Of a DNA stretch of 64,000 bases, positions 1-64,000 are shown in pieces. Each line of letters opens with the position of its first letter. Position 1 is the stretch's first letter. The notes under the pieces are model-generated. The model searched no databases, was not told where the DNA came from, and saw only the letters and a program-made list of their open reading frames with translations. Made by a program: the position numbers and the translations under genes. This DNA comes from Eubacteriaceae bacterium (GTDB lineage: Bacteria > Bacillota > Clostridia > Eubacteriales > Anaerofustaceae), in contig JAFZLL010000032.1 of the NCBI GenBank assembly GCA_017551505.1, forward strand, positions 62,001-126,000. Direction: 5' to 3'.

Positions 1-1056
1 GTTGAACAGCATTGAGTAAAGGTCGGTTTTTTCTATCCTGAGTCCGTTCAATTCGGCGAAGTCAGAGAAGACCTCGACCCATGCGTCGATATCGCAGGTG
101 CAGTTATTGCAGTGGACCATTGCTACCGGCTTGCCTGAAGGTGTCGTGACCATATCGATCTCGGTGTGTCTGTGGGCGAGCGGCTTTTCAAGGACCACCA
201 TCGCAAAGATCGATGTTCCGGCTGAAACGTTTCCTGTGCGGACCCGTACGCTGTTGGTGGCGCACATGCCGGTGCCGGCGTCGCCTTCAGGAGGACAGAA
301 GGGGATGCCGTCTTCCAATTCCCCGCTTGGATCGAGGAAAGAAGCACCCTGAGCAGTGAGACTGCCTGCATCAGCTCCAGCTGGAAGGACGTCAGGCAGG
401 ATATCGTCCAGTGTGTAGGTCAGTCCCTTCTCTTTAAGGAGCCTGTCGAATGCAGCCTTCATGTTCTTATCATAGTTGTTGATGGTGGAATCAATCGGGA
501 ACATACCGGAAGCTTCTCCGATGCCGACTGCATTGACTCCTGTGAGCCTGTAGTGTATGTAGCCCGCCAGCGTCGTTATAAAGGAGATATCGGCAATATG
601 CGGTTCTTTGTTCAATATCGCCTGATACATGTGGGCAATGCTCCACCTCTGAGGGATGTTGAAATCAAATAATTCGCTGAGCTCGGCAGCCGCTGCGCCG
701 GTGGTGGTATTGCGCCATGTGCGGAATGGCACAAGAAGCCTGCCGTCTTTATCGAAGGGCATGTATCCGTGCATCATCGCGGAGATCCCGCCGGCTTTGA
801 AGCGCTTTAAGGTGACCCCGTAGTTTTTCCTGACGTCATCAGCCAGAGATGAGTAGCATGCTCGGATGCCTTCATCGATCTCTTCGATAGAATATGTCCA
901 GTAGCCGTCTATAAGCTTGTTCTCCCAGTCGAAGATGCCCTGGGACAGGACATTGAACTTCCCGTCGATCAGGACGGCTTTTATCCTCGTGGAACCGAGC
1001 TCTATTCCCAGGAAGGCCTCCCCGTTTTCGATCAGACGCTTAGCTTCTTCATCCAT
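1..1056 (-). CDS. FGGY-family carbohydrate kinase, C-terminus cut off by window edge
   Basis: The minus-strand frame is open from an ATG at 1056 to base 1, giving 352 residues without a stop, so the 3' end lies outside the window. A GAGGAAAG ribosome site precedes the ATG. The N-terminus contains [17 protein letters not shown], the phosphate-binding loop of the FGGY/actin-like ATPase fold. It is followed by [13 protein letters not shown] and FRTWRNTTT, which fit the sugar-kinase N-terminal domain, and by [25 protein letters not shown], which fits the start of the second domain. Family members phosphorylate sugars such as xylulose, ribulose, rhamnulose or glycerol with ATP. The substrate cannot be read from this fragment. 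It is transcribed away from the two esterases. Confidence 0.85.
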
Positions 1057-1374
1057 AATTCTTTCCTCTGTTAATATTGTATTAATCGACCGTAAGTTAT
1101 ATAATTAATCGATATTTCCCTGCGGGCTAATTATAATTACTCAAACATCATTTTGGGGAAATAAGGCAAATAGGGAAGTAATGATCTTCCAGTTACTATT
1201 TTATACGTTTTTTTATCGCAATCAATAACCCGAGGGTAAACTTATCTGTTCGGAGGGAAACATAGGGAGATAATCTGTGTTGATCATTTGAATCAAATTC
1301 CAAAGCCGAATAAGAGGGTTTTTTTGTGTCCGAGTTCTTCTGCAAATTAATCATATATTTAAGGAGGATCTGTA
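1057..1374. promoter_or_regulatory. Divergent intergenic region with short repeats
   Basis: This 318-base gap separates the sugar kinase (minus) from the first esterase (plus), so it must hold both promoters. Two copies of ATTAATCGA lie at 1081-1089 and 1104-1112, just upstream of the kinase start, and could be paired operator half-sites. A 13-base palindrome ATTTGAATCAAAT lies at 1286-1298 on the esterase side. No convincing -35/-10 pair was found for the esterase. No gene is visible. The regulatory reading is inference. Confidence 0.35.
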
Positions 1375-2880
1375 ATGATCAGACAAGTCAAGATCGAAGG
1401 CGGTGAGATACGCGGTATCCCTGCAGCCGATCCAAGAGTAACAGCGTTCAAAGGGGTTCCCTTCGCGGCACCTCCGGTAGGGGAGAACCGCTGGAGAGCC
1501 CCGCAGCCGGTAATACCCTGGGAAGGAGTAAAAGAATGCTACACCTTCGCCCCTATCTCAATGCAGCACATCCCGGGACTGGATCTTAACAACATCTATT
1601 CCAGGGAATGGAACGTGGATCCCTCCATTCCCATGAGCGAGGACTGCCTCTATCTGAATGTCTGGACGCCTGCAAAGACTCCGGACGAGAAACTGCCCGT
1701 ATTGGTATGGTTCTTCGGCGGCGGCCTCAGGGAAGGCAATACTGCCGAGATGGAGTTCGACGGAGAGAGGATCGCCAGACGCGGAGTTGTAGTAGTTACC
1801 GTAAACTACAGACTTAATGTATTCGGCTTCTTTGCGCATCCGCAGCTGACCAAGGAGCAGCCCGACGCTCCGGCCAACTTCGGCCATCTCGACCAGCAGG
1901 CCGGCATCAAATGGGCTATCCGCAATATCGCCGCATTCGGCGGTGACCCAACCAATATCACAATAGGCGGACAGTCCGCAGGCGGCGGCAGCGTTGTCGC
2001 CCAGCTGACCAGCCCGCAGAACGTAGGTCTTTTCCAGAAGGCCATCATCATGAGCGGAATGTCGGTATCTCTGTATAACCAGAGGCCCCTGATGGATAAC
2101 TCTTTCGAAGCCATCCAGAAGAGAGGCGTGGAGTTCTTCGATTACCTGGGAGTCAAGACTCTTGAAGAAGCAAGAAAAATCGACGAAGTTACTCTCAGAG
2201 ATAAATGCGAGGCTTTCGGCGGATTCTGGGGCACTGCCAACGACGGAGTTTTCCAGGTGGGCAATTCCTCTGAAAATCTCCAGGCCGGCAGAAGGATGGA
2301 TGTTCCTCTGATGATAGGAAATACTTCCAGCGAATTCAAACGCGGATGCGGGGCAAAGACCCTTGAGGAGCTTAAGAAGGTTGCTGAAGGATTCGGAGAT
2401 AAGGCTGATGAATTCATGAAGATCGTCGGGACAGACCCAGTCAAGGCGGAAGAGATCACCGCCGTCAACGGAGTGCAGATCGCAGTCAGGGCCCTGAAGA
2501 GAAATGACGAGAAGAACGGAATCAAATCACCTATCTACTACTATGTGTTCGATCCTGAGATCCCCGGCTGGGACAATCCGGGAACATTCCATTCCTCCGA
2601 CCTCTGGTTCTTCTTCGAGACGCTGGCCAAGTGCTGGAGACCGTTCGTCGGCAAGCACTACGACCTGGCACGCCAGATGTGCAATAGCTGGGCGTACTTC
2701 TTCAAGAACGGCGATCCTAACGGCAATGACGCCAATGGCGAACCGATGCCCGAGTGGAAGCCCTTTACCACTGCCGAACCCAATACGATGAGATGGGGAG
2801 ATGCTCCGGATCCCTTCGTTTACGAACCGGATGCCATCACTCAGTTCCTCGTAGACGATTACTGTGCGAAGATCAAATAA
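1375..2880 (+). CDS. Type-B carboxylesterase, first of a tandem pair
   Basis: 501 residues, ATG preceded by AAGGAGG. It is an alpha/beta-hydrolase of the carboxylesterase type-B (PnbA-like) family, which hydrolyses carboxylic esters. EDCLYLNVW (about 89-97) is the family signature. FFGGG (113-117) is the oxyanion hole, GQSAGG places the nucleophile at Ser201, Glu320 (IGNTSSEF) is the likely acid, and His406 (GTFHSSDLW) completes the triad. There is no signal peptide, so it should be cytoplasmic. Its length matches the family. The next gene is a paralogue almost identical over residues 1-228 and about 385-460 but divergent between, so substrate specificity probably differs. The natural substrate is unknown. 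Confidence 0.92.
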   Translation: MIRQVKIEGGEIRGIPAADPRVTAFKGVPFAAPPVGENRWRAPQPVIPWEGVKECYTFAPISMQHIPGLDLNNIYSREWNVDPSIPMSEDCLYLNVWTPAKTPDEKLPVLVWFFGGGLREGNTAEMEFDGERIARRGVVVVTVNYRLNVFGFFAHPQLTKEQPDAPANFGHLDQQAGIKWAIRNIAAFGGDPTNITIGGQSAGGGSVVAQLTSPQNVGLFQKAIIMSGMSVSLYNQRPLMDNSFEAIQKRGVEFFDYLGVKTLEEARKIDEVTLRDKCEAFGGFWGTANDGVFQVGNSSENLQAGRRMDVPLMIGNTSSEFKRGCGAKTLEELKKVAEGFGDKADEFMKIVGTDPVKAEEITAVNGVQIAVRALKRNDEKNGIKSPIYYYVFDPEIPGWDNPGTFHSSDLWFFFETLAKCWRPFVGKHYDLARQMCNSWAYFFKNGDPNGNDANGEPMPEWKPFTTAEPNTMRWGDAPDPFVYEPDAITQFLVDDYCAKIK

Positions 2881-2891
2881 CTGAATACCGG

Positions 2892-2922
2892 CGGCTGTTT
2901 CCTCAATAAAGGGAAACAGCCG
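2892..2922 (+). terminator. Hairpin between the two esterases
   Basis: An 11-bp perfect stem (2892-2902 with 2912-2922, CGGCTGTTTCC and its complement) with a 9-base loop follows the first esterase by 11 bases. The tail is TCTTTCTG, only moderately U-rich, so it may terminate partially. It would let the two esterases be expressed at different levels from one promoter. Confidence 0.6.
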
Positions 2923-2969
2923 TCTTTCTGCGAAAAACAGTGTGAAATTCAACTTAGGAGGATTACGCA

Positions 2970-4478
2970 ATGATCAGACAAGTCAAGATCGAAGGCGGCG
3001 AGATACGCGGTATCCCTGCAGCCGATCCAAGAGTAACAGCGTTCAAGGGGGTCCCCTTCGCGGCGCCTCCGGTAGGGGAGAACCGCTGGAGAGCCCCGCA
3101 GCCGGTCATACCCTGGGAGGGAGTAAAGGAATGCTATACATTCGCCCCTATTTCAATGCAGCACATCCCGGGGCTGGATCTTAACAACATCTATTCCAGA
3201 GAATGGAACGTTGACCCCACTATCCCCATGGATGAGGACTGCCTCTACCTGAATGTCTGGACGCCTGCAAAGACACCGGACGAGAAACTGCCCGTATTGG
3301 TATGGTTCTTCGGCGGCGGCCTCAGGGAAGGCAATACTGCCGAGATGGAGTTCGACGGAGAGAGGATCGCCAGGCGCGGAGTGGTAGTAGTTACCGTAAA
3401 CTACAGACTGACCGTATTCGGTTTTCTTGCACACCCGCAGCTGACCAAGGAGCAGCCCGACGCCCCGACCAACTTCGGCCATCTCGACCAGCAGGCCGGC
3501 ATCAAATGGGCTATCCGCAATATCGCTGCATTCGGTGGTGACCCGACCAATATCACAATAGGCGGACAGTCCGCAGGCGGCGGCAGCGTTATTTCACAGC
3601 TGACCAGCCCGCAGGACAAAGGGCTCTTCCAGAAGGCCATCATCATGAGCGGAATGATGGCATACCTCTACGGCAGGCCGATGAGACGCAACACTCTCGC
3701 CGACGCTGAGGCAAACGGGGAGGAATTCTTCAATGTCCTGGGTGTCAAAACACTGGAAGAAGCGAGAAAGCTGGACGCTGTTACCATCAGGGATGCATCC
3801 AATACCTTCCGCGGCGGCTTCGGCACTGTCGTTGACGGAGTATTCCTGCCCGAGGCTACCGACAAGCGACTCATGGACGGCAACAGACACAATGTGCCGC
3901 TGCTGGTGGGCCACACCTCTAACGAGTTCTTCGCTGAATTCCCTGCCAAGAACATGGATGAATTCAAGGCTCAGGCTAAGGAAGCTTTCGGAGAAGATGC
4001 AGATGAATTCCTGAAGATCGTCGGTGATGACTTTGATACAGCAATGAAGGCAGCGAGGATCTGCTCACTGGAACTCGCTTACAAGTCCCTTAAGAGAGCT
4101 GATGAGCTCAACGGCATCGATCAGCCCATGTACTATTACTGCTTCGATCCCGAGATCCCCGGTTGGGATAACCCTGGAACATTCCATTCCTCCGACCTCT
4201 GGTTCTTCTTCGAGACGCTGGCCAAGTGCTGGAGACCGTTCATCGGCAAGCACTATGACCTGGCACGCCAGATGTGCAACTACTGGGGCAACTTCTTCAA
4301 GACCGGTGATCCGAACGGCAATGATGCCGACGGTACTCCCATGCCAGAATGGAAGCCGTATACAACGGAAGATCCGAACATGATGAGGTTTGCCGATGTG
4401 AGCATGCCTGAAAAAGCCGTGTCCAGCGAACTGATGGCTTTCCTGATGAAGGTGTATCTTAAGAGATTCGGCAAATAA
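2970..4478 (+). CDS. Type-B carboxylesterase, second of a tandem pair
   Basis: 502 residues, ATG preceded by TAGGAGG. It has the same catalytic layout as its neighbour: EDCLYLNVW, the FFGGG oxyanion hole, Ser201 in GQSAGG, Glu320 in GHTSNEFF and the His of GTFHSSDLW. The first 228 residues differ from the upstream copy at only a handful of positions, for example S84T, S88D, N148T and A167T. Residues about 229-385 are strongly diverged, and the following segment (DPEIPGWDNP to EWKPYTT) is again near-identical. The extreme C-terminus differs. The pattern suggests duplication with later gene conversion or domain replacement. Its own ribosome site, 90 bases after the first gene, suggests a bicistronic unit. 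Confidence 0.92.
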   Translation: MIRQVKIEGGEIRGIPAADPRVTAFKGVPFAAPPVGENRWRAPQPVIPWEGVKECYTFAPISMQHIPGLDLNNIYSREWNVDPTIPMDEDCLYLNVWTPAKTPDEKLPVLVWFFGGGLREGNTAEMEFDGERIARRGVVVVTVNYRLTVFGFLAHPQLTKEQPDAPTNFGHLDQQAGIKWAIRNIAAFGGDPTNITIGGQSAGGGSVISQLTSPQDKGLFQKAIIMSGMMAYLYGRPMRRNTLADAEANGEEFFNVLGVKTLEEARKLDAVTIRDASNTFRGGFGTVVDGVFLPEATDKRLMDGNRHNVPLLVGHTSNEFFAEFPAKNMDEFKAQAKEAFGEDADEFLKIVGDDFDTAMKAARICSLELAYKSLKRADELNGIDQPMYYYCFDPEIPGWDNPGTFHSSDLWFFFETLAKCWRPFIGKHYDLARQMCNYWGNFFKTGDPNGNDADGTPMPEWKPYTTEDPNMMRFADVSMPEKAVSSELMAFLMKVYLKRFGK

Positions 4479-4836
4479 GTTTAATGATCGAAAAGGACGG
4501 CAGAGATCATATGCTCAAAAGTAATAGTGATTTGAGCTTCTGTCCGTCATGGATGGCTGGTATTGTTTGCGAAAACAGGAGTATTCAGCTAAAAAATAAA
4601 TGATGTCTTCTTTACAGGAGCACGAAAGTTGTAAGGTAAACCTCCCACTTTCGTGCTCCGCTGAGTTTCGGAAAGTCTTTTTTATAGGAGTCCCGGAATT
4701 ATTGCTGTCTGATCGTGATCCGATAAGACCAGTACGGCTGCACTGTTCCAATCAGCAGAAAAAATAAGGAATTGCTGAAATCAGCGGGCATATAGAAATG
4801 TAGTTTTGCGCTACATATAATTAGACAAAAATAGAT
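4479..4836. other. Gene-free AT-rich gap
   Basis: This 358-base gap between the second esterase and the methyltransferase is convergent. The only reading frame of note (minus, about 4515-4751) starts at TTG without a ribosome site and resembles no family. The gap holds a strong inverted repeat (4617-4659) and a weak hairpin ATGTAG/CTACAT (4798-4803 with 4811-4816), which could end the methyltransferase transcript. It looks lower in GC than its surroundings. Confidence 0.5.
4617..4659. repeat. Perfect 13-bp inverted repeat in the gap
   Basis: GGAGCACGAAAGT (4617-4629) is exactly complementary to ACTTTCGTGCTCC (4647-4659), with a 17-base loop. There is no T-run on either side, so it is not a standard intrinsic terminator. 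It could be a decayed mobile-element end, a repeat-family hairpin or a structured 3' UTR of the esterase transcript. Confidence 0.7.
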
Positions 4837-5487
4837 TTATCTGATCGCTTTCAGCGTATGAGTCGCACCCCAGCTTTTCAGAACTGTAACTGACGAGAAC
4901 CCAGCGCTCGTCAAAGCTTCTTTTTCGTGTTCTACAGTTAATGGCGTATCGTAGTGATAAAAGGCTTCGTCTACTATGTCCTGTTCCTTTTTAAGACGAA
5001 GCAGCTCTGCTCGATGAAACTGTTCTTCTTCCTCGGACAATGCAAAATAATCCGTCAGAATGAAGCAGCCTCCGGGCTTCAACGCTTTTCGGAGTCTTTC
5101 GTACAGAGGTGTTTTTTCATCTTTGGTAAAATGATGAAGCGATTCTACAGACACCGCTGCGTCATAGTGGTTTTCGTCAAACGGCACATCAAAATACGAG
5201 CCGAGAATCAGCGTCATGCTCTTATCTGGAAACTTGTTGCGCAGCTCGTTAAGCATTCCCGGTGCCAGATCGATGCCCGTGATCTCTGCAGAAGGCACCA
5301 ATTCAAAATAATATCCGAGCTCCAGACCTGTTCCGCAGCCCAGATCAAGAAGGCGCGTGCCACGAACTTTAGGCAGACAGCTTGCAGTAAACGGGTAGAA
5401 TTCCTGTGCGGAATCGATACAAGTCAGCTGATGTTCTTCGTATACGTCCAGTCGGGCATCAAAAAATTCGCCCATTTTTTCTAGCAT
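4837..5487 (-). CDS. Class I SAM-dependent methyltransferase
   Basis: 216 residues, ATG at 5487, five bases after the tmcAL stop, so last gene of the minus operon. LLDLGCGTGLELGYYF (about 44-59) is SAM-binding motif I, ITGIDLAPGML is motif II with the ribose-binding Asp, and ALKPGGCFILTDYF is motif IV/V. The fold is Rossmann-like and small-molecule type. The acceptor is not identifiable. It is not RsmG, which often sits next to noc, because RsmG carries a different glycine loop (GSGAGFPG type) and lacks this C-terminal part. Base composition looks more AT-rich than the rest of the operon, which may mean later acquisition. Confidence 0.82.
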   Translation of the reverse strand: MLEKMGEFFDARLDVYEEHQLTCIDSAQEFYPFTASCLPKVRGTRLLDLGCGTGLELGYYFELVPSAEITGIDLAPGMLNELRNKFPDKSMTLILGSYFDVPFDENHYDAAVSVESLHHFTKDEKTPLYERLRKALKPGGCFILTDYFALSEEEEQFHRAELLRLKKEQDIVDEAFYHYDTPLTVEHEKEALTSAGFSSVTVLKSWGATHTLKAIR

Positions 5488-5492
5488 TTGCG

Positions 5493-6665
5493 TTACCTCA
5501 TTTGTTTTCTCGTATCCGGTATGACTCTTGTTGGATGGCGGTAATCATCATTGTATTCCCCGGAAAATATATCCCTGAAATTCTGCGCCTTGATATCCAG
5601 CATGATCGATTTGAGTGAAGCTTCGTCCAAATGCGGTATGCTGTCCGCAACATTTGCGATCACTGCGGCTTGTCCTTCTTCGGCGATCTCTCTCACTGCT
5701 TTCCTCCCCGCCTCGCTGATGGCGAGCAGCCGGAAATAAATAGGCGGATTCTCATCGAAGTATTTCACTGTTTCCTTATCTACGCCGAGAAAAGCATTTA
5801 TGAGTATCCTTCTTGCACGGCTTTTGGTCATGCTTTTGGATGTGACTCTGTCTGTGAATGCATCCATTGACTTATCTAGTTCGTTCAAGGCTGCGATCAT
5901 CCTGTTCTCTGTTCCTGCCGGCAGTTCTCTGGTGATTCGAAGGCCGTCTGTGCCGATTGAGATGAGCATTGCCTTAAACAGGATATCAAACCGCTTCCTG
6001 TCGTCCTGTGTCCCTGACAATCCTGCTTCTTCACGACTGCTTTCAGGAAGCAGCAGCGATATATCTTCTCCTGCCGAAGCTTTTTCCCTTATTTCGGAAG
6101 CGCTCGCATTGCCAAGCCTGTCGATCATGAGAGGTTCAGCTTTGCAACCCAGTCTTTCAAGAGCCATAAGATATTCAAGCGCTAGGATGTTGTTCGGTTT
6201 CCTCAGGAATGAATAGTCTTCGCCATCCGTCTCCTCCAGAACTTCTATCCTGGCAGAGGGGTACGGGGTATTTTCTTTAATCTTAGCAGCTATTCTTTTA
6301 TTTACCCGATCATCTTTCATGAGATCGGCGGATCTGAGGAGCCTGTCCGCTATTTTCCCTTCTACACCGAATGCCAGGGTATGGCAGCCGCTGGCCTTGC
6401 AAAGGCGAATATGGCCTTCGGCGAAGGAACGGGCTGGTGATAAGGCGAATATATGGGGAGTCTGAAAAACGACATCCGCCCCGCCCTTTACTGCGGCGCT
6501 GGCTCTTGCATATTTGTCGAAGAAGGCAGGCTCGCCCCTTTGGGCAAAAGGACCGCTCATCCCGCAGATGACCGAGTCGATGCCCTGTTCCTTTACTTTC
6601 TCTATAAGGTATTCATGCCCGAGGTGAAACGGGTCAAATTCGGCGGGAATATAGGCTTTTTCCAT
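5493..6665 (-). CDS. tmcAL: tRNA(Met) cytidine acetate ligase (TmcAL family)
   Basis: 390 residues from the ATG at 6665, which overlaps the TGA of the upstream glycosylase gene (ATGA). A longer frame to 6725 would run deep into that gene and is rejected. The N-terminus AYIPAEFDPFHLGHEYLI carries the HxGH nucleotidyltransferase motif (His14-His17), as in the HIGH-superfamily enzyme TmcAL that uses ATP and acetate to make N4-acetylcytidine at the wobble position of elongator tRNA-Met. MSGPFAQRGEPAFFDKYARA (about 36-55) is the conserved family block. Length is typical at about 400 residues. The context with mnmE and mnmG, both wobble-base modifiers, supports a tRNA role. Confidence 0.88.
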   Translation of the reverse strand: MEKAYIPAEFDPFHLGHEYLIEKVKEQGIDSVICGMSGPFAQRGEPAFFDKYARASAAVKGGADVVFQTPHIFALSPARSFAEGHIRLCKASGCHTLAFGVEGKIADRLLRSADLMKDDRVNKRIAAKIKENTPYPSARIEVLEETDGEDYSFLRKPNNILALEYLMALERLGCKAEPLMIDRLGNASASEIREKASAGEDISLLLPESSREEAGLSGTQDDRKRFDILFKAMLISIGTDGLRITRELPAGTENRMIAALNELDKSMDAFTDRVTSKSMTKSRARRILINAFLGVDKETVKYFDENPPIYFRLLAISEAGRKAVREIAEEGQAAVIANVADSIPHLDEASLKSIMLDIKAQNFRDIFSGEYNDDYRHPTRVIPDTRKQMR

Positions 6666-7531
6666 CAGAAACCTCTGAAAGCATAGAAAAGATACTGTTG
6701 GGCTATCCCTGCATTGTTCCCCCATTTGCCGCTCGCAAGGGCATACCCTTTCTTTTCATTGACCTTCTCGATCCCGTACTGCTCAGAAAAGATGCGTTTA
6801 ACCCATACATCGTGAGGGCAGACGCTCATCCTCCCCATGCCGAACAGCAGCACGCAGTCGGCGACTTTCCCGCCCACGCCCTTTAAGGAGAGGAGATATT
6901 CACGGGCTTCTTCTGTAGGCAGTAAGTTGAGCTTATTCATGTCGAAGGCCCCGTCCAGTACCTTTCTGACTGTCTGTACTATGTATTCGTCCCTGTATCC
7001 TGTGCCCAGCGCATGCAGTTCCTCTGCTGTCGCTGCGGAAAGCTCCTCCGGGGTCGGGAAGGAGAAATATCCCCCAATATCGTGCCCGTAGGCCTTGCAT
7101 ACGGCGGTTATTATCTTTCGGATGCGCGGGATGTTGTTGTTCTGCGAGATGATGAAGGAAATCAGCGCTTCCCAGGTGTCCTGGCGCAGTATCCTGATTC
7201 CTTCTCCTTTTTTAACCGCCTCTCTGATGGTGTCATCGGTACAGATCATCTTCCTTATCGCGCCGTAGTCGCGGTCAAGGTCAAAGAAATCTCGCCAGAT
7301 GTGTTCGAATTCCTCAGCAGAACATCCTGACAATGTAAGCGTGCTGCCTTCCTGTGAAGCAGCGAGCACACGCCCGAAAGCAGGACCGCGCCAACAGCCG
7401 TCCTCTGCCTTCTTAAAGCGGAAGCACTGCCCGCAGTCGAAGATCTTGTTCAGATCAAAGTCCTCGAGTCCGCTTATGATGACGTCATTACCGTTACTGT
7501 GAGCTTTCCAGCCCACGGTTCGTTCTGTCAC
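6665..7531 (-). CDS. ogg: 8-oxoguanine DNA glycosylase/AP lyase (OGG1 type)
   Basis: 288 residues, GTG start at 7531 overlapping the noc stop (GTGA), so translationally coupled. The N-terminal OGG_N domain includes FDCGQCFRF (31-39). The HhH-GPD fold follows, with ISQNNNIPRI (128-137) and the hairpin LKGVGGKVADC, where Lys222 is the Schiff-base lysine and Asp241 in CPHDVWVKR the catalytic aspartate. It excises 8-oxoguanine opposite C and nicks the abasic site. Family length is about 290-310. Placement between noc and tmcAL is probably operon packing rather than a functional partnership. Confidence 0.9.
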   Translation of the reverse strand: MTERTVGWKAHSNGNDVIISGLEDFDLNKIFDCGQCFRFKKAEDGCWRGPAFGRVLAASQEGSTLTLSGCSAEEFEHIWRDFFDLDRDYGAIRKMICTDDTIREAVKKGEGIRILRQDTWEALISFIISQNNNIPRIRKIITAVCKAYGHDIGGYFSFPTPEELSAATAEELHALGTGYRDEYIVQTVRKVLDGAFDMNKLNLLPTEEAREYLLSLKGVGGKVADCVLLFGMGRMSVCPHDVWVKRIFSEQYGIEKVNEKKGYALASGKWGNNAGIAQQYLFYAFRGF

Positions 7532-8322
7532 TTCGCTTCCTCGATGGGAATGGTGATCACCACCTGGACTCTGTCAGGGTACTTTTCCTCTGAATAATCA
7601 GCTTCCAGCCCGGTCTTGACGATTGTCTCGTATGCCTGCTTGATCGTATTGGTGTAAATGCGGTAGTTGAAATGGTTTTTGATATTGGTCCTGCTGGAAT
7701 TCATAAGGACCTGGCTCTTCATGTCGGCCACCAGTTTTTCGCTCTGACGGACGTTCAGGGAGCGCTTGTGAATCTTTTCCACTGCCTCCAGCCTTGTCTT
7801 GGTGTCGGGAATGGAAAGCAGAACGCGGGCATGTCTTTCGGTAAGGCGGTATTCAAGGACCTTTTCTATGACTTCGCTGCCGAGCTTCAACAGCCTCAAT
7901 TTATTGGCTACAGTGCTCTGGGTCTTGCCGATCCTGTCAGCCAGCTGCTGCTGGGTGAGCGAGTATTTTTCAATCAGCTTGCTGTAAGCCAGGGCTTCCT
8001 CGAAATAGTTGATGTCCTCTCGCTGGATGTTCTCAATGAGGCTCATCATCTCAAAATCTTCGCCTTCGCCTCTGAGCAGCACGCAGGGAACGGCGGAAAG
8101 CCCGGCTAACTTTGAAGCCCTGAGTCTTCTCTCTCCGCTGATCAGTGAATACATGCCGTCAGGATTTTCCTTTACTGTCAGCGGCTGTATGATGCCGACA
8201 GCCTTTATGGAGTCTGCCAGTTCCCTTAAGCTGACTTCGTCGAAGTTCTTTCGTGGTTGGTTCTTATTTGGCTGTATTCTGTCTATGGGGATGACTTTGA
8301 TCTCTTTTACCATTTTTGCCAT
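7528..8322 (-). CDS. noc: Nucleoid occlusion protein Noc (ParB family)
   Basis: 264 residues from the ATG at 8322, which has GGAG nine bases upstream. A start at 8370 would overlap mnmG and lacks a site. The ParB/Noc CTPase domain shows GERRLRASKLAG and ENIQRED. The helix-turn-helix reads GKTQSTVANKLRLLKL, with Gln and Lys at the two positions that separate Noc (Q, K) from ParB (R, T). The second ParB protein in this window has R and T there. Noc binds dispersed NBS sites, spreads on DNA with CTP and keeps the division septum off the nucleoid. It lies 19 bases downstream of mnmG, the usual neighbourhood, but rsmG is missing between them. Confidence 0.88.
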   Translation of the reverse strand: MAKMVKEIKVIPIDRIQPNKNQPRKNFDEVSLRELADSIKAVGIIQPLTVKENPDGMYSLISGERRLRASKLAGLSAVPCVLLRGEGEDFEMMSLIENIQREDINYFEEALAYSKLIEKYSLTQQQLADRIGKTQSTVANKLRLLKLGSEVIEKVLEYRLTERHARVLLSIPDTKTRLEAVEKIHKRSLNVRQSEKLVADMKSQVLMNSSRTNIKNHFNYRIYTNTIKQAYETIVKTGLEADYSEEKYPDRVQVVITIPIEEAK

Positions 8323-8341
8323 GTCGTTTTCTCCGTTCTCT

Positions 8342-10237
8342 TTATTTATTATCGGCTTTGGCCAGTTCAATCATCAGAACGCTGATATCCGCAGGTGAGA
8401 CTCCCTCGATGCGGCTTGCCTGCCCGAGGTTCAGCGGACGGTATCTGTCCAGCTTCTGGCGGGCCTCGATCCGCAGGTTCTTCGAATTCTGATAATCGAA
8501 GTCCTCAGGTATCTTCTTGTCCTCCAGCTTGCGGAAGCGCTCAATCTGTTTTTCTTCCCGTAGGATGTAATCCTCGTACCTTATCTGGATGACCGCCTGC
8601 TTTACGATGCTCGCCGGCAGCTCGGGTCTGTCCTCATCCAGTGGAGCCAGATCCTCATAGCTTATCGTAGGCCTTTTGAGCAGTGTGTAAAGTGTCGTCC
8701 CGGGGCGTATCCCGCCGCCGGTCTTCTCCGACAGCTCCCTTAATGCGGGTGAGTCCGTGACCTTGACGGATCTGAGACGGTCTGTCTCTCTGTCCACGCT
8801 TTCCCACTTGGCCAGCATCCTTGTATACCGTTCTTTGCTGACCAGCCCGAACTTATAGCCGAAAGGCATCAGCCGCTTGTCCGCGTTGTCCTGGCGGAGC
8901 AGCAGCCTGTATTCGACGCGCGAAGTCATGATGCGGTAGGGCTCTGTAGCTCCCTTTGTGACTATGTCGTCTATCAGCACCCCGATATATCCGTCCGCTC
9001 TGGTGAGAGTGAGCATTTCCTCTCCTCTGACGTACTGGGCGGCGTTGATCCCCGCAACGATCCCCTGGGCAGCAGCTTCCTCATAACCGGATGTGCCATT
9101 GATCTGTCCTGCAGTGAACAGCCCTTTTACGGGTTTTGTCATGAGCGTGGGATACACCTGTCTGGGGTCTATGGCGTCATACTCTATTGCGTAGGCGCTT
9201 CTCATTATCTCAGCGTGCTCGAACCCTCTAAGCGTGTGCAGCATTTTTTCCTGTACGTCTTCCGGCAGGGAAGAGGAGAAGCCCTGAAGATATACCTCGT
9301 CAGTGGATGCCCCCTCCGGTTCCACGAACAGCTGGTGCTGCTTCTTGTCCGCAAAGCGCACGACCTTGTCTTCGATGGACGGACAGTATCTCGGCCCGGT
9401 CCCGTGGATCACCCCGGAATAAAGGGGAGAACGGGAAAGATTTGCCCGGATGATATCATGTGTCTGTTCATTGGTATATGCCAGATAACAGGGATAATCC
9501 TTTTTATCATCACCAAGATCGTCGTCAAAGGAAAAAGCCTCGCTGTCTTTGTCTCCGTACTGTGGGGTGAGCACCGAGAAATCGATGGAGCGTCTGTTGA
9601 TCCTTGTAGGAGTTCCGGTCTTCAGGCGGTTGATCGTAAAGCCCAACTCTTTCAGACTGTCGGAAAGCCTGTATGACGCCATCAGGCCGTTTGGGCCGCT
9701 CTCCTGTATCGCTTCTCCGATTATGACCCTTCCTTTGAGATAAGTGCCTGAGCATATGACCGCGGCTGTGCAGCGGTATATTCCGCCGGTATATGTCATT
9801 ACACCGCATACCTTCCCGTCTCCGTCCGTCATGATCTCAACGGCCTGTGCCTGCTTCAGATACAGGTTTGGGGTATTCTCAATCACCCGCTTCATCTCAT
9901 CATGGTATCTGGCTTTGTCTGCCTGGGCCCTCAGGGAATGCACTGCCTCGCCTTTGGAGGTATTGAGCGTTTTGATCTGCAGATAGGTCCTGTCGATCAC
10001 CTTGCCCATCTCCCCTCCGAGGGCATCGATCTCGCGCACAAGGTGCCCTTTGCCGGTTCCCCCTATCGATGGATTGCACGGCATCATGGCTACGCTGTCC
10101 AGGTGCATCGTCATGAGCATGGTCTTCATGCCCTTGCGTGCGCAGGCCAGCGCCGCCTCGCATCCCGCATGTCCGGCACCGACTACCACTACGTCGTATT
10201 CACCTGCTTCAAATTTGATCTTTATATCGTTTTCCAT
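8342..10237 (-). CDS. mnmG: tRNA uridine-5-carboxymethylaminomethyl modification enzyme MnmG (GidA)
   Basis: 631 residues, the usual length. [21 protein letters not shown] (from about 16) is the FAD-binding dinucleotide fold. [24 protein letters not shown] is the hallmark GidA block, and the C-terminal helical domain ([19 protein letters not shown]) binds MnmE. With MnmE it installs the cmnm5 group on U34 of tRNAs reading NNA/NNG codons, using FAD, methylene-THF and glycine. The start is two bases after the mnmE stop, consistent with translational coupling and a 2:2 complex. Confidence 0.97.
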
Positions 10238-10239
10238 TG

Positions 10240-11613
10240 TTATTTGCCCAAGCAGAAGCGTGAAAAGATCTCGTCGATAACGTCTTCCCTCGCTGTTTCT
10301 CCGGTGATCTCTCCAAGATAGTCCCTGCAGTCGTTGATATCTATCTCGATAAGGTCCTCCGGCATCCCTCCGTCCAGTGACACTATAGCGTGCCCGATGG
10401 CTTCCGCTGCCTTGTCTATGAGGGCCTTGTGCCTCGCGTTGACTATGAGCGCTGCGGATGTGATGTCTCCCGGGGAATCCATGGCGAAATCTGCGATGGC
10501 GCCTGTTACTTTATCTATGTTCTCTCCGGTCCTGGCTGAACAGATGATGTATTCGTCATCCCTGAAATAATCCAGAGTATCTTTATTTATCCCCAGATCG
10601 CATTTGTTCAGCACTGCGAAAAATGGTTTGCCGGCTATCTCGGCCCTTAGGCGTATGTCCTCCTGTTCAAGTGGTGAAGAAACGTCTACGGTCCAGAGCA
10701 CAAGGTCGGCTTTTTTTATCGCCGCCACCGATCTGTCTATCCCGATAGCTTCCACCTTTTCGCTGCTTTCACGTATTCCCGCGGTATCCATCAGTTTGAC
10801 GGGCACCCCTGAAAGGTTCACCAGTTCGTCGACGACATCCCTTGTCGTGCCCGGAATGTCGGTCACTATCGCTTTGTCCTCGTCCAGTATGCGGTTGAGC
10901 AGCATCGATTTGCCGACGTTCGGTTTGCCTGCAATGACGGTCCTGAGCCCTTCGCGGGATATCTCTCCTTTACGGTAGGTCGCCCCCAGGGCTACGATAT
11001 CGTCCCTTATCTCTTCGAGGGAGTCCCTGAGCCTGCCTACGGTCACTTCCTCGATATCGTATTCCGGATATTGTATGGTCACTTCCAGATCAGAGAGCAG
11101 GACAAGGATCTTGTCGGTGATCGCGCTTACAGCGTTCTTCAGCGCTCCGGCAATCTGGCCTGCCGCTATCTTAGTGAACAGTTCGGTCTTGGAGGTGATA
11201 ATGTCCTCCACGGCCTCAGCCTGAGACAGATCGATCCTTCCTCCGAGAAAAGCTCGTTTGGTGAATTCACCCGGTTCTGCCGCCCTCGCCCCGTTCTTCA
11301 GCAGCAGGGCAAGCACGCTCCTTGCCGCGAAGAGCCCTCCGTGGCAGTTGATCTCGGCGGTGTCCTCTGTCGTGTAGGTATGAGGAGCGTGCATCTTGCC
11401 GACCAGCACCTCGTCTACTATCGAACCTTCATCGTTTATGATATGTCCATAGGAGAGCGTATTGGCCCCCGCTTCGCTGAATGGCTTTCCGTTTGGGCGG
11501 GAGAACACCTTCTCGGTAATCTCGAATGCTTTTTCTCCTGACAGCCGCACGATGGAAATGCCTCCGGTGCCGACCGGAGTGGATATGGCGGCGATTGTAT
11601 CGTAATCGTTCAT
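10240..11613 (-). CDS. mnmE: tRNA modification GTPase MnmE (TrmE)
   Basis: 457 residues. The N-terminal THF-binding domain starts [22 protein letters not shown]. The inserted G domain has GKPNVGKS (229-236), [12 protein letters not shown] and NKCD. The C-terminus ends FCLGK, the conserved C(I/L/V)GK tail whose cysteine is catalytically important. It is the first gene of the minus-strand operon mnmE-mnmG-noc-ogg-tmcAL-methyltransferase. A TATAAT about 25-35 bases upstream in the minus direction could be its -10. The usual upstream neighbours rnpA, yidC and jag are absent. Confidence 0.96.
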
Positions 11614-11685
11614 TTCTGTCCCGTGATATATTTTTACAGATTATTATATAATATTTCGGCGTCGATTGACAGTTTTTCTGACCTG

Positions 11686-11709
11686 CCCGGAAAATAACCC
11701 GGGAAATAA
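11686..11709. promoter_or_regulatory. Tandem 12-bp repeat containing a Noc-box-like site
   Basis: CCCGGAAAATAA (11686-11697) is followed directly by CCCGGGAAATAA (11698-11709), one mismatch apart. The window 11694-11707 reads ATAACCCGGGAAAT, 12 of 14 matches to the Bacillus Noc-binding consensus ATTTCCCGGGAAAT. It lies about 80 bases upstream of mnmE, the head of the operon that encodes Noc. Role as a Noc site or operator is inference. Confidence 0.45.
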
Positions 11710-11728
11710 TCCGCCAAGGCATAATAAA

Positions 11729-11757
11729 GCTCCGCCTCTTTAGGCGGAGCGCTGGTT
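11729..11757 (-). terminator. Intrinsic terminator of the leuS-nfo-lipoprotein run
   Basis: On the minus strand a 9-bp GC-rich stem (GCTCCGCCT with AGGCGGAGC, 11742-11750 and 11729-11737) is followed by TTTATT. It begins 14 bases after the stop of the lipoprotein gene, so it ends that operon just before the mnmE promoter. Confidence 0.85.
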
Positions 11758-11763
11758 ATATCG

Positions 11764-12339
11764 TCAATTTACCTGTCCGAGCCTTACGGTAGACATGAAA
11801 TCCTTTATCTTGCCTGCGTGATCGAATATCTTGCCGGCAGTGTCGTTGATATAAAAGCAGAAAATCACGCACTTTGCATCCTCAACGGTCATATAGATGT
11901 ATCCGCACATCTCGTCGTGGCCGGCGTTTATCTGCGCGTAAAAAGCCTGATAAGGCCTGTCTCCGAAGGTCGTGCGAGTAAGGGAAGTCACCGTGAACCC
12001 ATGTCCGCTCTCATCGAATAGGTAATTGAAAAGCTTCGAAACATAAGCCAGATTGTCCAGAGTGGATTCAAAAGCTCCGCCGGTGAGGTCAAGTTCCTCC
12101 GTGGGAAGGTCTGAGCAATCCTCGCTGACATAGGGTGATGCGTCTATCACGGATATCAGGCCTGTGATCCTGTCCGACAGTACCAGGGAGAGCGAAGAGT
12201 CGTTCTCCTCCGTTATCTTCTGGCGCCACTTCAGACGGAAAGAGATGCCCATTTTTTCGTACGTAAATGTCCTGCCGGTGCATCCTGAGAAGAACAGCAG
12301 CGCTGTTAATATGACGAAGAAGCTCCTGATTTTTTTCAT
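11764..12339 (-). CDS. Putative lipoprotein, function unknown
   Basis: 191 residues. A classic lipoprotein signal (MKKIRSFFVILTALLFFSGC) places the lipidated Cys at residue 20. The rest is a mixed, soluble extracytoplasmic domain without a motif I recognise. It resembles the small PsbP-like or photosystem-type lipoproteins that Clostridia carry, but I cannot confirm this. Its ATG overlaps the nfo stop (ATGA), so it is co-translated with nfo. A terminator follows at once. Confidence 0.75.
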   Translation of the reverse strand: MKKIRSFFVILTALLFFSGCTGRTFTYEKMGISFRLKWRQKITEENDSSLSLVLSDRITGLISVIDASPYVSEDCSDLPTEELDLTGGAFESTLDNLAYVSKLFNYLFDESGHGFTVTSLTRTTFGDRPYQAFYAQINAGHDEMCGYIYMTVEDAKCVIFCFYINDTAGKIFDHAGKIKDFMSTVRLGQVN

Positions 12340-13175
12340 CCCTTGAAACTGTCCCTCAAGAAAGCTATTTCCGCTTTGTATCCTTCCGGCTCGTTGGGCG
12401 TCTCCAGAATGAAAGGCAGGCTCTTCAGTGCCGGATGGTTCACTATCCTTACGAAAGCTTCCATTCCCAGAGAGCCTTCGCCCAGCCTGGCATGCCTGTC
12501 TTTGTGTGAGTCGAAGGGATTGGCGGAATCGTTGAGATGCACAGCCTTGAGCCTGTCCAGTCCGATTATCCGGTCAAACTGCGTAATGACGCAGTCCAGT
12601 TCGTTCACGATGTCGTATCCGGCACAATAAACGTGGCAGGTATCCAGCGTCACCCCGACCCTGTCGGAGTGCTCTGCCCTTGCGATCATCTCTCTGATCT
12701 CCTCAAAGGATGAGCCCATCTCGTTTTTCTTTCCGCTCATCGTCTCGAGCAGGAAAAAGACATCCGGTGAGTCCTGCATGGCGGTATCCATGACGCCCTT
12801 TATGCGTGAAAAAGCCTCTTCCATCTCGGCGCCTCCGCGGCTGCCCGGATGCACGTTGTAAAGCTTTACGGGAAGGGTCTCGAGCAGTGCGGTGTCCGAT
12901 TTTGTCAGCTCATTCGCACCTGTATAAACGTCCTCTTTGGGCGAGGCCATATTGATCGTATAAGGCGCATGGGCTACGATAGGGGCAAAATCCTCATTAT
13001 CAAGCATCCGGCCGAAGACCTCGATGTCCTGCGTATCAGGGGTCCTGGCGGAGCCTCCGCGGGGATTTCGCGTGAAAAACTGGAAAGTATTGGCGTTGAT
13101 GGATAAAGCGGTTTCACATGCGGCTGAATAGCCTTTTGCGGCGGAAAGATGGCATCCTATGTTCAGGGAACTCAA
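12336..13175 (-). CDS. nfo: Endonuclease IV (AP endonuclease)
   Basis: 279 residues from a TTG at 13175. The frame is open to 13232, but the family N-terminus NIGCHLSAAKGY follows directly after this TTG. A GGAGG lies six to seven bases upstream, and the TTG overlaps the stop of the preceding gene. Zinc-site blocks are present in order: GCHLS, YNVHPGS, FLLETMSG, VTLDTCHVYCAGYD, AVHLNDS, DRHARLGEG and FILETPNEPEG. These match the TIM-barrel enzyme with three zinc ions that cuts 5' of abasic sites. Size is normal for the family (about 280). Confidence 0.94.
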   Translation of the reverse strand: MSSLNIGCHLSAAKGYSAACETALSINANTFQFFTRNPRGGSARTPDTQDIEVFGRMLDNEDFAPIVAHAPYTINMASPKEDVYTGANELTKSDTALLETLPVKLYNVHPGSRGGAEMEEAFSRIKGVMDTAMQDSPDVFFLLETMSGKKNEMGSSFEEIREMIARAEHSDRVGVTLDTCHVYCAGYDIVNELDCVITQFDRIIGLDRLKAVHLNDSANPFDSHKDRHARLGEGSLGMEAFVRIVNHPALKSLPFILETPNEPEGYKAEIAFLRDSFKG

Positions 13176-13780
13176 TTGCTGCCTCCGCCTGCAATGGCAT
13201 CGAAGAGAGCCTTGTCGGGGTTTATCTTCCATGAACCGTCTTTAGCCCTGTAGGCACTGAGCGTAACTGTCGTTTCTGTCCTGCTCATTCTGCCGGGAAG
13301 ATCGGCGTATATCTGCGGCACAGCCCTGCAGAGCATCGTATATTTTTCTCCGTCGCTGGCGGCTGCATACGCTTCACCGGATTTTACATCCTGTAGTGCC
13401 TTGGAGACTTCCTCGGCAACTGATGCGGCGGGGTATGCCGAGACAGTGCAGGTGATACTGGCTTTATCTTTGCTTTTCTCGACTGAGCCTGTCTTTACCG
13501 AGAGGCTTCCGTAGATGAATTCGATATAGCAGACGTCGCTGACCTGCGAAAGGTAGGTGTCATGTTCGTCCCGGTATGCCTTCATTACCTCGGCATAGGC
13601 TCCGGGTGAATTCAGGATATCCTCCGCCTTCTCGAAATCCAGCGCATTCAGGGACGAGAAAAGCCCCTTTACGGCTCTTTCGGGGGAAGAAGAGCCGCAT
13701 GAGGAAAGCCCCATGGCCAAAATGAGCGTCATGAGGAAAGCGACGTGCCTGATTGTCCTGTTTCGCCTAAAAAGAATCAT
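13172..13780 (-). CDS. Putative lipoprotein, function unknown
   Basis: 202 residues. The signal sequence ends LILAMGLSSC, with the lipid-attachment Cys at residue 28. The mature part SPERAVKGLFSSLNALDFEKAEDIL looks like the helical start of NTF2-like DUF4878/DUF5105 lipoproteins, in which a short alpha-helix pair precedes a curved beta sheet. The end AKDGSWKINPD is also typical of that group. The role is unknown. The gene lies 46 bases after leuS, separated by a GC hairpin, and overlaps the nfo start by the sequence AATTGA. Confidence 0.75.
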   Translation of the reverse strand: MILFRRNRTIRHVAFLMTLILAMGLSSCGSSSPERAVKGLFSSLNALDFEKAEDILNSPGAYAEVMKAYRDEHDTYLSQVSDVCYIEFIYGSLSVKTGSVEKSKDKASITCTVSAYPAASVAEEVSKALQDVKSGEAYAAASDGEKYTMLCRAVPQIYADLPGRMSRTETTVTLSAYRAKDGSWKINPDKALFDAIAGGGSN

Positions 13781-13795
13781 TGCGTTCTATCCGAA

Positions 13796-13820
13796 GGCGG
13801 CCCGGTCATCCCGGGCCGCC
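13796..13820. terminator. GC-rich hairpin between leuS and the lipoprotein gene
   Basis: A perfect 10-bp stem GGCGGCCCGG (13796-13805) pairs with CCGGGCCGCC (13811-13820) around a 5-base loop. No T-run follows on the minus strand. It may attenuate transcription, stabilise the leuS mRNA end, or be part of a 5' leader of the lipoprotein gene. Confidence 0.5.
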
Positions 13821-13826
13821 CGATCG

Positions 13827-16244
13827 TTATTTTACAACTATATTGTATATCTTGCCTTTGACGTATATCTCCCGGACTATGGTGCTGCTTCCGACGGATC
13901 TTGCGACTGCGGCCGACTGGTGTACGGCTTCCTTTACAGTCTCCTCGTCAGCGTCAGCTGCTACCATGACTTTATCTCTTACTTTGCCGTTTACCTGGAC
14001 CGGTATCTCCACCATATCCTCGGCGCACTTGGCCTCATCGTATTTCGGCCATGGCGTATGGGCTATCTGGTCAGGATAACCGCATGTCTGCCAAATCTCT
14101 TCGGTGATGTGCGGCGCTGTCGGGTTGAGCAGTATTAAGAATGTCTTAAGGTCATCATCGGTTATGGAGGGCTGATCGGTATAGATGTTGAGCAGCTTCA
14201 TCAGCGAGGCTACAGCCGTGTTGAACTTCATGGAATCGATGTCCTCGGTCACCTTCTTTATGGCCTGGTGGATATACTTCTCCAGAGCGGGGGAGTATCC
14301 TCTGCCGGGTTTTACCATATCAGGCAGCTTGAAGACCCTGTCCAGGAACCTTTTGCAGCCCTTGACCCCGTTTTCGCTCCAGGGGGCGGCCTGCGTGAAG
14401 TCACCGATGAACATCTCGTAGGTGCGGAGCGTGTCGGCGCCGTAGCTGGCCACGACCTCGTCCGGATTCACGACATTCCCCTTGGACTTGCTCATCTTTT
14501 CGTTGTTTTCGCCGAGTATCATACCGTGGCTGGTGCGCTTGGCATAGGGTTCGGGCGTAGGTACTACTCCGATATCATAGAGGAATTTATGCCAGAAGCG
14601 CGAATAGAGCAGGTGGAGCGTGGTGTGTTCCATCCCTCCGTTGTACCAGTTCACGGGCAGCCAGTATTTCAGAGCCTCGGGATCGGCCAGAGCCTTGTCG
14701 TTATGGGGATCCGTATATCTCAGGTAATACCAGCTCGACCCTGCCCAGTTGGGCATGGTATCTGTTTCCCTCACCGCGTGGCTGCCGCATACCGGGCAGG
14801 TGGTGTTGTACCATTCGGGCATGTTGGCCAGGGGGCTCTCTCCTGTGTCGGTGGTCATGTAGTTGTCCACTTGGGGCAGCTCCAGCGGGAGCTGGTCTTC
14901 CGGCAGCGGGACCCAGCCGCACTTGTCGCATTTTACCATCGGGATAGGCTCTCCCCAGTACCTCTGGCGTGAGAACACCCAGTCCCTCAGCTTGTAATTG
15001 ACCTTGCGGGTCCCGACCCCCTTCTGTTCCATGATCTCGATCATCTTCGAGATGGCTTCCTTGCCCTTGAGTCCGTCGATCAGCGGCGAATTGACGGCAG
15101 TGCCCTCGGAAGCGTCGGTATAGGCGGCTTCGGAGATATCTCCGCCGGAGATCACTTCCCTGATCTCCAGGCCGAACTTCTTCGCGAACTCGTAGTCCCT
15201 CTGGTCATGGGCGGGAACTGCCATGATGGCTCCTGTACCGTAGGTCATCAGGACGTAGTCGGATACGAATACGGGGATCACCTCTCCGCTGATGGGATTG
15301 ACTGCGTCCAGCCCTTCCAGGCGTACTCCTGTTTTGTCCTTGACCAGTTCTGTGCGCTCGAAATCGCTTTTCTTCGCTGATTCCTTGCAGTAATAGCGTA
15401 CCTCATCGATGTTGCTGATCCTGGAAGCGAACTGCTCAATGTAGGGATGCTCCGGCGAGATGACCATGTAGGTCGCCCCGTAGATGGTGTCGGGCCTTGT
15501 AGTGTATACAGTCAGCTTTTCATCCGTGCCTTTCAGCGGGAAATCGACCTGAGCTCCTTCAGAACGGCCGATCCAGTTGATCTGGGAGGATTTCACTCTG
15601 TCCGGATAATCTACCAGTTCCAGATCGTCTATCAGTCTCTGTGCGTATTCGGTTATTTTGAGCATCCATTGGTTCTTGACGACTCTTATGACTTCACCGC
15701 CGCATCTTTCGCAGTGCCCGTTGACTACTTCCTCGTTGGCCAGCCCTACCTTGCAGCTGGTGCAGAAATTTATGGGGAATTCCTTTTTATAAGCCAGCCC
15801 GTGCTTGAAGAGCTGTATGAATATCCACTGGGTCCATTTGTAATAGGCGGGGTCGGTGGTATTGATCTCACGTGACCAGTCGAAACTGTACCCTATCATC
15901 TTCAGCTGCTTCTTGAAGTGGGCGACGTTGTCGCGTGTCACGACAGCGGGATGGATCCCGGTCTTGATGGCGTAATTCTCGGTGGGTAGACCAAAGGCGT
16001 CCCAGCCCATCGGGAACAGGACGTTATAACCCTCCAGTCTCTTCTTGCGTGAAATGATGTCAAGCGCCGTGTACGGGCGCGGATGGCCGACATGGAGCCC
16101 CTGGCCTGAAGGGTAGGGGAATTCCACGAGGGCGTAGAATTTCGGTTTGTCTGAGTCGTTGGAGGCCTTGAATGTCTCTTCCTTATCCCAGAGGTCTTGC
16201 CATTTTTTCTCTATCTTCCCGTAATCGTAATACATGTGTTCCAC
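13827..16244 (-). CDS. leuS: Leucyl-tRNA synthetase
   Basis: 805 residues, class Ia synthetase that charges tRNA-Leu with leucine using ATP. HVGH at 51-54 (the HIGH motif) and KMSKS at 583-587 mark the active site. The CP1 editing domain and a zinc-binding knuckle ([24 protein letters not shown]) lie between. The C-terminal domain ends in VNGKVRDKV and the short leucine-specific tail. The start has a strong GGAGG. No T-box leader is visible, so regulation differs from many Firmicute synthetase genes. Confidence 0.97.
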
Positions 16245-16266
16245 CTCCGAAAATTACACATAATCG

Positions 16267-16295
16267 ATTTTACGTTTTTTGTTCCTATTAGTCAA
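16267..16295 (-). promoter_or_regulatory. Sigma-A promoter of leuS
   Basis: Reading the minus strand, TTGACT (16290-16295) and TAAAAT (16267-16272) are 17 bases apart. Each matches 5 of 6 consensus bases. The predicted leader is about 15-18 bases and holds only the GGAGG site, which excludes a T-box. Confidence 0.75.
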
Positions 16296-16406
16296 TCTTT
16301 GGATCAGTCTATTTGGGGTAGTCCCTATTATTTCGATCCTAAGCGCAGATAAGAGGCTTGCTTTTCAAAAATGAACCGGATGGGTCGGGCTCCCTAAGTG
16401 AATCTT

Positions 16407-17543
16407 TCACAGGAATTTCTTCGTTACATAACCCGCGAGATCGAAGCCCCTGTCCGTGAGCCTGTAGAAGCCTCCGACTTCCTCAGCCAGACCTTCGCTC
16501 ACAGTCTCGCGTATGATATCCGTATACATCTTCCTGAAATCCTCACCGAACCTCGCAGAGAAATCAGACTCGTTCAGGCCTGAAGCCTTGCGCAGGGCCA
16601 GCATGATATAGTCCTCCGCGAGCTCGCCGGCTGTTTCCTCATATGCCGTGGAAGCAGCGTCCCATTCGCCCGCCCCCTCCGTAAAGGTCCTTATGAATTC
16701 CCCGATATCGCCGGTCGTTTCGAGGCGGGTATTCCTGATGAACGAGCAGGCTGCGGCGCCGAATCCGGCATAGCTGCAGAAATCCCAGCAGTCGGTGTTG
16801 TGCCGGCATTCCCTCCCCGGAAGTGCGAAGTTCGATATCTCGTAGCGCCTGAGACCGTATGAAGCCAGTATCTCCAGCGCTGCGCGGTACATCTGTCTGT
16901 CGATTTCGTCGTCCTGCGAGTACGTCCCGTCCTCATAGAGCCTGTAAATGGGGGTATTCTCTTCCAGCGTCAGCGAGTAGCAGGAGATATGGGGGACCCC
17001 AAGGTCTGCCGCCGCTTTCAGCGTATCCTCGAAATCCGCGGCCGTCTGTTTCGGCAGTGAGAACATAAGGTCAAGATTGAAGTTGTCGAAACCTGCCTTA
17101 AGCACGTTTTCGGCGGCTTTGACCGTATCGGATCTTCTGTGTGCACGCCCGATGAGCCTGAGGATATCATCGTCCATGCTCTGGGCGCCTATCGATATGC
17201 GGTTTATTCCCGCTTTTTTATAGATCTCCAGCTTTTTGGGGCTCAGGCTGTTCGGATTGGCCTCCAGCGATATCTCGCAGTCCCGGGCAAGTGTGAATCT
17301 GCGCGCAGTTTTTTCAAGCGTTTCCGATATCAAGCGGGCATCCACATAGGAGGGCGTGCCTCCTCCGAAATAGACGGTATTTACTGCCCAGTCATAGGGG
17401 AAGAGCTCTATCTGTCTGAACAGGGCCTCAAAATAGCTTTCTATAAGGCTGTCCCTGCCTGCGTAGGAGACGAAATCGCAGTAGGCGCATTTAGAGGCGC
17501 AGAACGGTATGTGTATGTATATCCCTTTATCGGTATTGAGCAT
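16407..17543 (-). CDS. hemW: Radical SAM protein HemW (heme chaperone-like)
   Basis: 378 residues. IHIPFCASKCAYCDF holds Cys15, Cys19 and Cys22, the 4Fe-4S radical SAM motif. TVYFGGGTPSY and ISIGAQSMDD follow, and the C-terminal HemN_C region ends with LTDRGFDL. Length of about 380 and the lack of the extra N-terminal Cys favour HemW over the true coproporphyrinogen oxidase HemN. HemW inserts heme into respiratory proteins in E. coli. Its job in an anaerobe is less clear. The ATG overlaps the lepA stop (TGATG), the common lepA-hemW pairing in Firmicutes. Confidence 0.93.
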   Translation of the reverse strand: MLNTDKGIYIHIPFCASKCAYCDFVSYAGRDSLIESYFEALFRQIELFPYDWAVNTVYFGGGTPSYVDARLISETLEKTARRFTLARDCEISLEANPNSLSPKKLEIYKKAGINRISIGAQSMDDDILRLIGRAHRRSDTVKAAENVLKAGFDNFNLDLMFSLPKQTAADFEDTLKAAADLGVPHISCYSLTLEENTPIYRLYEDGTYSQDDEIDRQMYRAALEILASYGLRRYEISNFALPGRECRHNTDCWDFCSYAGFGAAACSFIRNTRLETTGDIGEFIRTFTEGAGEWDAASTAYEETAGELAEDYIMLALRKASGLNESDFSARFGEDFRKMYTDIIRETVSEGLAEEVGGFYRLTDRGFDLAGYVTKKFL

Positions 17544-19348
17544 CAGTCGTCATCCAGCTTCAGCACTGCTGTGAAGGCTTCCTGGGGGATAGAGACGGTT
17601 CCGATCTGGCGCATTCGCTTCTTGCCCTCCTTCTGTTTTTCCAGCAGTTTCTTCTTGCGGCTGACGTCGCCGCCGTAGCATTTGGCGATAACGTCCTTGC
17701 GCAGGGCCTTGACGGTCTCCCGGGCGATGATCTTTCCTCCTATTGCCGCCTGGATCGGTATCTCGAAAAGCTGGCGCGGTATATTTTCCTTCAGCTTCTG
17801 CGCGATGGAGCGCCCCCTCGGATAGGCATTCTCGGAAAAGACGATGAAGGAGAGCGCGTCTACGATATCGCCGTTTATGTAGAGATCCAGTTTTACCAGC
17901 TCGCTCCTGCGGTACTCCTTGAGCTCGTAATCAAGCGAGGCATATCCTTTTGTGCGCGATTTCAGCGAATCGAAAAAGTCGTATATTATCTCGTTGAGAG
18001 GCATCACATATCTGAGCAGGACCCTGTTTTCGATGTATTCCATCGTGACGTATTCGCCCCTTCTCTTCTGGCAGAGGTCCATCACGCTGCCGACATATTC
18101 CTCGGGAGTCATTATGGAAGCGTCAACATAGGGCTCCTCCATGTAATTGATCTCCGAAGGCCCGGGAAGGTTGGCCGGGTTGTCGACTTCAACGACGCTT
18201 CCGTCCGTCTTTATGACCTTATAGACCACGCTGGGGAATGTGGTGATCACATCCATATCGAATTCCCTGTCTAGTCTCTGCATGGTGACTTCCAGATGGA
18301 GCAGGCCGAGGAAACCGCACCTGAATCCGAAGCCAAGGGCGGCAGATGTCTCCGGCTCGTAGGAGAGGGCAGCGTCGTTGAGCTTCAGCTTGGCCAGAGC
18401 TTCCTTGAGATCCTCGTATCGGCTGCCGTCAGCGGGATAGATGCCGCAGTAGACCATCGGCCGGACCTCCTTGTATCCCGGCAGCGGTTCTTCTGCCGGA
18501 TGGGCGGCGGAAGTCACGGTGTCTCCGACTCTGGTGTCCCCGACGTCTTTTATGGATGCGGTGAAATAGCCTACGTCTCCGCTCTCGAGCTTCGCCACCG
18601 GCATAAGCCTGTCGGTGAAGACACCTACCTGGTCCACATCGAACTGTTTTCCTCCGGCCATGAAGGTTATTCTGTCTCCGGCTTTTATCGCTCCGTCGCG
18701 GACCCTGATCGAGCAGATGACTCCGAGATACGGGTCGTAAACGGAGTCGAAGACCAGAGCCCTCAGCGGTTTGTCGTTGTTGTCCTCCGGGTGCGGTATC
18801 CTGGTGACTATGGCTTCCAGGACCTGGTCGATATTGATGCCTTCCTTGGCGGAGATGCGCGGGGCGTCCTGGGCGGGGAGGCCGATGTAATCCTCGATCT
18901 CCCTTACGGCCATCTCCGGGTCTGCGCTGGGAAGATCGATCTTGTTTATCACCGGCACGATCTCCAGATCATTGTCCACGGCGAGGTATACGTTCGCCAT
19001 CGTCTGCGCCTGGATGCCCTGCGTGGCATCCACGATGAGCACGGCTCCTTCGCAGGCGGCCAGGGAACGGGATACCTCATAGGTAAAATCCACGTGTCCC
19101 GGGGTGTCGATGAGGTTGAGGAAGTACTCCTTGCCGTCCTTCGCCTTGTATATCAGGCGTACAGCCTGCAGCTTTATGGTAATACCCCTCTCGCGCTCGA
19201 TGTCCATCTTATCCAGGACCTGCTCGACCATCTCCCTTTTCGAGATCATGCCCGTGGATTCGATGAGTCTGTCCGCAAGGGTGGATTTTCCGTGGTCGAT
19301 ATGCGCGATGATACTGAAGTTTCTTGTCAGTTCCTGTTTTATACCCAT
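17543..19348 (-). CDS. lepA: Elongation factor 4 (LepA)
   Basis: 601 residues, the standard length. [20 protein letters not shown] is the P-loop, DTPGHVDF is G3 and [10 protein letters not shown] is G4. [19 protein letters not shown] is a LepA-specific block, and the C-terminal domain carries [16 protein letters not shown]. It is a ribosome-binding GTPase affecting translocation and ribosome assembly. Its ATG lies inside the end of the upstream MerR-family gene (10-base overlap), so the two are translationally coupled. Confidence 0.97.
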
Positions 19349-20007
19349 CTGTTCTCCATCCTGCTTTTGATTATGCCGTCAAGCAGCTCCTCGTAAAGCC
19401 ATTTGTATTCAGGTCTGCGTGTGTAAAAGGCTGCCATCTGGGAAGCCATATTGTTGATCTTGGAAATATCACTGATCGTCTCGATGACTTCCCCGGAAGC
19501 TTCTTGTTTGTCTGCCTCGAAAAGGGAGCATATGCACAGGAGTATGAGCCTGTCTGAGGCGTTGTAGACCTCTTTATTCTCCAGCGCGCCGGTATCTATG
19601 GCCAGGTCGAAGACGATCCGGTCGCATTTAATGTCCCCGAGAAGCTCCTCTCTGCTGAAGCTCACTTCCTGGGGGAATTCGCTGAGGATCGCAACGTATT
19701 CCCTTCGCGCCGTCTGAGGCAGGAAAGCCGCTTCCCTCTCCGATATCCCTTTGCTTTCTGCCGTCTCGGTGATGAGACGGTCCAACTCCCTTATCCGCTG
19801 CTTTATGGCCGAAGCGCTCTGCCCTGCGTCCTTCATCCGGGATATCAGGAGCAGCCTCACGAAATGTATCTCGCTGTAATTGGCCTGATTCGGCTCAGGG
19901 TAATCCGGTGCGGGCATGAGATTCGTCTCGATATAGTATTTCACCATCCTCTCGGTGACCCCTGCGCCTTTTTTCTCGAGGGCCTCCTTGAGCTGTCGCA
20001 TTTTCAT
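19339..20007 (-). CDS. MerR-family transcriptional regulator
   Basis: 222 residues from the ATG at 20007, which has GGAGG eight bases upstream. The frame is open to 20070 but lacks a site there and would include the promoter. The N-terminus [30 protein letters not shown] is a MerR winged-helix, atypical in the recognition helix. It is followed by [21 protein letters not shown] and a coiled region. The C-terminal 130 residues are an unrecognised effector domain with scattered cysteines, including [11 protein letters not shown]. The ligand is unknown. Coupling to lepA-hemW is unusual and suggests it may autoregulate this operon. Confidence 0.78.
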
Positions 20008-20040
20008 TATGTATCCTCCGCTAAATGGCGAATATGTCAT

Positions 20041-20048
20041 ATTATAAC
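20041..20048 (-). promoter_or_regulatory. Extended -10 promoter of merR-lepA-hemW
   Basis: The minus strand reads TGTTATAAT, a perfect -10 (20041-20046) with the TGn extension. The -35 is weak, as expected for an extended -10 promoter. The start codon of the MerR gene is about 35 bases downstream. Confidence 0.55.
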
Positions 20049-20148
20049 ATAAAATGAGCCGGATATACATACGGATGAGCAGCGCGTCGGAATAAGGAAC
20101 AGTCCTGCCAAGGCATTTTCCCCGTAGGGCGTATCAGACCTTCTGTAC

Positions 20149-20184
20149 GTGCCTGCGGCTGCGGCATGCCGCAGCCGCGGGCAC
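20149..20184. repeat. 36-bp near-perfect palindrome upstream of uvrC
   Basis: The core 20155-20178 is a perfect 24-bp palindrome (GCGGCTGCGGCA and its complement, no loop). It is extended by GTGCC (20149-20153) and GGCAC (20180-20184) with a single mismatch. It lies between the divergent merR and uvrC promoters. It could be an operator for a dimeric regulator, or a hairpin or cruciform that separates the two transcription units. Confidence 0.8.
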
Positions 20185-20226
20185 ACAGCTGTATATAAAA
20201 CACGGCGGACGGTATATAATATTGAT

Positions 20227-22110
20227 ATGAACGCAGCTTTGAAGGAAAAACTGAAAAAGCTCCCGGACAAGCCGGGCATCTATATGCATAAAAATGAAGA
20301 GGGCAGGGTCATCTATGTCGGGAAGGCCAAGAACCTGAAGAACAGGGTACGGTCCTATTTTCAGGCAAATGTCAGCACAGACAAGACGAGAAGCCTCGTC
20401 AGGCACATCCATGATACCGACTGGTTCGTGGTGGACAACGAGACCGAAGCCTTCCTGCTGGAGCGTGACCTTATACGGGAGTACAGGCCGCATTATAATA
20501 TCCTGCTCAAGGATGACAAGTCATATCCGTATATCAAGCTGACGGCAGGAGAGGCATATCCCCGCGTGATCCTTACCCACCGCCACGTGCCCGACGGAGG
20601 CAGATATTACGGCCCCTTCACCAGCGCAGACTCCGCCCGCAGGGTGGTCGAGGCAATCAACCTTTATATCCCTTTGAGGATGTGCTCCAAAACGCTTTCC
20701 TGCGGCAGGAAAGTCGGTAAAGTATGTCTGAACTATCATATGGGCCACTGCGCGGGTCCCTGCACAGGGCTCGTCAGTGAAGGGGAATATGCCGGATATG
20801 TGGATGAGGCAGCCGGAGTCCTCTCGGGGAGATATCAGGAGCTCGCCGGGAAGATAAAGGCCGATATGCTCAAGGAATCGGAAAAGACGAATTTCGAGGC
20901 GGCTGCCCATCTGAGGGATCTGACAGCTGCTTTCAGCGATATCTTCGAGCATCACCAGAAGATCTCCGTTTCATCCACAGATGACAGGGACATCATGGCG
21001 GCAGCGTCCTCGGAGAGGCTTTCCTGCGTAGTGGTGCTGAAGGTGCGCGGCGGCGATATCACAGATACCGTGACAAGATACATGAGCAAATCTGGTGAAG
21101 ATACGGACAGCGAAGTCCTCCTGTCCTTTATCCAGCAGTATTACGCTTCCGCCGAAGATATCCCGCCGGAGATAGTGCTCTGTACTCAAATGGAAGGGCA
21201 GGACGGTCTTGACGGGCTGGAGGCTACGCTCAGCGACTTCAAAGGCGCGAAGACGCGCATCATAGTGCCGAAGAAAGGCGATAAAAAGAAGCTGGCGGAT
21301 ATGGCCTACCGAAATGCGGGCATGAATATACAGACCAGGATGACTGCGGAAGCGGTCAGGAAGGAGAAGGCTGAAAAATGCGGGGAGGAGCTCAGAAGCC
21401 TCCTTGGCGTAAAAGGGAGGATAGAGCGCATCGAGGCGGTAGATATCTCCAATATCAACGGCGCGGATAATGTCGGGGTCACAGTTGTTTACGTGAACGG
21501 CAGGAAAAGTCCGAAGGATTACCGCAGGTACCGTATCCGCACTGCAGGAGGAGTCGGCGAGGGCAACGATTATGCGTCCATGGGCGAGGTCATACGCCGA
21601 AGGCTGTCCCGGGCAAAAGAGGAACTTGAGTCCGGGGAAGAAAACCCCAAGTTCCTGCCCCTGCCGCAGGTGATATTTGCGGACGGCGGGCTGAACCATG
21701 TGAAGGTGATACAGGATATCATAGACGAGTTCGGCTATGATATCACTGCTGCCGGGCTGGTAAAGGACGCGCATCATAAGCTCAGGGGAGTGATGACCCT
21801 TTCTTCCGGAGAGACCAGGATCTCTGCTCTAAGGTATTCCTCGGGACTTCTCAACGATATCAGCGATGAGGTGCACCGCTTCGCAATTGAGTACCACAGA
21901 GCCTCCCGCAGCCGGAACATGATAAAAAGCGAGCTTACCGAGATCGAGGGGATAGGGCCGAAGAGAGCAGGGGAACTGATGGCCCATTTCGGCAGTCTGG
22001 AAAAGATCATGGATGCCGGCGAGGAGGAGCTCGCCAAATGCCCTGGCATGAACGCCTCGGCGGCGAAGAACGTTGTAAATTATTTTAATGAGCGGACAAT
22101 AAACCGTTAA
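20227..22110 (+). CDS. uvrC: Excinuclease ABC subunit C
   Basis: 627 residues from ATG 20227. It makes both incisions in nucleotide excision repair. The GIY-YIG nuclease (PGIYMHKN, then VIYVGKAKNLKNRV) spans about 12-95. CSKTLSCGRKVGKVCLNYHMGHCAGPC is the four-cysteine Fe-S/metal motif. The UVR helix pair is near 200-235, the RNase H-like endonuclease at 380-560 (FADGGLNHV), and tandem helix-hairpin-helix motifs end the protein. An upstream in-frame ATG at 20149 would translate through the palindrome and is unlikely. There is no ribosome site. A TATAAT at 20215-20220 lies only 6 bases before the ATG, so the mRNA may be leaderless. Confidence 0.94.
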   Translation: MNAALKEKLKKLPDKPGIYMHKNEEGRVIYVGKAKNLKNRVRSYFQANVSTDKTRSLVRHIHDTDWFVVDNETEAFLLERDLIREYRPHYNILLKDDKSYPYIKLTAGEAYPRVILTHRHVPDGGRYYGPFTSADSARRVVEAINLYIPLRMCSKTLSCGRKVGKVCLNYHMGHCAGPCTGLVSEGEYAGYVDEAAGVLSGRYQELAGKIKADMLKESEKTNFEAAAHLRDLTAAFSDIFEHHQKISVSSTDDRDIMAAASSERLSCVVVLKVRGGDITDTVTRYMSKSGEDTDSEVLLSFIQQYYASAEDIPPEIVLCTQMEGQDGLDGLEATLSDFKGAKTRIIVPKKGDKKKLADMAYRNAGMNIQTRMTAEAVRKEKAEKCGEELRSLLGVKGRIERIEAVDISNINGADNVGVTVVYVNGRKSPKDYRRYRIRTAGGVGEGNDYASMGEVIRRRLSRAKEELESGEENPKFLPLPQVIFADGGLNHVKVIQDIIDEFGYDITAAGLVKDAHHKLRGVMTLSSGETRISALRYSSGLLNDISDEVHRFAIEYHRASRSRNMIKSELTEIEGIGPKRAGELMAHFGSLEKIMDAGEEELAKCPGMNASAAKNVVNYFNERTINR

Positions 22111-22163
22111 AAATGTGTTAATCTTTCTGTGAGATACATAAAGCACAAAGGAGATATAAGACA

Positions 22164-22928
22164 ATGATATTTGTAGTTCTTGTTCTTTTAGTAATCGTTT
22201 TGTTTTCGATACTAGGATCGATCAGACAGGTCAACGAATATCAGCGCGGAGTGCTCTTTACTTTCGGACGCTTCACGAGGATAATCAATCCCGGCCTCAC
22301 CGTGGTCCTTCCTGTCATGCAGTCCATGAGTAAAGTCGATATAAGGACAAAGGCCGTGGATGTGCCTCAGCAGGATGCCATCACAAGGGACAACGTTTCA
22401 GTCAAGGTGACCGCGGTCGTATACTATAAGGTTGCGGATGCCGCGAAGGCCATACTCGAGGTCCAGAATTATGCCTATGCAGTAAACCAGCTTGCGCTGA
22501 CGACGATGCGCAACATCGTAGGCGAGGTGACCCTTGACGAACTTCTCTCGAATCGCGCAAAGATAAGTGAGTCGCTGGAACAGATGCTGGACAGATCCAC
22601 AGGTATCTGGGGTGTAAAGGTCGAGAACGTTGAGATAAAGGATATCGAACTTCCCGAGGAGATGAAAAGGGTCATGGCCAGAGTAGCCGAAGCCGAGCGC
22701 GAGAAGGAAGCCGTTATAAGAAAGTCCGAAGGAGAGAAGCAGGCAGCCGTCAACCTCGCAGAAGCTGCAGGCAGGCTCAGCGCGGTACCCGGAGCGCTGC
22801 ATCTGAGAACACTGGAGACCATAAACGACGTTTCGGCAGACCAGTCCAATACGATATTCTTCGCCATGCCTCTGGAGATATTAAAGGGCATAGAAGGGTT
22901 CTCTAAAAAGTACAACGGGGAGAACTGA
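22164..22928 (+). CDS. Slipin (stomatin/prohibitin, SPFH family)
   Basis: 254 residues with AAAGGAG before the ATG. One N-terminal membrane segment (3-18) is followed by the Band-7/SPFH domain (QVNEYQRGVLFTFGRF, then PGLTVVLPVMQSMSKVDIRTKAVDVP) and a C-terminal helix rich in Glu, Lys and Ala (VAEAEREKEAVIRKSEGEKQAA). Slipins form oligomeric membrane rings linked to membrane microdomains and protease control. The usual partner, an NfeD-like protein, is missing. A flotillin-like SPFH gene follows instead. Confidence 0.92.
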   Translation: MIFVVLVLLVIVLFSILGSIRQVNEYQRGVLFTFGRFTRIINPGLTVVLPVMQSMSKVDIRTKAVDVPQQDAITRDNVSVKVTAVVYYKVADAAKAILEVQNYAYAVNQLALTTMRNIVGEVTLDELLSNRAKISESLEQMLDRSTGIWGVKVENVEIKDIELPEEMKRVMARVAEAEREKEAVIRKSEGEKQAAVNLAEAAGRLSAVPGALHLRTLETINDVSADQSNTIFFAMPLEILKGIEGFSKKYNGEN

Positions 22929-22937
22929 TGATTGAAT

Positions 22938-22968
22938 GCAGGGGCGGTAAGGCGGCCCCTGCTTTTTT
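22938..22968 (+). terminator. Intrinsic terminator after the slipin gene
   Basis: Stem GCAGGGGC (22938-22945) with GCCCCTGC (22955-22962) followed by six T. It ends the slipin transcript, so the next SPFH gene may need its own promoter or depend on read-through. Confidence 0.85.
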
Positions 22969-23017
22969 GTGCGCTGAATACGCTGAAATCAATAAATAAA
23001 TAAGGAGGATTGGAAGA

Positions 23018-24415
23018 ATGGGATGGATCATTCCTGCTGTAGTCGCGGCTTTTATAGTCGCAGTCTGCCTCTCCGGCTATGTCAAGGCTCCGCCGGATCA
23101 GGCATATATCATATCTGGTCTTCGCAGAAGGGTCATAGTCGGCAAGGCCGGGATCAAGATACCATTGCTGGAAAGGCTCGATAAGCTGTCGCTGGTCATG
23201 ATTTCGGTCGATGTAAAGACCGGAAGTTTCGTTCCTACCGCGGAATACATCAACGTAATGGTGGACGGTGCTGTAAAGATAAAGATCGGTGACAGTGTGG
23301 AGATGCTTGAACTCGCAGCCCAGAACTTCCTTAACAGGACACCTGAATACATCATCGCACAGGTACAGGACGTGCTGGAAGGAAACATGCGTGAGATCGT
23401 TGGCCAGATGAATCTCAGGGACATGGTCACCAACCGCAAGCTCTTCGCGGAAAAAGTACAGGAGAACGCAGTGCCCGACCTTAACAAGATGGGCCTAGAG
23501 ATCGTCAGCTTCAACGTCCAGAACTTCACCGATAAGGAAGGCATCATCGCCGACCTGGGAATAGACAATATCAGCCAGATCAAGAAAGAAGCCGCCATAG
23601 CCAAGGCCGAGGCGGAGAGAGACGTCGCTATCGCGGAGGCGGAGGCCAAACAGAAGGCCAATGAGGCCAAGGTGGCTGCGGATACGAAGATCGCCGAACA
23701 GAATAACGACCTGCGCATCCGCTCTGCTGAACTCGTCACACAGTCCGACATTAAGCAGGCAGAGGCAGACGCGGCTTATAAGATACAGGAACAGCAGCAG
23801 AGGAAAGTCATAGAGACAGCTTCCGTAGAGGCAGACATTGCCAGGAGGGAACAGGAATCCCTGCTGATGGAAAAAGAGATCGCTCTGACTGAAAGAAGGC
23901 TGGATGCAGAGGTCAAGAAGACCGCGGAAGCACAGAAATACGCCGCCCAGCAAAGAGCAGATGCGGATCTTTATGCCCGGGAGCAGGAGGCCGAGGCCAG
24001 AAGGATAGAGCGCGAAAAGGAAGCTGAAGGCATAAGGCTCGTAGGTGCCGCGGAGGCAGAAAGCATAAGACTGAAGGCCATTGCGGAGGCCGAAGGAATC
24101 GACAGGAAGGCGGAAGCCATGAAGAAGTACGGCGAAGCAGCCGTGATGGACATGTACTTCAAGGTCCTGCCTGAAGTCGCAAAAGCGATAGCAGAGCCGC
24201 TTGCCAAAGTAGACAAGATCACGATGTACGGCGAAGGGAATTCTGAGAAGCTTGTTAAGGAAATGATCAATACGACCAGCCGTGTAACAGACGGCCTCCT
24301 TGAGGGCGTCGGGCTGGATATAAAGAAGATCATAGGGGATATCGTAAACAGGAGCAGCGAGGAGACCTCGGGCAGTGAGGAAGATAAAGACAGTTTAGAG
24401 CCTCAGCCGGAGTAA
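23018..24415 (+). CDS. Flotillin-like SPFH protein
   Basis: 465 residues, TAAGGAGG before the ATG. One membrane segment at 2-20 (IIPAVVAAFIVAVCLSGYV) precedes the SPFH domain (PPDQAYIISGLRRRVIVGKAGIKIPLLERL). A long coiled coil of Ala-Glu repeats (about 185-370) and a short C-terminal domain (EPLAKVDKITMYGEGNSEK) complete the flotillin layout, as in FloT/YuaG-type scaffold proteins of membrane microdomains. A charged tail ends EEDKDSLEPQPE. The FloA-specific pattern is absent. It probably works with the upstream slipin at the membrane. Confidence 0.92.
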   Translation: MGWIIPAVVAAFIVAVCLSGYVKAPPDQAYIISGLRRRVIVGKAGIKIPLLERLDKLSLVMISVDVKTGSFVPTAEYINVMVDGAVKIKIGDSVEMLELAAQNFLNRTPEYIIAQVQDVLEGNMREIVGQMNLRDMVTNRKLFAEKVQENAVPDLNKMGLEIVSFNVQNFTDKEGIIADLGIDNISQIKKEAAIAKAEAERDVAIAEAEAKQKANEAKVAADTKIAEQNNDLRIRSAELVTQSDIKQAEADAAYKIQEQQQRKVIETASVEADIARREQESLLMEKEIALTERRLDAEVKKTAEAQKYAAQQRADADLYAREQEAEARRIEREKEAEGIRLVGAAEAESIRLKAIAEAEGIDRKAEAMKKYGEAAVMDMYFKVLPEVAKAIAEPLAKVDKITMYGEGNSEKLVKEMINTTSRVTDGLLEGVGLDIKKIIGDIVNRSSEETSGSEEDKDSLEPQPE

Positions 24416-24428
24416 CATGATCCGACAG

Positions 24429-24462
24429 CAGCAGCGGGATGCCATCCCGCTGCTGTTTTTTT
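24429..24462 (+). terminator. Intrinsic terminator after the flotillin gene
   Basis: A perfect 12-bp stem CAGCAGCGGGAT (24429-24440) pairs with ATCCCGCTGCTG (24444-24455) around GCC, followed by seven T. It separates this gene from the convergent ABC transporter. Confidence 0.92.
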
Positions 24463-24466
24463 ATCT

Positions 24467-27400
24467 TTATTCTGTCCTCAGGGCGATGACCGGGTCCTTC
24501 TTGGCCGCGATGCGGGAAGGGATCAGACCTGAGATAAAGGTAAGGAAGACGCTTATAATCACGAGGGCAATGCCTGCGGCAGGCTGCAGAAAAGCCCTGA
24601 GTGAGCCTATGCCTGTGATGCTCCTCAAAATGCGGGTTATCGGTATGCAGAGGGTAACGGTTATTCCGATGCCCATAGCTCCGGATATGAGTCCAATGAT
24701 AAAAGTCTCAGCGTTGAATACTCTAGAGATGTCCCTCTTGCTGGCTCCTATCGCCCTGAGCAGACCTATCTCCTTGGTGCGTTCCAGCACCGAGATGTAG
24801 GTTATGATGCCTATCATGATAGATGACACCACGAGGGAGACCGAGACGAACGCGACCAGCACGTAGCTTACTGTGTTGACTATGGAGGTAACGGAGGACA
24901 TCAGTATCCCGGTTATATCCGTATAGGTCAGGGCTTTATCCTCATGCCCCGATGACGTCATATCGTCGTTGTAGCGCGCTATCATATCCTTAAAGGCGTC
25001 TTTGGCTTCGAAATTCTCGAAATAAAAGGATATGCTCGTAGGCTCGTTCAGGTCCGCAAAACCAAGCTTTCTAAGGTTGATCTCCTTTGAATGCTCGTTG
25101 TCGGAGGAGGTCATCGTTGCGGACATAAGGCGGTTGAGTTCCTCCTCGTTGAGCTTGAATTTAAACGCTCTGGCAAATGCATCCGTATCTACATGTATCG
25201 AACCGGCCATTTCGGCGATGAGGTCTGTCCCCATCTTCGTGGCGTCAGTGGCAACAGCCATCTTGACCTTGGTCTCCGTCAGGAGCCTGCCCATGTTTTC
25301 GGCAGCCCCCTGCATTATCGGAGTCGTGAGGGCTGCTTGCGCAATGGCTTCAGCTGTTCCCTCTGTAAAGGTGGCAGTTCCTCCCTGCTGCATGCATACG
25401 GAGGCTGCGGCGGAGGCTATTAGCCCTTCATAAATCTGGTTGAGGGCAGTAGCGGGCAGACCGTATTCGTCAGTTAGCCCCGCTATCTCCTGCTGTCCTG
25501 CGGCGCTTTCGACGTAATCCTGGACGATGTCCTGTACCTCCTGGACGGATATCGTCGCGACTCCGTTCTGCATCTTTGAGGCGATCAGCCCTGTGAAAAG
25601 GGAGGTGAAGGTGTCGGTAAAAGCCTCTTCTGCCGGGGAGGTGTCCGCAGTGATCTTGCTTGTCATTTCGCCGATACTGCTGGCCATGATGGCTTTGAGC
25701 TTATCCGGATCGATATCCATACCGAAAGCCTTTGAAAGGCTCTCTTTGTCGATCTCGATCATATCCTCGAAATTCAGGTCTCCAGAGGTGTCCTCCTCGT
25801 TCAGCTCGTCGAAGGTCTTGCCCGTGAATACATCCCTGTCCGGCGTCTGCCTCTGGGAAGAGGTGATCTCTGTTTTGGAACTGTAATCGATGATATATCT
25901 TATAAGGTCGGAGGTATAGGCGATGCCGGGAGTGATCGAGGATGAAAGAGATCCGGCTTTAGGCGTCACGATGCCTACCGTATTCAGAGTAAGTCCCCCA
26001 TCCACGAGTTTTTTCATGTAGTCTTCGTCGTCCGTCATATCAAGCCAGACTTTGTACTCGCTGTCGTATTTATAGAAGTCCGCAGGCATCACCAGCTTGT
26101 ATTTCAAACCGAGCAGTTCGTCGTAGGTGAATTCCATCGCGCCTTCAGGCACTGTCACTTTTTCCCCTTTGACTACTTTTGAGAGCATGTCGCGGAATTC
26201 TTCCGGGTTTTTTATACCAAGGGCGTAAAGCATGTAGTCGCTGATCTGGTTTGCATCCTCCAACACCAGTATCACCTCGTCGTAGTGCTCCGGCCATCTC
26301 CCCGCAATGACGTCGTACTGTTCCAATAAGAGCTCCCTGTTGTCCAGCATCTCGTTGAAAAACGATCCGGAAACATAGCCCGAGGAATATCCGCCTGTCA
26401 TGTTGGACGGGTTGAGGCGGATCACTTTCCCCGAAGTATCGGGGGAGTATATGCGCGGTGTGATGCCGTACCCGTACCGTATCGCCGTCACATATTTATC
26501 CACGGCTTCGGCATTTTCCTTAAGATAAGAGCGGAAGCTTTCAAGGTCGTTGGTCCCGATGCGTGAGAACATATCGGTCACCATTCTGACCTCACTGACC
26601 TTGCCTTCCTCGGCATTTGTGCTGTTCTTCGCCCTGTCAGCCATGGATGACACCAGGCTGGTCAGGTCTGTAGCGGAGGAATCAATCGAAAGCGGGTAGG
26701 ATGAGAGGGTCTCTTCCTGTATGCGGGCGATATAGTCGTTGACACCGTTGGATAAGGACAGTATCAGGGCGATGCCGATGATCCCGATCGAGCCGGCAAA
26801 AGCCGTCAGCAGAGTCCTCGTGCGTTTGGTCATCAGGTTGTTGGCGGATAGCCCCATCGCGGTAAGGAAGCTCATGGAAGGACGGCGGCGCTTTCTGTCC
26901 TCTTTTGCTTCGGCAGGCGTCTTCTCTTCAGCTGCACAGGGATCGCTGTCCCCGGAGATCTCCCCATCGGATATGTTTATTATGCGTGTGGAGTATTCGT
27001 TGGCCAGATCCGGGTTATGGGTCACCATCACGACCAGGCGGTCGTGGGCAACTTTCTTCAGTATATCCATCACCTGACGGCTGGTCTTGGAATCGAGGGC
27101 CCCTGTCGGCTCATCGGCAAGAAGAATCTTCGGGTCGTTCACCAGTGCGCGTGCTATAGCGACTCTCTGCATCTGGCCTCCGGACAGCTGGTTGGGCTTT
27201 TTCCTTATCTGGTCGCCAAGTCCTACTGCTTCAAGGGCGTAAATTGCACGCTTGCGGCGGTCGGAGCGTGAGACTCCAGACAGTGTGAGAGCCAGTTCAA
27301 CATTGGACAGAACGCTCTGGTGGCTTATAAGGTTATAATTCTGGAAAACGAAGCCCACGCTGTGGTTGCGGTAGGTGTCCCAGTCCTTGTCTTTATACTC

Positions 27401-27613
27401 TTTGGTGGAGACCCCGTCGATGATCAGGTCCCCGTCGGTATATTGATCCAGTCCTCCTATGATGTTCAGCAGGGTCGTCTTGCCTCCGCCGGAAGGACCG
27501 AGGATGGAAACGAATTCATTCTCCCTTAAGGTCAGGCTGATGCCTTTTAAGGCATGGACATCCTCTCCTCCCGGAGAGGCGTACACTTTTGTAATATTTT
27601 TAAGCGTAATCAT
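24467..27613 (-). CDS. ABC transporter: ATPase fused to FtsX-type permease
   Basis: 1048 residues. The N-terminal LolD/MacB-like ATPase (about 1-225) has the Walker [10 protein letters not shown] (39-47), the signature [10 protein letters not shown] and Walker [14 protein letters not shown] membrane segment near 265-290 starts the permease. An extracytoplasmic region of more than 500 residues follows, and three membrane segments with the FtsX motif ([23 protein letters not shown]) end the protein. This is the MacB-type mechanotransmission architecture, used for lipoprotein, peptide or antibiotic handling rather than import. The ectodomain is much larger than in MacB. The cargo is unknown. A small membrane protein precedes it by nine bases. 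Confidence 0.9.
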
Positions 27614-27622
27614 GTAAAGGGT

Positions 27623-27883
27623 TTACTTCCCTTCTTTTGCTTTATTCTTCTTTGCGATGATCTGTCTGGTGAGCGCTGAGGCGAATTCTGAGATGCCGTT
27701 ATATCCCATGAAGCATCCTGCAAGCAGAGCTGGGAAACGCCATTTGCCGGTAATGTATACCGCCGAAAACAGCGCCACTATCGGGCCTATGATGGAAAAG
27801 ATCAGGCTGATCATTATCGTTTTATTATATGATGAGGGCTCGTTCGGATCCGGAATCACCGGCATGTTTTGTTTCTGTTTCAT
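27623..27883 (-). CDS. Small two-helix membrane protein
   Basis: 86 residues with a GAAGGA site. Two likely membrane helices lie at about 22-45 (TIMISLIFSIIGPIVALFSAVY) and 50-65, then a basic tail KKNKAKEGK. It matches no family I know. Its start is 142 bases from the upstream MBL gene and its stop nine bases from the ABC-FtsX fusion, so it is likely co-transcribed with it and may be an accessory subunit. A TATAAT on the minus strand lies near 27912-27918. Confidence 0.7.
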   Translation of the reverse strand: MKQKQNMPVIPDPNEPSSYNKTIMISLIFSIIGPIVALFSAVYITGKWRFPALLAGCFMGYNGISEFASALTRQIIAKKNKAKEGK

Positions 27884-28025
27884 TGTTTTTCCTTCACGAT
27901 AATATATATGTTATTATACTACCGTGAGCCTGCTTTTCTCTATTGTTGCTGTTAATATAGCTGCTTCGGATAAGCATTAATCATCGGAGCAGGGCGATTT
28001 ATACTGGTTCATACGGGAGGATGAT

Positions 28026-28877
28026 ATGGCTACAAAGCAATGCATGATCGTAAATATCGCAAACGATACCTACGCGATCAACGAGTACGGCCTGTCTGCG
28101 ATGTTCCTGCTTATAGGCAGGGATAAGGCGATGCTTATCGACACTGGCTGCGGGATATGCGACATCAAGGGGATCGTGGGGAGGCTCACTGACAAGCCTC
28201 TTATGACAGTGCTTACTCATGCTCACGGTGATCACGTGGGCGGCGCTTTCCGCTTCGATGAGATATACCTGCATAAAGCAGACGAAGGCATGCTGAGGAA
28301 TACAGACAGCGAGGGCATGAAGAGATACGTGGAGGGGTTCGTTGACAACCCCTTCGACTACGGAACCGGGGAAAAGTATCCCGACGTGTATTCCGTAAGA
28401 GGAACGGATGTTGCTGAATTCACAAAAGTACCGGAAACGTTGCACTATATTGAAGACGGCGACGTCATCGACCTCGGAGACCGCCCTGTAGAGGTGATCG
28501 GGACACCGGGGCATACTCCGGGAAGCATCAGTTTCCTCGACAGGAAGACACGCGTCCTTTTTTCGGGGGATGCCTGCAACGTCAACCTGCTCCTTCCCTG
28601 GGGAAATGTCAGCGACGCCCTACGCGGGCTGTATAAGCTTCGGGATCATAAGGATGAGTTTGACCGCAACTACAACGGGCATATCGGATACGCGATGATG
28701 CTCAGCTGCGCTCCGATGCCGGAAAGAGTCCTGACCGACTGCATTTACATATGTGAAGGACTGGTAGCCGGGACCCTTGAAGGAAGCATGTCAGAGACTC
28801 CGTACGGCAGGTCTGCCATTATCACTTTCGGAAGTGTCAGGATCACTTATGATCCTGACAATGTGCAGGGCAAGTAA
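28026..28877 (+). CDS. MBL-fold metallo-hydrolase
   Basis: 283 residues with a strong GGGAGGATG context. LTHAHGDHVGG holds the canonical HxHxDH motif (His65, His67, Asp69, His70). GTPGHTPGS gives the next metal His and VLFSGDACN the bridging Asp, followed by a C-terminal His in NYNGHIGY. It belongs to the glyoxalase II-like branch of the metallo-beta-lactamase superfamily. The substrate is unknown. A paralogue at 57072-57779 shares the layout (LIDTG, TDKP, LTH, PGHTPGS) but has a changed metal motif. A 10-bp inverted repeat overlaps the last codons. Confidence 0.88.
   Translation: MATKQCMIVNIANDTYAINEYGLSAMFLLIGRDKAMLIDTGCGICDIKGIVGRLTDKPLMTVLTHAHGDHVGGAFRFDEIYLHKADEGMLRNTDSEGMKRYVEGFVDNPFDYGTGEKYPDVYSVRGTDVAEFTKVPETLHYIEDGDVIDLGDRPVEVIGTPGHTPGSISFLDRKTRVLFSGDACNVNLLLPWGNVSDALRGLYKLRDHKDEFDRNYNGHIGYAMMLSCAPMPERVLTDCIYICEGLVAGTLEGSMSETPYGRSAIITFGSVRITYDPDNVQGK
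28835..28860. repeat. Inverted repeat at the 3' end of the MBL coding sequence
   Basis: TGTCAGGATC (28835-28844) pairs perfectly with GATCCTGACA (28851-28860) across ACTTAT, inside the last codons. No T-run follows. It could protect the mRNA 3' end or be an accidental product of repeated codons. Confidence 0.55.
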
Positions 28878-29149
28878 TAGGAAAGCCTTATTTTGCTGTC
28901 CTTCTTGTGTGCTGTTTCGCTGTGAGCGGGCAGAAAGATTATTATCGCAGAAGATGGCTCTTATAGAGTCGTCCTTCTTTCAGATATCTCCCGAATTGTT
29001 CATCCAGAAGGCGGCGAACGCAGACAGGATCGGGACCGGGAAAATTAGGCAGGGACCGCCCTTGCAATTAGAAACGGGCCTGTAATAAGATAAGTACGAT
29101 ATATATCCTGTTGAGCAGAGAAACTTAGCATTAGAATAGGAGGATACAA

Positions 29150-29314
29150 ATGTCTGACGAAAACTGCAAAGAATGCTCCAATACCCATGAGTGCCCTTGC
29201 AGCAACGTTAAGTGCAAAAACTACAAACGTTGTTGTGACTGCCTCGCGAAGCATCTTTCCCACGGCGGACTGCCTGCATGTGCAAAAAACGTGGTGAAAG
29301 CAAAGGATGAATGA
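29150..29314 (+). CDS. Small cysteine-rich protein, DUF6485-like
   Basis: 54 residues, ATG at 29150 with TAGGAGGATACAA upstream and an intrinsic terminator 15 bases after the stop. The sequence begins MSDENCKECSNTHECPCS and contains YKRCCDCLAKH and GLPACAK. Nine cysteines are spaced CxxC, CxC, CC, CxxC and PAC, which fits the small DUF6485-type proteins of Clostridia, in which the cysteines presumably bind zinc or an Fe-S cluster. The match is from memory of the family pattern. It is a complete single-gene transcription unit. Confidence 0.78.
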   Translation: MSDENCKECSNTHECPCSNVKCKNYKRCCDCLAKHLSHGGLPACAKNVVKAKDE

Positions 29315-29329
29315 ACGGGAAACGGGGAA

Positions 29330-29357
29330 GGGACCGCCGCAGACGGTCCCTTTTTTT
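29330..29357 (+). terminator. Intrinsic terminator of the cysteine-rich gene
   Basis: Stem GGGACCG (29330-29336) with CGGTCCC (29344-29350) followed by seven T. Confidence 0.92.
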
Positions 29358-29526
29358 GCATAGTAGATCTGACTGAGCATATACAGTTTGTTTCCGAAAA
29401 TCTCTCTGTCAGGAGGAAGAGTTCATGAGACTGGACTGTGCTCGCCGCACTTGCGTCAGCCGGGCACCGGTAATTCTCTGTTCAGTTGCTTCATGACAGA
29501 TCATCAGGAATCGCCAATTTCTCTTG

Positions 29527-29565
29527 TAAAACAAACAAGGAGACACTTCACTGCGAAGTGTCTCC
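29527..29565 (-). terminator. Terminator of the B12 transporter operon
   Basis: On the minus strand an 11-bp stem (GGAGACACTTC with GAAGTGTCTCC, 29539-29549 and 29555-29565) is followed by TTGTTTGTTTTA. It begins about 23 bases after the btuD stop. Confidence 0.85.
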
Positions 29566-29587
29566 CTGTAAATGGAAATGGCTTTCA

Positions 29588-30346
29588 TTATTCCCACTGA
29601 GACAGCATTTTATGCATCCACGAATATACGTCCATGTTATAGACCTCGCTCAGTCGCTGCGATGTCAAAACTTCTTCCGTCGTTCCGAGCGAGACTACTC
29701 TCCCTTTGTCTATCAGCATCGTGCGTGATCCGTAGGCTTTTGCCAGGTTGAGGTCATGCACGACTGACACAACCGACCTTCCCGGTTTGGAGACCCATTC
29801 TTCAATGATTTCGAAGATCTGTTTCTGGTAGATCAGGTCCAGGTGGTTCGTCGGCTCGTCAAGGATAAGCATCTCTGGGTCCTGAGCGAATAGCTGTGCT
29901 AGAAAGGCTCTCTGGAGCTCTCCTCCGGACAGTGTGAGCAGTGAATGATCCATGAGGTTCTCCATCCCTGTGAGCCGGATCGCCTCCATGATGGCCTTCT
30001 CCTCATCTTCATCCTTTTGTGCCGAAAGGAAATGGCCTTCGTAGGAATACCTGCCAAGCCTTATCAGCTCATACACCGTGAATGCATAGGATACATTGTG
30101 GTACTGATTAAGCACGCCGATATGCCTTGCCATCTGGCCTGCTTTTATGCGCGTGATGTCCCTGCCGTTGATAAGGATGGTCCCTTCATATTCCGTGGCT
30201 TTGGAAATGGCGCGCACGATAGTGCTCTTCCCTGCACCGTTCGGCCCGACGATCATCAGCCATTCGTTATCGGATACGGTAAAGTTCACGTCGGAAACGA
30301 GAGGCAAGCCGTTTGCCCTGACTGTCAGGTCATTGACCTCAAGCAT
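29588..30346 (-). CDS. btuD: ABC transporter ATPase, vitamin B12 uptake (BtuD-like)
   Basis: 252 residues, FecE/BtuD family. Walker A is GPNGAGKST (about 34-42), the signature LSGGELQRAFLAQ, and Walker B MLILDEPTNHLD. Its start overlaps the permease gene by eight bases. By sequence alone it could serve a siderophore or corrinoid system. The cobalamin riboswitch at the head of the operon points to B12. Confidence 0.9.
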   Translation of the reverse strand: MLEVNDLTVRANGLPLVSDVNFTVSDNEWLMIVGPNGAGKSTIVRAISKATEYEGTILINGRDITRIKAGQMARHIGVLNQYHNVSYAFTVYELIRLGRYSYEGHFLSAQKDEDEEKAIMEAIRLTGMENLMDHSLLTLSGGELQRAFLAQLFAQDPEMLILDEPTNHLDLIYQKQIFEIIEEWVSKPGRSVVSVVHDLNLAKAYGSRTMLIDKGRVVSLGTTEEVLTSQRLSEVYNMDVYSWMHKMLSQWE

Positions 30347-31376
30347 GGCTCTTCCTCCTGGATGAGTAGAATATGTAGATAAAGACTATTGAGCCGATGA
30401 ATGATGTCACAACGCCGATAGGCAGCACCAGCGGCCTGAGCATCGTCCGCGCAACCAGATCTGCCAGAAGCAGGAAAGTAGAGCCGCCGAAGAAAGAAGC
30501 CGGCAGGAGCCTGCGATGGTTTGGGCCTACGATGAGGCGAGTCATATGCGGGATCACCAGTCCGACAAAGCCGATAGTTCCCGCAATGGAAACGGTAACT
30601 CCTATCAGCGCAGAAACTGTAATAAGGATGATCAGCTTGAATTTCTTTACATCCACGCCTATGTTGCGGGCGTTGTCTTCCCCGATGGCAAAGGCATTCA
30701 GTTCCCTTGCGCACTTGAGTATGATGCTCCCGAAGACCGTTACGGCAATAAGCAGTATCCCCGCGTTTTCGAAGCTTGATCCGGAAAGAGAACCCATTGA
30801 CCAGAAAGTTATGTTCTTAACCCGCTCTCCGGCGAAGGTGACCACAAGGTTTATTATCGCGCTGACGAACATCGAGAAGATCACGCCGATAAGTATGATC
30901 GTCTGTGTAGAGAGCGATTTATCGAGCCTGTATGCAAGTGTAAGAATCAAAACGAGCGACATAAAGCCGAATAGCATAGCCATTCCCATCTGTCCCAGAT
31001 TGGCTAGCATCGGCAGATTCATGCCGAAAGCTATGGACAGGATCGCCCCGAGCGCTGCTCCGGATGTCACCCCGAGGGTGCTTCCGTCCGCAAGGGGGTT
31101 CTGCAGAAGCCCCTGCATGGCTGCTCCGCAGATGGACAGCGCCGCTCCGGTAAGGGCAGCGCAGCATACTCTGGGAAGTCTGACTGACATTATTATCGCC
31201 CGGTGAGAGGTGTTGCACAGCTCAGTCCCATTGAAGGTGTCGCTGATGGCGTAATAGATATCCTTCAGGGGTACGTTCACGCTCCCCAGACAGATGCACA
31301 GGACCATCGCAGCCAACATGACAGAGATAAAGATGACGTAGTCGGTCAAGCGGAAGCTTTCCGTTTTCTTCTTCAT
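30339..31376 (-). CDS. btuC: ABC transporter permease, vitamin B12 uptake (BtuC-like)
   Basis: 345 residues with about ten membrane helices, FecCD/BtuC family. Typical blocks are VRLPRVCCAALTGAALSICGAAMQGLLQNPLADGSTLGVTSGAALGA and GTIGFVGLVIPHMTRLIVGPNHR, the latter with the ATPase-coupling loop. The length matches BtuC (about 330-345). It lies 54 bases downstream of the binding protein across a small hairpin and overlaps btuD. Confidence 0.92.
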   Translation of the reverse strand: MKKKTESFRLTDYVIFISVMLAAMVLCICLGSVNVPLKDIYYAISDTFNGTELCNTSHRAIIMSVRLPRVCCAALTGAALSICGAAMQGLLQNPLADGSTLGVTSGAALGAILSIAFGMNLPMLANLGQMGMAMLFGFMSLVLILTLAYRLDKSLSTQTIILIGVIFSMFVSAIINLVVTFAGERVKNITFWSMGSLSGSSFENAGILLIAVTVFGSIILKCARELNAFAIGEDNARNIGVDVKKFKLIILITVSALIGVTVSIAGTIGFVGLVIPHMTRLIVGPNHRRLLPASFFGGSTFLLLADLVARTMLRPLVLPIGVVTSFIGSIVFIYIFYSSRRKSHA

Positions 31377-31390
31377 TGATGAACCGCCTT

Positions 31391-31409
31391 GGGGAGGCTC
31401 AGCCTCCCC
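31391..31409. repeat. Intercistronic hairpin between btuF and btuC
   Basis: GGGGAGGCT (31391-31399) pairs with AGCCTCCCC (31401-31409) around one base, so the real loop is larger and the stem shorter. It occupies the 54-base gap between binding protein and permease. It could stabilise the upstream mRNA and so raise binding-protein levels over the permease. Confidence 0.6.
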
Positions 31410-31430
31410 TGTGATTATAATGTGTTTTGG

Positions 31431-32342
31431 TTAATTGCCGTAAACGAATTCGTAAAGCATCCGGGCTCCCTCGGTCAGTCTTTGAGAAGGTCTGGTCAGG
31501 CTGCTGTCCGTATCCATCAGCACGCTGCCGTTCTTGATGGCAGTGACGTTTTCCCAGCCTTTGCGTGAGAGCACCTCGACGAAGTACTCGCCGGGATCCT
31601 CTCCGGGCGTCGACAGGATCACGATTATATCCGGATTGCGTTCGATGACCTGCTCTTCTGAGACCTGCGCCCATTTATTGACATCCTCGAAGATGTTCTT
31701 TAATTTCAGCATCTTTGCGAGCTCGTTCATAAAGGTTCCGTCTCCTGCTGTCCAGAGCCCGTACTTCAGAGGAGAGACCTCGAAATATACTGTCTTGGTC
31801 CCGTCTCCGGTCGCATTGCTTTCAAGATCAGCCAACATGGATTTCATGTCTGACACGACTTTTTCCGCTTCCTCGTCTTTGCCCATGACTTTGCCTATCA
31901 GCCTTATTTCATCGTAAATGCCGTCGATGCTCTGTGCATCCGTTACGACTACTTTGATCCCAGCAGCCTCCAGAGCATCCATCTGCTCAGTTGTCTGTGC
32001 CATCGTGCTCATGAATACCACTTCAGGTCCGAGGGCGATGATCTCTTCCACGTTGGTATCGCTTCCCGAATTGACCTTCGGGAGGAGAAGTATCTCCGCA
32101 GGATAATCGCAGAGCTCTCCGCGGCCTACGCAGTTATCCAGGCAGCCCAGCGCATAGAGGATATCTCCGGTGGCGGCGGAGAGCGGGATGACCTTCTCCG
32201 CCGGCTTATCGAGTTTTACCGTCCTTCCCGTCATGTCGGTAACAGTAATTGCTCCCGTGGGCTGCTTTTCCGGACGGCATGCCGTCATGGTTACCATTAA
32301 CAGCACTGCCAGTACAGCGGCAGTGAATTTTGAGTACTTCAA
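31431..32342 (-). CDS. btuF: Periplasmic-type B12-binding lipoprotein (BtuF-like)
   Basis: 303 residues from a TTG at 32342 with a GGGGGG ribosome site nine to ten bases upstream. The frame continues to 32585, but that part is the riboswitch RNA and is not translated. The lipoprotein signal ends VTMTAC (Cys22). ITVTDMTGRTVKLDKPAEKVIPL opens the TroA/BtuF fold, and IIALGPEVVFM plus RNPDIIVIL are typical. It delivers corrinoid to BtuCD. A siderophore role is excluded mainly by the riboswitch. Confidence 0.9.
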   Translation of the reverse strand: MKYSKFTAAVLAVLLMVTMTACRPEKQPTGAITVTDMTGRTVKLDKPAEKVIPLSAATGDILYALGCLDNCVGRGELCDYPAEILLLPKVNSGSDTNVEEIIALGPEVVFMSTMAQTTEQMDALEAAGIKVVVTDAQSIDGIYDEIRLIGKVMGKDEEAEKVVSDMKSMLADLESNATGDGTKTVYFEVSPLKYGLWTAGDGTFMNELAKMLKLKNIFEDVNKWAQVSEEQVIERNPDIIVILSTPGEDPGEYFVEVLSRKGWENVTAIKNGSVLMDTDSSLTRPSQRLTEGARMLYEFVYGN

Positions 32343-32415
32343 TTTTGTACCCCCCTTTTGAAAATAATCTATAAAAAGATCGTGCTGATTCGATCCTCTA
32401 TATCCGCCTGATGAA

Positions 32416-32585
32416 ATAAAAAAGCATCGGACGCCCGATGCTGACCTCAAGATATTACCCTTGAAAAATCTTGAGGCTGGACACATCGGGTTTGAAAGAC
32501 CTGGCTTGCCGTGAGGCTTACAGTAGCAAGGATGCTGCCGCGGATCTTCACCGTGTTCCATGCAAACCGCGAAGATGATTAACAA
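32416..32585 (-). promoter_or_regulatory. Cobalamin riboswitch with intrinsic terminator
   Basis: The minus-strand RNA contains GGAACACGGTGAAGATCC, then GCGGCAG, GCTACTGT and AAGCCAGGTC, in the order expected of the B12 (cobalamin) riboswitch. CCTCAAGAT (32445-32453) pairs with ATCTTGAGG (32468-32476). A GCATCGG/CCGATGC hairpin (32424-32430 and 32435-32441) followed by TTTTTT ends the leader. A TATAAT at 32585-32590 is the likely -10. Bound cobalamin should favour termination and so repress the importer. Motif recognition is from memory. Exact pairings were not folded by program. Confidence 0.9.
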
Positions 32586-32672
32586 TTATATTTTAGTAGA
32601 AATACGTATTTATTGCAAGCTATGAGGCCTCTGTTTTTGAATAATCAGTGTGGTCAGAACTAAATTTGACTG

Positions 32673-32694
32673 AAAAAAGCCTCTCAGAGGAGGC
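32673..32694 (-). terminator. Terminator of yicC-gmk-murI
   Basis: On the minus strand GCCTC, a 6-base loop and GAGGC (32679-32694) are followed by six T. It starts three bases after the murI stop. Confidence 0.8.
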
Positions 32695-32696
32695 CT

Positions 32697-33485
32697 TTAC
32701 CATTCTATGTTTTCCACTTCGTCCGGTTTTATCTGGAGCCGCTGCAACGTTGCGTCGAATTCCGTTTTTTCCCCTGAGGTACACAGCAGCACCTTCCTGT
32801 GCGTCTCTGCTGAGAAGGCATGCCTTTCAGTCAGATACTCCGAGAGCATATGCGTCTGCTCCACTGCAGGGTCTATGAGTTCAAGGAATGGATAGATCAT
32901 GCTGATCTCCTCCCTGATAATGGGAAAATGGCTGCAGCCCAGGATCAGCTTCCTGATCGTATGGTCCTCGACTATCGGGTCGATGCACTCGCGGATCTTC
33001 TCATCCAGCAGAGATGCGTTCTCGAGCTGTGAGTCGATGATCTTGGGCAGCGATGTGCTGGCGTTTGATCTCACGGTGATGCTTTTGCCCAGATGGGATA
33101 TAGCTTTCACATACGCTCCGCTTTCTACTGTGGCTTTCGTGGCGATGAGCCCGACGGTCTCACCTTCCTGCGCTTCGCGCCCGACGGCACTGGCACCTGC
33201 GGTAACTATATCGATCAGCGGTACCCGGCTTCTGAGCTGCTCCTTCATTGAGGATATCGTGTTGCAGGCGAGCAGGATCACCTTCACGTTCTGCCTTTCG
33301 AGGAAGTGTATCATCCTGTTGGCCAGGAATACTATTTCCTCGGGTGTCCTGTTCCCGTAGGGCATGTTTGCGGCATCCCCGAAGTAAATGATGGATTCAT
33401 TCGGCAGGCTCGTGAATACGCAGTCCGCCGCGGTGAGCCCGCCGACCCCGCTGTCAAGTATCCCTATCGGGGAGTTGTCACTCAT
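32697..33485 (-). CDS. murI: Glutamate racemase
   Basis: 262 residues. It makes D-glutamate for peptidoglycan. IGILDSGVGGLT carries the catalytic Asp/Ser. LLACNTISS contains Cys74 and LGCSHFP contains Cys184 with His186, the two-base racemase pair. It overlaps gmk by eight bases. The yicC-gmk-murI grouping mixes nucleotide and cell-wall precursor genes. Confidence 0.95.
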   Translation of the reverse strand: MSDNSPIGILDSGVGGLTAADCVFTSLPNESIIYFGDAANMPYGNRTPEEIVFLANRMIHFLERQNVKVILLACNTISSMKEQLRSRVPLIDIVTAGASAVGREAQEGETVGLIATKATVESGAYVKAISHLGKSITVRSNASTSLPKIIDSQLENASLLDEKIRECIDPIVEDHTIRKLILGCSHFPIIREEISMIYPFLELIDPAVEQTHMLSEYLTERHAFSAETHRKVLLCTSGEKTEFDATLQRLQIKPDEVENIEW

Positions 33486-34056
33486 CTCGTATCTCTTCCG
33501 CCTTTTCGCGTTTTTCTGCTATATAACTTAAAAACTCATCCACAGCCTCGTCGAGCCTGTCGTTTATTATTATCCTGTCGTAGTTGACTGATTCCTTCAT
33601 TTCCGCCTCAGCTTTTGCCAGGCGTATCTCCAGCTGTTCTTCTGTCTCGGTACTGCGTGCTCTCAGCCTCGCTGAAAGCTCCTCGAAAGAGGGAGGCATG
33701 ATAAATACCAGCACTGCCTTTTCGTTTTGGTCCTTGATCTGATAGGCGCCTTGATAGTCGATCTCAAGTATCACGTCGAAGCCGTCGGCGATTAGCCTGT
33801 CCACGTACGGGCGAAGTGTGCCGTATCTCTTGCCGAATATATCTGCGTGCTCATAGAATTCTCCCGCAGCCAGCTTCTCGTCGAACTCCTCATCGCTCAG
33901 GAAGAAGTATTCCTTCCCGTCCTGTTCTTCGCCGCGTGGAGAGCGTGTCGTAGCGGAGATGGATATCCTCAGCCTGCTGTCCTTCTCTGCGGCGAGGGCG
34001 CAGATCGTGCTTTTCCCGCTTCCGGAAGGGCCGCTTACAACGAATAGATTGCTCAA
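33478..34056 (-). CDS. gmk: Guanylate kinase
   Basis: 192 residues. GPSGSGKS (9-16) is the P-loop, SISATTRSPRGEEQDGKEYFF the GMP-binding segment, and EIDYQGAYQI the Walker B region. It phosphorylates GMP to GDP. It follows yicC by 10 bases. The usual rpoZ neighbour is absent here. Confidence 0.96.
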   Translation of the reverse strand: MSNLFVVSGPSGSGKSTICALAAEKDSRLRISISATTRSPRGEEQDGKEYFFLSDEEFDEKLAAGEFYEHADIFGKRYGTLRPYVDRLIADGFDVILEIDYQGAYQIKDQNEKAVLVFIMPPSFEELSARLRARSTETEEQLEIRLAKAEAEMKESVNYDRIIINDRLDEAVDEFLSYIAEKREKAEEIRDE

Positions 34057-34066
34057 ATCGTCCTCC

Positions 34067-34942
34067 TTACTCTATGTTCTGGACCTGTTCCCTGATCTTT
34101 TCCAGTTCAGCCTTGATATCCACGACTATCGTCGATATCTCAAAGCTGTTCGATTTGGAGGCAATCGTGTTCACCTCCCTGTTTATCTCCTGCAGCGTGA
34201 AATCGAGCTTTCGCCCTACGGGCTCGCTGAGCCTCAGCATCTTCTTGAAAGAGGATATATGGCTTCTTAAGCGGACGATCTCCTCTGTGATATTCACTCT
34301 GTCAGCATAGACTGCCATCTCGGTTGCAAGCCTGTCCTCCGAGATGAGCCCTCCGGTATAATCCGAGATGTTTTTCATCAGCGTCTCATAATATGCCTTC
34401 GGTATCGCGTCGGACAGTTCCCTGATCCTGTCCACGTTTTCGCCTACACCGTCTATACGCTTGATGAAATCGTCCAGAAGAGTATCTCCCTCCTGCGCGC
34501 GGGAGGCTTCCAGAGAATCCAGAGCCTTGTTAAGCAGGTCTGTGTAGATCTCCTCGAGCTCTGCGGAATCGTCGGAGGCTTCGTTGGCGGTCACGACGTA
34601 CGGATATCCTGCTATCTCTCCTGCGGTGATCTTATCCGAGACGCCAGGACAGTCCTCGATGATCTTCAGCAGTATGCCGTAGTAAGACTTTGCTAGTCCG
34701 CTGTCATAGTTCAGGCTGTCCGGTGCTGAAGCGTAGCGGAGGTACTTGGCGGACAGCTCAATATGGCCTCTGGCCATACGGGCGGATATAAGGCGGCGGG
34801 AAAGATCTTCGAATGACGAGAGCTTGCGCGAGAGCCTGAATGAAAAATCCCTGTAGCGGTTATTTACCGTCTTGATCTCGATTGAGATAGACTGCTTTTC
34901 ATCGGAGTATTCGGCGGAGCCGAACCCAGTCATGCTTTTCAT
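34067..34942 (-). CDS. yicC: YicC-family endoribonuclease
   Basis: 291 residues. It begins MKSMTGFGSAEY, the diagnostic YicC start, and contains EIKTVNNRYRDFSFRLSR. The C-terminal DUF1732 block is RKLDFTLQEINREVNTIASKS. Members are metal-dependent RNases acting on small RNAs. The length matches the family. It heads yicC-gmk-murI, with parA divergent. Confidence 0.93.
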   Translation of the reverse strand: MKSMTGFGSAEYSDEKQSISIEIKTVNNRYRDFSFRLSRKLSSFEDLSRRLISARMARGHIELSAKYLRYASAPDSLNYDSGLAKSYYGILLKIIEDCPGVSDKITAGEIAGYPYVVTANEASDDSAELEEIYTDLLNKALDSLEASRAQEGDTLLDDFIKRIDGVGENVDRIRELSDAIPKAYYETLMKNISDYTGGLISEDRLATEMAVYADRVNITEEIVRLRSHISSFKKMLRLSEPVGRKLDFTLQEINREVNTIASKSNSFEISTIVVDIKAELEKIREQVQNIE

Positions 34943-35120
34943 ATTTTCTGTACCGTTCTTTCTCGGAAATGATTATATCATATTCTGGTCTGCAAAAGGC
35001 AAAAGGCGGTTTATTTTATTGGCATGACTGTCTGAGCGACAGCCCCGGACAGGTGGATGATACTTCCCCCGCGGTCCTCCGGGGATGCCGGCCAAGGTAT
35101 CCCAACATGCCCTTTTTATA

Positions 35121-35149
35121 TTTACTCTTATTTGCATTTGTGATAAAAT
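35121..35149 (+). promoter_or_regulatory. Promoter of parA-parB operon
   Basis: TTTACT (35121-35126) and TAAAAT (35144-35149) are 17 bases apart, and TGA precedes the -10 (extended -10). It lies about 30 bases before the parA start. Confidence 0.6.
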
Positions 35150-35180
35150 AACATGGATTATGCCATTGTTCGGAGGGGTC

Positions 35181-35942
35181 ATGGGAAAGATATATGCGAT
35201 GTTCAACCAGAAAGGCGGAGTAGGCAAGACTACGACTACCGCCAACCTGTGTGCCGGGGTGGCGGCTCTGGGGAAAAAGGTCCTGGTGGTCGATTTCGAT
35301 GCCCAGAGCAACCTGACAAGCGGACTGAATATCAATCGTAAAAATCTTAAGGCCAGCATATACGACGTGCTCACTCAGGAAGTCACTGCAAAAGAGGCCA
35401 TCCTGCCTACCATGACGGAGAACCTTTTTATCCTGCCTTCGAATATCGACCTGGCGGGGGCTGAAGTGGAGATGGCCAATGCCCCGCGCAGAGAAACTAT
35501 CCTGAAACGCTCCATAGAGCCGGTAGCGGATTATTTCGATTATCTCGTCATTGACTGCCCGCCGTCGCTCGGCATGCTGTCGATCAACTCGCTCGTCGCT
35601 GCCGACGGGGTCCTCATCCCGATACAGTGCGAATACTATGCTCTGGAGGGAGTCAGCCAGCTTATCAACACGGTCAACCTGGTCAAGAAGAGCCTGAACT
35701 CGGATCTTGAGGTCAAAGGCGTCATACTCACCATGTTCGATAAGCGCACTAACCTGTCCGCCCAGATAGTTCAGGAAGTCCGCAATTACTTCGGCAGCAA
35801 GGTATTCTCTTCTATCATACCGCGCAATGTCAGGGTAGCCGAGGCGCCAAGCCACGGCATGAATATAATGCAGTACGACATCAATTCCAAAGGCGCACAG
35901 GCCTATATGGCACTGGCTAGGGAATTCGTACAGAAATGTTAG
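35181..35942 (+). CDS. parA: Chromosome partitioning ATPase ParA (Soj)
   Basis: 253 residues from ATG 35181, which has GGAGGGG upstream. The frame is open to 35085 without a site. MGKIYAMFNQKGGVGKTTTTANL has the deviant Walker A with the signature lysine. VVDFDAQSNLTSG and VIDCPPSLGMLS complete the ParA/MinD ATPase. It acts with ParB at parS sites in origin segregation. It lies 11 bases upstream of parB. Confidence 0.95.
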   Translation: MGKIYAMFNQKGGVGKTTTTANLCAGVAALGKKVLVVDFDAQSNLTSGLNINRKNLKASIYDVLTQEVTAKEAILPTMTENLFILPSNIDLAGAEVEMANAPRRETILKRSIEPVADYFDYLVIDCPPSLGMLSINSLVAADGVLIPIQCEYYALEGVSQLINTVNLVKKSLNSDLEVKGVILTMFDKRTNLSAQIVQEVRNYFGSKVFSSIIPRNVRVAEAPSHGMNIMQYDINSKGAQAYMALAREFVQKC

Positions 35943-35953
35943 GATAAAAGCAG

Positions 35954-36823
35954 ATGACAAAACAGCAAGGGCTCGGCAGAGGGCTCTCCGCCCTTTTCAG
36001 CGAGTATGGCGGTCCTGATGACAGTGAGGCCGCATCGTCTTCGGGCGTAAGGAACATCCAAATCAAGATGATAAGACGCAACGAGGCCCAGCCCCGCAAA
36101 TCCTTTGAGGACGAGGCTATCAATGAGCTTGCCCGCAGCATCGAGCAGCACGGCATCCTTCAGCCTTTGCTCCTCTCCCGTGACGGGGAGTTTTACAAGA
36201 TAGTGGCTGGCGAGCGTCGCCTGAGGGCAGCGATAAAAGCAGGACTCACCGAAGTGCCCGCCGTAATCCGTGACTTCGGTGACCGTGAGCTTCTGGAAGC
36301 TGCACTGACTGAAAACATACAGAGGGAGGACCTCAACGATATCGAGTGCGCAATGGCGTACAGGACGCTTTCCGATGAGTACGGCCTCTCGCAGGAGCAG
36401 ATCGCGGAAAGGGTAGGAAAGTCCAGGAGCCATGTTGCCAATACGATGAGGCTGCTCTCCCTGCCGGAAGGAGTGCAGAAGCTCATTGCGCGGGGAGATC
36501 TCACCGCAGGACACGCAAGGGCGGTCCTTTCCGTCGGGAATGAAAAGGACAGGCTTGCCTTTGCGGAATACATAGCCGATAGAGGGCTTTCTGTCCGTGA
36601 GGCGGAAGCCGCAGCCAGGACCTTTGGCAAGGCAAAGGAAAAGAAGATGCCCCGTGCATCGAAAAGCCCGTACATTGCCCGTATAGAGGACGGCCTTTCC
36701 GGCGTCCTCGGCGCGAAGACTGTCATAGAACAGGGCAAAAAAGGCGGTGTCATCAGGATATCCTATTATAATGACGAGGATCTTTCGCGCCTCGTTGAGA
36801 TAATAACTTCGGAGAAAGAATGA
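35954..36823 (+). CDS. parB: Chromosome partitioning protein ParB (Spo0J)
   Basis: 289 residues. QGLGRGLSALFSEYGG is the ParA-interacting N-terminus, missing in Noc. GERRLRAAIKAG and ENIQREDLNDIE form the CTP-binding domain. GKSRSHVANTMRLLSLP is the helix-turn-helix, with Arg and Thr at the parS-specific positions. No TGTTTCACGTGAAACA-like parS was seen in the window. Its stop overlaps the next gene start (ATGA). Confidence 0.95.
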   Translation: MTKQQGLGRGLSALFSEYGGPDDSEAASSSGVRNIQIKMIRRNEAQPRKSFEDEAINELARSIEQHGILQPLLLSRDGEFYKIVAGERRLRAAIKAGLTEVPAVIRDFGDRELLEAALTENIQREDLNDIECAMAYRTLSDEYGLSQEQIAERVGKSRSHVANTMRLLSLPEGVQKLIARGDLTAGHARAVLSVGNEKDRLAFAEYIADRGLSVREAEAAARTFGKAKEKKMPRASKSPYIARIEDGLSGVLGAKTVIEQGKKGGVIRISYYNDEDLSRLVEIITSEKE

Positions 36824-37857
36824 AACCCAAAAGAAGCGTCATCGGTTATCTGGTATTGATAAATATCATGCATCTGGCCGCCTGCCTTGGCGTATATCTG
36901 CTCAGGAGACACGGATTGTTCGGTCTTCCGATGTTGAGAGGCGTCTCTTTTGCCGTGACTGTCCTTATATGGTTCGTTTTCTCTGCGGTCGCTGCGGCAG
37001 GCATGAACGTCACCCGCCGCGGCTTTGCCGTATGGTTCCCCCTGATGGCGGTCCTGCCGATAACCGCAGTGAGCGGCGTATGTGCTGCGCTGGCATATAT
37101 TACCGATAATGCTGCATTCGGCTGGCTTAAGTTTTTCTATTTGGGCAGCGCGGTGAATTTCTGGTTCAGGCCGTTGTCCGTCCTTGTCTTTTTCGCCGAA
37201 AAGCTTGGAAACAATCCCTATATACTTTACGGATTCATGATCCTTTGTCTTTGCTTCATATCCTTTGTCGGTGCTTCTTTTGGAATCGCATCAAATATCA
37301 AGAAGGTGCGCAGGCGCCGCCTGAGGCGTGCCAAAAAGCAGAAGGAGAAGATGGCTTCATCTCCCGAGACCGTAGCTTCCCTCGCCAGCGGCGATGCGGA
37401 CGAGGAACAGGACAGCGTGGAAGACTTCATGCCGGAAGCATCCGACGAGGAGATAATAGAGAGCCCGGAGGATGATGCCGAAGAAGAGAACGTCGGCTGG
37501 AGCGCTGAAGACGATGAAATGCCGTATGATAAAGATGCGGAAGCGGAGGATCCCGCAGAAGAAAGCAATGATCCGCTGGTCTATCAGAACGGGGATGAAT
37601 TCGTTTCTGTCATAGAAGACTTCGAAGAGGAAGACAAGCAGAGCATCAAAAAGAAAGCTGCATTCAGGAACAGAAGAGGCAGGATCCAGGTGGAACGCAG
37701 GGGATCTCCTTTTAAAAAGGAAAGCAGCGAGACCGAAGATGAAAGCGGAGGGATGTTCAGGATCACGGTTTCCGACGAGGATGAAAACGTCACCCGCTTT
37801 ATAGAGATATCAAAAAAAGACGGTAAGGAAGGCGAAGGGAAAGGCTCTGATGACTGA
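36820..37857 (+). CDS. Membrane protein with charged cytoplasmic tail, function unknown
   Basis: 345 residues. Four or five membrane helices fill the first 155 (about 8-26, 41-62, 71-96, 110-128 and 131-155). A very basic stretch KKVRRRRLRRAKKQKEK (about 158-174) should lie on the cytoplasmic side. A long acidic, low-complexity region (about 175-265) and a second basic patch (RNRRGRIQVERR) follow. No family is recognised. It overlaps parB by four bases and the RluA gene by eight, so it is made with the partition proteins. A membrane anchor or scaffold for the origin complex is possible but is inference. Confidence 0.82.
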   Translation: MKPKRSVIGYLVLINIMHLAACLGVYLLRRHGLFGLPMLRGVSFAVTVLIWFVFSAVAAAGMNVTRRGFAVWFPLMAVLPITAVSGVCAALAYITDNAAFGWLKFFYLGSAVNFWFRPLSVLVFFAEKLGNNPYILYGFMILCLCFISFVGASFGIASNIKKVRRRRLRRAKKQKEKMASSPETVASLASGDADEEQDSVEDFMPEASDEEIIESPEDDAEEENVGWSAEDDEMPYDKDAEAEDPAEESNDPLVYQNGDEFVSVIEDFEEEDKQSIKKKAAFRNRRGRIQVERRGSPFKKESSETEDESGGMFRITVSDEDENVTRFIEISKKDGKEGEGKGSDD

Positions 37858-38806
37858 ACTGAAGGTCGGCGAGGCTTATGAGGGTTCCAGACTGGACAGG
37901 TTCCTCTCTAAGACTACCGATATCCCACGCGGAGCGTTGCAGAAACTGATAAGGACAGGTGCAATAAAGCTCAACGGCAGGAAGACTGCTCCGTCCGAAA
38001 AAGTCGGTTCGGGGGATTTGGTCAGTATCGATGCCGCTGACGTATCAGCGCGCAGCGTCGAATTCAACGACTCCCTTCCGTTTCCCGATGTCATATACGA
38101 AGACGATATTGTATTGGCGGTCAATAAGCCGCCTTTTTTGGCAAGCCAGCCGTATGCGGGTAGCACGGACTGCCTGTCGGAGCGCATAAAGCTATATTTC
38201 AAAGATGAGATAATCCGCAATGATGCATCCTTTATACCCGGAGTCCTGACCAGGCTCGATACCAACACCAGCGGTATAGTGCTGTCTGCCAAGACTCCTC
38301 AGGCTGCCAGGAATATGAGCGCGCTGATAAGCGCGGGAAAGCTGGAGAGGATCTATACCGCACTGTGCCTCGGGGAGTTGAGAAGGAACGTCCATGTGAC
38401 AGATTGGGCTTTCAACGACTCTAAGAACAATAAGATGATCCTCTATGACGAGCCGGGGGAGGGCAGGACCCGCATGGAGAGCGTATTCTCGCCGATCAGG
38501 AGCGCAGACGGCTATACACTGGTCTCCGCAAAGCTTATAACGGGCAGAAAACATCAGGTCAGGGCACAGCTTGCAAAGCTGGGCTTTCCTGTTGTGGGGG
38601 ACAGCAAATACGGTGAAGGCGGTAGTAACGGCGAGGGAATCATAGCGCGCCAGGCTCTCCACTGTTCCCTCGTTTCCTTTACGCTGTGGTATGATTCCAG
38701 CAGGCTGACGATCAAGTGCGAACTGCCCGAAGATATGCAGAAGGCGCTGGAGCTCTCCGGCATAGGCAGGCATACCGTAAATGAAAGCCTGCCGCTGCAG
38801 GATTGA
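37850..38806 (+). CDS. RluA-family pseudouridine synthase with S4 domain
   Basis: 318 residues. An S4 RNA-binding domain (about 13-60, SRLDRFLSKTT then LIRTGAIKLNG) precedes the catalytic domain. LTRLDTNTSGIVLSAK contains the catalytic Asp137 of the RLD motif. HQVRAQLAKLGFPVVGDSKYG is the C-terminal RluA motif. It isomerises uridine in rRNA or tRNA, with the target unknown. It overlaps the membrane protein gene. Confidence 0.9.
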   Translation: MTELKVGEAYEGSRLDRFLSKTTDIPRGALQKLIRTGAIKLNGRKTAPSEKVGSGDLVSIDAADVSARSVEFNDSLPFPDVIYEDDIVLAVNKPPFLASQPYAGSTDCLSERIKLYFKDEIIRNDASFIPGVLTRLDTNTSGIVLSAKTPQAARNMSALISAGKLERIYTALCLGELRRNVHVTDWAFNDSKNNKMILYDEPGEGRTRMESVFSPIRSADGYTLVSAKLITGRKHQVRAQLAKLGFPVVGDSKYGEGGSNGEGIIARQALHCSLVSFTLWYDSSRLTIKCELPEDMQKALELSGIGRHTVNESLPLQD

Positions 38807-38914
38807 GCAATAACCCTTCATTATCTGCGAAGAATTACCGCATGAAAGCCGGTCTGAACGCTCAGGCTCCTCACTGCGGACATAGAGGACCTTTTCTGCG
38901 CCTATGCGATAATA

Positions 38915-38955
38915 GATTAAAAAACGGGTCACCGCGTATGCTGCTGGCCCGTTTT
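38915..38955 (-). terminator. Terminator of the aminotransferase gene
   Basis: A 10-bp stem (38921-38930 with 38946-38955, one G-T pair) reads on the minus strand into a T-run CCCGTTTTTTAA. It lies about 80 bases after the ectB-like stop. On the plus strand it has only a TTTT, so it may weakly end the parAB operon too. Confidence 0.75.
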
Positions 38956-39033
38956 CCGTCTGATCTTCTCAATCAGATTCTTATATCTTTCAGTTTTTCT
39001 TTTATCGGTCTCAGGGTTTCCTGTCGTCTGTGC

Positions 39034-40281
39034 TTACTTGATGCTCTTGATGGCATCCCTGACTATCTCGAGTCCCTGTAAAAGCTCGTCGTCCGTGATC
39101 GTGAGGGCCGGCATGATCTTCGTTGCGGAGGAATAGCGTCCGCATCTTTCGCTTATCAGTGCATGCTCGAAATTGTATTTCTGCACATATGCCGTCTGCT
39201 CTTCATTTTCCAGCTGGATGGCGCGGATGAGCCCGAGCCCTCTTGTCTCAACGACATGAGGTAAGCCCGCGATCTCGGAGGCGATGAATTCCTCAGCCAG
39301 TTTGCCTTTGCGGACCACCTCATCCTCGATATGGTTGTCCAGATTGTATTCAATGCCCGCTTTTCCTCCGACCAGCGCCAGCTGCATTCCCCTGAATGTG
39401 CCGTTATGCTCGCCCGGCTTCCAGATATCCAGCTCAGGTTTCATGAGAACAAGTGCGAGGGGCATGCCCATGCCTCCAATAGATTTGGATATGGTCACCA
39501 TGTCGGGCACGATGCCCGCTCTTTCGAAAGAGAAGAATTTTCCGGTACGTGAGTTGCCTACCTGGATATCGTCGACGACCAGGAGTATCTTGTATTTATC
39601 GCAGAAATCCCTGAGCTGTTTAAGGAAAGGTACTCCGAAATCATACACACCTCCCTCCGCCTGTACGGTCTCTATGAAAATGGCTGCAGGTGTGGCTACA
39701 CCTGTATGGTCGTCAGACATCAGCGTTTCCATGTATCCGATGCTATCGAAGCCTCCCATCATGTACGGCGAGGGAATGAAGGTGCCGCCATAGAGAGGTA
39801 TCCCGGCTCCTGCCCTGTCTGTCTTTGAGCTTGTCAGTGCCAGTGAACCGTCGGTCATGCCGTGGAAGGATCCCATGAATGCCCAGATGTCCGTGCGGCC
39901 TGTCACCTTTCTTGCCAGTTTTGCTGCTGCTTCATTGGCATTGGTGCCCGTCGGTCCGGTGAACTGGATCTTGTAATTCAGTCCTTTGGGCTTCAGGAGC
40001 CTGTTTTCTATGACATCTATAAAGCCTGCCTTAGCCTCCGTCATGAGGTCCAGGGCATGTGTGATGCCATCGCCCAAAATGTAATCGGCGATCTTATTCT
40101 TGATATATTCGTTGTTGTGCCCATAGTTAAGGGCGCCCGCTCCGTCAAAGAAATCGAGGTATTCCTTTCCCGTGTCGTCGTACATCTTCGAACCCTTGGC
40201 TCTGGTGAATACAGCCGGCAGGTTTCTGCAGTAGGAACGCACCTCAGATTCGTAGGTACTGAACAGTTCTTTAGTTTCCAT
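39034..40281 (-). CDS. ectB: Class III aminotransferase, diaminobutyrate type (EctB-like)
   Basis: 415 residues. It is PLP-dependent: LLVVDDIQVGNSRTGKFF gives the conserved Asp, and TISKSIGGMGMP the PLP Lys266. FFDGAGALNYGHNN, FTGPTGTNANEAAAKLARKVTGRTDIWAF and GSFHGMTDGSLALT are features of diaminobutyrate-2-oxoglutarate transaminase, the first ectoine enzyme. No ectA or ectC adjoins it, so a role in diaminobutyrate supply or another diamine is equally likely. It is a single-gene unit with its own terminator. Confidence 0.88.
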   Translation of the reverse strand: METKELFSTYESEVRSYCRNLPAVFTRAKGSKMYDDTGKEYLDFFDGAGALNYGHNNEYIKNKIADYILGDGITHALDLMTEAKAGFIDVIENRLLKPKGLNYKIQFTGPTGTNANEAAAKLARKVTGRTDIWAFMGSFHGMTDGSLALTSSKTDRAGAGIPLYGGTFIPSPYMMGGFDSIGYMETLMSDDHTGVATPAAIFIETVQAEGGVYDFGVPFLKQLRDFCDKYKILLVVDDIQVGNSRTGKFFSFERAGIVPDMVTISKSIGGMGMPLALVLMKPELDIWKPGEHNGTFRGMQLALVGGKAGIEYNLDNHIEDEVVRKGKLAEEFIASEIAGLPHVVETRGLGLIRAIQLENEEQTAYVQKYNFEHALISERCGRYSSATKIMPALTITDDELLQGLEIVRDAIKSIK

Positions 40282-40584
40282 CGAATGTCCCCTTTATCGG
40301 TTTTATTGGTTACATTATACAGCAAGTGCTCTGATATGTAAAGGAGGGGAACGCCCATAAACCTAAGCAGATATTTAGCGCATGAGTTTCTGTTAAAAAC
40401 ATATGAGGCGGAAAGTCATCATCGCCGTCATTCTAATAAGGACCCAGAAAGCCCTTTGCCATAATATGATTAATCACTGCAGAGGGATATCGATACCTCA
40501 TTGCAAATGTGGGCGGTCTCAGTTTTTCATGGGAGTATCTCAGCTGGAAGTGATTCGGCAGGTTTATTTGCGCATCTCCGTACA
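40282..40584. other. Gap without a recognisable gene
   Basis: Between the aminotransferase start and the ATPase terminator. Overlapping short frames exist on both strands (for example plus from 40403 and minus to 40657), but none has a ribosome site or a family look. It must contain the aminotransferase promoter. I see no clear -35/-10. Confidence 0.4.
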
Positions 40585-40619
40585 TAAAAGACGGGCTGTC
40601 CCATAGCACAGCCCGTCTT
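40585..40619 (-). terminator. Terminator of the P-type ATPase gene
   Basis: A perfect 12-bp stem AAGACGGGCTGT (40588-40599) with ACAGCCCGTCTT (40608-40619) reads on the minus strand into TTTTATG. It lies about 70 bases after the stop. Confidence 0.85.
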
Positions 40620-40689
40620 ATCAGCCTGTTCATTCCAGGCCTACGCTTTGCAGCCAATGCTCATTAATACTTCGAGCATTCGTTGTGGT

Positions 40690-43362
40690 TTACTTTTTGA
40701 TCTCTTTGAGCGCCTTCTTTTTGTCATACGCCCTCAGGAATACCTTTGATATCTCAGTCAGCGGGATGATCGAGAACGCAAGGCCGATGGAAATCGCGTA
40801 CTCTTTCAGGGATATATCCGCAAGTCCGAAGGACGTCTGCAGGGCAGGGATATAGACTGCCGCGGTCGTCATGATGAGCGAGAAAGCCACGGCACCGAGA
40901 AGCCACCAGTTGATCTTCGGCATGGTAAATATGCTGCCGCGCTGCGAGCGCATGTTGATAGCGTGGAAAGCTTCGATATTGCTCTGTGTCAGGAAAGCCA
41001 TCGTCATTCCGTCGATCGAGTTGGAGGTTGTGAAGACTCCTGTTTCAAGATAATGCCCGATGAAATATGAAGCGAGCACGATCAGAGTCATTACTATGCC
41101 CTGTACGATCGAGTCGAGGCCCATGCCCTCGGAAAAGACATTGTCGTCTGACGGACGAGGTTTTCTGTACATGATGTTCGGTTCAGCGATCTCCGTACCG
41201 AGGGCGAGTCCCGGGGCGGAGTCTGTGACCATGTTGATCCAGAGCAGCTGTGCAGGATTGTAGATCTCAAAGCCCATAAGGGTGGAGATGAAGACGCACA
41301 GGACCTCTGAAGCGTTTGTGGACATTTGGAACTGTATGACTTTGCGGATATTGTCGTATATCCTTCGGCCTTCCTCGATAGCATTGACTATCGTGGCAAA
41401 GTTGTCATCTGCCAGGACCATATCCGCCACGTTCTTGGTGACGTCGGTGCCTGTGATCCCCATGCCCACGCCGATGTCCGCGAATTTGATCGAAGGAGCG
41501 TCATTCACGCCGTCGCCGGTCATGGCCGTGATCATGGCATTGGCCCTCCATGCACGCACTATGCGTACCTTGTGCTCAGGCTGGACCCTGGCGAAAACAG
41601 AGATGTTCTTGACTGTCTCCGCAAGTTCTTCATCCGTGAGCTTGTCGAGCTCGGAGCCGCTCATGGCTTCGCTGGCGTCCTGTATGATCCCCAGCTGCTT
41701 TGCAATGGCTACGGCAGTATCCTTGTGGTCGCCTGTTATCATGACAGGCCTGATCCCTGCCTGGCGGCATTCCTCGATGGCTGCGAATACTTCCGGGCGG
41801 CACGGGTCGATCATGCCCATCAGCCCGATGAATGTCAGGTCGTTTTCCAGTATCTCCGCATCAAAGGAAACAGGCATATTGTCATATTCCTTATAGGCAG
41901 CGGAGAGGATCCTTAAGGCCTGATCAGCCATCTCCTTGTTTTTGGCGAGCATCATTTCCCTGATCTCATCGGTCATGGGAACTATCTTTCCGTCTTTGTC
42001 GAGATAGGAAGTGCAGCGGGTCAGGACGACGTCGGGAGCGCCTTTTGTGTACTGGATGATCTGTGTGCCTCTTTTCAGGTGCACAGTGCTCATCATCTTG
42101 CGTGAAGAATCAAAGGGGGCTTCGCCGATTCTCGGCTGCTCTCTTTCCTGCTCGGATTTCCACAGGCCGATCTTGGCGGCGTAATCGACCAGAGCAGCTT
42201 CCGTAGGCTCGCCTGTGGAACGCTCTTCGCCTTTTTTTATAGTTGCGTCGCTGCAGAGCGACATCGCGGTGGCGAGCAGTTCGTCATTGTTGGAGAAGGT
42301 CTCCACGACGGTCATCTTGTTCTGTGTCAATGTGCCGGTCTTGTCCGAGCATATGATCTGCGCGCAGCCCAGCGCTTCTACGGCGGAAAGCTTTCTTATG
42401 ACGGCTGAGCGTTTGCTCATTTTTGTTACGCCCATTGAAAGCACGATAGTGACAACGGCTGTCAGTCCCTCGGGAATTGCAGCGACTGCCAGTGCGATGG
42501 CGATCATGAAGGTGTTAAGTAAGGCTGCTACGGAGAAGTCTCTCTGGCGCAGTACTGTTACGATGAATACGATGACTGATATGGCGATGACCAGTTTGGT
42601 CAGCACCTTCCCGAATTCCGCCAGCTTTTTCTGCAGCGGTGTGGACTCATCCTCGGCCATGTTAAGGGTTGCCGCGATGGCACCCATTTCGGTATTCATG
42701 CCTGTGGCGGTGACGATCGCCTTGCCTCTGCCGTAAACGATGGTCGAGCCCATGAAGACCATATTCTTGCGGTCTCCCAAGGGCACGTCGCCTTCGCTGG
42801 TCGTTTTAAGCTGCATGAAATCGATCAGCTTGGATACAGGCACGCTCTCTCCGGTCAGAGCGGCTTCCTCCACCTTCATGCTGGCGCATTCGATGATCCT
42901 TGCGTCCGCGGGAACGGAATCCCCGGCTTCGAGCAGAATCACGTCTCCCACGACGAGGTCCTCGCTCTTTATGGTGATCATCTCATTGTCGCGCAGCACG
43001 TGCGATGTGGCGGCGCTCATTTCCTTAAGGGCTTCGATGGCCTTGTCGGATTTGTTCTCCTGTACGACACCGATTATCGCATTGAATATGACCACTGACA
43101 TGATTATGAAAACGTCCGCGAAGGATTCGTGCTGATAATAGGATGTGACTGCGGATATGACCGCCGACACGATCAGCATGATGATCATCGGGTCGTTCAT
43201 CTGCCCGAAGAATCTCTTCAGAAGAGAATCCTTTTTGGCTTCATCGAGTTTGTTCCTGCCGTTTTCGGCAAGACGCTTTTCAGCTTCCGCTGTCGTCAGG
43301 CCGTTTTCGGAACTGTGCAGCTCCTCATAGACCCTATCCAGCGGTTCCAGATAAAATTTCAT
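40690..43362 (-). CDS. P-type metal ATPase (PMR1/Ca2+ type), likely Mn2+ exporter
   Basis: 890 residues, P2-type ATPase. The N-terminal actuator has ALTGESVPV, the phosphorylation site is Asp340 in ICSDKTGTLTQN, the hinge is TGDGVNDAPS, and the M4 motif is IPEGLTAVV. M6 reads NMVTDSAPGLALG. By family alone it would be annotated as a Ca2+ ATPase. The yybP-ykoY riboswitch in its leader, which senses Mn2+ and controls P-type ATPases such as Lactococcus YoaB and pneumococcal MgtA, points to Mn2+ efflux. It is a single-gene transcription unit. Confidence 0.93.
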   Translation of the reverse strand: MKFYLEPLDRVYEELHSSENGLTTAEAEKRLAENGRNKLDEAKKDSLLKRFFGQMNDPMIIMLIVSAVISAVTSYYQHESFADVFIIMSVVIFNAIIGVVQENKSDKAIEALKEMSAATSHVLRDNEMITIKSEDLVVGDVILLEAGDSVPADARIIECASMKVEEAALTGESVPVSKLIDFMQLKTTSEGDVPLGDRKNMVFMGSTIVYGRGKAIVTATGMNTEMGAIAATLNMAEDESTPLQKKLAEFGKVLTKLVIAISVIVFIVTVLRQRDFSVAALLNTFMIAIALAVAAIPEGLTAVVTIVLSMGVTKMSKRSAVIRKLSAVEALGCAQIICSDKTGTLTQNKMTVVETFSNNDELLATAMSLCSDATIKKGEERSTGEPTEAALVDYAAKIGLWKSEQEREQPRIGEAPFDSSRKMMSTVHLKRGTQIIQYTKGAPDVVLTRCTSYLDKDGKIVPMTDEIREMMLAKNKEMADQALRILSAAYKEYDNMPVSFDAEILENDLTFIGLMGMIDPCRPEVFAAIEECRQAGIRPVMITGDHKDTAVAIAKQLGIIQDASEAMSGSELDKLTDEELAETVKNISVFARVQPEHKVRIVRAWRANAMITAMTGDGVNDAPSIKFADIGVGMGITGTDVTKNVADMVLADDNFATIVNAIEEGRRIYDNIRKVIQFQMSTNASEVLCVFISTLMGFEIYNPAQLLWINMVTDSAPGLALGTEIAEPNIMYRKPRPSDDNVFSEGMGLDSIVQGIVMTLIVLASYFIGHYLETGVFTTSNSIDGMTMAFLTQSNIEAFHAINMRSQRGSIFTMPKINWWLLGAVAFSLIMTTAAVYIPALQTSFGLADISLKEYAISIGLAFSIIPLTEISKVFLRAYDKKKALKEIKK

Positions 43363-43390
43363 AGGTGTTTTCCTTCCCAGATTCTTTTTG

Positions 43391-43518
43391 CTGAAAAATA
43401 AAAAGGCTTTTTCAGCATTCTGAAAAAGTCTCGCTTCATAAAATGTAGCCGGCCGAACCTTAAGGTTGTGATGACGACCGACTAAAGCGCTATGACCAGC
43501 GCCAAGCTACTCCCTGAT
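43391..43518 (-). promoter_or_regulatory. yybP-ykoY (Mn2+) riboswitch with terminator
   Basis: The minus-strand leader reads GGGAGTAGC near its start, then GTCGTCATCAC, CCGGCTAC and GCGAGACTTT, the conserved pieces of the Mn2+-binding yybP-ykoY aptamer in order. The 3' end GACTTT is shared with a terminator hairpin CTTTTTCAG/CTGAAAAAG (43420-43428 and 43407-43415) followed by TTTTTATTTTT. Mn2+ binding should hold the aptamer closed, block the terminator and turn the ATPase on. Motifs were recognised from memory. Confidence 0.88.
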
Positions 43519-43527
43519 TCGCCTTAT

Positions 43528-43557
43528 ATCCTATCATAAAAGGAAAATATGTGTCAA
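43528..43557 (-). promoter_or_regulatory. Promoter of the Mn2+ riboswitch-ATPase unit
   Basis: The minus strand has a perfect TTGACA (43552-43557), an 18-base spacer and TAGGAT (43528-43533) with a TGA extension. The predicted start is within a few bases of the aptamer's 5' end, which supports both calls. Confidence 0.75.
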
Positions 43558-43616
43558 TCTCTCTAACGAGAATTTTATTATTCTGCCCACAGACGGTCAT
43601 ATAAAAGGTATTTGCT

Positions 43617-43645
43617 TTGAAAGAATGCATATATTCTATTATAAT
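43617..43645 (+). promoter_or_regulatory. Promoter of pepD
   Basis: TTGAAA (43617-43622) and TATAAT (43640-43645) are 17 bases apart, 43 bases before the ATG. Confidence 0.75.
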
Positions 43646-43687
43646 TGTAATCAATTAAATTCTATTATAAAACTCAAGGAGAGAAGG

Positions 43688-45178
43688 ATGGAAAGATTCA
43701 GCGTTTCGCCCGATGAGATGAACGAATGGATCATCGGCGAATTTAAAAAGATAGCGAAGGTGCCGCGCCCGACAAATTATATGGGAAAGATCAGCGAGTA
43801 TCTTTACCAATGGGCGCTGGATCACGGATTCAAAGCGGTAAAGGACGAGGTGGAGAATGTGATCTTCGACGCACCCGCATCGGAGGGCTATGAAAACGCC
43901 CCGCTTACGGTCCTGCAGGCGCATATGGATATGGTATGCGTCGCCGCAGAAGGTAAGGCCTTCGATAAGTTTAACGACCCGATAGATGTCGTCATCACCG
44001 ACGACGGCTTCCTTACGGCTGACGGGACATCGCTCGGCGGGGACGATGCCATAGGCATCGCGATGGCGATGTACTGCGCAGTGTCCGAGAAGGTAAAAAG
44101 GGGTCCGCTGAGGGTGATCGCCACGGTCAACGAGGAGGGCGGCAGCCCGTCCGGCGCAGGGAACCTGGCGCATCATTTCGTAACAGAGGCCAAGTACCTA
44201 ATCAATATCGATTCTGAAGACTACGGCACCGTTACCGTCTCTTCCTGCGGCTTCGCGGGCTATTCTTTCTCGCGCAAACCGGTCTGGGAGGAAACAGGAA
44301 GCGGCAAGTCGGCTGTGAAGATAACCCTGTCCGGCCTCAAGGGAGGACACTCAGGCACCGATATCAACAAGAACAGGGCCAATGCCATTAAGGCCGTCAA
44401 CTATATCATGGCCCGCCTTACATATAAGGGAGTGCCCTTCCGCCTGGTGAACTTCAACGGCGGAACAGGCATGTCAGCTATCGCCTCCAACGCGTCGGCG
44501 ACCATCGTTGTCGGCCAGAGCGATCTGGATTCGCTGGAAGAGGTGTTCGCTTATACCAAGCGATATTTTGCAAAGCAGTTCGACCGCACGGAGGCAGGAT
44601 ACAGCTTTGTCTGCGAGAAAGCTCCGCTGCCCGAGAAAGCGGTCTGCCTGGATGATTCCCGGCGCATAACCGACCTGATTGCCGCCCTGAGGGTAGGAGC
44701 GAACACTGTCAGCCAGCGTTACCGCGGGATCACAGAGTCTTCGATGAACATAGGGACGATCTCTTTCAACGAGGGTGACGAGGCATTCAGTCTGATGCTG
44801 CCCATGCGTACCAGTGCCGAGTGGCCTGTGATGCTGGCAAATGCGGAATTCGACGCCATAGCGCGCGGACTGGGATTCGACATCGATTACAGCGATGAGT
44901 TCCGTATCGGCTGGGTCGAGAAGGAAGGAGCGGTATTGCCCAAAATGTACGCCGAATCCTTCGAGGAATATACAGGGGATGCATGCGAGATAACGGCTGT
45001 GCATGGAGGACTGGAGTGCTCCGCATTCTCTCAGTGGAGCGATGACATCGAGATAATCTCCGTCGGGCCGACGATTATCGGACCGCATTCCACGAGCGAG
45101 ATGCTCCCGATCGACACCATCGGCAAGACCTGCGGTGCGATAGCCACTCTGCTGGGCAGGATCGCAGAGGGGAAATAG
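43688..45178 (+). CDS. pepD: Aminoacyl-histidine dipeptidase (PepD, M20 family)
   Basis: 496 residues from ATG 43688 (AAGGAG upstream). The longer frame from 43625 contains the promoter -10 and is wrong. LQAHMDMVCVA holds metal ligand His79 and Asp81, followed by SLGGDDAIG (bridging Asp) and VNEEGGSPSG (catalytic Glu and ligand). GLKGGHSGTDINKNRANA is the dimer/lid block of PepD. It hydrolyses Xaa-His and other dipeptides in the cytoplasm with two zinc ions. It is a monocistronic unit with promoter and terminator. Confidence 0.95.
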   Translation: MERFSVSPDEMNEWIIGEFKKIAKVPRPTNYMGKISEYLYQWALDHGFKAVKDEVENVIFDAPASEGYENAPLTVLQAHMDMVCVAAEGKAFDKFNDPIDVVITDDGFLTADGTSLGGDDAIGIAMAMYCAVSEKVKRGPLRVIATVNEEGGSPSGAGNLAHHFVTEAKYLINIDSEDYGTVTVSSCGFAGYSFSRKPVWEETGSGKSAVKITLSGLKGGHSGTDINKNRANAIKAVNYIMARLTYKGVPFRLVNFNGGTGMSAIASNASATIVVGQSDLDSLEEVFAYTKRYFAKQFDRTEAGYSFVCEKAPLPEKAVCLDDSRRITDLIAALRVGANTVSQRYRGITESSMNIGTISFNEGDEAFSLMLPMRTSAEWPVMLANAEFDAIARGLGFDIDYSDEFRIGWVEKEGAVLPKMYAESFEEYTGDACEITAVHGGLECSAFSQWSDDIEIISVGPTIIGPHSTSEMLPIDTIGKTCGAIATLLGRIAEGK

Positions 45179-45200
45179 ATGAAATAGAAGGTATATGATG

Positions 45201-45228
45201 AAAAGCCAGCCTGACGGCTGGCTTTTTT
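45201..45228. terminator. Bidirectional terminator between pepD and the PH-domain gene
   Basis: A perfect 11-bp stem AAAAGCCAGCC (45201-45211) with GGCTGGCTTTT (45216-45226), six T on the plus side and AAAA on the other. It serves the two convergent genes. Confidence 0.93.
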
Positions 45229-45233
45229 CGTGT

Positions 45234-45863
45234 TCATTCGTCTCTGGTGTACCTTGTGTTGTAACCCGGATTATCCTGCGGGCGCAGTGCGTTCGGGTAT
45301 TCGATATCGGCCTGGATATCGGTCACCGCCTGCTGGATCAGCGCATAGGCTTCGTCGAAGTCTTCGATGTCCAGAAAGCTCCTGTTTCCTCCTTCGGAAG
45401 TGAATATGACATCTCCTGTGCCGAATAACCTGTCGAAAAGCCCTACATGGAGTGATACGTTGTCTATATCCCTGTAATTCAGGCTGTCGTAGGTATATCC
45501 GACCAGTCCCGAAGCGATTATGATGCGTTTATCCGTGGCTGCGTAGACAGTATGCTTCCATCTGGCAGAGGAAGTCAGCAGGTTGGACAGGAATATCCAT
45601 ACCGGGGTCAGGTGCAGTGCGAAGAAGCAGGCAAGGAATATCTTCAGTGGGAGGGGCATGTCCTCAAATTCTTTAACCAGCATCGATATGGCGAATCCGT
45701 CAAAGGCTGCCCAGACAGCCGCTATGGGCAGCATCGTAAGTATCTGCGTTGCCACATAGACCGATTTTTTCGGCTTGCCGCTCCATATCAGGTGTTCTCC
45801 GCCCATCAGCAGGTCCATCACGTCCACGTCTCCCGGCGCGTAATTATAACCGTACTTTGACAT
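45234..45863 (-). CDS. Membrane protein with bacterial PH (bPH2) domain
   Basis: 209 residues. Two membrane helices lie near 36-58 and 72-94. The C-terminal half, YAATDKRIIIASGLVGYTYDSLNYRDIDNVSLHVGLFDRLFGTGDVIF, is the bPH2 (YdbS/YdbT) fold: a Thr/Asp-Arg-Arg-like start, then a beta barrel. The function of these proteins is unknown. In Bacillus, YdbST protects against some antimicrobials. The site is GGAGGGAAAT. Confidence 0.83.
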   Translation of the reverse strand: MSKYGYNYAPGDVDVMDLLMGGEHLIWSGKPKKSVYVATQILTMLPIAAVWAAFDGFAISMLVKEFEDMPLPLKIFLACFFALHLTPVWIFLSNLLTSSARWKHTVYAATDKRIIIASGLVGYTYDSLNYRDIDNVSLHVGLFDRLFGTGDVIFTSEGGNRSFLDIEDFDEAYALIQQAVTDIQADIEYPNALRPQDNPGYNTRYTRDE

Positions 45864-45963
45864 ATTTCCCTCCTTGAATTGAGTCGCAGCCCAGCCACAC
45901 TCATGCGGCAGATAATCCGCCGGCTGTCATGTCTGCGGACCTTACGGACTGCTGCGCGCGGAT

Positions 45964-46029
45964 ATTATAGCACAGCGTCCGTTATTATCAGCAAAAACTG
46001 CTGCTCTGCGCCCGGACAGGTGCTATACT
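45964..46029. promoter_or_regulatory. Divergent extended -10 promoters (PH-domain and rhomboid genes)
   Basis: On the minus strand TGTGCTATAAT includes a perfect -10 (45964-45969), upstream of the PH-domain gene. On the plus strand GTGCTATACT has its -10 at 46024-46029, about 30 bases before the rhomboid start. Both carry the TGn extension and have poor -35 boxes. Confidence 0.6.
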
Positions 46030-46059
46030 GTCAATATAAATCAAGGATGTGGCACAGAA

Positions 46060-46629
46060 ATGAAAAAGCATTACAGGATCTCCTTAAATTCACCGGTGAT
46101 ACTCTCATTTGCGGCAGCAGCATGCGCGGCACTCGTGATCAATACGGTCACATTCGGACAGGCTAACCGCATGTATTTTTCCGTTTACTCCTCCCCATGG
46201 TCCAACCCGATGACCTTTGTGCGCCTGTTCGGACATGTCCTAGGCCACTCCGGGGTGATGCATCTGGTGAATAACATGATGTACATCCTGCTCGTGGGTC
46301 CCACCGTGGAAGACCATTTCGGCCACGGGACTACAGCACTCGCGATTTTCATCACCGCCGCGGTGACAGGGCTGACGGTGATGCTCTTCATGCCTGGAAC
46401 CGCACTGCTGGGCGCCAGCGGTATCGTATTCGCGATGATAATGATGTCTGCGGCAGTTGGCTTCAAAGAAGGGGATATCCCCCTGACCTTTATCCTTGTG
46501 GCCGTTTTGTATCTGGGCCAACAGGTCTATCAGGGTATGGCTGTTTCAGACAATATCTCCCAGCTCACGCATATAATAGGGGGCGTAGTGGGCATGGTGT
46601 TCGCCTTCGTCTATAACAGGAAGAGGTGA
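46060..46629 (+). CDS. Rhomboid-family intramembrane serine protease
   Basis: 189 residues, six membrane helices. GASG gives the catalytic Ser120 and THIIGG the catalytic His171. HSGVMHLVNNMMYI (about 63-76) is the H-x-x-x-N motif of helix 2. It cleaves membrane proteins within the bilayer, with substrates unknown. It is at the short end for the family, with no extra domains. Confidence 0.92.
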   Translation: MKKHYRISLNSPVILSFAAAACAALVINTVTFGQANRMYFSVYSSPWSNPMTFVRLFGHVLGHSGVMHLVNNMMYILLVGPTVEDHFGHGTTALAIFITAAVTGLTVMLFMPGTALLGASGIVFAMIMMSAAVGFKEGDIPLTFILVAVLYLGQQVYQGMAVSDNISQLTHIIGGVVGMVFAFVYNRKR

Positions 46630-46654
46630 CACCTGCATCGGGCTTTGTAACGAA

Positions 46655-46702
46655 AGAGCTGCGGTGGCCGACTCAGATCCGGCGGTACCGCAGCTCTTTT
46701 TT
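46655..46702 (+). terminator. Terminator after rhomboid
   Basis: An 11-bp stem AGAGCTGCGGT (46655-46665) with ACCGCAGCTCT (46687-46697), an inner GGCCG/CGG pairing, and a run of six T. The ACCGCAG part resembles a T-box element but belongs to this hairpin. Confidence 0.9.
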
Positions 46703-46775
46703 CCCGTTATTGATTTTTTCGGACGGCTTTTATTTAAGGAAATCCATCAGCAGCGGGACTCTAAGAAAGAGCCTG

Positions 46776-47105
46776 TCAGTGAGTTCCCCTGACGACTTTG
46801 ACGCCGTGCTCTTCGAGATAGTTCGCGGCATCTGTCATGATGGAGCATTCTTTCCCGTCTTTGACAGTGCAGACTCCGAAATGGCATACCTCGGCGCCTT
46901 CCGATACGATCCTGTCCAGTTTTTCCTTGAAGCCGGCTTCATCGATCCCGTTTTCGCATCCGCTGCAGCGGCCGAAGGCGACCAGCTCGAGCGGCATGTC
47001 CTTGTACTGTTCAAAGGAACGGATCCTTCCGTTCAGGGCTTTGAGGCATGCGGCCCCGGTACATACGGAATTTGATTTAAGGCAGTTCATTACAGCTATT
47101 TTCAT
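46776..47105 (-). CDS. CGGC-domain protein
   Basis: 109 residues with a strong GGAGGAG site. It begins MKIAVMNCLKSNSVCTGAACLKALN and contains VAFGRCSGCENG and EVCHFGVCTVKDGKECSIM. This matches the small CGGC-domain family (PF08821), whose cysteines and histidine probably bind a metal. The usual CGGC is CSGC here. The function is unknown. An independent-looking RNA gene or leader ends 37 bases upstream and may control it. Confidence 0.85.
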   Translation of the reverse strand: MKIAVMNCLKSNSVCTGAACLKALNGRIRSFEQYKDMPLELVAFGRCSGCENGIDEAGFKEKLDRIVSEGAEVCHFGVCTVKDGKECSIMTDAANYLEEHGVKVVRGTH

Positions 47106-47142
47106 CAGCTCCTCCTTTATTCTCGCTCCTGACCTTTACCGG

Positions 47143-47330
47143 ACACGAAAAAGCGTGCGCCTTTTCGGCGCACGCGAAAAAACTAGTATATGATTCGCGT
47201 ACCCGGTGACGGCGGGGGCGTACCGCAGACGGCGCGTATCTGTCTTATCCTTTCCATGAAGGCTTCACAGTGACCCACTCGAGGAGCTTTTCACTCGCTT
47301 CCGCTCAATGCCTGTCCGCGTATATCGTTG
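47143..47330 (-). ncRNA. Unidentified structured RNA (small RNA gene or riboswitch leader)
   Basis: A consensus promoter (47336-47363) drives about 185 bases of RNA ending in a perfect 9-bp hairpin GCGTGCGCC/GGCGCACGC (47153-47161 with 47167-47175) and five U. The RNA holds no open reading frame with a ribosome site. Its 5' part CGCGGAC can pair with GTCTGCG about 80-90 bases later, closing a long domain. It does not match SRP, tmRNA, RNase P, T-box, SAM, TPP, lysine, glycine or GEMM consensus as I recall them. 6S RNA is possible by size. It could instead be a leader of the CGGC gene. Confidence 0.65.
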
Positions 47331-47335
47331 AGTTG

Positions 47336-47363
47336 ATTATAGCACAGTCTGGGCTGATGTCAA
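47336..47363 (-). promoter_or_regulatory. Perfect-consensus sigma-A promoter of the RNA
   Basis: TTGACA (47358-47363) and TATAAT (47336-47341) are both perfect, 16 bases apart, with TGC before the -10. This is the strongest promoter I see in the window, fitting an abundant RNA. Confidence 0.9.
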
Positions 47364-47388
47364 TGCGGCCGCAGTGACAGTGACAGCT

Positions 47389-48648
47389 TTATTCGTCGCC
47401 GTCGCCCTCCTCATCCTCCTCATAGTCATCGTCATCCTTTTTTCTGCTCCCGTATGTGAACAGAACGCCGATGACGACTCCCAGGGCGATAGCGATGGCT
47501 ATGATCGCGGCTATCATCCACGGCAGTGAGGAATTGGAGCCCTGCTTTACCGGAATGGTCCGCTGCTCGGTATATCCGCAGACGGTGCACACCCTTTCCT
47601 CCAGCCCTTCTTTTTTGGACGTGGCCTTCTTTTTCGTCTTCCACTCGCTGAAGGTATGGGGGGCTTCATTGCTCTTCATCCCGCAGCTGCATTCATGCCA
47701 GTGATTGGTCTTGTTCATGCTCCAGGTCTCAGGGAAGAAATGCTCGTGGTCGGATACCGGAAGGATCTCCTTCTGCACATATCCGCAGACCGTGCAGGTC
47801 CTTTTGCGCAGTCCTTCGGCAGTCTTTGTCGGGACCACCTCGACCTCCCATTCGCCGAAGGTATGCTCGGAGACGTTGCCCTTCTCTCCGCAGGAACAGG
47901 TCTGCCAGTGCTTGGTGTCGTCGCATCCCCATGCCCCTTCGAATACATGTGAGTGCACGGTGATGAGCGCCTTCTTTGTTTCCTTCTGTTCCTTCGTATT
48001 CACGAACGTGCAGAATACCGACCATCCGTCAAGGGAGGCGGGGATATTTGACAGTACGAGCGTGCCTGAATCCTGCCCCGAGATCTTGAGGCCGGGGAAG
48101 GTCTTCAGGGCATCCTCCGGGTAGAGTGCTTCAAGTCCTTTCGTGAATGTCCAGTACAGGTCGTTATAGTTCTCGGCCTTCGCTATGAAAACGGCCTTTC
48201 CGCCTTCGTTGACCTTCTCTCCTGTCGGGCTTTTTGTTATCGTGAGTTCATCCGACTTGACGGTTATATTGACCGTCACTTCGACCCATGAATACTCCCT
48301 GCCTTCCGCATACGCGCAGTCGACATGCATCTTGAAAGTGTATTTTCCAGGCTTGTCCGGATTGTTGACTGTGCAGACGAGTCTTTCGCTCGTTTCCCAC
48401 GGGGACAGCTGAAAACTGGAAGGAGAAATCCAGCTCGGCAGATCGCTTACGTTGACGAAGCTGAATCCGTGCAGGGGGGCTTCCTTTCCTTTGCTGTCAG
48501 CGGTATAAACGGTCACTTGCTTGGTATCTCCGACCGTTACCGTTATGTTCGTTGTCCTCTTGTTGTTGACGGCATATGCATCCGCGGGGATAAAGCTCAG
48601 CGCCAGGACGATCACCGCCAGGGCGGCAAGTATTCTGATCCTTTTCAT
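47389..48648 (-). CDS. Surface protein with two zinc-ribbon-like repeats and C-terminal anchor
   Basis: 419 residues. A signal peptide is cleaved after AYA (about residue 26). An Ig-like region (27-225) follows. Two 65-residue repeats (about 230-295 and 297-362) each show HWxxCSCG then TCTVCGY or VCTVCGY, two paired Cys-Cys sites that could hold one zinc. A membrane helix (about 375-395) and an acidic tail DDDDYEEDEEGDGDE end the protein on the cytoplasmic side. The repeat type is common in Clostridia surface proteins, but the function is unknown. A TTGAAT/TATATA pair at 48696-48724 (minus) is a plausible promoter. Confidence 0.85.
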   Translation of the reverse strand: MKRIRILAALAVIVLALSFIPADAYAVNNKRTTNITVTVGDTKQVTVYTADSKGKEAPLHGFSFVNVSDLPSWISPSSFQLSPWETSERLVCTVNNPDKPGKYTFKMHVDCAYAEGREYSWVEVTVNITVKSDELTITKSPTGEKVNEGGKAVFIAKAENYNDLYWTFTKGLEALYPEDALKTFPGLKISGQDSGTLVLSNIPASLDGWSVFCTFVNTKEQKETKKALITVHSHVFEGAWGCDDTKHWQTCSCGEKGNVSEHTFGEWEVEVVPTKTAEGLRKRTCTVCGYVQKEILPVSDHEHFFPETWSMNKTNHWHECSCGMKSNEAPHTFSEWKTKKKATSKKEGLEERVCTVCGYTEQRTIPVKQGSNSSLPWMIAAIIAIAIALGVVIGVLFTYGSRKKDDDDYEEDEEGDGDE

Positions 48649-48771
48649 TTCGCACCTCTGAATAGATTAATTGCATGTTGAATATTTCTATACTATATAT
48701 AGCCTAAATCGGGCCGAAATTCAATACGGTAATCATTAAAGAGCTGTTAACCGCAGGCGCTGCAGTTCCGA

Positions 48772-48800
48772 TTGACCGATGACCGGGATTTTGCTATAAT
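48772..48800 (+). promoter_or_regulatory. Promoter of the hypothetical-clostripain pair
   Basis: TTGACC (48772-48777), 17-base spacer, TATAAT (48795-48800) with TGC extension. It lies about 50 bases before the 186-residue gene. Confidence 0.85.
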
Positions 48801-48851
48801 TTCAGCCGAACGGGCAGAGCCGGATATCATGCAGGACTGCCGGAGGAGATT

Positions 48852-49412
48852 ATGGAAACAGACAGGATAGCGCAGTATTCCCAGGCGTTCGCCATCGGGC
48901 GGGCAGCCTCCGCCGGGAAATGTGAGGCGCGGTATCTCTGCGGTTCCCTGGAAAAGGATAGCGTACAGGAGGAATTCGCCGCAGCGAAATATCTGGGGGA
49001 CAGATTGGGAGTCGGCAGGAGCCTGAAACAGGAAGACGGACTGCCGCTGATCGAATTTACATGGGATGAAGACGCGAGGGAGGATGTAGTCCGCGGGGCG
49101 GCGGTCGTCCTTACGCGTCAGGAAAGAACGGCGCAGCCGTCACCGCCGGCCTTCGATATCGAGGACGTATGGAACGAAGAGGCGGAAGAGTTCTTCCTGT
49201 TTACGATAAGGATGATGGCTTCCGGCGGGAGAGTGCGCTTCAGGGTGCCAAACGTGAGGCTGTTCGTGCATACGGAGGAAGGGCTGAGGATGTTTACTTT
49301 CGGTGAGAGCCTGAAGGCAGCCTGTGCCATCGAAGACGTTGAATGCGTATATATATCGAAAAGGGACGCCTACCGTGTCCTGCTGAAAGGAAACGAGGAT
49401 GAGATTTATTAA
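48852..49412 (+). CDS. Hypothetical protein coupled to clostripain
   Basis: 186 residues, ATG after GGAGGAGATT. No signal peptide or membrane segment. Features seen: RMMASGGRVRFRVPNVRLFVHTEEGLRMFTFGESLKAACAIEDVECVYISKRDAYRVLLKG at the C-terminus, an alpha/beta pattern without known motif. It overlaps the clostripain gene by 14 bases, so the two are translationally linked. A cytosolic partner of a secreted protease is odd. Function unknown. Confidence 0.75.
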   Translation: METDRIAQYSQAFAIGRAASAGKCEARYLCGSLEKDSVQEEFAAAKYLGDRLGVGRSLKQEDGLPLIEFTWDEDAREDVVRGAAVVLTRQERTAQPSPPAFDIEDVWNEEAEEFFLFTIRMMASGGRVRFRVPNVRLFVHTEEGLRMFTFGESLKAACAIEDVECVYISKRDAYRVLLKGNEDEIY

Positions 49413-51618
49413 AAAGCTTATAGGGCTCGTCATAATCGTCATAGTCATCGCTCATATAGCGGAGTTTTTCCTGGGCGGACTGTTTTACGATGACGAGTAC
49501 TGGTCATATGACGACGAGTATCACAATGACGAATACTATGTCGACGAATACTCTCAGGACAGCGGCTCAGGCGGCATCTCCGGCAGCACCGACCTTCCGG
49601 ATACGGCGGCTTCTTCGTCTCCCATGGCCAGGGGCGTGAGCATGTCGGTCGCGGACGACGGCAGTGTCGATATAAAGAGGATCTCCCAGAAGGGACATGC
49701 CGAGATGGGAGAGGCAGACAAATGGACGATTTTCGTGTATCTGTGCGGATCCGATCTTGAGAGCGACGGCGGCTACGCTACTATGGATATCAAGGAAATG
49801 GTCAGTGGGGCAACGGGCAGCGGGATGCGCTTCGTCGTGCAGACGGGCGGCAGCTCAGACTGGGCCAACAGCTTCGTTGATCCGCGTTCGTCGCAGCGCT
49901 TCGTTATCGAGAACGGAAAGATGAGCCTGGTGGACAAGGTGGAACTGTCCAACATGGGGGATTACAGGACGCTGGCTTCCTTCCTTTCGTGGGGCGTAAA
50001 AAACTATCCCAGCGAGCATATGGGAGTCATCTTCTGGAACCACGGCGGCGGAAGTATCGCCGGTGTCTGCTATGACGAGAATGCTCACAACGACTGCCTT
50101 TCGCTAAGGGAGATCGATGCTGCCTTTGCTTCGGTCTGGCCGTCAATGACAGATAATTTCGAATTCATCGGATTCGACGCATGCCTCATGGGAACGAGTG
50201 AAGTGGCTTACCTGACCGCCACATACGCGGATTACCTCTACGGTTCGGAGGAAACGGAATCCGGCTACGGCTGGAACTACAAGGCCATTGGGAATTTCCT
50301 GAACAAAAACAGCGACGCTGGCGGTGCCGAACTCGGAAAGATCGTCGCGGACAGCTATTATGAATCCTGCAGGAACAGCGGGGAAGAAGCCGAGACCACC
50401 CTGTCTGTGATAGATCTGTCAGGTATAGACAATCTGGTCAGACTCTTCAATCTGTATGCAAAGGATCTGTACCAGTCCACTTCCGACCAGTCCGCCTTCT
50501 CTAAAGCCGCGCGCAAGATAAGCTCGGTCACCAACTTCGGCGGCAATAACTGGTCGAGCGGTTACACCAACATGGTCGATATGGGCTGCCTTGTCAGGGC
50601 AGGAGGCGCGAAAGGAGCTGAAGAGGTCCTTAAGGCTCTTGAGGATGTCGTGGTATATATGAAGAACGGAAGAGGATATCCCGACGCAACCGGGCTTGCG
50701 ATCTACTATCCTTTGAGCATACGCGGTTCCAATGAGCTCACCGTGCTCAGCGAGATATCCTTCAGCCCTTACTACCTGTCGTTCGTAGACAGGGCGGCGA
50801 GAGGCGGCGGCAACACCGGCAGCAGCAGCTACAGTATATACGAGCTCTTCGACCTCTGGGACAGCGTCAACGGAGCCGCTCAGGGAAATGCCGGTGAGTA
50901 TGAAGAAGCCCAGCAGGCCAATGAGGAATACTGGGATTATTATGACCAGGAGGAGCATGGAGGAGAGAGCGAGCTCATCTCCTTTGCCGTCGGACCCGGA
51001 TTCGGCAGCGACGGATACTTCGGGTTTACTCTGACTCAGGAAGCTTTAGACTGCACGCTGAACGTTGAGGGCAACGTGTATTACATTAAAGGGGATGAGA
51101 TGTTATACCTCGGAGCTACAGGCGACATTTTCGCTGACTGGAATGACGGCAGGTTCGCCGAGAATTTCGACGGTTTCTGGTTCTCCCTCCCGGACGGCCA
51201 GAACCTGACGGTGCTCATAGAGACGGAAGGCGATGGTTTCGATATCTATTCCTCTCCGGTCAAGCTGAACGGGAAACGGACGAACCTCATACTTCGCCAC
51301 GATTACAAAAAAGACATCGTAACGATCCTCGGAATCAGGGATCCCCTCAGCGAAGAGGGCATGGCTGGCCGGATCACTTCCGAGCTTAACAAAGGGGACG
51401 TGATCACCCCGCTTTACTATGCGGTTGCCGTGGAAGGCGATGGAGAAAGATGGGCGGAAGGTTCTGAATATGTCTATAACGGTTACTCCGCTCTTGGGTT
51501 CGGCATCCTGCCTGACGGTGAATACCTGTATAACTTCACTATCAACGACATCTACGGCGGATATTACGATACCGAAAGCATCAGTTTCACCATTAAGGGC
51601 GACGAGATATTGTATTAA
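49399..51618 (+). CDS. Clostripain-family cysteine peptidase (C11)
   Basis: 739 residues. An N-terminal hydrophobic segment (about 3-24, signal or anchor) precedes a very acidic Tyr/Asp/Glu stretch. WTIFVYLCGSDLES opens the C11 fold. FWNHGGGS gives His215 and FDACLMGTSE gives Cys262, the catalytic pair of clan CD. It should cut after Arg or Lys outside the cell. Residues from about 520 on form a C-terminal beta-rich domain of unknown role. The overlap with the preceding gene suggests co-production. Expected Ca2+ dependence is from family knowledge. Confidence 0.92.
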   Translation: MRFIKKLIGLVIIVIVIAHIAEFFLGGLFYDDEYWSYDDEYHNDEYYVDEYSQDSGSGGISGSTDLPDTAASSSPMARGVSMSVADDGSVDIKRISQKGHAEMGEADKWTIFVYLCGSDLESDGGYATMDIKEMVSGATGSGMRFVVQTGGSSDWANSFVDPRSSQRFVIENGKMSLVDKVELSNMGDYRTLASFLSWGVKNYPSEHMGVIFWNHGGGSIAGVCYDENAHNDCLSLREIDAAFASVWPSMTDNFEFIGFDACLMGTSEVAYLTATYADYLYGSEETESGYGWNYKAIGNFLNKNSDAGGAELGKIVADSYYESCRNSGEEAETTLSVIDLSGIDNLVRLFNLYAKDLYQSTSDQSAFSKAARKISSVTNFGGNNWSSGYTNMVDMGCLVRAGGAKGAEEVLKALEDVVVYMKNGRGYPDATGLAIYYPLSIRGSNELTVLSEISFSPYYLSFVDRAARGGGNTGSSSYSIYELFDLWDSVNGAAQGNAGEYEEAQQANEEYWDYYDQEEHGGESELISFAVGPGFGSDGYFGFTLTQEALDCTLNVEGNVYYIKGDEMLYLGATGDIFADWNDGRFAENFDGFWFSLPDGQNLTVLIETEGDGFDIYSSPVKLNGKRTNLILRHDYKKDIVTILGIRDPLSEEGMAGRITSELNKGDVITPLYYAVAVEGDGERWAEGSEYVYNGYSALGFGILPDGEYLYNFTINDIYGGYYDTESISFTIKGDEILY

Positions 51619-51694
51619 AACCCGCTGATTGCTCCTTCTGCCGGAAACAGCATGGCTGCAGGCTGCGGGAGCATGTTAGATCCTGTGAAAAGAA

Positions 51695-51736
51695 GGAGCT
51701 GCCGGATCATTTGATGCGGCAGCTCCCTTGTTTATG
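51695..51736 (+). terminator. Terminator after clostripain
   Basis: Stem GGAGCTGCCG (51695-51704) with CGGCAGCTCC (51717-51726), then CTTGTTTATGGTTTT. It lies about 75 bases after the stop. Confidence 0.75.
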
Positions 51737-51897
51737 GTTTTATGTTTGTCTGCTTCTCCATGACAGGAAGGTCTCTATTTGCAGAGCTGCGTAAAAAGGA
51801 ATGGCATGAACTGAAGATCATGCCATTCCGAAGAAGCATAGTTTTATATCGTCGTTTCGGCTATTCGCCTTCACGTTCTCTGAGTATACGCATCTTC

Positions 51898-52803
51898 CTA
51901 TCTGTATCTCGGATCCATTATGTCCTCAAGTGCGGCGCTTTTCAGCGACAGTGTCACGGTCGTCCCTTCCTGCATGCCCAGATATTCCGGGCTGATATAA
52001 AAGTTGAGCCCGTCCGTGCCGACCGTGAAGGGGATATCTCCCATGTTGGCATTCAGCGACAGCGTAAGATCGTATTCGTCCATAGTCAGCTCAAGGCCTG
52101 GGTCGCTCCTTAATTCAAAGGCCATCAATCCGTAGAGCTTCCCGAGATCCGAGACTACATCCTCCAGAGTGATCCTGGTACAGTTTGCGGCATCATAGTT
52201 CTCTCCGGTAATGATGGTATCGGTCTCCCCGCTGCCTGATCCGATCGTCCTGACGGTGAGTACGGAAAAAACTTTCTCGTCCTCGCGGATGATCTCGCAT
52301 GTCTCGCTGTAGGTGACAGGCGTAAAGCTCTCCCCGTTATCGGCTGATGAAACAGCAAAGCCGATCAGATCCATGCAGTTCTCGGCGATAAAGCTGTCGG
52401 CCTGCTCGCGGTGATCGTTGGAATAGAAGGCGGCTAGCTTCTCATAGCTGTCCGGAGAGCCGTGGACCGCTGTCATGACCGGATATTGTGCCTTTATCAG
52501 GATTATCGAGTTCTCTTCCCCGTCAAAAGCCGTTATGTCCGAGGTTATGGTGCTGATCACCAGATATCTCCCTCTGGCAGTCTCCGAGGTCGATGTCTGT
52601 TCGGTGATATCCCACCCGGACCAGTCAGGTCCTTCAGGTATGTCTGTCTCCGTTCCATCTCCGCCTGTGTCGGGCAGAACGTCGCTGCCCTGCTCAGGAG
52701 GTACCGGTGCAGGGTCTGTCTGCGGTTCCTCACGGCGTGAACAGCCTGAGCAAAGAGAGATGACCAGTAGTATGGCCAGCATTATGCTGACAGTTTTTTT
52801 CAT
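51898..52803 (-). CDS. Putative lipoprotein with RsiV/PdaC-like (DUF4163/DUF3298) domain
   Basis: 301 residues from ATG 52803, which has AAAGGAG. The upstream ATG at 52827 lacks a site. The signal ends VISLCSGC, with a Pro/Glu/Asp-rich linker after it. IILIKAQYPVMTAVHGSPDSYEKLAAFY and the later ITLEDVVSDLGKLYGLMAFELRSDP look like the DUF4163 and DUF3298 halves found in RsiV anti-sigma factors and the PdaC deacetylase. No sigma factor adjoins it, and there is no cytoplasmic anti-sigma part. Function unknown. Confidence 0.75.
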   Translation of the reverse strand: MKKTVSIMLAILLVISLCSGCSRREEPQTDPAPVPPEQGSDVLPDTGGDGTETDIPEGPDWSGWDITEQTSTSETARGRYLVISTITSDITAFDGEENSIILIKAQYPVMTAVHGSPDSYEKLAAFYSNDHREQADSFIAENCMDLIGFAVSSADNGESFTPVTYSETCEIIREDEKVFSVLTVRTIGSGSGETDTIITGENYDAANCTRITLEDVVSDLGKLYGLMAFELRSDPGLELTMDEYDLTLSLNANMGDIPFTVGTDGLNFYISPEYLGMQEGTTVTLSLKSAALEDIMDPRYR

Positions 52804-52825
52804 GATGTCTCCTTTATATCGGCGC

Positions 52826-52843
52826 ATGCCCTCAGGAGGGCAT
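52826..52843. repeat. Palindrome upstream of the lipoprotein gene
   Basis: ATGCCCTC (52826-52833) and GAGGGCAT (52836-52843) around AG form an almost loopless palindrome just before the lipoprotein start and about 50 bases after the SIMPL gene stop. It may be an operator. There is no T-run. Confidence 0.5.
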
Positions 52844-52890
52844 ATCCCGTAAAGCTGCTTTCCCGTAAAGGGAAGAAGAGGACCTGTCCG

Positions 52891-53550
52891 TCAGACGATC
52901 TCCCAGGTGAAGACTGCGCTGTCCGAGACGGAAATATCCTCCGGCATTATCGAAACTGATTTCATCATGGATGATCCTTCTGCCAGGACCTCGTCCGCCA
53001 TTGCGTAGCGTGTGTTGGAATACACTCCCTGCCTTTCCGTGCCGTAGTCTATATTGATGAGTTCTCCGAGCTTCTTGCCTGAAGCAGCGCAGAGTATCTC
53101 TGCTTTTCTGCGGGCATTCGCAGCGGCGTTGATGAGCGTCTCCTCGTTTACAGCGTCTGTATCCTTAACGGTAAAGCTTACATTGATCTGCGGGCGTGCC
53201 TTGCATGTCCCGATCGCTCCGAGAGCGTTCGACAGTCTTTCTGAGGAAAAATCGAATCTGAGATTGAGACTGTGGCTGACGACATAGCCCCTGAAGACGT
53301 TCCTGTAGCTCCCATCCTCCTGACGCTCGCCATCATATTCAGTGTGCACGTTAAAATTGGTGGTCTTCAGCTCTTTTTCCTCGAACCCCGCTTCTGTCAG
53401 CGCGCTGGTTAGCAGGCTGATATTCTGCGCAGCTGTATCCATGGCTTTTGAATAGGCCATATTCTTCGCTTCCAGGTACATCGTAAGTTCCACTTGGTCC
53501 GGAGAGGCAGATGCGCGGCCGGTCCCCCTGACAGTAATTGTCTTTGTCAT
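52891..53550 (-). CDS. SIMPL-domain (DUF541) protein
   Basis: 219 residues. ITVRGTGRASASPDQVELTMYLEAK is the typical start, with LKTTNFNVHTEYD, GYVVSHSLNLRF and AAANARRKAEILCAASGKKLGELINI following. The family (E. coli YggE, Lactobacillus SIMPL) is linked to stress response and is usually exported, but no signal peptide is visible here, so it may be cytosolic. Function unclear. Confidence 0.9.
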   Translation of the reverse strand: MTKTITVRGTGRASASPDQVELTMYLEAKNMAYSKAMDTAAQNISLLTSALTEAGFEEKELKTTNFNVHTEYDGERQEDGSYRNVFRGYVVSHSLNLRFDFSSERLSNALGAIGTCKARPQINVSFTVKDTDAVNEETLINAAANARRKAEILCAASGKKLGELINIDYGTERQGVYSNTRYAMADEVLAEGSSMMKSVSIMPEDISVSDSAVFTWEIV

Positions 53551-53661
53551 GTTATCTCCCTATTTTCCGCATAACGGCGGAGTTATCTTCATTGTACACA
53601 TGCATTATAGCTCAAACAGTCTGAACGCGCAACTTTTGCTTACAGCTGAGCTCATCAGAAA

Positions 53662-53686
53662 CAAAAATCCGGAGCTTACTCCGGAT
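53662..53686 (-). terminator. Terminator after the DUF3267 gene
   Basis: ATCCGGAG (53667-53674) with CTCCGGAT (53679-53686) around CTTA, followed on the minus strand by five T. It is about 128 bases after the gene stop. The 120 bases between hold no clear gene. Confidence 0.75.
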
Positions 53687-53813
53687 ATGTTAGGTGGTCT
53701 GTCAGCCTTAGAGTCCCCTGGCTTGCCTGCCCAAGTCCTCGACGACTGTATCGAAGATGGATGCGCAGCATTTCGGCACTTCCAATGGTTCACTGGTTTA
53801 ATACATCAATTGA

Positions 53814-54395
53814 CTATTTCTTCTCAGGCATGTACCAGTATGAATGCATCCCGTATATATAAGTACGGGATCCTCTGGGCATCTGGGTCAGCCCGTTGAA
53901 TACGTTTATGTAATCTCCTGCCCCCGAGGATATGTTCAATGCCCCGAATATGGCCAGGAAAACCCGATCAGGGAATATCAGCCACAATACATAGGGGATA
54001 AATCCGAATACTATATTGGGCAGGAGGCTCATGAAGATAAAACGCCTTTTTGACATCGTCTCCGGACCTGTAACGAAAAGCATCCCCTGTTTAAGGTTCG
54101 TGTACAGATAGACGTCTGACCTGAAACAGATCGCATGCAGAAATTCATGGGGAAGGAAGACCAGAAGCGACGCGAAGCATCCAAGCGTCACTTGCGGGCT
54201 TCCCCAGTAATCTATGCCTCGCATGAACACAGGTGCGCCGAAAAAGATGGCCAGTACCAGTGAGATACCAGTGGCGATAAGACTCAGGGTCTTGGTGTCC
54301 TTCGGCTCCCTAAAAGGCACTGCTCCCGACATATGTTCCCCATGGGGGAGGCTTTCGGGATCCATGTTGTATTTGCCCATGTAATGCAGTTTCAT
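53814..54395 (-). CDS. DUF3267 putative zinc metalloprotease
   Basis: 193 residues with three or four membrane helices (about 37-57, 70-90, 116-138 and 142-160). LPHEFLHAI contains HExxH (His83, Glu84, His87) within a membrane helix, as in DUF3267 and S2P-like zincins. A third ligand, expected further on, may be Asp or Asn in ISSGAGDYINV. The target is unknown. A Shine-Dalgarno GCAGGAGGATG precedes the start. Confidence 0.85.
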   Translation of the reverse strand: MKLHYMGKYNMDPESLPHGEHMSGAVPFREPKDTKTLSLIATGISLVLAIFFGAPVFMRGIDYWGSPQVTLGCFASLLVFLPHEFLHAICFRSDVYLYTNLKQGMLFVTGPETMSKRRFIFMSLLPNIVFGFIPYVLWLIFPDRVFLAIFGALNISSGAGDYINVFNGLTQMPRGSRTYIYGMHSYWYMPEKK

Positions 54396-54517
54396 TCATC
54401 CTCCTGCGGGGGCCGTTTTCTCTGACCAAACAGCCTGTCCGAATGGTCTGGGATATTATATCACAGGGGTCGTCTGAATGGCAGGATTTTCTCCAGAGTA
54501 TAATTGCAGTCCGTCTG

Positions 54518-54549
54518 AAAAAACCGAGGCTGTATGTCATCGGAGCCTC
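54518..54549 (-). terminator. Terminator of the M20 amidohydrolase gene
   Basis: On the minus strand GAGGCT pairs with AGCCTC (54544-54549 and 54526-54531) with a 12-base loop and is followed by six T. It lies about 75 bases after the stop. Confidence 0.8.
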
Positions 54550-54622
54550 TGGAAAATCGCTATGTTTTTGCTGTCTGATGAACTGATGCAGGATGTACGC
54601 TTAGAACGCGTTTTGAGGCAGT

Positions 54623-55792
54623 TCATTCGGCGTATTCCAGGTACTCTGCGATGTATTCAGTTGCAAAGCGGGCGGCTATATCCATACAAGCTTCGTCAAC
54701 CATCATCGTCGGGCTGTGCAATGCAGCTGTATTTCCTTCCAGTGCGGCCCCTATGTTTACGGCCGCTCCCGGTACCTTTTCCTGAATATATGCGAAGTCG
54801 TCTCCGAAAAGCCCCGGTGGAGTGAGATCTATCTTATCCTTTCCCCAAATACGTTCTATGACCGAAAGGGCCCTTTTCACTGAATCTTCATCGTTTATCA
54901 TAGGGATACCGTGCGAACTATAGGAAGTTTCAGCTGCCCCTCCCGCAGAGGCCGCGATGTTTTTCGATTTTTTTGAGATGAGTTCCGGGATCACCTCATC
55001 GAACCTGCTGTCATAATAACGTGCGTTGAAAATGATCTCGCAGGACTGCGGAATTATGTTGTTCTTAGTGCCTCCTGCAACCACGGTGGGGGAGATGACG
55101 GCGAAATCTTCCCTGGCTATCTCATAGGCAGTGATTTCCGAGACGGCTTCTATGATTCGGGCGGCTATCGGAATGGGGTTTACGGCATTCTGCGGGAACG
55201 CAGAGTGTCCGCCTCTGCCTTGGACCACAACCTTGCTCACAGCGGTCTTAGCGCTCCTTACCCCGTAATTTGTCGCGAAAAAACCTGTAGGGTGAGTCAC
55301 ATCAACGTGAAGCATAAGCGAGTTGTCAGCATCATCGATCAGCCCGGATTCCAATACATGCTTCGCTCCGCTGCCTGTCTCTTCTGCCTCCTGGAAAACC
55401 ACTTTGGCTGTACCGTGCAGCCTGCTTCGTAAGTCATTCAATACTTTGGCTACGGTAATGCCGATAGCTGCGTGTGCATCATGACCGCAGGCGTGCATGG
55501 CTCCGGGGACTTCGGAAGAAAACGGCAGGCCTGTTGCTTCCGTCACTGGGAGAGCGTCGATGTCGCTCCTTAACAGGATGGTCTTACCCGGATATTCTCC
55601 CCGGATCACCGCGACTACGCTCCTGCCTGGAGGGACCAGTTCGAAAGGTATCCCTGCTTTGCCGAGCTCTTCCTGGATATAGGCCGAGGTTCCGTACTCA
55701 TTGCCGGAAAGCTCGGGGTGGGAATGGATATGGCGCCGTTCGGCTATCATCGCCTCATGGTATTTCTCGATATTATTTTTGATATGATCCAT
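54623..55792 (-). CDS. M20 family amidohydrolase (N-acyl amino acid or IAA-amino acid type)
   Basis: 389 residues. RRHIHSHPELSG starts the fold. GAMHACGHDAHAAIG includes Cys102 and the metal ligands, FQEAEETGSGA the catalytic Glu, and a later GGHSAFPQNAVNPI belongs to the dimer domain. Family members remove acyl groups from amino acids with two metal ions. The substrate could be an N-acyl amino acid or a peptide fragment. It is divergent from the DUF362 gene. Confidence 0.92.
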   Translation of the reverse strand: MDHIKNNIEKYHEAMIAERRHIHSHPELSGNEYGTSAYIQEELGKAGIPFELVPPGRSVVAVIRGEYPGKTILLRSDIDALPVTEATGLPFSSEVPGAMHACGHDAHAAIGITVAKVLNDLRSRLHGTAKVVFQEAEETGSGAKHVLESGLIDDADNSLMLHVDVTHPTGFFATNYGVRSAKTAVSKVVVQGRGGHSAFPQNAVNPIPIAARIIEAVSEITAYEIAREDFAVISPTVVAGGTKNNIIPQSCEIIFNARYYDSRFDEVIPELISKKSKNIAASAGGAAETSYSSHGIPMINDEDSVKRALSVIERIWGKDKIDLTPPGLFGDDFAYIQEKVPGAAVNIGAALEGNTAALHSPTMMVDEACMDIAARFATEYIAEYLEYAE

Positions 55793-55938
55793 ATGCTGTC
55801 ACCTTTCCGGATCCGGATGCGGTCATCCGCATGGGCTTTTCCGTATAGCTTTGAAAATCCAGTGATGTGTATATAATATATAATTATGTATAATAGCATA
55901 ATAAGAATAATAAAACTTTTTTTAAAAGGGGGTTCAAC

Positions 55939-56937
55939 ATGGATAAAAAGGCAGTACCCGGAACAGGAGGGGAGAAATACATCCCGATTAGCGAAAGGCA
56001 CGGCAACGAATCCATCGTCTATTTTACGAGGGATCTATCCGCTGCGGGGCTTATAAAGGCTTATGAGAAGGTAAACGGGGATATATGCGGCAAGGTGGCA
56101 GTAAAGCTGCACACCGGCGAGCCCCAGGGCCCGAATATCCTGCCGAGGGAATGGGTCAGGGAGTTTTTTGAAAAAGAGATAAAAGACGGCGCCATCGTAG
56201 AGACCAACACATACTACCAAGGCGGACGCTATACGACAGAGGCTCACAGAAAGACCATAGAGGCCAACGGATGGACTTTTGCACCGGTCGATATCATGGA
56301 TGAATTCGGCACAGCGGACCTGCCTGTCGAAGGAGGCAAGTGGTTCGACCATATGACCGTAGGCAAAGGACTTCTTGATTACGATTCACTTATCGCACTT
56401 ACCCATTTCAAAGGCCACACCCAGGGAGGTTTCGGCGGATCCAACAAAAATCTTGGCATCGGGTGCGCGGACGGCAGGATCGGCAAGAAAATGGTCCACA
56501 CCACTCCCGGGCAGCCAAATATGTGGGATATCAAAACTGAAGAGTTTATGGAGAGGATGACAGAGTCGACCAAAGCGACCATCGATCACTTCGGAAGGAA
56601 TGTCACTTACGTCAATACTTTAAGGAACATGTCCGTTTCCTGTGACTGTGAAGGCGTGAATGCTGCTCCCGTCGTCACCCCAAACATAGGTATCATCGCA
56701 TCAACGGATATCCTTGCTGCAGATCAGGCTTCCGTCGACCTTGTTTACGCTCTTACGGAAAAAGATCACCATGATCTCGTAGAACGCATCGAGACGCGCC
56801 ACGGACTCAGACAGCTCACCTATATGAAGGAGCTCGGAATGGGCAACGACAGATACGTCATGATCGATCTGGACAACGGAGGGACCGTCATCACCCCCGA
56901 GGAAGCCGTCAAGGATGTAGTTCCGTTCAATCTGTAA
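55939..56937 (+). CDS. DUF362-domain protein
   Basis: 332 residues with AAAAGGGGG upstream. KVAVKLHTGEPQGPNILPREWVREFF opens the DUF362 fold, and ALTHFKGHTQGGFGGSNKNLGIGCADGRIGK is its signature block. The two 4Fe-4S ferredoxin clusters often fused to DUF362 are absent; only scattered Cys are seen (CDCEG). The function is unknown. Several TATAAT boxes at 55872-55894 offer overlapping promoters for this gene and the divergent amidohydrolase. Confidence 0.88.
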   Translation: MDKKAVPGTGGEKYIPISERHGNESIVYFTRDLSAAGLIKAYEKVNGDICGKVAVKLHTGEPQGPNILPREWVREFFEKEIKDGAIVETNTYYQGGRYTTEAHRKTIEANGWTFAPVDIMDEFGTADLPVEGGKWFDHMTVGKGLLDYDSLIALTHFKGHTQGGFGGSNKNLGIGCADGRIGKKMVHTTPGQPNMWDIKTEEFMERMTESTKATIDHFGRNVTYVNTLRNMSVSCDCEGVNAAPVVTPNIGIIASTDILAADQASVDLVYALTEKDHHDLVERIETRHGLRQLTYMKELGMGNDRYVMIDLDNGGTVITPEEAVKDVVPFNL

Positions 56938-56971
56938 AAACAGACTGTGTGCAACCTGAATGGATCAGAAT

Positions 56972-56999
56972 AACAGCGCTGGCATGCCGGCGCTGTTTT
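56972..56999 (+). terminator. Terminator of the DUF362 gene
   Basis: AACAGCGC (56972-56979) pairs with GCGCTGTT (56990-56997), with TTTT at the end. Confidence 0.8.
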
Positions 57000-57071
57000 C
57001 GTGTTTTAATAATTTGATTATTGTTTTAAGGCACAGGACAAATAATTGAGCCTCTGTCGCTGCTTCCCTGT

Positions 57072-57779
57072 TCAGTAGAGTATCCCGGTCTTGCCAAGCT
57101 TTGCAAGGCGTACCACTGTATTCCCCCTCATCGGTGTATCCTCGCCTGTGATGGTCCCCGAAATGATCCCGCGTGTGAGTTCTATCTGTGTATCTATTAT
57201 GGAAGGATCCAGCGGGCATTCGCCGTGCGCGCAATAGACGCTGCTGAATGCACCGGCATCCCTGAAGCCTCTCAGATAATTCAGCGTGTCAAGGTAGTCA
57301 TTGATATTGCGGCCTTCACCGAACATGTAAACTGGGCCGCAGGACACTGTATCCCCTGGAAAAATCAGCTTGTTTTCTTCGTCAAGCAGTGCTATTGAAC
57401 CCGGAGTATGTCCCGGTATGAACAGCGTTCTGAGCTTGCGCCCGCCGAGGTCGAATACATCCCCGGCATTGACTTCATTGAGCGTGACACTTTTATATTC
57501 CGGCCTCGCCTTTACGCTTTCAAGATCATTGGCATGGATAAATGCCTCGCTGAAGGCCTGCAGATTCCCTGTATGGTCTCCGTCGCTGTGTGTGAGCACG
57601 ACCGTCACCGGCTTATCTGTGATTCCTGCGATAATGCTCCGGATATCCGTCTGCATCGCTCCGGTGTCGATGAGAAGGGCTTTTTCATCTCCCACAACGA
57701 GGAAAGCTCTCACCATCTGCTGGTCTATCGCAAATATACCGTCTCCGTATGCTACTGTCGTAGTTGTCAGTTCTCTCAT
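57072..57779 (-). CDS. MBL-fold protein with HxDxDH variant motif
   Basis: 235 residues. LLIDTGAMQTDIRSII and VVLTHSDGDHTGNLQ are the MBL start, but the second metal His is Asp (His64, Asp66, Asp68, His69). IPGHTPGSIALLDEENKLIFPGDTVSCG and the C-terminal HGE complete the fold. It is a paralogue of the 28.0-kb protein, whose motif is the normal HAHGDH. The HxDxDH form changes the first metal site, so substrate or metal may differ. The site is GGAGGGATC. Confidence 0.87.
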   Translation of the reverse strand: MRELTTTTVAYGDGIFAIDQQMVRAFLVVGDEKALLIDTGAMQTDIRSIIAGITDKPVTVVLTHSDGDHTGNLQAFSEAFIHANDLESVKARPEYKSVTLNEVNAGDVFDLGGRKLRTLFIPGHTPGSIALLDEENKLIFPGDTVSCGPVYMFGEGRNINDYLDTLNYLRGFRDAGAFSSVYCAHGECPLDPSIIDTQIELTRGIISGTITGEDTPMRGNTVVRLAKLGKTGILY

Positions 57780-57862
57780 GATCCCTCCTGTGTTTTATCT
57801 GCTTTGATTGTATCATTTAACATTTGTTTTTTCTATTGCCCGATGGAAGACACGTCCTCCAA

Positions 57863-58402
57863 TCAGTCAGTGATGAGACGAAAGCCTTTAACTGGGGCGT
57901 TATCCGTCACGACACCTTCCAGCTTCAGCAGCATGAGCTTTCTTTCGATGCCTCCGCCATAGCCGGTTAGGCTGCCGTCTGAGCCTATAACGCGGTGGCA
58001 GGGTACGATAAGTGAAACGGGGTTGCGTCCGACTGCACCGCCCACAGCCTGAGCCGACATCTTCCTTATCCCGCGCTCATGCGCAATGATATCCGCTATT
58101 TCGCCGTAGCTCATCGTCCGCCCGAAAGGAATCTTAAGCAATATACTCCACACGGCCAGCTGGAAGGATGAGCCAGTGAGCGACAGGGGTGGGACAAAGC
58201 CTGGATCAATGCCCGTAAAGTATATATCCAGCCAGTGTGAAGTCTTTCCAAATACGGGAAGGTCGTCTTTCTCATTTCCGTCCTTCTTGATAGGCGGACC
58301 GTTGTGGTCTCGTCCGAGGAACCGAAGCCCTGTCAGGGCTTTTCCGTCGGAAATGAGCTCTATAACGCCTAAAGGCGATTCATAATATGCGATAGAGTAC
58401 AT
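57863..58402 (-). CDS. ogt: Methylated-DNA--protein-cysteine methyltransferase (Ogt/AGT)
   Basis: 179 residues. SLIVPCHRVIGSDGSLTGYGGG holds the acceptor Cys135 (PCHRV). The winged helix with IPFGRTMSYGEIADII and the arginine-finger region RNPV precede it. It takes the alkyl group from O6-alkylguanine in DNA in a suicide reaction. No Ada regulatory domain is fused. Confidence 0.95.
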   Translation of the reverse strand: MYSIAYYESPLGVIELISDGKALTGLRFLGRDHNGPPIKKDGNEKDDLPVFGKTSHWLDIYFTGIDPGFVPPLSLTGSSFQLAVWSILLKIPFGRTMSYGEIADIIAHERGIRKMSAQAVGGAVGRNPVSLIVPCHRVIGSDGSLTGYGGGIERKLMLLKLEGVVTDNAPVKGFRLITD

Positions 58403-58887
58403 GGTTTTCTCCGTAAGGGTCAGTGTCGCCGTTTTATCAAGCAGAGTGTCATGGTACCGGAGACTAAGGGCTTGTAACCAAGTTTACGGGAATAATGCCG
58501 CTTAAGCTGCGGGAATGTCAAGCTTATTGCTTCATATAGAATACACCAGATCTTACGGATCCGGCTGTGGTTTCACTGGTTTTTTCGACCAGCGCATGGA
58601 CGTTTTCATTGAAGATCTTCCTTATTGTTAATTATTAAGCTGATGTGGCTGTGATCTGTCAGTTTTGCAGGAGCTTATTGAAATGCGTTTCCGAGGTCTG
58701 ACGGCGATGTTATTTTGAATATATGTCATATATATGTATCATTACGCACAAATATGCAGATTTCATACAATCGTCTGCTGTTTACAAAATCATACGTTCC
58801 CTGAAGCAAATAAAGTTTAAACGCACAGAATGAAAAAAAAGGTTAACAAAAATAGATGATTTATTTGGAAAAAAGAGATTAAAAAGG
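58403..58887. other. Long AT-rich gap without a gene
   Basis: Together with the promoter and leader this leaves about 575 bases between ogt and oppB. The first half is mixed and the second very AT-rich. I see no gene, repeat or convincing RNA motif. It likely supports regulation of the peptide transporter. Confidence 0.4.
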
Positions 58888-58916
58888 TTGCAAAGGGATA
58901 TATGGGCGTGTATAAT
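58888..58916 (+). promoter_or_regulatory. Promoter of the opp operon
   Basis: TTGCAA (58888-58893), 17-base spacer and a perfect TATAAT (58911-58916). The leader is about 55-60 bases, to the ATG at 58978. Confidence 0.7.
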
Positions 58917-58977
58917 CTCACTTAATATAATTATATTTATTATTCCTGTCCGGAAACTATATAGAAAGGGGAAAAAG

Positions 58978-59901
58978 ATGTTCAAGTATATAGTAAAAAG
59001 ACTGGCTATCGGCTTTTTGACAATACTTATCCTGGCTACTATTACTTTCTTCGGGGTAAGAGCGATGCCTGGCGATCCTTTCGCCCAGGACAACAAAGTC
59101 ATAACCCCCGAAGCCTACGAGGCAATGAAGGCCAAGTACAATCTGGATAAGCCTGTCAGTCAACAGTACATCACTTTCCTTATTAATGCCGCAAAGGGTG
59201 ATTACGGAGAATCTATCTCCAAGAAAGGCCTCTTGGTTTCTGATATCATCGCGAAACGCACACCGGTATCCTTCCGTATGGGCGTCATGGCCTTTGTGGT
59301 GTCGATGGTCATCGGTCTTGCTCTTGGGATCTTCTCGGCCCTTTCGAAGAAACGCTGGGTCAACAGTCTCATAACGCTGATGACGACTTTGGGAGTGTCT
59401 ATCCCGGGCTATCTGTTCGCGATAGGATGCATGGTCCTCTTCGCCGTCAAACTTGGCTGGGTCAAAGTCGTAGGACTGAAGGAGCCCTCACAGTATATAC
59501 TGCCTGTGTTTGCCCTTTCCCTCGGACCCATATCGTCGATCACCAGGCTTTCCCGTTCCAGCCTGAGGGATGTCATGGGTCAGGATTATATCACTCTTGC
59601 CCGTTCCAAAGGCACTAAGGAAACGATGGTTATCATCAAACACGGATTGAAGAACGCACTGCTTCCTGTCATTACCTACGCCGGACCGATGTTCTCCGGT
59701 CTGGTCACAGGCTCGCTGGTCATTGAGTCGCTGTTCTCCATACCTGGCATCGGGGCTGAATTCACCAGCTCAATCACCAACCGCGACTATACTCTGGTCA
59801 TGGGATTGACGATCTTCCTGGGGACCCTCGTCGTCGTCATGACTCTGGTAAGTGATATAGCTGCAGCCATCGCGGATCCGCGGATCAAACTGGATAAATA
59901 A
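58978..59901 (+). CDS. oppB: Oligopeptide ABC transporter permease OppB
   Basis: 307 residues from ATG 58978 (AGAAAGGGG upstream). The frame to 58888 would overlap the promoter. MFKYIVKRLAIGFLTILILAT is the usual first helix, then GDPFA, six membrane helices and the EAA loop (DYITLARSKGTKETMVIIKHGLKNALLPVI). It forms the channel with OppC. First gene of oppBCDF-oppA. Confidence 0.94.
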   Translation: MFKYIVKRLAIGFLTILILATITFFGVRAMPGDPFAQDNKVITPEAYEAMKAKYNLDKPVSQQYITFLINAAKGDYGESISKKGLLVSDIIAKRTPVSFRMGVMAFVVSMVIGLALGIFSALSKKRWVNSLITLMTTLGVSIPGYLFAIGCMVLFAVKLGWVKVVGLKEPSQYILPVFALSLGPISSITRLSRSSLRDVMGQDYITLARSKGTKETMVIIKHGLKNALLPVITYAGPMFSGLVTGSLVIESLFSIPGIGAEFTSSITNRDYTLVMGLTIFLGTLVVVMTLVSDIAAAIADPRIKLDK

Positions 59902-59916
59902 ACAGAGGAGGGGGAA

Positions 59917-60849
59917 ATGAGCACAATTACGCAAACACAGAAGCCCGACGACTCATTGTTCGTTACGCTTCCCGATTCTGAGAAAAACTCTGAATTCATC
60001 GCGATGTCCTCGAAGACTTTCTTCCAGGACACCTGGGGCCGTTTCAAACAGAATAAGCTGGCCCTTTTCGGATTGATCTTTGTTGCACTAATGATCATCG
60101 CAGCCATAGTGGTCCCGATAGTCTCACCCTATGGCTACGAATCGCAGGATATGGCCAACCGCAACGCTCTGCCGAGCCTGGAGCATCCGTTCGGTACCGA
60201 TAAGCTGGGGCGCGATATCTTAGTGCGCATCATGTTCGGTGCCCGCATATCTTTGGCTATAGGTTTCTCCACTGCGGCCATAAACCTGGTCATCGGCATA
60301 GTCTACGGAGGGATCGCCGGTTATGTCGGCGGGAACCTCGATATGATCATGATGCGTGTCATTGACGTCATCTATGCGGTTCCAAGCCTTCTTTATGTCA
60401 TCCTGATATTGATGGTCTTCGGAAACTCTGTAGGCTCTATGATGCTGGCAATCTGCCTGACATCATGGATAGGGATGGCCCGTCAGGTCCGCACACAGGT
60501 CATGAGCCTTAAGGAAATGGAATTCTCTTTAGCTGCCCAGGTCATTGGCGCAAGCAATTCCAGGATACTTTTTAAACACCTTATAGTCAACGCACTCGGA
60601 CCGATCATCGTATCCCTGACGATGATGGTTCCCGGAGCGATTTTTACTGAATCATTCCTGAGCTTCGTCGGCATCGGTCTCGACCCGTCGATCCCCTCAT
60701 GGGGAAAGCTGGCAAACGACTGCCGTTCGCTGATCTTCAACCACCCGGTCCAGATCATTTGGCCTGTATCTGCGATCGCTCTTACGATGCTCTCATTGAA
60801 CTTCATCGGAGACGGCATCGGCGAAGCCCTGCAGGTAAAGCGGAGGTAG
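59917..60849 (+). CDS. oppC: Oligopeptide ABC transporter permease OppC
   Basis: 310 residues. After a cytoplasmic N-terminus come WGRFKQNKLALFGLIFVALMI (first helix), HPFGTDKLGRDILVRIMFGARISL (the OppC signature) and the EAA loop with AAQVIGASNSRILFKHL. Fifteen bases after oppB. Confidence 0.94.
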   Translation: MSTITQTQKPDDSLFVTLPDSEKNSEFIAMSSKTFFQDTWGRFKQNKLALFGLIFVALMIIAAIVVPIVSPYGYESQDMANRNALPSLEHPFGTDKLGRDILVRIMFGARISLAIGFSTAAINLVIGIVYGGIAGYVGGNLDMIMMRVIDVIYAVPSLLYVILILMVFGNSVGSMMLAICLTSWIGMARQVRTQVMSLKEMEFSLAAQVIGASNSRILFKHLIVNALGPIIVSLTMMVPGAIFTESFLSFVGIGLDPSIPSWGKLANDCRSLIFNHPVQIIWPVSAIALTMLSLNFIGDGIGEALQVKRR

Positions 60850-60853
60850 TATT

Positions 60854-61858
60854 ATGGCATTAGTAGAAATCAGGGATCTTTACACGGAGTTTAAAACAGA
60901 CCAGGGCATCGTCAAGGCGGTGCGCGGTGTGTCATTGGACGTTAACCAGGGAGAAGCTCTGGGGATAGTCGGCGAATCAGGTTCCGGCAAATCACAGACC
61001 ATGTACTCTCTGATCGGACTGCTTGCCGATAACGGTTACGTGGCAGGAGGTACCTTTAAGTTCGATGGTGAGGATATCACGCCTTCCTCATTCCCGAATG
61101 AAAGAGCATATGTTGAAGCGATGCGCAAGCTCAGAGGCGATAAGATGGCCATGATCTTCCAGGATCCAATGACTTTCCTGAACCCTGTGTTGAAGATCGG
61201 CACGCAGCTTGTGGAACCGCTGCTGAACCATACCGACATGACCAAAGCCCAGGCAAGGGAAAGAGCTCTTGAACTGATGAGGCTGGTAGGCATTCCTGAA
61301 GCTGAAAAGCGTATCGAACAGTACCCATTCGAATTCTCCGGAGGAATGAGGCAGCGTATCGTTATTGCCATCGCGCTTGCCAATAACCCGAAGCTCGTTA
61401 TAGCCGACGAACCGACCACGGCCCTGGACGTCACCATCCAGGCCCAGGTGCTCGAGCTTATAGACGAACTTAAAAAGAATACCAATTCTGCGATTATAAT
61501 GATAACGCACGACCTCGGAGTCGTGGCTAAGCTCTGCGACCGCATCGCCATCATGTACGGCGGAGAGATCGTAGAGATAGGCACCGACAAGGAGATATTC
61601 TATGAACCGAAGCATCCCTATACCATGGGATTGATCAACTGCATCTCCAATCCGGAAGATGACAGTAAGGAAGACCTCAAGCCTATTCCCGGATCTCCTC
61701 CCGACCTGCTGGATCCCCCGAAAGGCTGTCCCTTTGTCGAACGCTGCGAGAAGGCGATGAGGGTATGCAAGGATTTCCCGCCTGAGGTTACAACATTCAG
61801 CAAAACACACCAGTGCTCATGCTGGCTGACGGATGAGAGGGCGAAGTACAATGAGTGA
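60854..61858 (+). CDS. oppD: Oligopeptide ABC transporter ATPase OppD
   Basis: 334 residues. Walker A GESGSGKSQT, signature FSGGMRQRIVIAIAL, Walker B LVIADEPTTALD. The C-terminus has the oligopeptide-specific GCPFVERCEKAMRVC and CSCW cysteines, probably a 4Fe-4S site. Four bases after oppC. Confidence 0.95.
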   Translation: MALVEIRDLYTEFKTDQGIVKAVRGVSLDVNQGEALGIVGESGSGKSQTMYSLIGLLADNGYVAGGTFKFDGEDITPSSFPNERAYVEAMRKLRGDKMAMIFQDPMTFLNPVLKIGTQLVEPLLNHTDMTKAQARERALELMRLVGIPEAEKRIEQYPFEFSGGMRQRIVIAIALANNPKLVIADEPTTALDVTIQAQVLELIDELKKNTNSAIIMITHDLGVVAKLCDRIAIMYGGEIVEIGTDKEIFYEPKHPYTMGLINCISNPEDDSKEDLKPIPGSPPDLLDPPKGCPFVERCEKAMRVCKDFPPEVTTFSKTHQCSCWLTDERAKYNE

Positions 61859-62828
61859 GAATGTAATTCTACAGGTTAATAACCTTAAGACATATTTTGA
61901 CGTAACAAAAGGACTCTTTGCCCCGAAACAGATAGTCAAAGCCGTTGACGATGTGACTTTCGACGTAAAGGAAGGAGAGACCTTCGGGCTGGTCGGCGAA
62001 TCCGGATGCGGTAAGACGACGCTCGGACGTACAATCGTTAAACTGTACGAGCCGGCTGGCGGCAGTATCACCTTCGAAGGCAAGGACGTTTCAAAAATCA
62101 AGGGAGCGGATCTTAAGGCCTTCCGAAAGGATATGCAGATGATCTTCCAGGATCCGTACGCATCCCTGAACCCGAGGATGACTGTCGGCGAGATCATCAA
62201 GGAACCCATGATCATCCATAACATTTACGATACTGATGAACAAAGGGAAGAAAGAGCAGTAGAACTGCTGAAAATAGTCGGACTGAAGCCTGACCACATA
62301 AGACGTTATCCTGCGGAATTCTCGGGCGGACAGAGGCAGCGCATCGGAATCGCGAGAAGCCTTGCAGTCAATCCGAAGTTCATCGTCTGTGACGAACCTA
62401 TCTCCGCTCTGGATGCGTCCATACAGGCCCAGGTCGTCAACCTGCTCAAAACCATACAGAAGGAGATGAACATCTCTTACCTGTTCATAGCCCATGACCT
62501 GTCGATGGTCAAGTACATCTCCGACAGGATCGGGGTCATGTATCTTGGGCATATCGTGGAGCTCGGACCGTCCAATGACGTTTACCACCGTCCGCTCCAT
62601 CCCTATACCAGCGCGCTGCTTTCGGCTATTCCTATCCCTGACCCGGATCAGGCAAAAGCAAGGAACAGGATCGTGCTGGAAGGAGAAGTTCCGAGTCCCA
62701 TCAATCCGCCTGCAGGCTGCCCGTTCTGCACCCGCTGTCCGAAAGCGACAGAACGCTGCCATACCGAAAGACCCCAGCCGATAGAGGTCGGAACGCGCAC
62801 GGTGTCCTGCCATCTTTACGAAAAATAA
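61851..62828 (+). CDS. oppF: Oligopeptide ABC transporter ATPase OppF
   Basis: 325 residues from ATG 61851, overlapping the oppD stop by eight bases. A start at 61833 is possible in frame but lies deeper in oppD. Walker A GESGCGKTTLGR, signature FSGGQRQRIGIARSL, Walker B FIVCDEPISALD, and the C-terminal GCPFCTRCPKATERC cluster. Confidence 0.95.
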   Translation: MSENVILQVNNLKTYFDVTKGLFAPKQIVKAVDDVTFDVKEGETFGLVGESGCGKTTLGRTIVKLYEPAGGSITFEGKDVSKIKGADLKAFRKDMQMIFQDPYASLNPRMTVGEIIKEPMIIHNIYDTDEQREERAVELLKIVGLKPDHIRRYPAEFSGGQRQRIGIARSLAVNPKFIVCDEPISALDASIQAQVVNLLKTIQKEMNISYLFIAHDLSMVKYISDRIGVMYLGHIVELGPSNDVYHRPLHPYTSALLSAIPIPDPDQAKARNRIVLEGEVPSPINPPAGCPFCTRCPKATERCHTERPQPIEVGTRTVSCHLYEK

Positions 62829-62959
62829 AAAAATGCACCATCAGCGGAGCCGTCCATGACAATCAATAAGGGCCCGCAAGCTATCGATATACCGCAGTCC
62901 CAAGTACCATATCATCGGGGGAACTGTTGTATAAATAAAAAATCCTAAATGGAGGGGAA

Positions 62960-64000
62960 ATGAAAAAATCTATAACTATCAAGCTTTTGTTAGTTGCCCT
63001 CTGCGTTCTCCTTGCAGGATGCACTGGAGGAGGAAAAGGCGGAGAGACCACCGGTGAATACCGCGACACATTCTATTTCGCGATTGCCGGTGAACCCAGA
63101 CAGATCGACCCTTCGATAATCGATGACTCTGTCACCGGTTCCCTCGTCGGACAGATCTACTGGCCTCTGTTCAGCACTGACGGTAAAGGTAATCTTGTAA
63201 ACCAGGCCTGTGTCGGATACGAAGTTTCCGATGACGGCATGGAATATACAATCCACCTCAGTGAAAAGAACACCTGGTCAGACGGCAAGCCCGTTACCGC
63301 GGACGATTACATCTACGGATGGAAGCGTACGATCGGAATGGGAAGAGCCAACTCCTACTATGTTTATGAATTCTGCGATTACGTTCTGAATGCCGCTGCA
63401 CATGACGGCGACGATATCGCGAACATGGACGATGTCGGATTCGAGAAGGTTGACGATTATACCATCAAGATCACCCTTTCGACACCCTGCCCGTTCTTTA
63501 CTTCAATGATGCCTGCAACCGTATGGCTCCCGCAGCGCGCTGATGTGACCAAGGAACACACCTCCGACTGGGCGAATGATGTCAACAACATCATCACCAA
63601 CGGCGCTTTCAAGGTCGTCTCCCTCGACGCTACAACGGAATTCGACATGGTAAAGAACGAATACTTCGCCAATGCAGATAAAGTCATCTCCGAAAAACTC
63701 GTCGGTCTGGTCATCACCGACCAGGATGCTCAGCGTCTGGCATTTGAAAACGGAGAAGTCGACTACGCTTCTTCACTGAACGCTGACGTTGCTGTTACCA
63801 TGGCCGGTTCTCCGGCGCTTCAGGTCTATATGACACCTGCGAACTATTACATGATGCTCAACAGCTACAACGATGATTGCCCCGCACTCAAGGACGAAAG
63901 AGTCCGCCGCGCCATTGCTCTCGGCATTGACCGTCAGGCTTTCGTCACAGCACTTGAACTGCCCGACTTATACTACGAACTCAACGGATTCGTTCCGAAG
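62960..64000 (+). CDS. oppA: Peptide-binding lipoprotein OppA (SBP family 5), cut off by window edge
   Basis: 347 residues are visible without a stop. GGAGGGGAA precedes the ATG. The signal ends CVLLAGC (Cys21), followed by a Gly-rich linker. AGEPRQIDPSIIDDS, DGKPVTADDYIYGWKRTI and LKDERVRRAIALGIDR are typical of DppA/OppA-type binding proteins. Placed last after oppF across a 131-base gap with a possible internal promoter, it is likely made in excess. Confidence 0.93.
   Translation, partial: MKKSITIKLLLVALCVLLAGCTGGGKGGETTGEYRDTFYFAIAGEPRQIDPSIIDDSVTGSLVGQIYWPLFSTDGKGNLVNQACVGYEVSDDGMEYTIHLSEKNTWSDGKPVTADDYIYGWKRTIGMGRANSYYVYEFCDYVLNAAAHDGDDIANMDDVGFEKVDDYTIKITLSTPCPFFTSMMPATVWLPQRADVTKEHTSDWANDVNNIITNGAFKVVSLDATTEFDMVKNEYFANADKVISEKLVGLVITDQDAQRLAFENGEVDYASSLNADVAVTMAGSPALQVYMTPANYYMMLNSYNDDCPALKDERVRRAIALGIDRQAFVTALELPDLYYELNGFVPK

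Follow-up and report, generated by a model that had tools for sequence, protein, structure and literature searches.

A gene for a 109-residue CGGC-domain protein (PF08821, 80.8 bits, E=1e-22) lies on the minus strand of the window, the whole 64-kb stretch of DNA that was analysed. The gene stands alone, since the next downstream gene on the same strand, encoding a PH-domain protein (45234-45863), is located beyond a convergent rhomboid gene. Upstream of the CGGC gene lies a leader with its own promoter and intrinsic terminator. The features of the locus, in the order of transcription, are the following.

47358..47363, minus strand, -35 box TTGACA
47336..47344, minus strand, extended -10 element TGCTATAAT, with a spacer of 16 to the -35 box
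47224..47320, minus strand, predicted cobalamin riboswitch aptamer, P2 to P2' (pairing read from the letters, and folding constrained at P2 and P3)
47231..47308, minus strand, conserved aptamer core, covered over its full length by covariance model R1 at 66.7 bits
47304-47302/47236-47234, minus strand, P3, then J3/4 GGAA
47298-47294/47286-47282, minus strand, P4, with one C.C mismatch
47277-47273, minus strand, L5 UGGGU
47272-47265, minus strand, core motif CACUGUGA after L5
within the core, minus strand, P6 CUG/CAG
47262-47259/47252-47249, minus strand, P7 CCUU/AAGG
after P7, minus strand, core motif AUAAGACAGAUAC
47199..47223, minus strand, P13 hairpin
47213-47205, minus strand, L13 GCCGUCACC, the loop of P13
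47170..47202, minus strand, predicted antiterminator, GUACGCGA (47202-47195) with UCGCGUGC (47177-47170)
47148..47175, minus strand, intrinsic terminator, made up of a 9-bp stem (47175-47153) followed by a U tract (47152-47148)
47118-47111, minus strand, Shine-Dalgarno-like AAAGGAGG of the CGGC gene
46776..47105, minus strand, CGGC-domain gene, 109 aa, ATG at 47105

The sequence-only reading had reported a perfect TTGACA-16-TATAAT promoter with a TGn extension, and this 12/12 match at 47363-47336 on the minus strand was the sole such sigma-70-type site across the 64 kb. Shuffled sequences of first-order Markov type contained none (60 shuffles, one strand each). Transcription would start near 47329, and the leader RNA from promoter to intrinsic terminator is about 180-185 nt long. 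As stated earlier, the transcript is free of open reading frames, in that none of at least 60 aa was found on the same strand. The clean terminator of the earlier description is a stem GCGTGCGCC-GAAAA-GGCGCACGC of 9 bp, 8 of them GC, followed by TTTTT. The long closing stem is likewise real and corresponds to P2, in which 47320-47310 pairs with 47233-47224 (CGCGGAC(A)GGC/GCCGTCTGCG, 10 bp, one bulged A). The distance from the edge of the described element (47143) to the CGGC start codon (47105) is 37 nt, as claimed. The folding energy of the leader RNA was unexceptional (z = -0.77). The minimum-energy fold is uninformative by itself, and the evidence for a structured RNA comes from comparison and not from energy.

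In a blastn search against 61 relatives, conservation was confined to the middle of the leader RNA. The best relative, G006:C91 from another genus, was 88% identical over 73 nt. Genuine but shorter matches came from G005, G002 and additional sites of G006; most of the weak matches of 15-25 nt were chance. The aligned GGAA, UG-type loop, CACUGUGAAGC and AUAAGnCAGAUAC follow each other in the motif order of cobalamin riboswitches. In the window copy, this order is represented by GGAA after P3, a UG-type L4, CACUGU and AAGnCAG...AC (the B12 box), and the core has invariant columns in two alignments, A5 and A7. When the homologous stretches were submitted to cmscan, two of them (L037 and L033) were recognized as RF00174 Cobalamin with 38.0 and 36.0 bits, the gathering cut-off being 31.5 bits, which is a threshold of detection and not a property of an RNA.

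A covariance model, R1, was then built from five copies, all from other genera (G005C11, G002C20, G006C205, G006C16a and G006C16b; alignment A4), leaving out the window copy and its nearest sister. Rfam assigns two of the five training copies to RF00174 Cobalamin with scores that exceed the gathering cut-off. Applied to the 64-kb window, R1 gave a single match at 47308-47231 on the minus strand (66.7 bits, E=2.4e-17, model positions 1-79 of 79). Across 81 genomes, the strongest matches belonged to the same sub-type, and weaker ones fell on canonical RF00174 sites, including five in the same genome (G000:C33, C40, C18, C59 and C36). Because R1 links the sub-type to canonical sites, the window RNA is placed in the cobalamin class through intermediate sequences. 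The window copy itself did not reach the 31.5-bit cut-off of RF00174 and was not matched in gathering or permissive scans: Rfam at gathering score returned nothing when run on the whole window, and nothing relevant when run on the leader region at E values up to 10. This miss is likely due to the divergence of the copy (the C.C in P4 and a GGU/GCC loop) together with the absence of P8-P12. A search of the plasmid database gave no match. Judged from sequence, the window RNA is very probably a divergent, library-missed cobalamin riboswitch, in the sense of class membership. The earlier suggestion of a riboswitch for a redox- or metal-linked gene was thus right about the riboswitch and not about an unknown redox or metal class. 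A clear match to a known family had been named as what would remove the novelty; cmscan of the window gave none, and the family was reached only indirectly, through related sequences.

Covariation was examined in two sets. For seven sequences, 95.5% of the cells in P3-P7 were paired, compared to 30-55% when the alignment was slid, and 8 of 16 pairs had changes on both sides. In the larger set, which had 67 sequences and also took in P13 and the L5-L13 kissing loop, the paired fraction was 93.0% against 36-46% after sliding, changes on both sides occurred in 16 of 26 pairs, and none of 500 shuffles reached the observed score. P3, P4 and P7 covary; P6 (CUG/CAG) is invariant, so that it is paired and gives no covariation. 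The cells of the kissing loop were paired in 91.8% over the 67 sequences, with both-side changes in two of its four pairs; the covarying versions of the loop are CGGU/GCCG, AGGU/GCCU, UGGU/GCCA and AAGU/GCUU. The conservation and covariation in relatives on which the structured-RNA claim had been made to depend are present. The earlier description was right in that the element is a structured leader acting in cis, driven by a strong promoter of its own and closed by a strong terminator.

The window copy shares the core motifs, the P3-P7 layout, the L5-L13 kissing loop and the site before B12-related genes with RF00174 (clan CL00101). It differs from that family in lacking P8-P12, in having CAGAUAC in place of CAGRARACC, and in the C.C mismatch of P4. 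With the AdoCbl family RF01482, the sub-type has in common a short P6 side without long extension, and one sub-type copy (L159) scored 27.9 bits on this model, below the cut-off; in contrast, the window leader copy is unmatched by RF01482. The P4 mismatch departs from the sub-type consensus and is common to the window copy and its sister G006C91. In the kissing loop of the window copy, the GCC of L13 can pair with the GGU of L5, which makes 3 bp with the fourth position mismatched (GGU/GCC, not CGGU/GCCG), whereas most relatives have 4 bp. The mismatch and the shortened kissing loop could weaken function.

The part of the leader downstream of the aptamer resembles an expression platform. GUACGCGA covers a portion of the 3' arm of P13 and the bases after it, UCGCGUGC a portion of the 5' arm of the terminator, and the helix between them appears in the minimum-energy fold of nascent RNAs of 165 and 172 nt. 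For the full-length RNA, constrained folding gave nearly isoenergetic terminator and antiterminator states (about -61 against -60 kcal/mol), so we read the sign of regulation from the architecture. In the Priestia megaterium metE switch, which has been dissected by mutation, corrinoid acts via the kissing loop to hold P13, leading to termination (PMC10653944). The predicted logic of kissing loop, P13 and antiterminator, with corrinoid repressing by termination, is the same in both; the metE switch differs in its target gene and aptamer sub-type, and for the window the mechanism is a prediction.

In the proposed mechanism, RNA polymerase would start at the consensus promoter and make the aptamer. 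With corrinoid bound, L5 and L13 would kiss and P13 would be held closed, its 3' arm would be unavailable downstream, the terminator would form, and an RNA of about 180 nt would be released. If corrinoid is absent, the 3' arm of P13 would pair with the terminator 5' arm as antiterminator, and transcription would run on into the CGGC gene. Production of the CGGC protein would then be confined to times of corrinoid shortage, and its most likely role would be in corrinoid uptake or processing. We infer ligand binding, regulation sign and protein function; on the present analysis, a transcription-terminating OFF switch in which corrinoid represses the CGGC gene is quite likely.

Three other explanations were weighed. 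The P4 mismatch and the kissing loop, weakened relative to the sub-type consensus, together with the failure of Rfam to recognize the RNA, would fit a decayed, inactive relic of a cobalamin riboswitch, with the short RNA still made and the CGGC gene no longer under corrinoid control. We regard this as very improbable: the core is 88% identical to that of G006C91 in another genus, while the sequences of P2, P13 and terminator are unlike, and compensatory changes separate P2 and P7 of the two copies. In P2, the sister has GGTAGATG/CATCTATT, which is unlike the window sequence, and pairing is kept in both. Moreover, the P4 mismatch is also present in G006C91, which drives another gene, and promoter, P13, antiterminator and terminator of the window copy are intact. 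Still less credible, to the point of being nearly negligible, is a free-standing sRNA or 6S-like RNA, with its 3' end at the terminator and no connection to the CGGC gene. The strong promoter and terminator would yield a discrete band of about 180 nt, but a terminating riboswitch would be equally expected to do so, and neither the homology to cobalamin riboswitches nor the location of relatives upstream of B12 genes agrees with it. Both proposals stem from the sequence-only reading. That of a novel free-standing sRNA gave way to this homology, and that of a 6S-like RNA to the Rfam result: 6S RNA (RF00013) is similar in length, promoter and terminator, but the window leader gives no match to it, and the 6S candidate of this genome lies elsewhere (G000:C13, 44.4 bits).

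An altered ligand preference, away from adenosylcobalamin and towards methylcobalamin, aquocobalamin, cobinamide or a different cobamide, would refine the cobalamin riboswitch assignment and is not exclusive with it. The sub-type carries CAGAUAC beside the ligand pocket, where the canonical copies of this genome carry CAGRARACC, and cobalamin riboswitch classes are known to differ in the forms that they bind (PMC11260477, PMC9600662). Even so, the downstream genes are those of ordinary B12 synthesis and uptake, for which corrinoid would still be expected, and we consider a changed preference unlikely, if less so than a relic.

The closest relatives of the CGGC protein are found in G011 (65.8% identity), G006 (65.5%), G002 (42%) and, from another family, G404 (39%). 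In all four, the gene directly follows ABC transporter genes: Peripla_BP_2, FecCD permease and ATPase in G011; FecCD and ATPase in G006; an ATPase fragment in G002; and an ATPase fragment, with a Peripla_BP_2 fragment upstream, in G404. At the head of the G011 operon stands a canonical cobalamin riboswitch (83.5 bits with RF00174), about 3 kb upstream of CGGC. The best scores of the permeases and ATPases came from models for F420-0, BtuC and corrinoid transporters, all below cut-offs, so the assignment of a corrinoid substrate rests on the riboswitch and not on the protein models. More distant CGGC genes have mostly unrelated neighbours. No recognized cobalamin riboswitch was located within 1.5 kb of 29 other CGGC genes scanned in the wider order; the pairing is therefore not general to PF08821, and the link is limited to the close branch. 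The congener G001 yielded no strong copy of the sub-type and no CGGC gene. For this close branch, we somewhat favour a corrinoid-related function of the CGGC protein and membership in a corrinoid regulon. This would provide a functional lead for one branch of the uncharacterised CGGC family, whose protein is small, rich in cysteine, connected with corrinoid-type transporters and probably under the control of B12. Literature on the CGGC domain, alone or with a riboswitch, was not found in our search. Selenocysteine at the in-frame TGA of some CGGC genes (L232-L235; G047, G045, G060, G025) was considered and rejected, as these look, on reading the sequence, like frameshifted copies.

In a collection of 84,980 species genomes of bacteria and archaea, the pattern CACTGTGAAGCN{6,36}GATAAGNCAGATAC occurred in 86 stretches; most came from Clostridia of the gut and rumen, and one from a member of the Coriobacteriales. 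The 61 downstream proteins included 15 Peripla_BP_2, 8 CbiK, 7 tetrapyrrole methylase, 7 CbiX and 1 CbiD; downstream open reading frames were chosen automatically, and a number of these choices may be mistaken. Peripla_BP_2 includes the BtuF family among others, and CbiK is a cobalt chelatase. The sub-type thus often lies before genes of B12 synthesis and transport, and the window gene is connected to them indirectly, through the BtuFCD-type linkage of its CGGC relatives. Several sub-type copies (L034, L037 [G006:C16, G006:C205] and L229 [G011:C113]) have a gene for a histidine kinase or a response regulator behind them or close by, which is an unusual target of a B12 riboswitch. The sister copy (L003/L032, G006:C91) leads genes for a family-5 solute-binding protein, a permease and an ATPase, possibly a cobalt or nickel importer. 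Just downstream of another copy, at L176:4370-4483, there is a sub-threshold match to Clostridiales-1 sRNA (RF01699, 37.5 bits, cut-off 48).

The Rfam gathering scan of 18 sub-type loci reported none of the 18 copies; two RF00174 matches in these loci (L173, L150) were at other positions. R1 found all 18, with 48-93 bits, and a permissive Rfam search placed a sub-threshold RF00174 or RF01482 match at the right place for three of eight copies. B12 riboswitches are a well-known kind of element; the short sub-type and its CGGC target had previously been missed. No description of the sub-type was found in a literature search that mostly lacked subscription papers, and we claim no priority. Tentatively, and with some reserve, we propose that the sub-type (CACUGUGAAGC ... 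GAUAAGnCAGAUAC, no P8-P12, L13 UGCCG..ACC) may be a widespread, unrecognized subclass of corrinoid riboswitches among Clostridia of the gut and rumen, perhaps one that prefers a ligand of its own, and also that the CGGC family may have a corrinoid-regulated branch in corrinoid uptake or processing. B12 riboswitches serve to read which genes of gut bacteria respond to B12, and a sub-type missed by Rfam leaves B12 regulons (CbiK, corrin methylase, uptake genes) under-annotated in many rumen and gut Clostridia.

The genome has about a dozen RF00174 matches, eight of them above the cut-off. With an organism so heavily regulated by corrinoids, the assignment of the window RNA is unsurprising. A second B12 riboswitch, of the AdoCbl type, lies in the window at 32441-32587 on the minus strand (RF01482, 43.7 bits, cut-off 50), is closer to RF01482 than the leader copy, and is likewise absent from the Rfam gathering scan. 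It leads a BtuFCD-type operon at 29588-32330 on the same strand (Peripla_BP_2, FecCD, ABC ATPase). Weak or minimal cobalamin candidates in the same genome were located at G000:C3:4002-4121, G000:C53:20782-20840 and 19415-19482, and G000:C12:18587-18657. Their scores were 17.8-33.9 bits (RF00174 or R1), and some have different cores (CAGGUCUUUC, CAGAAAAUG).
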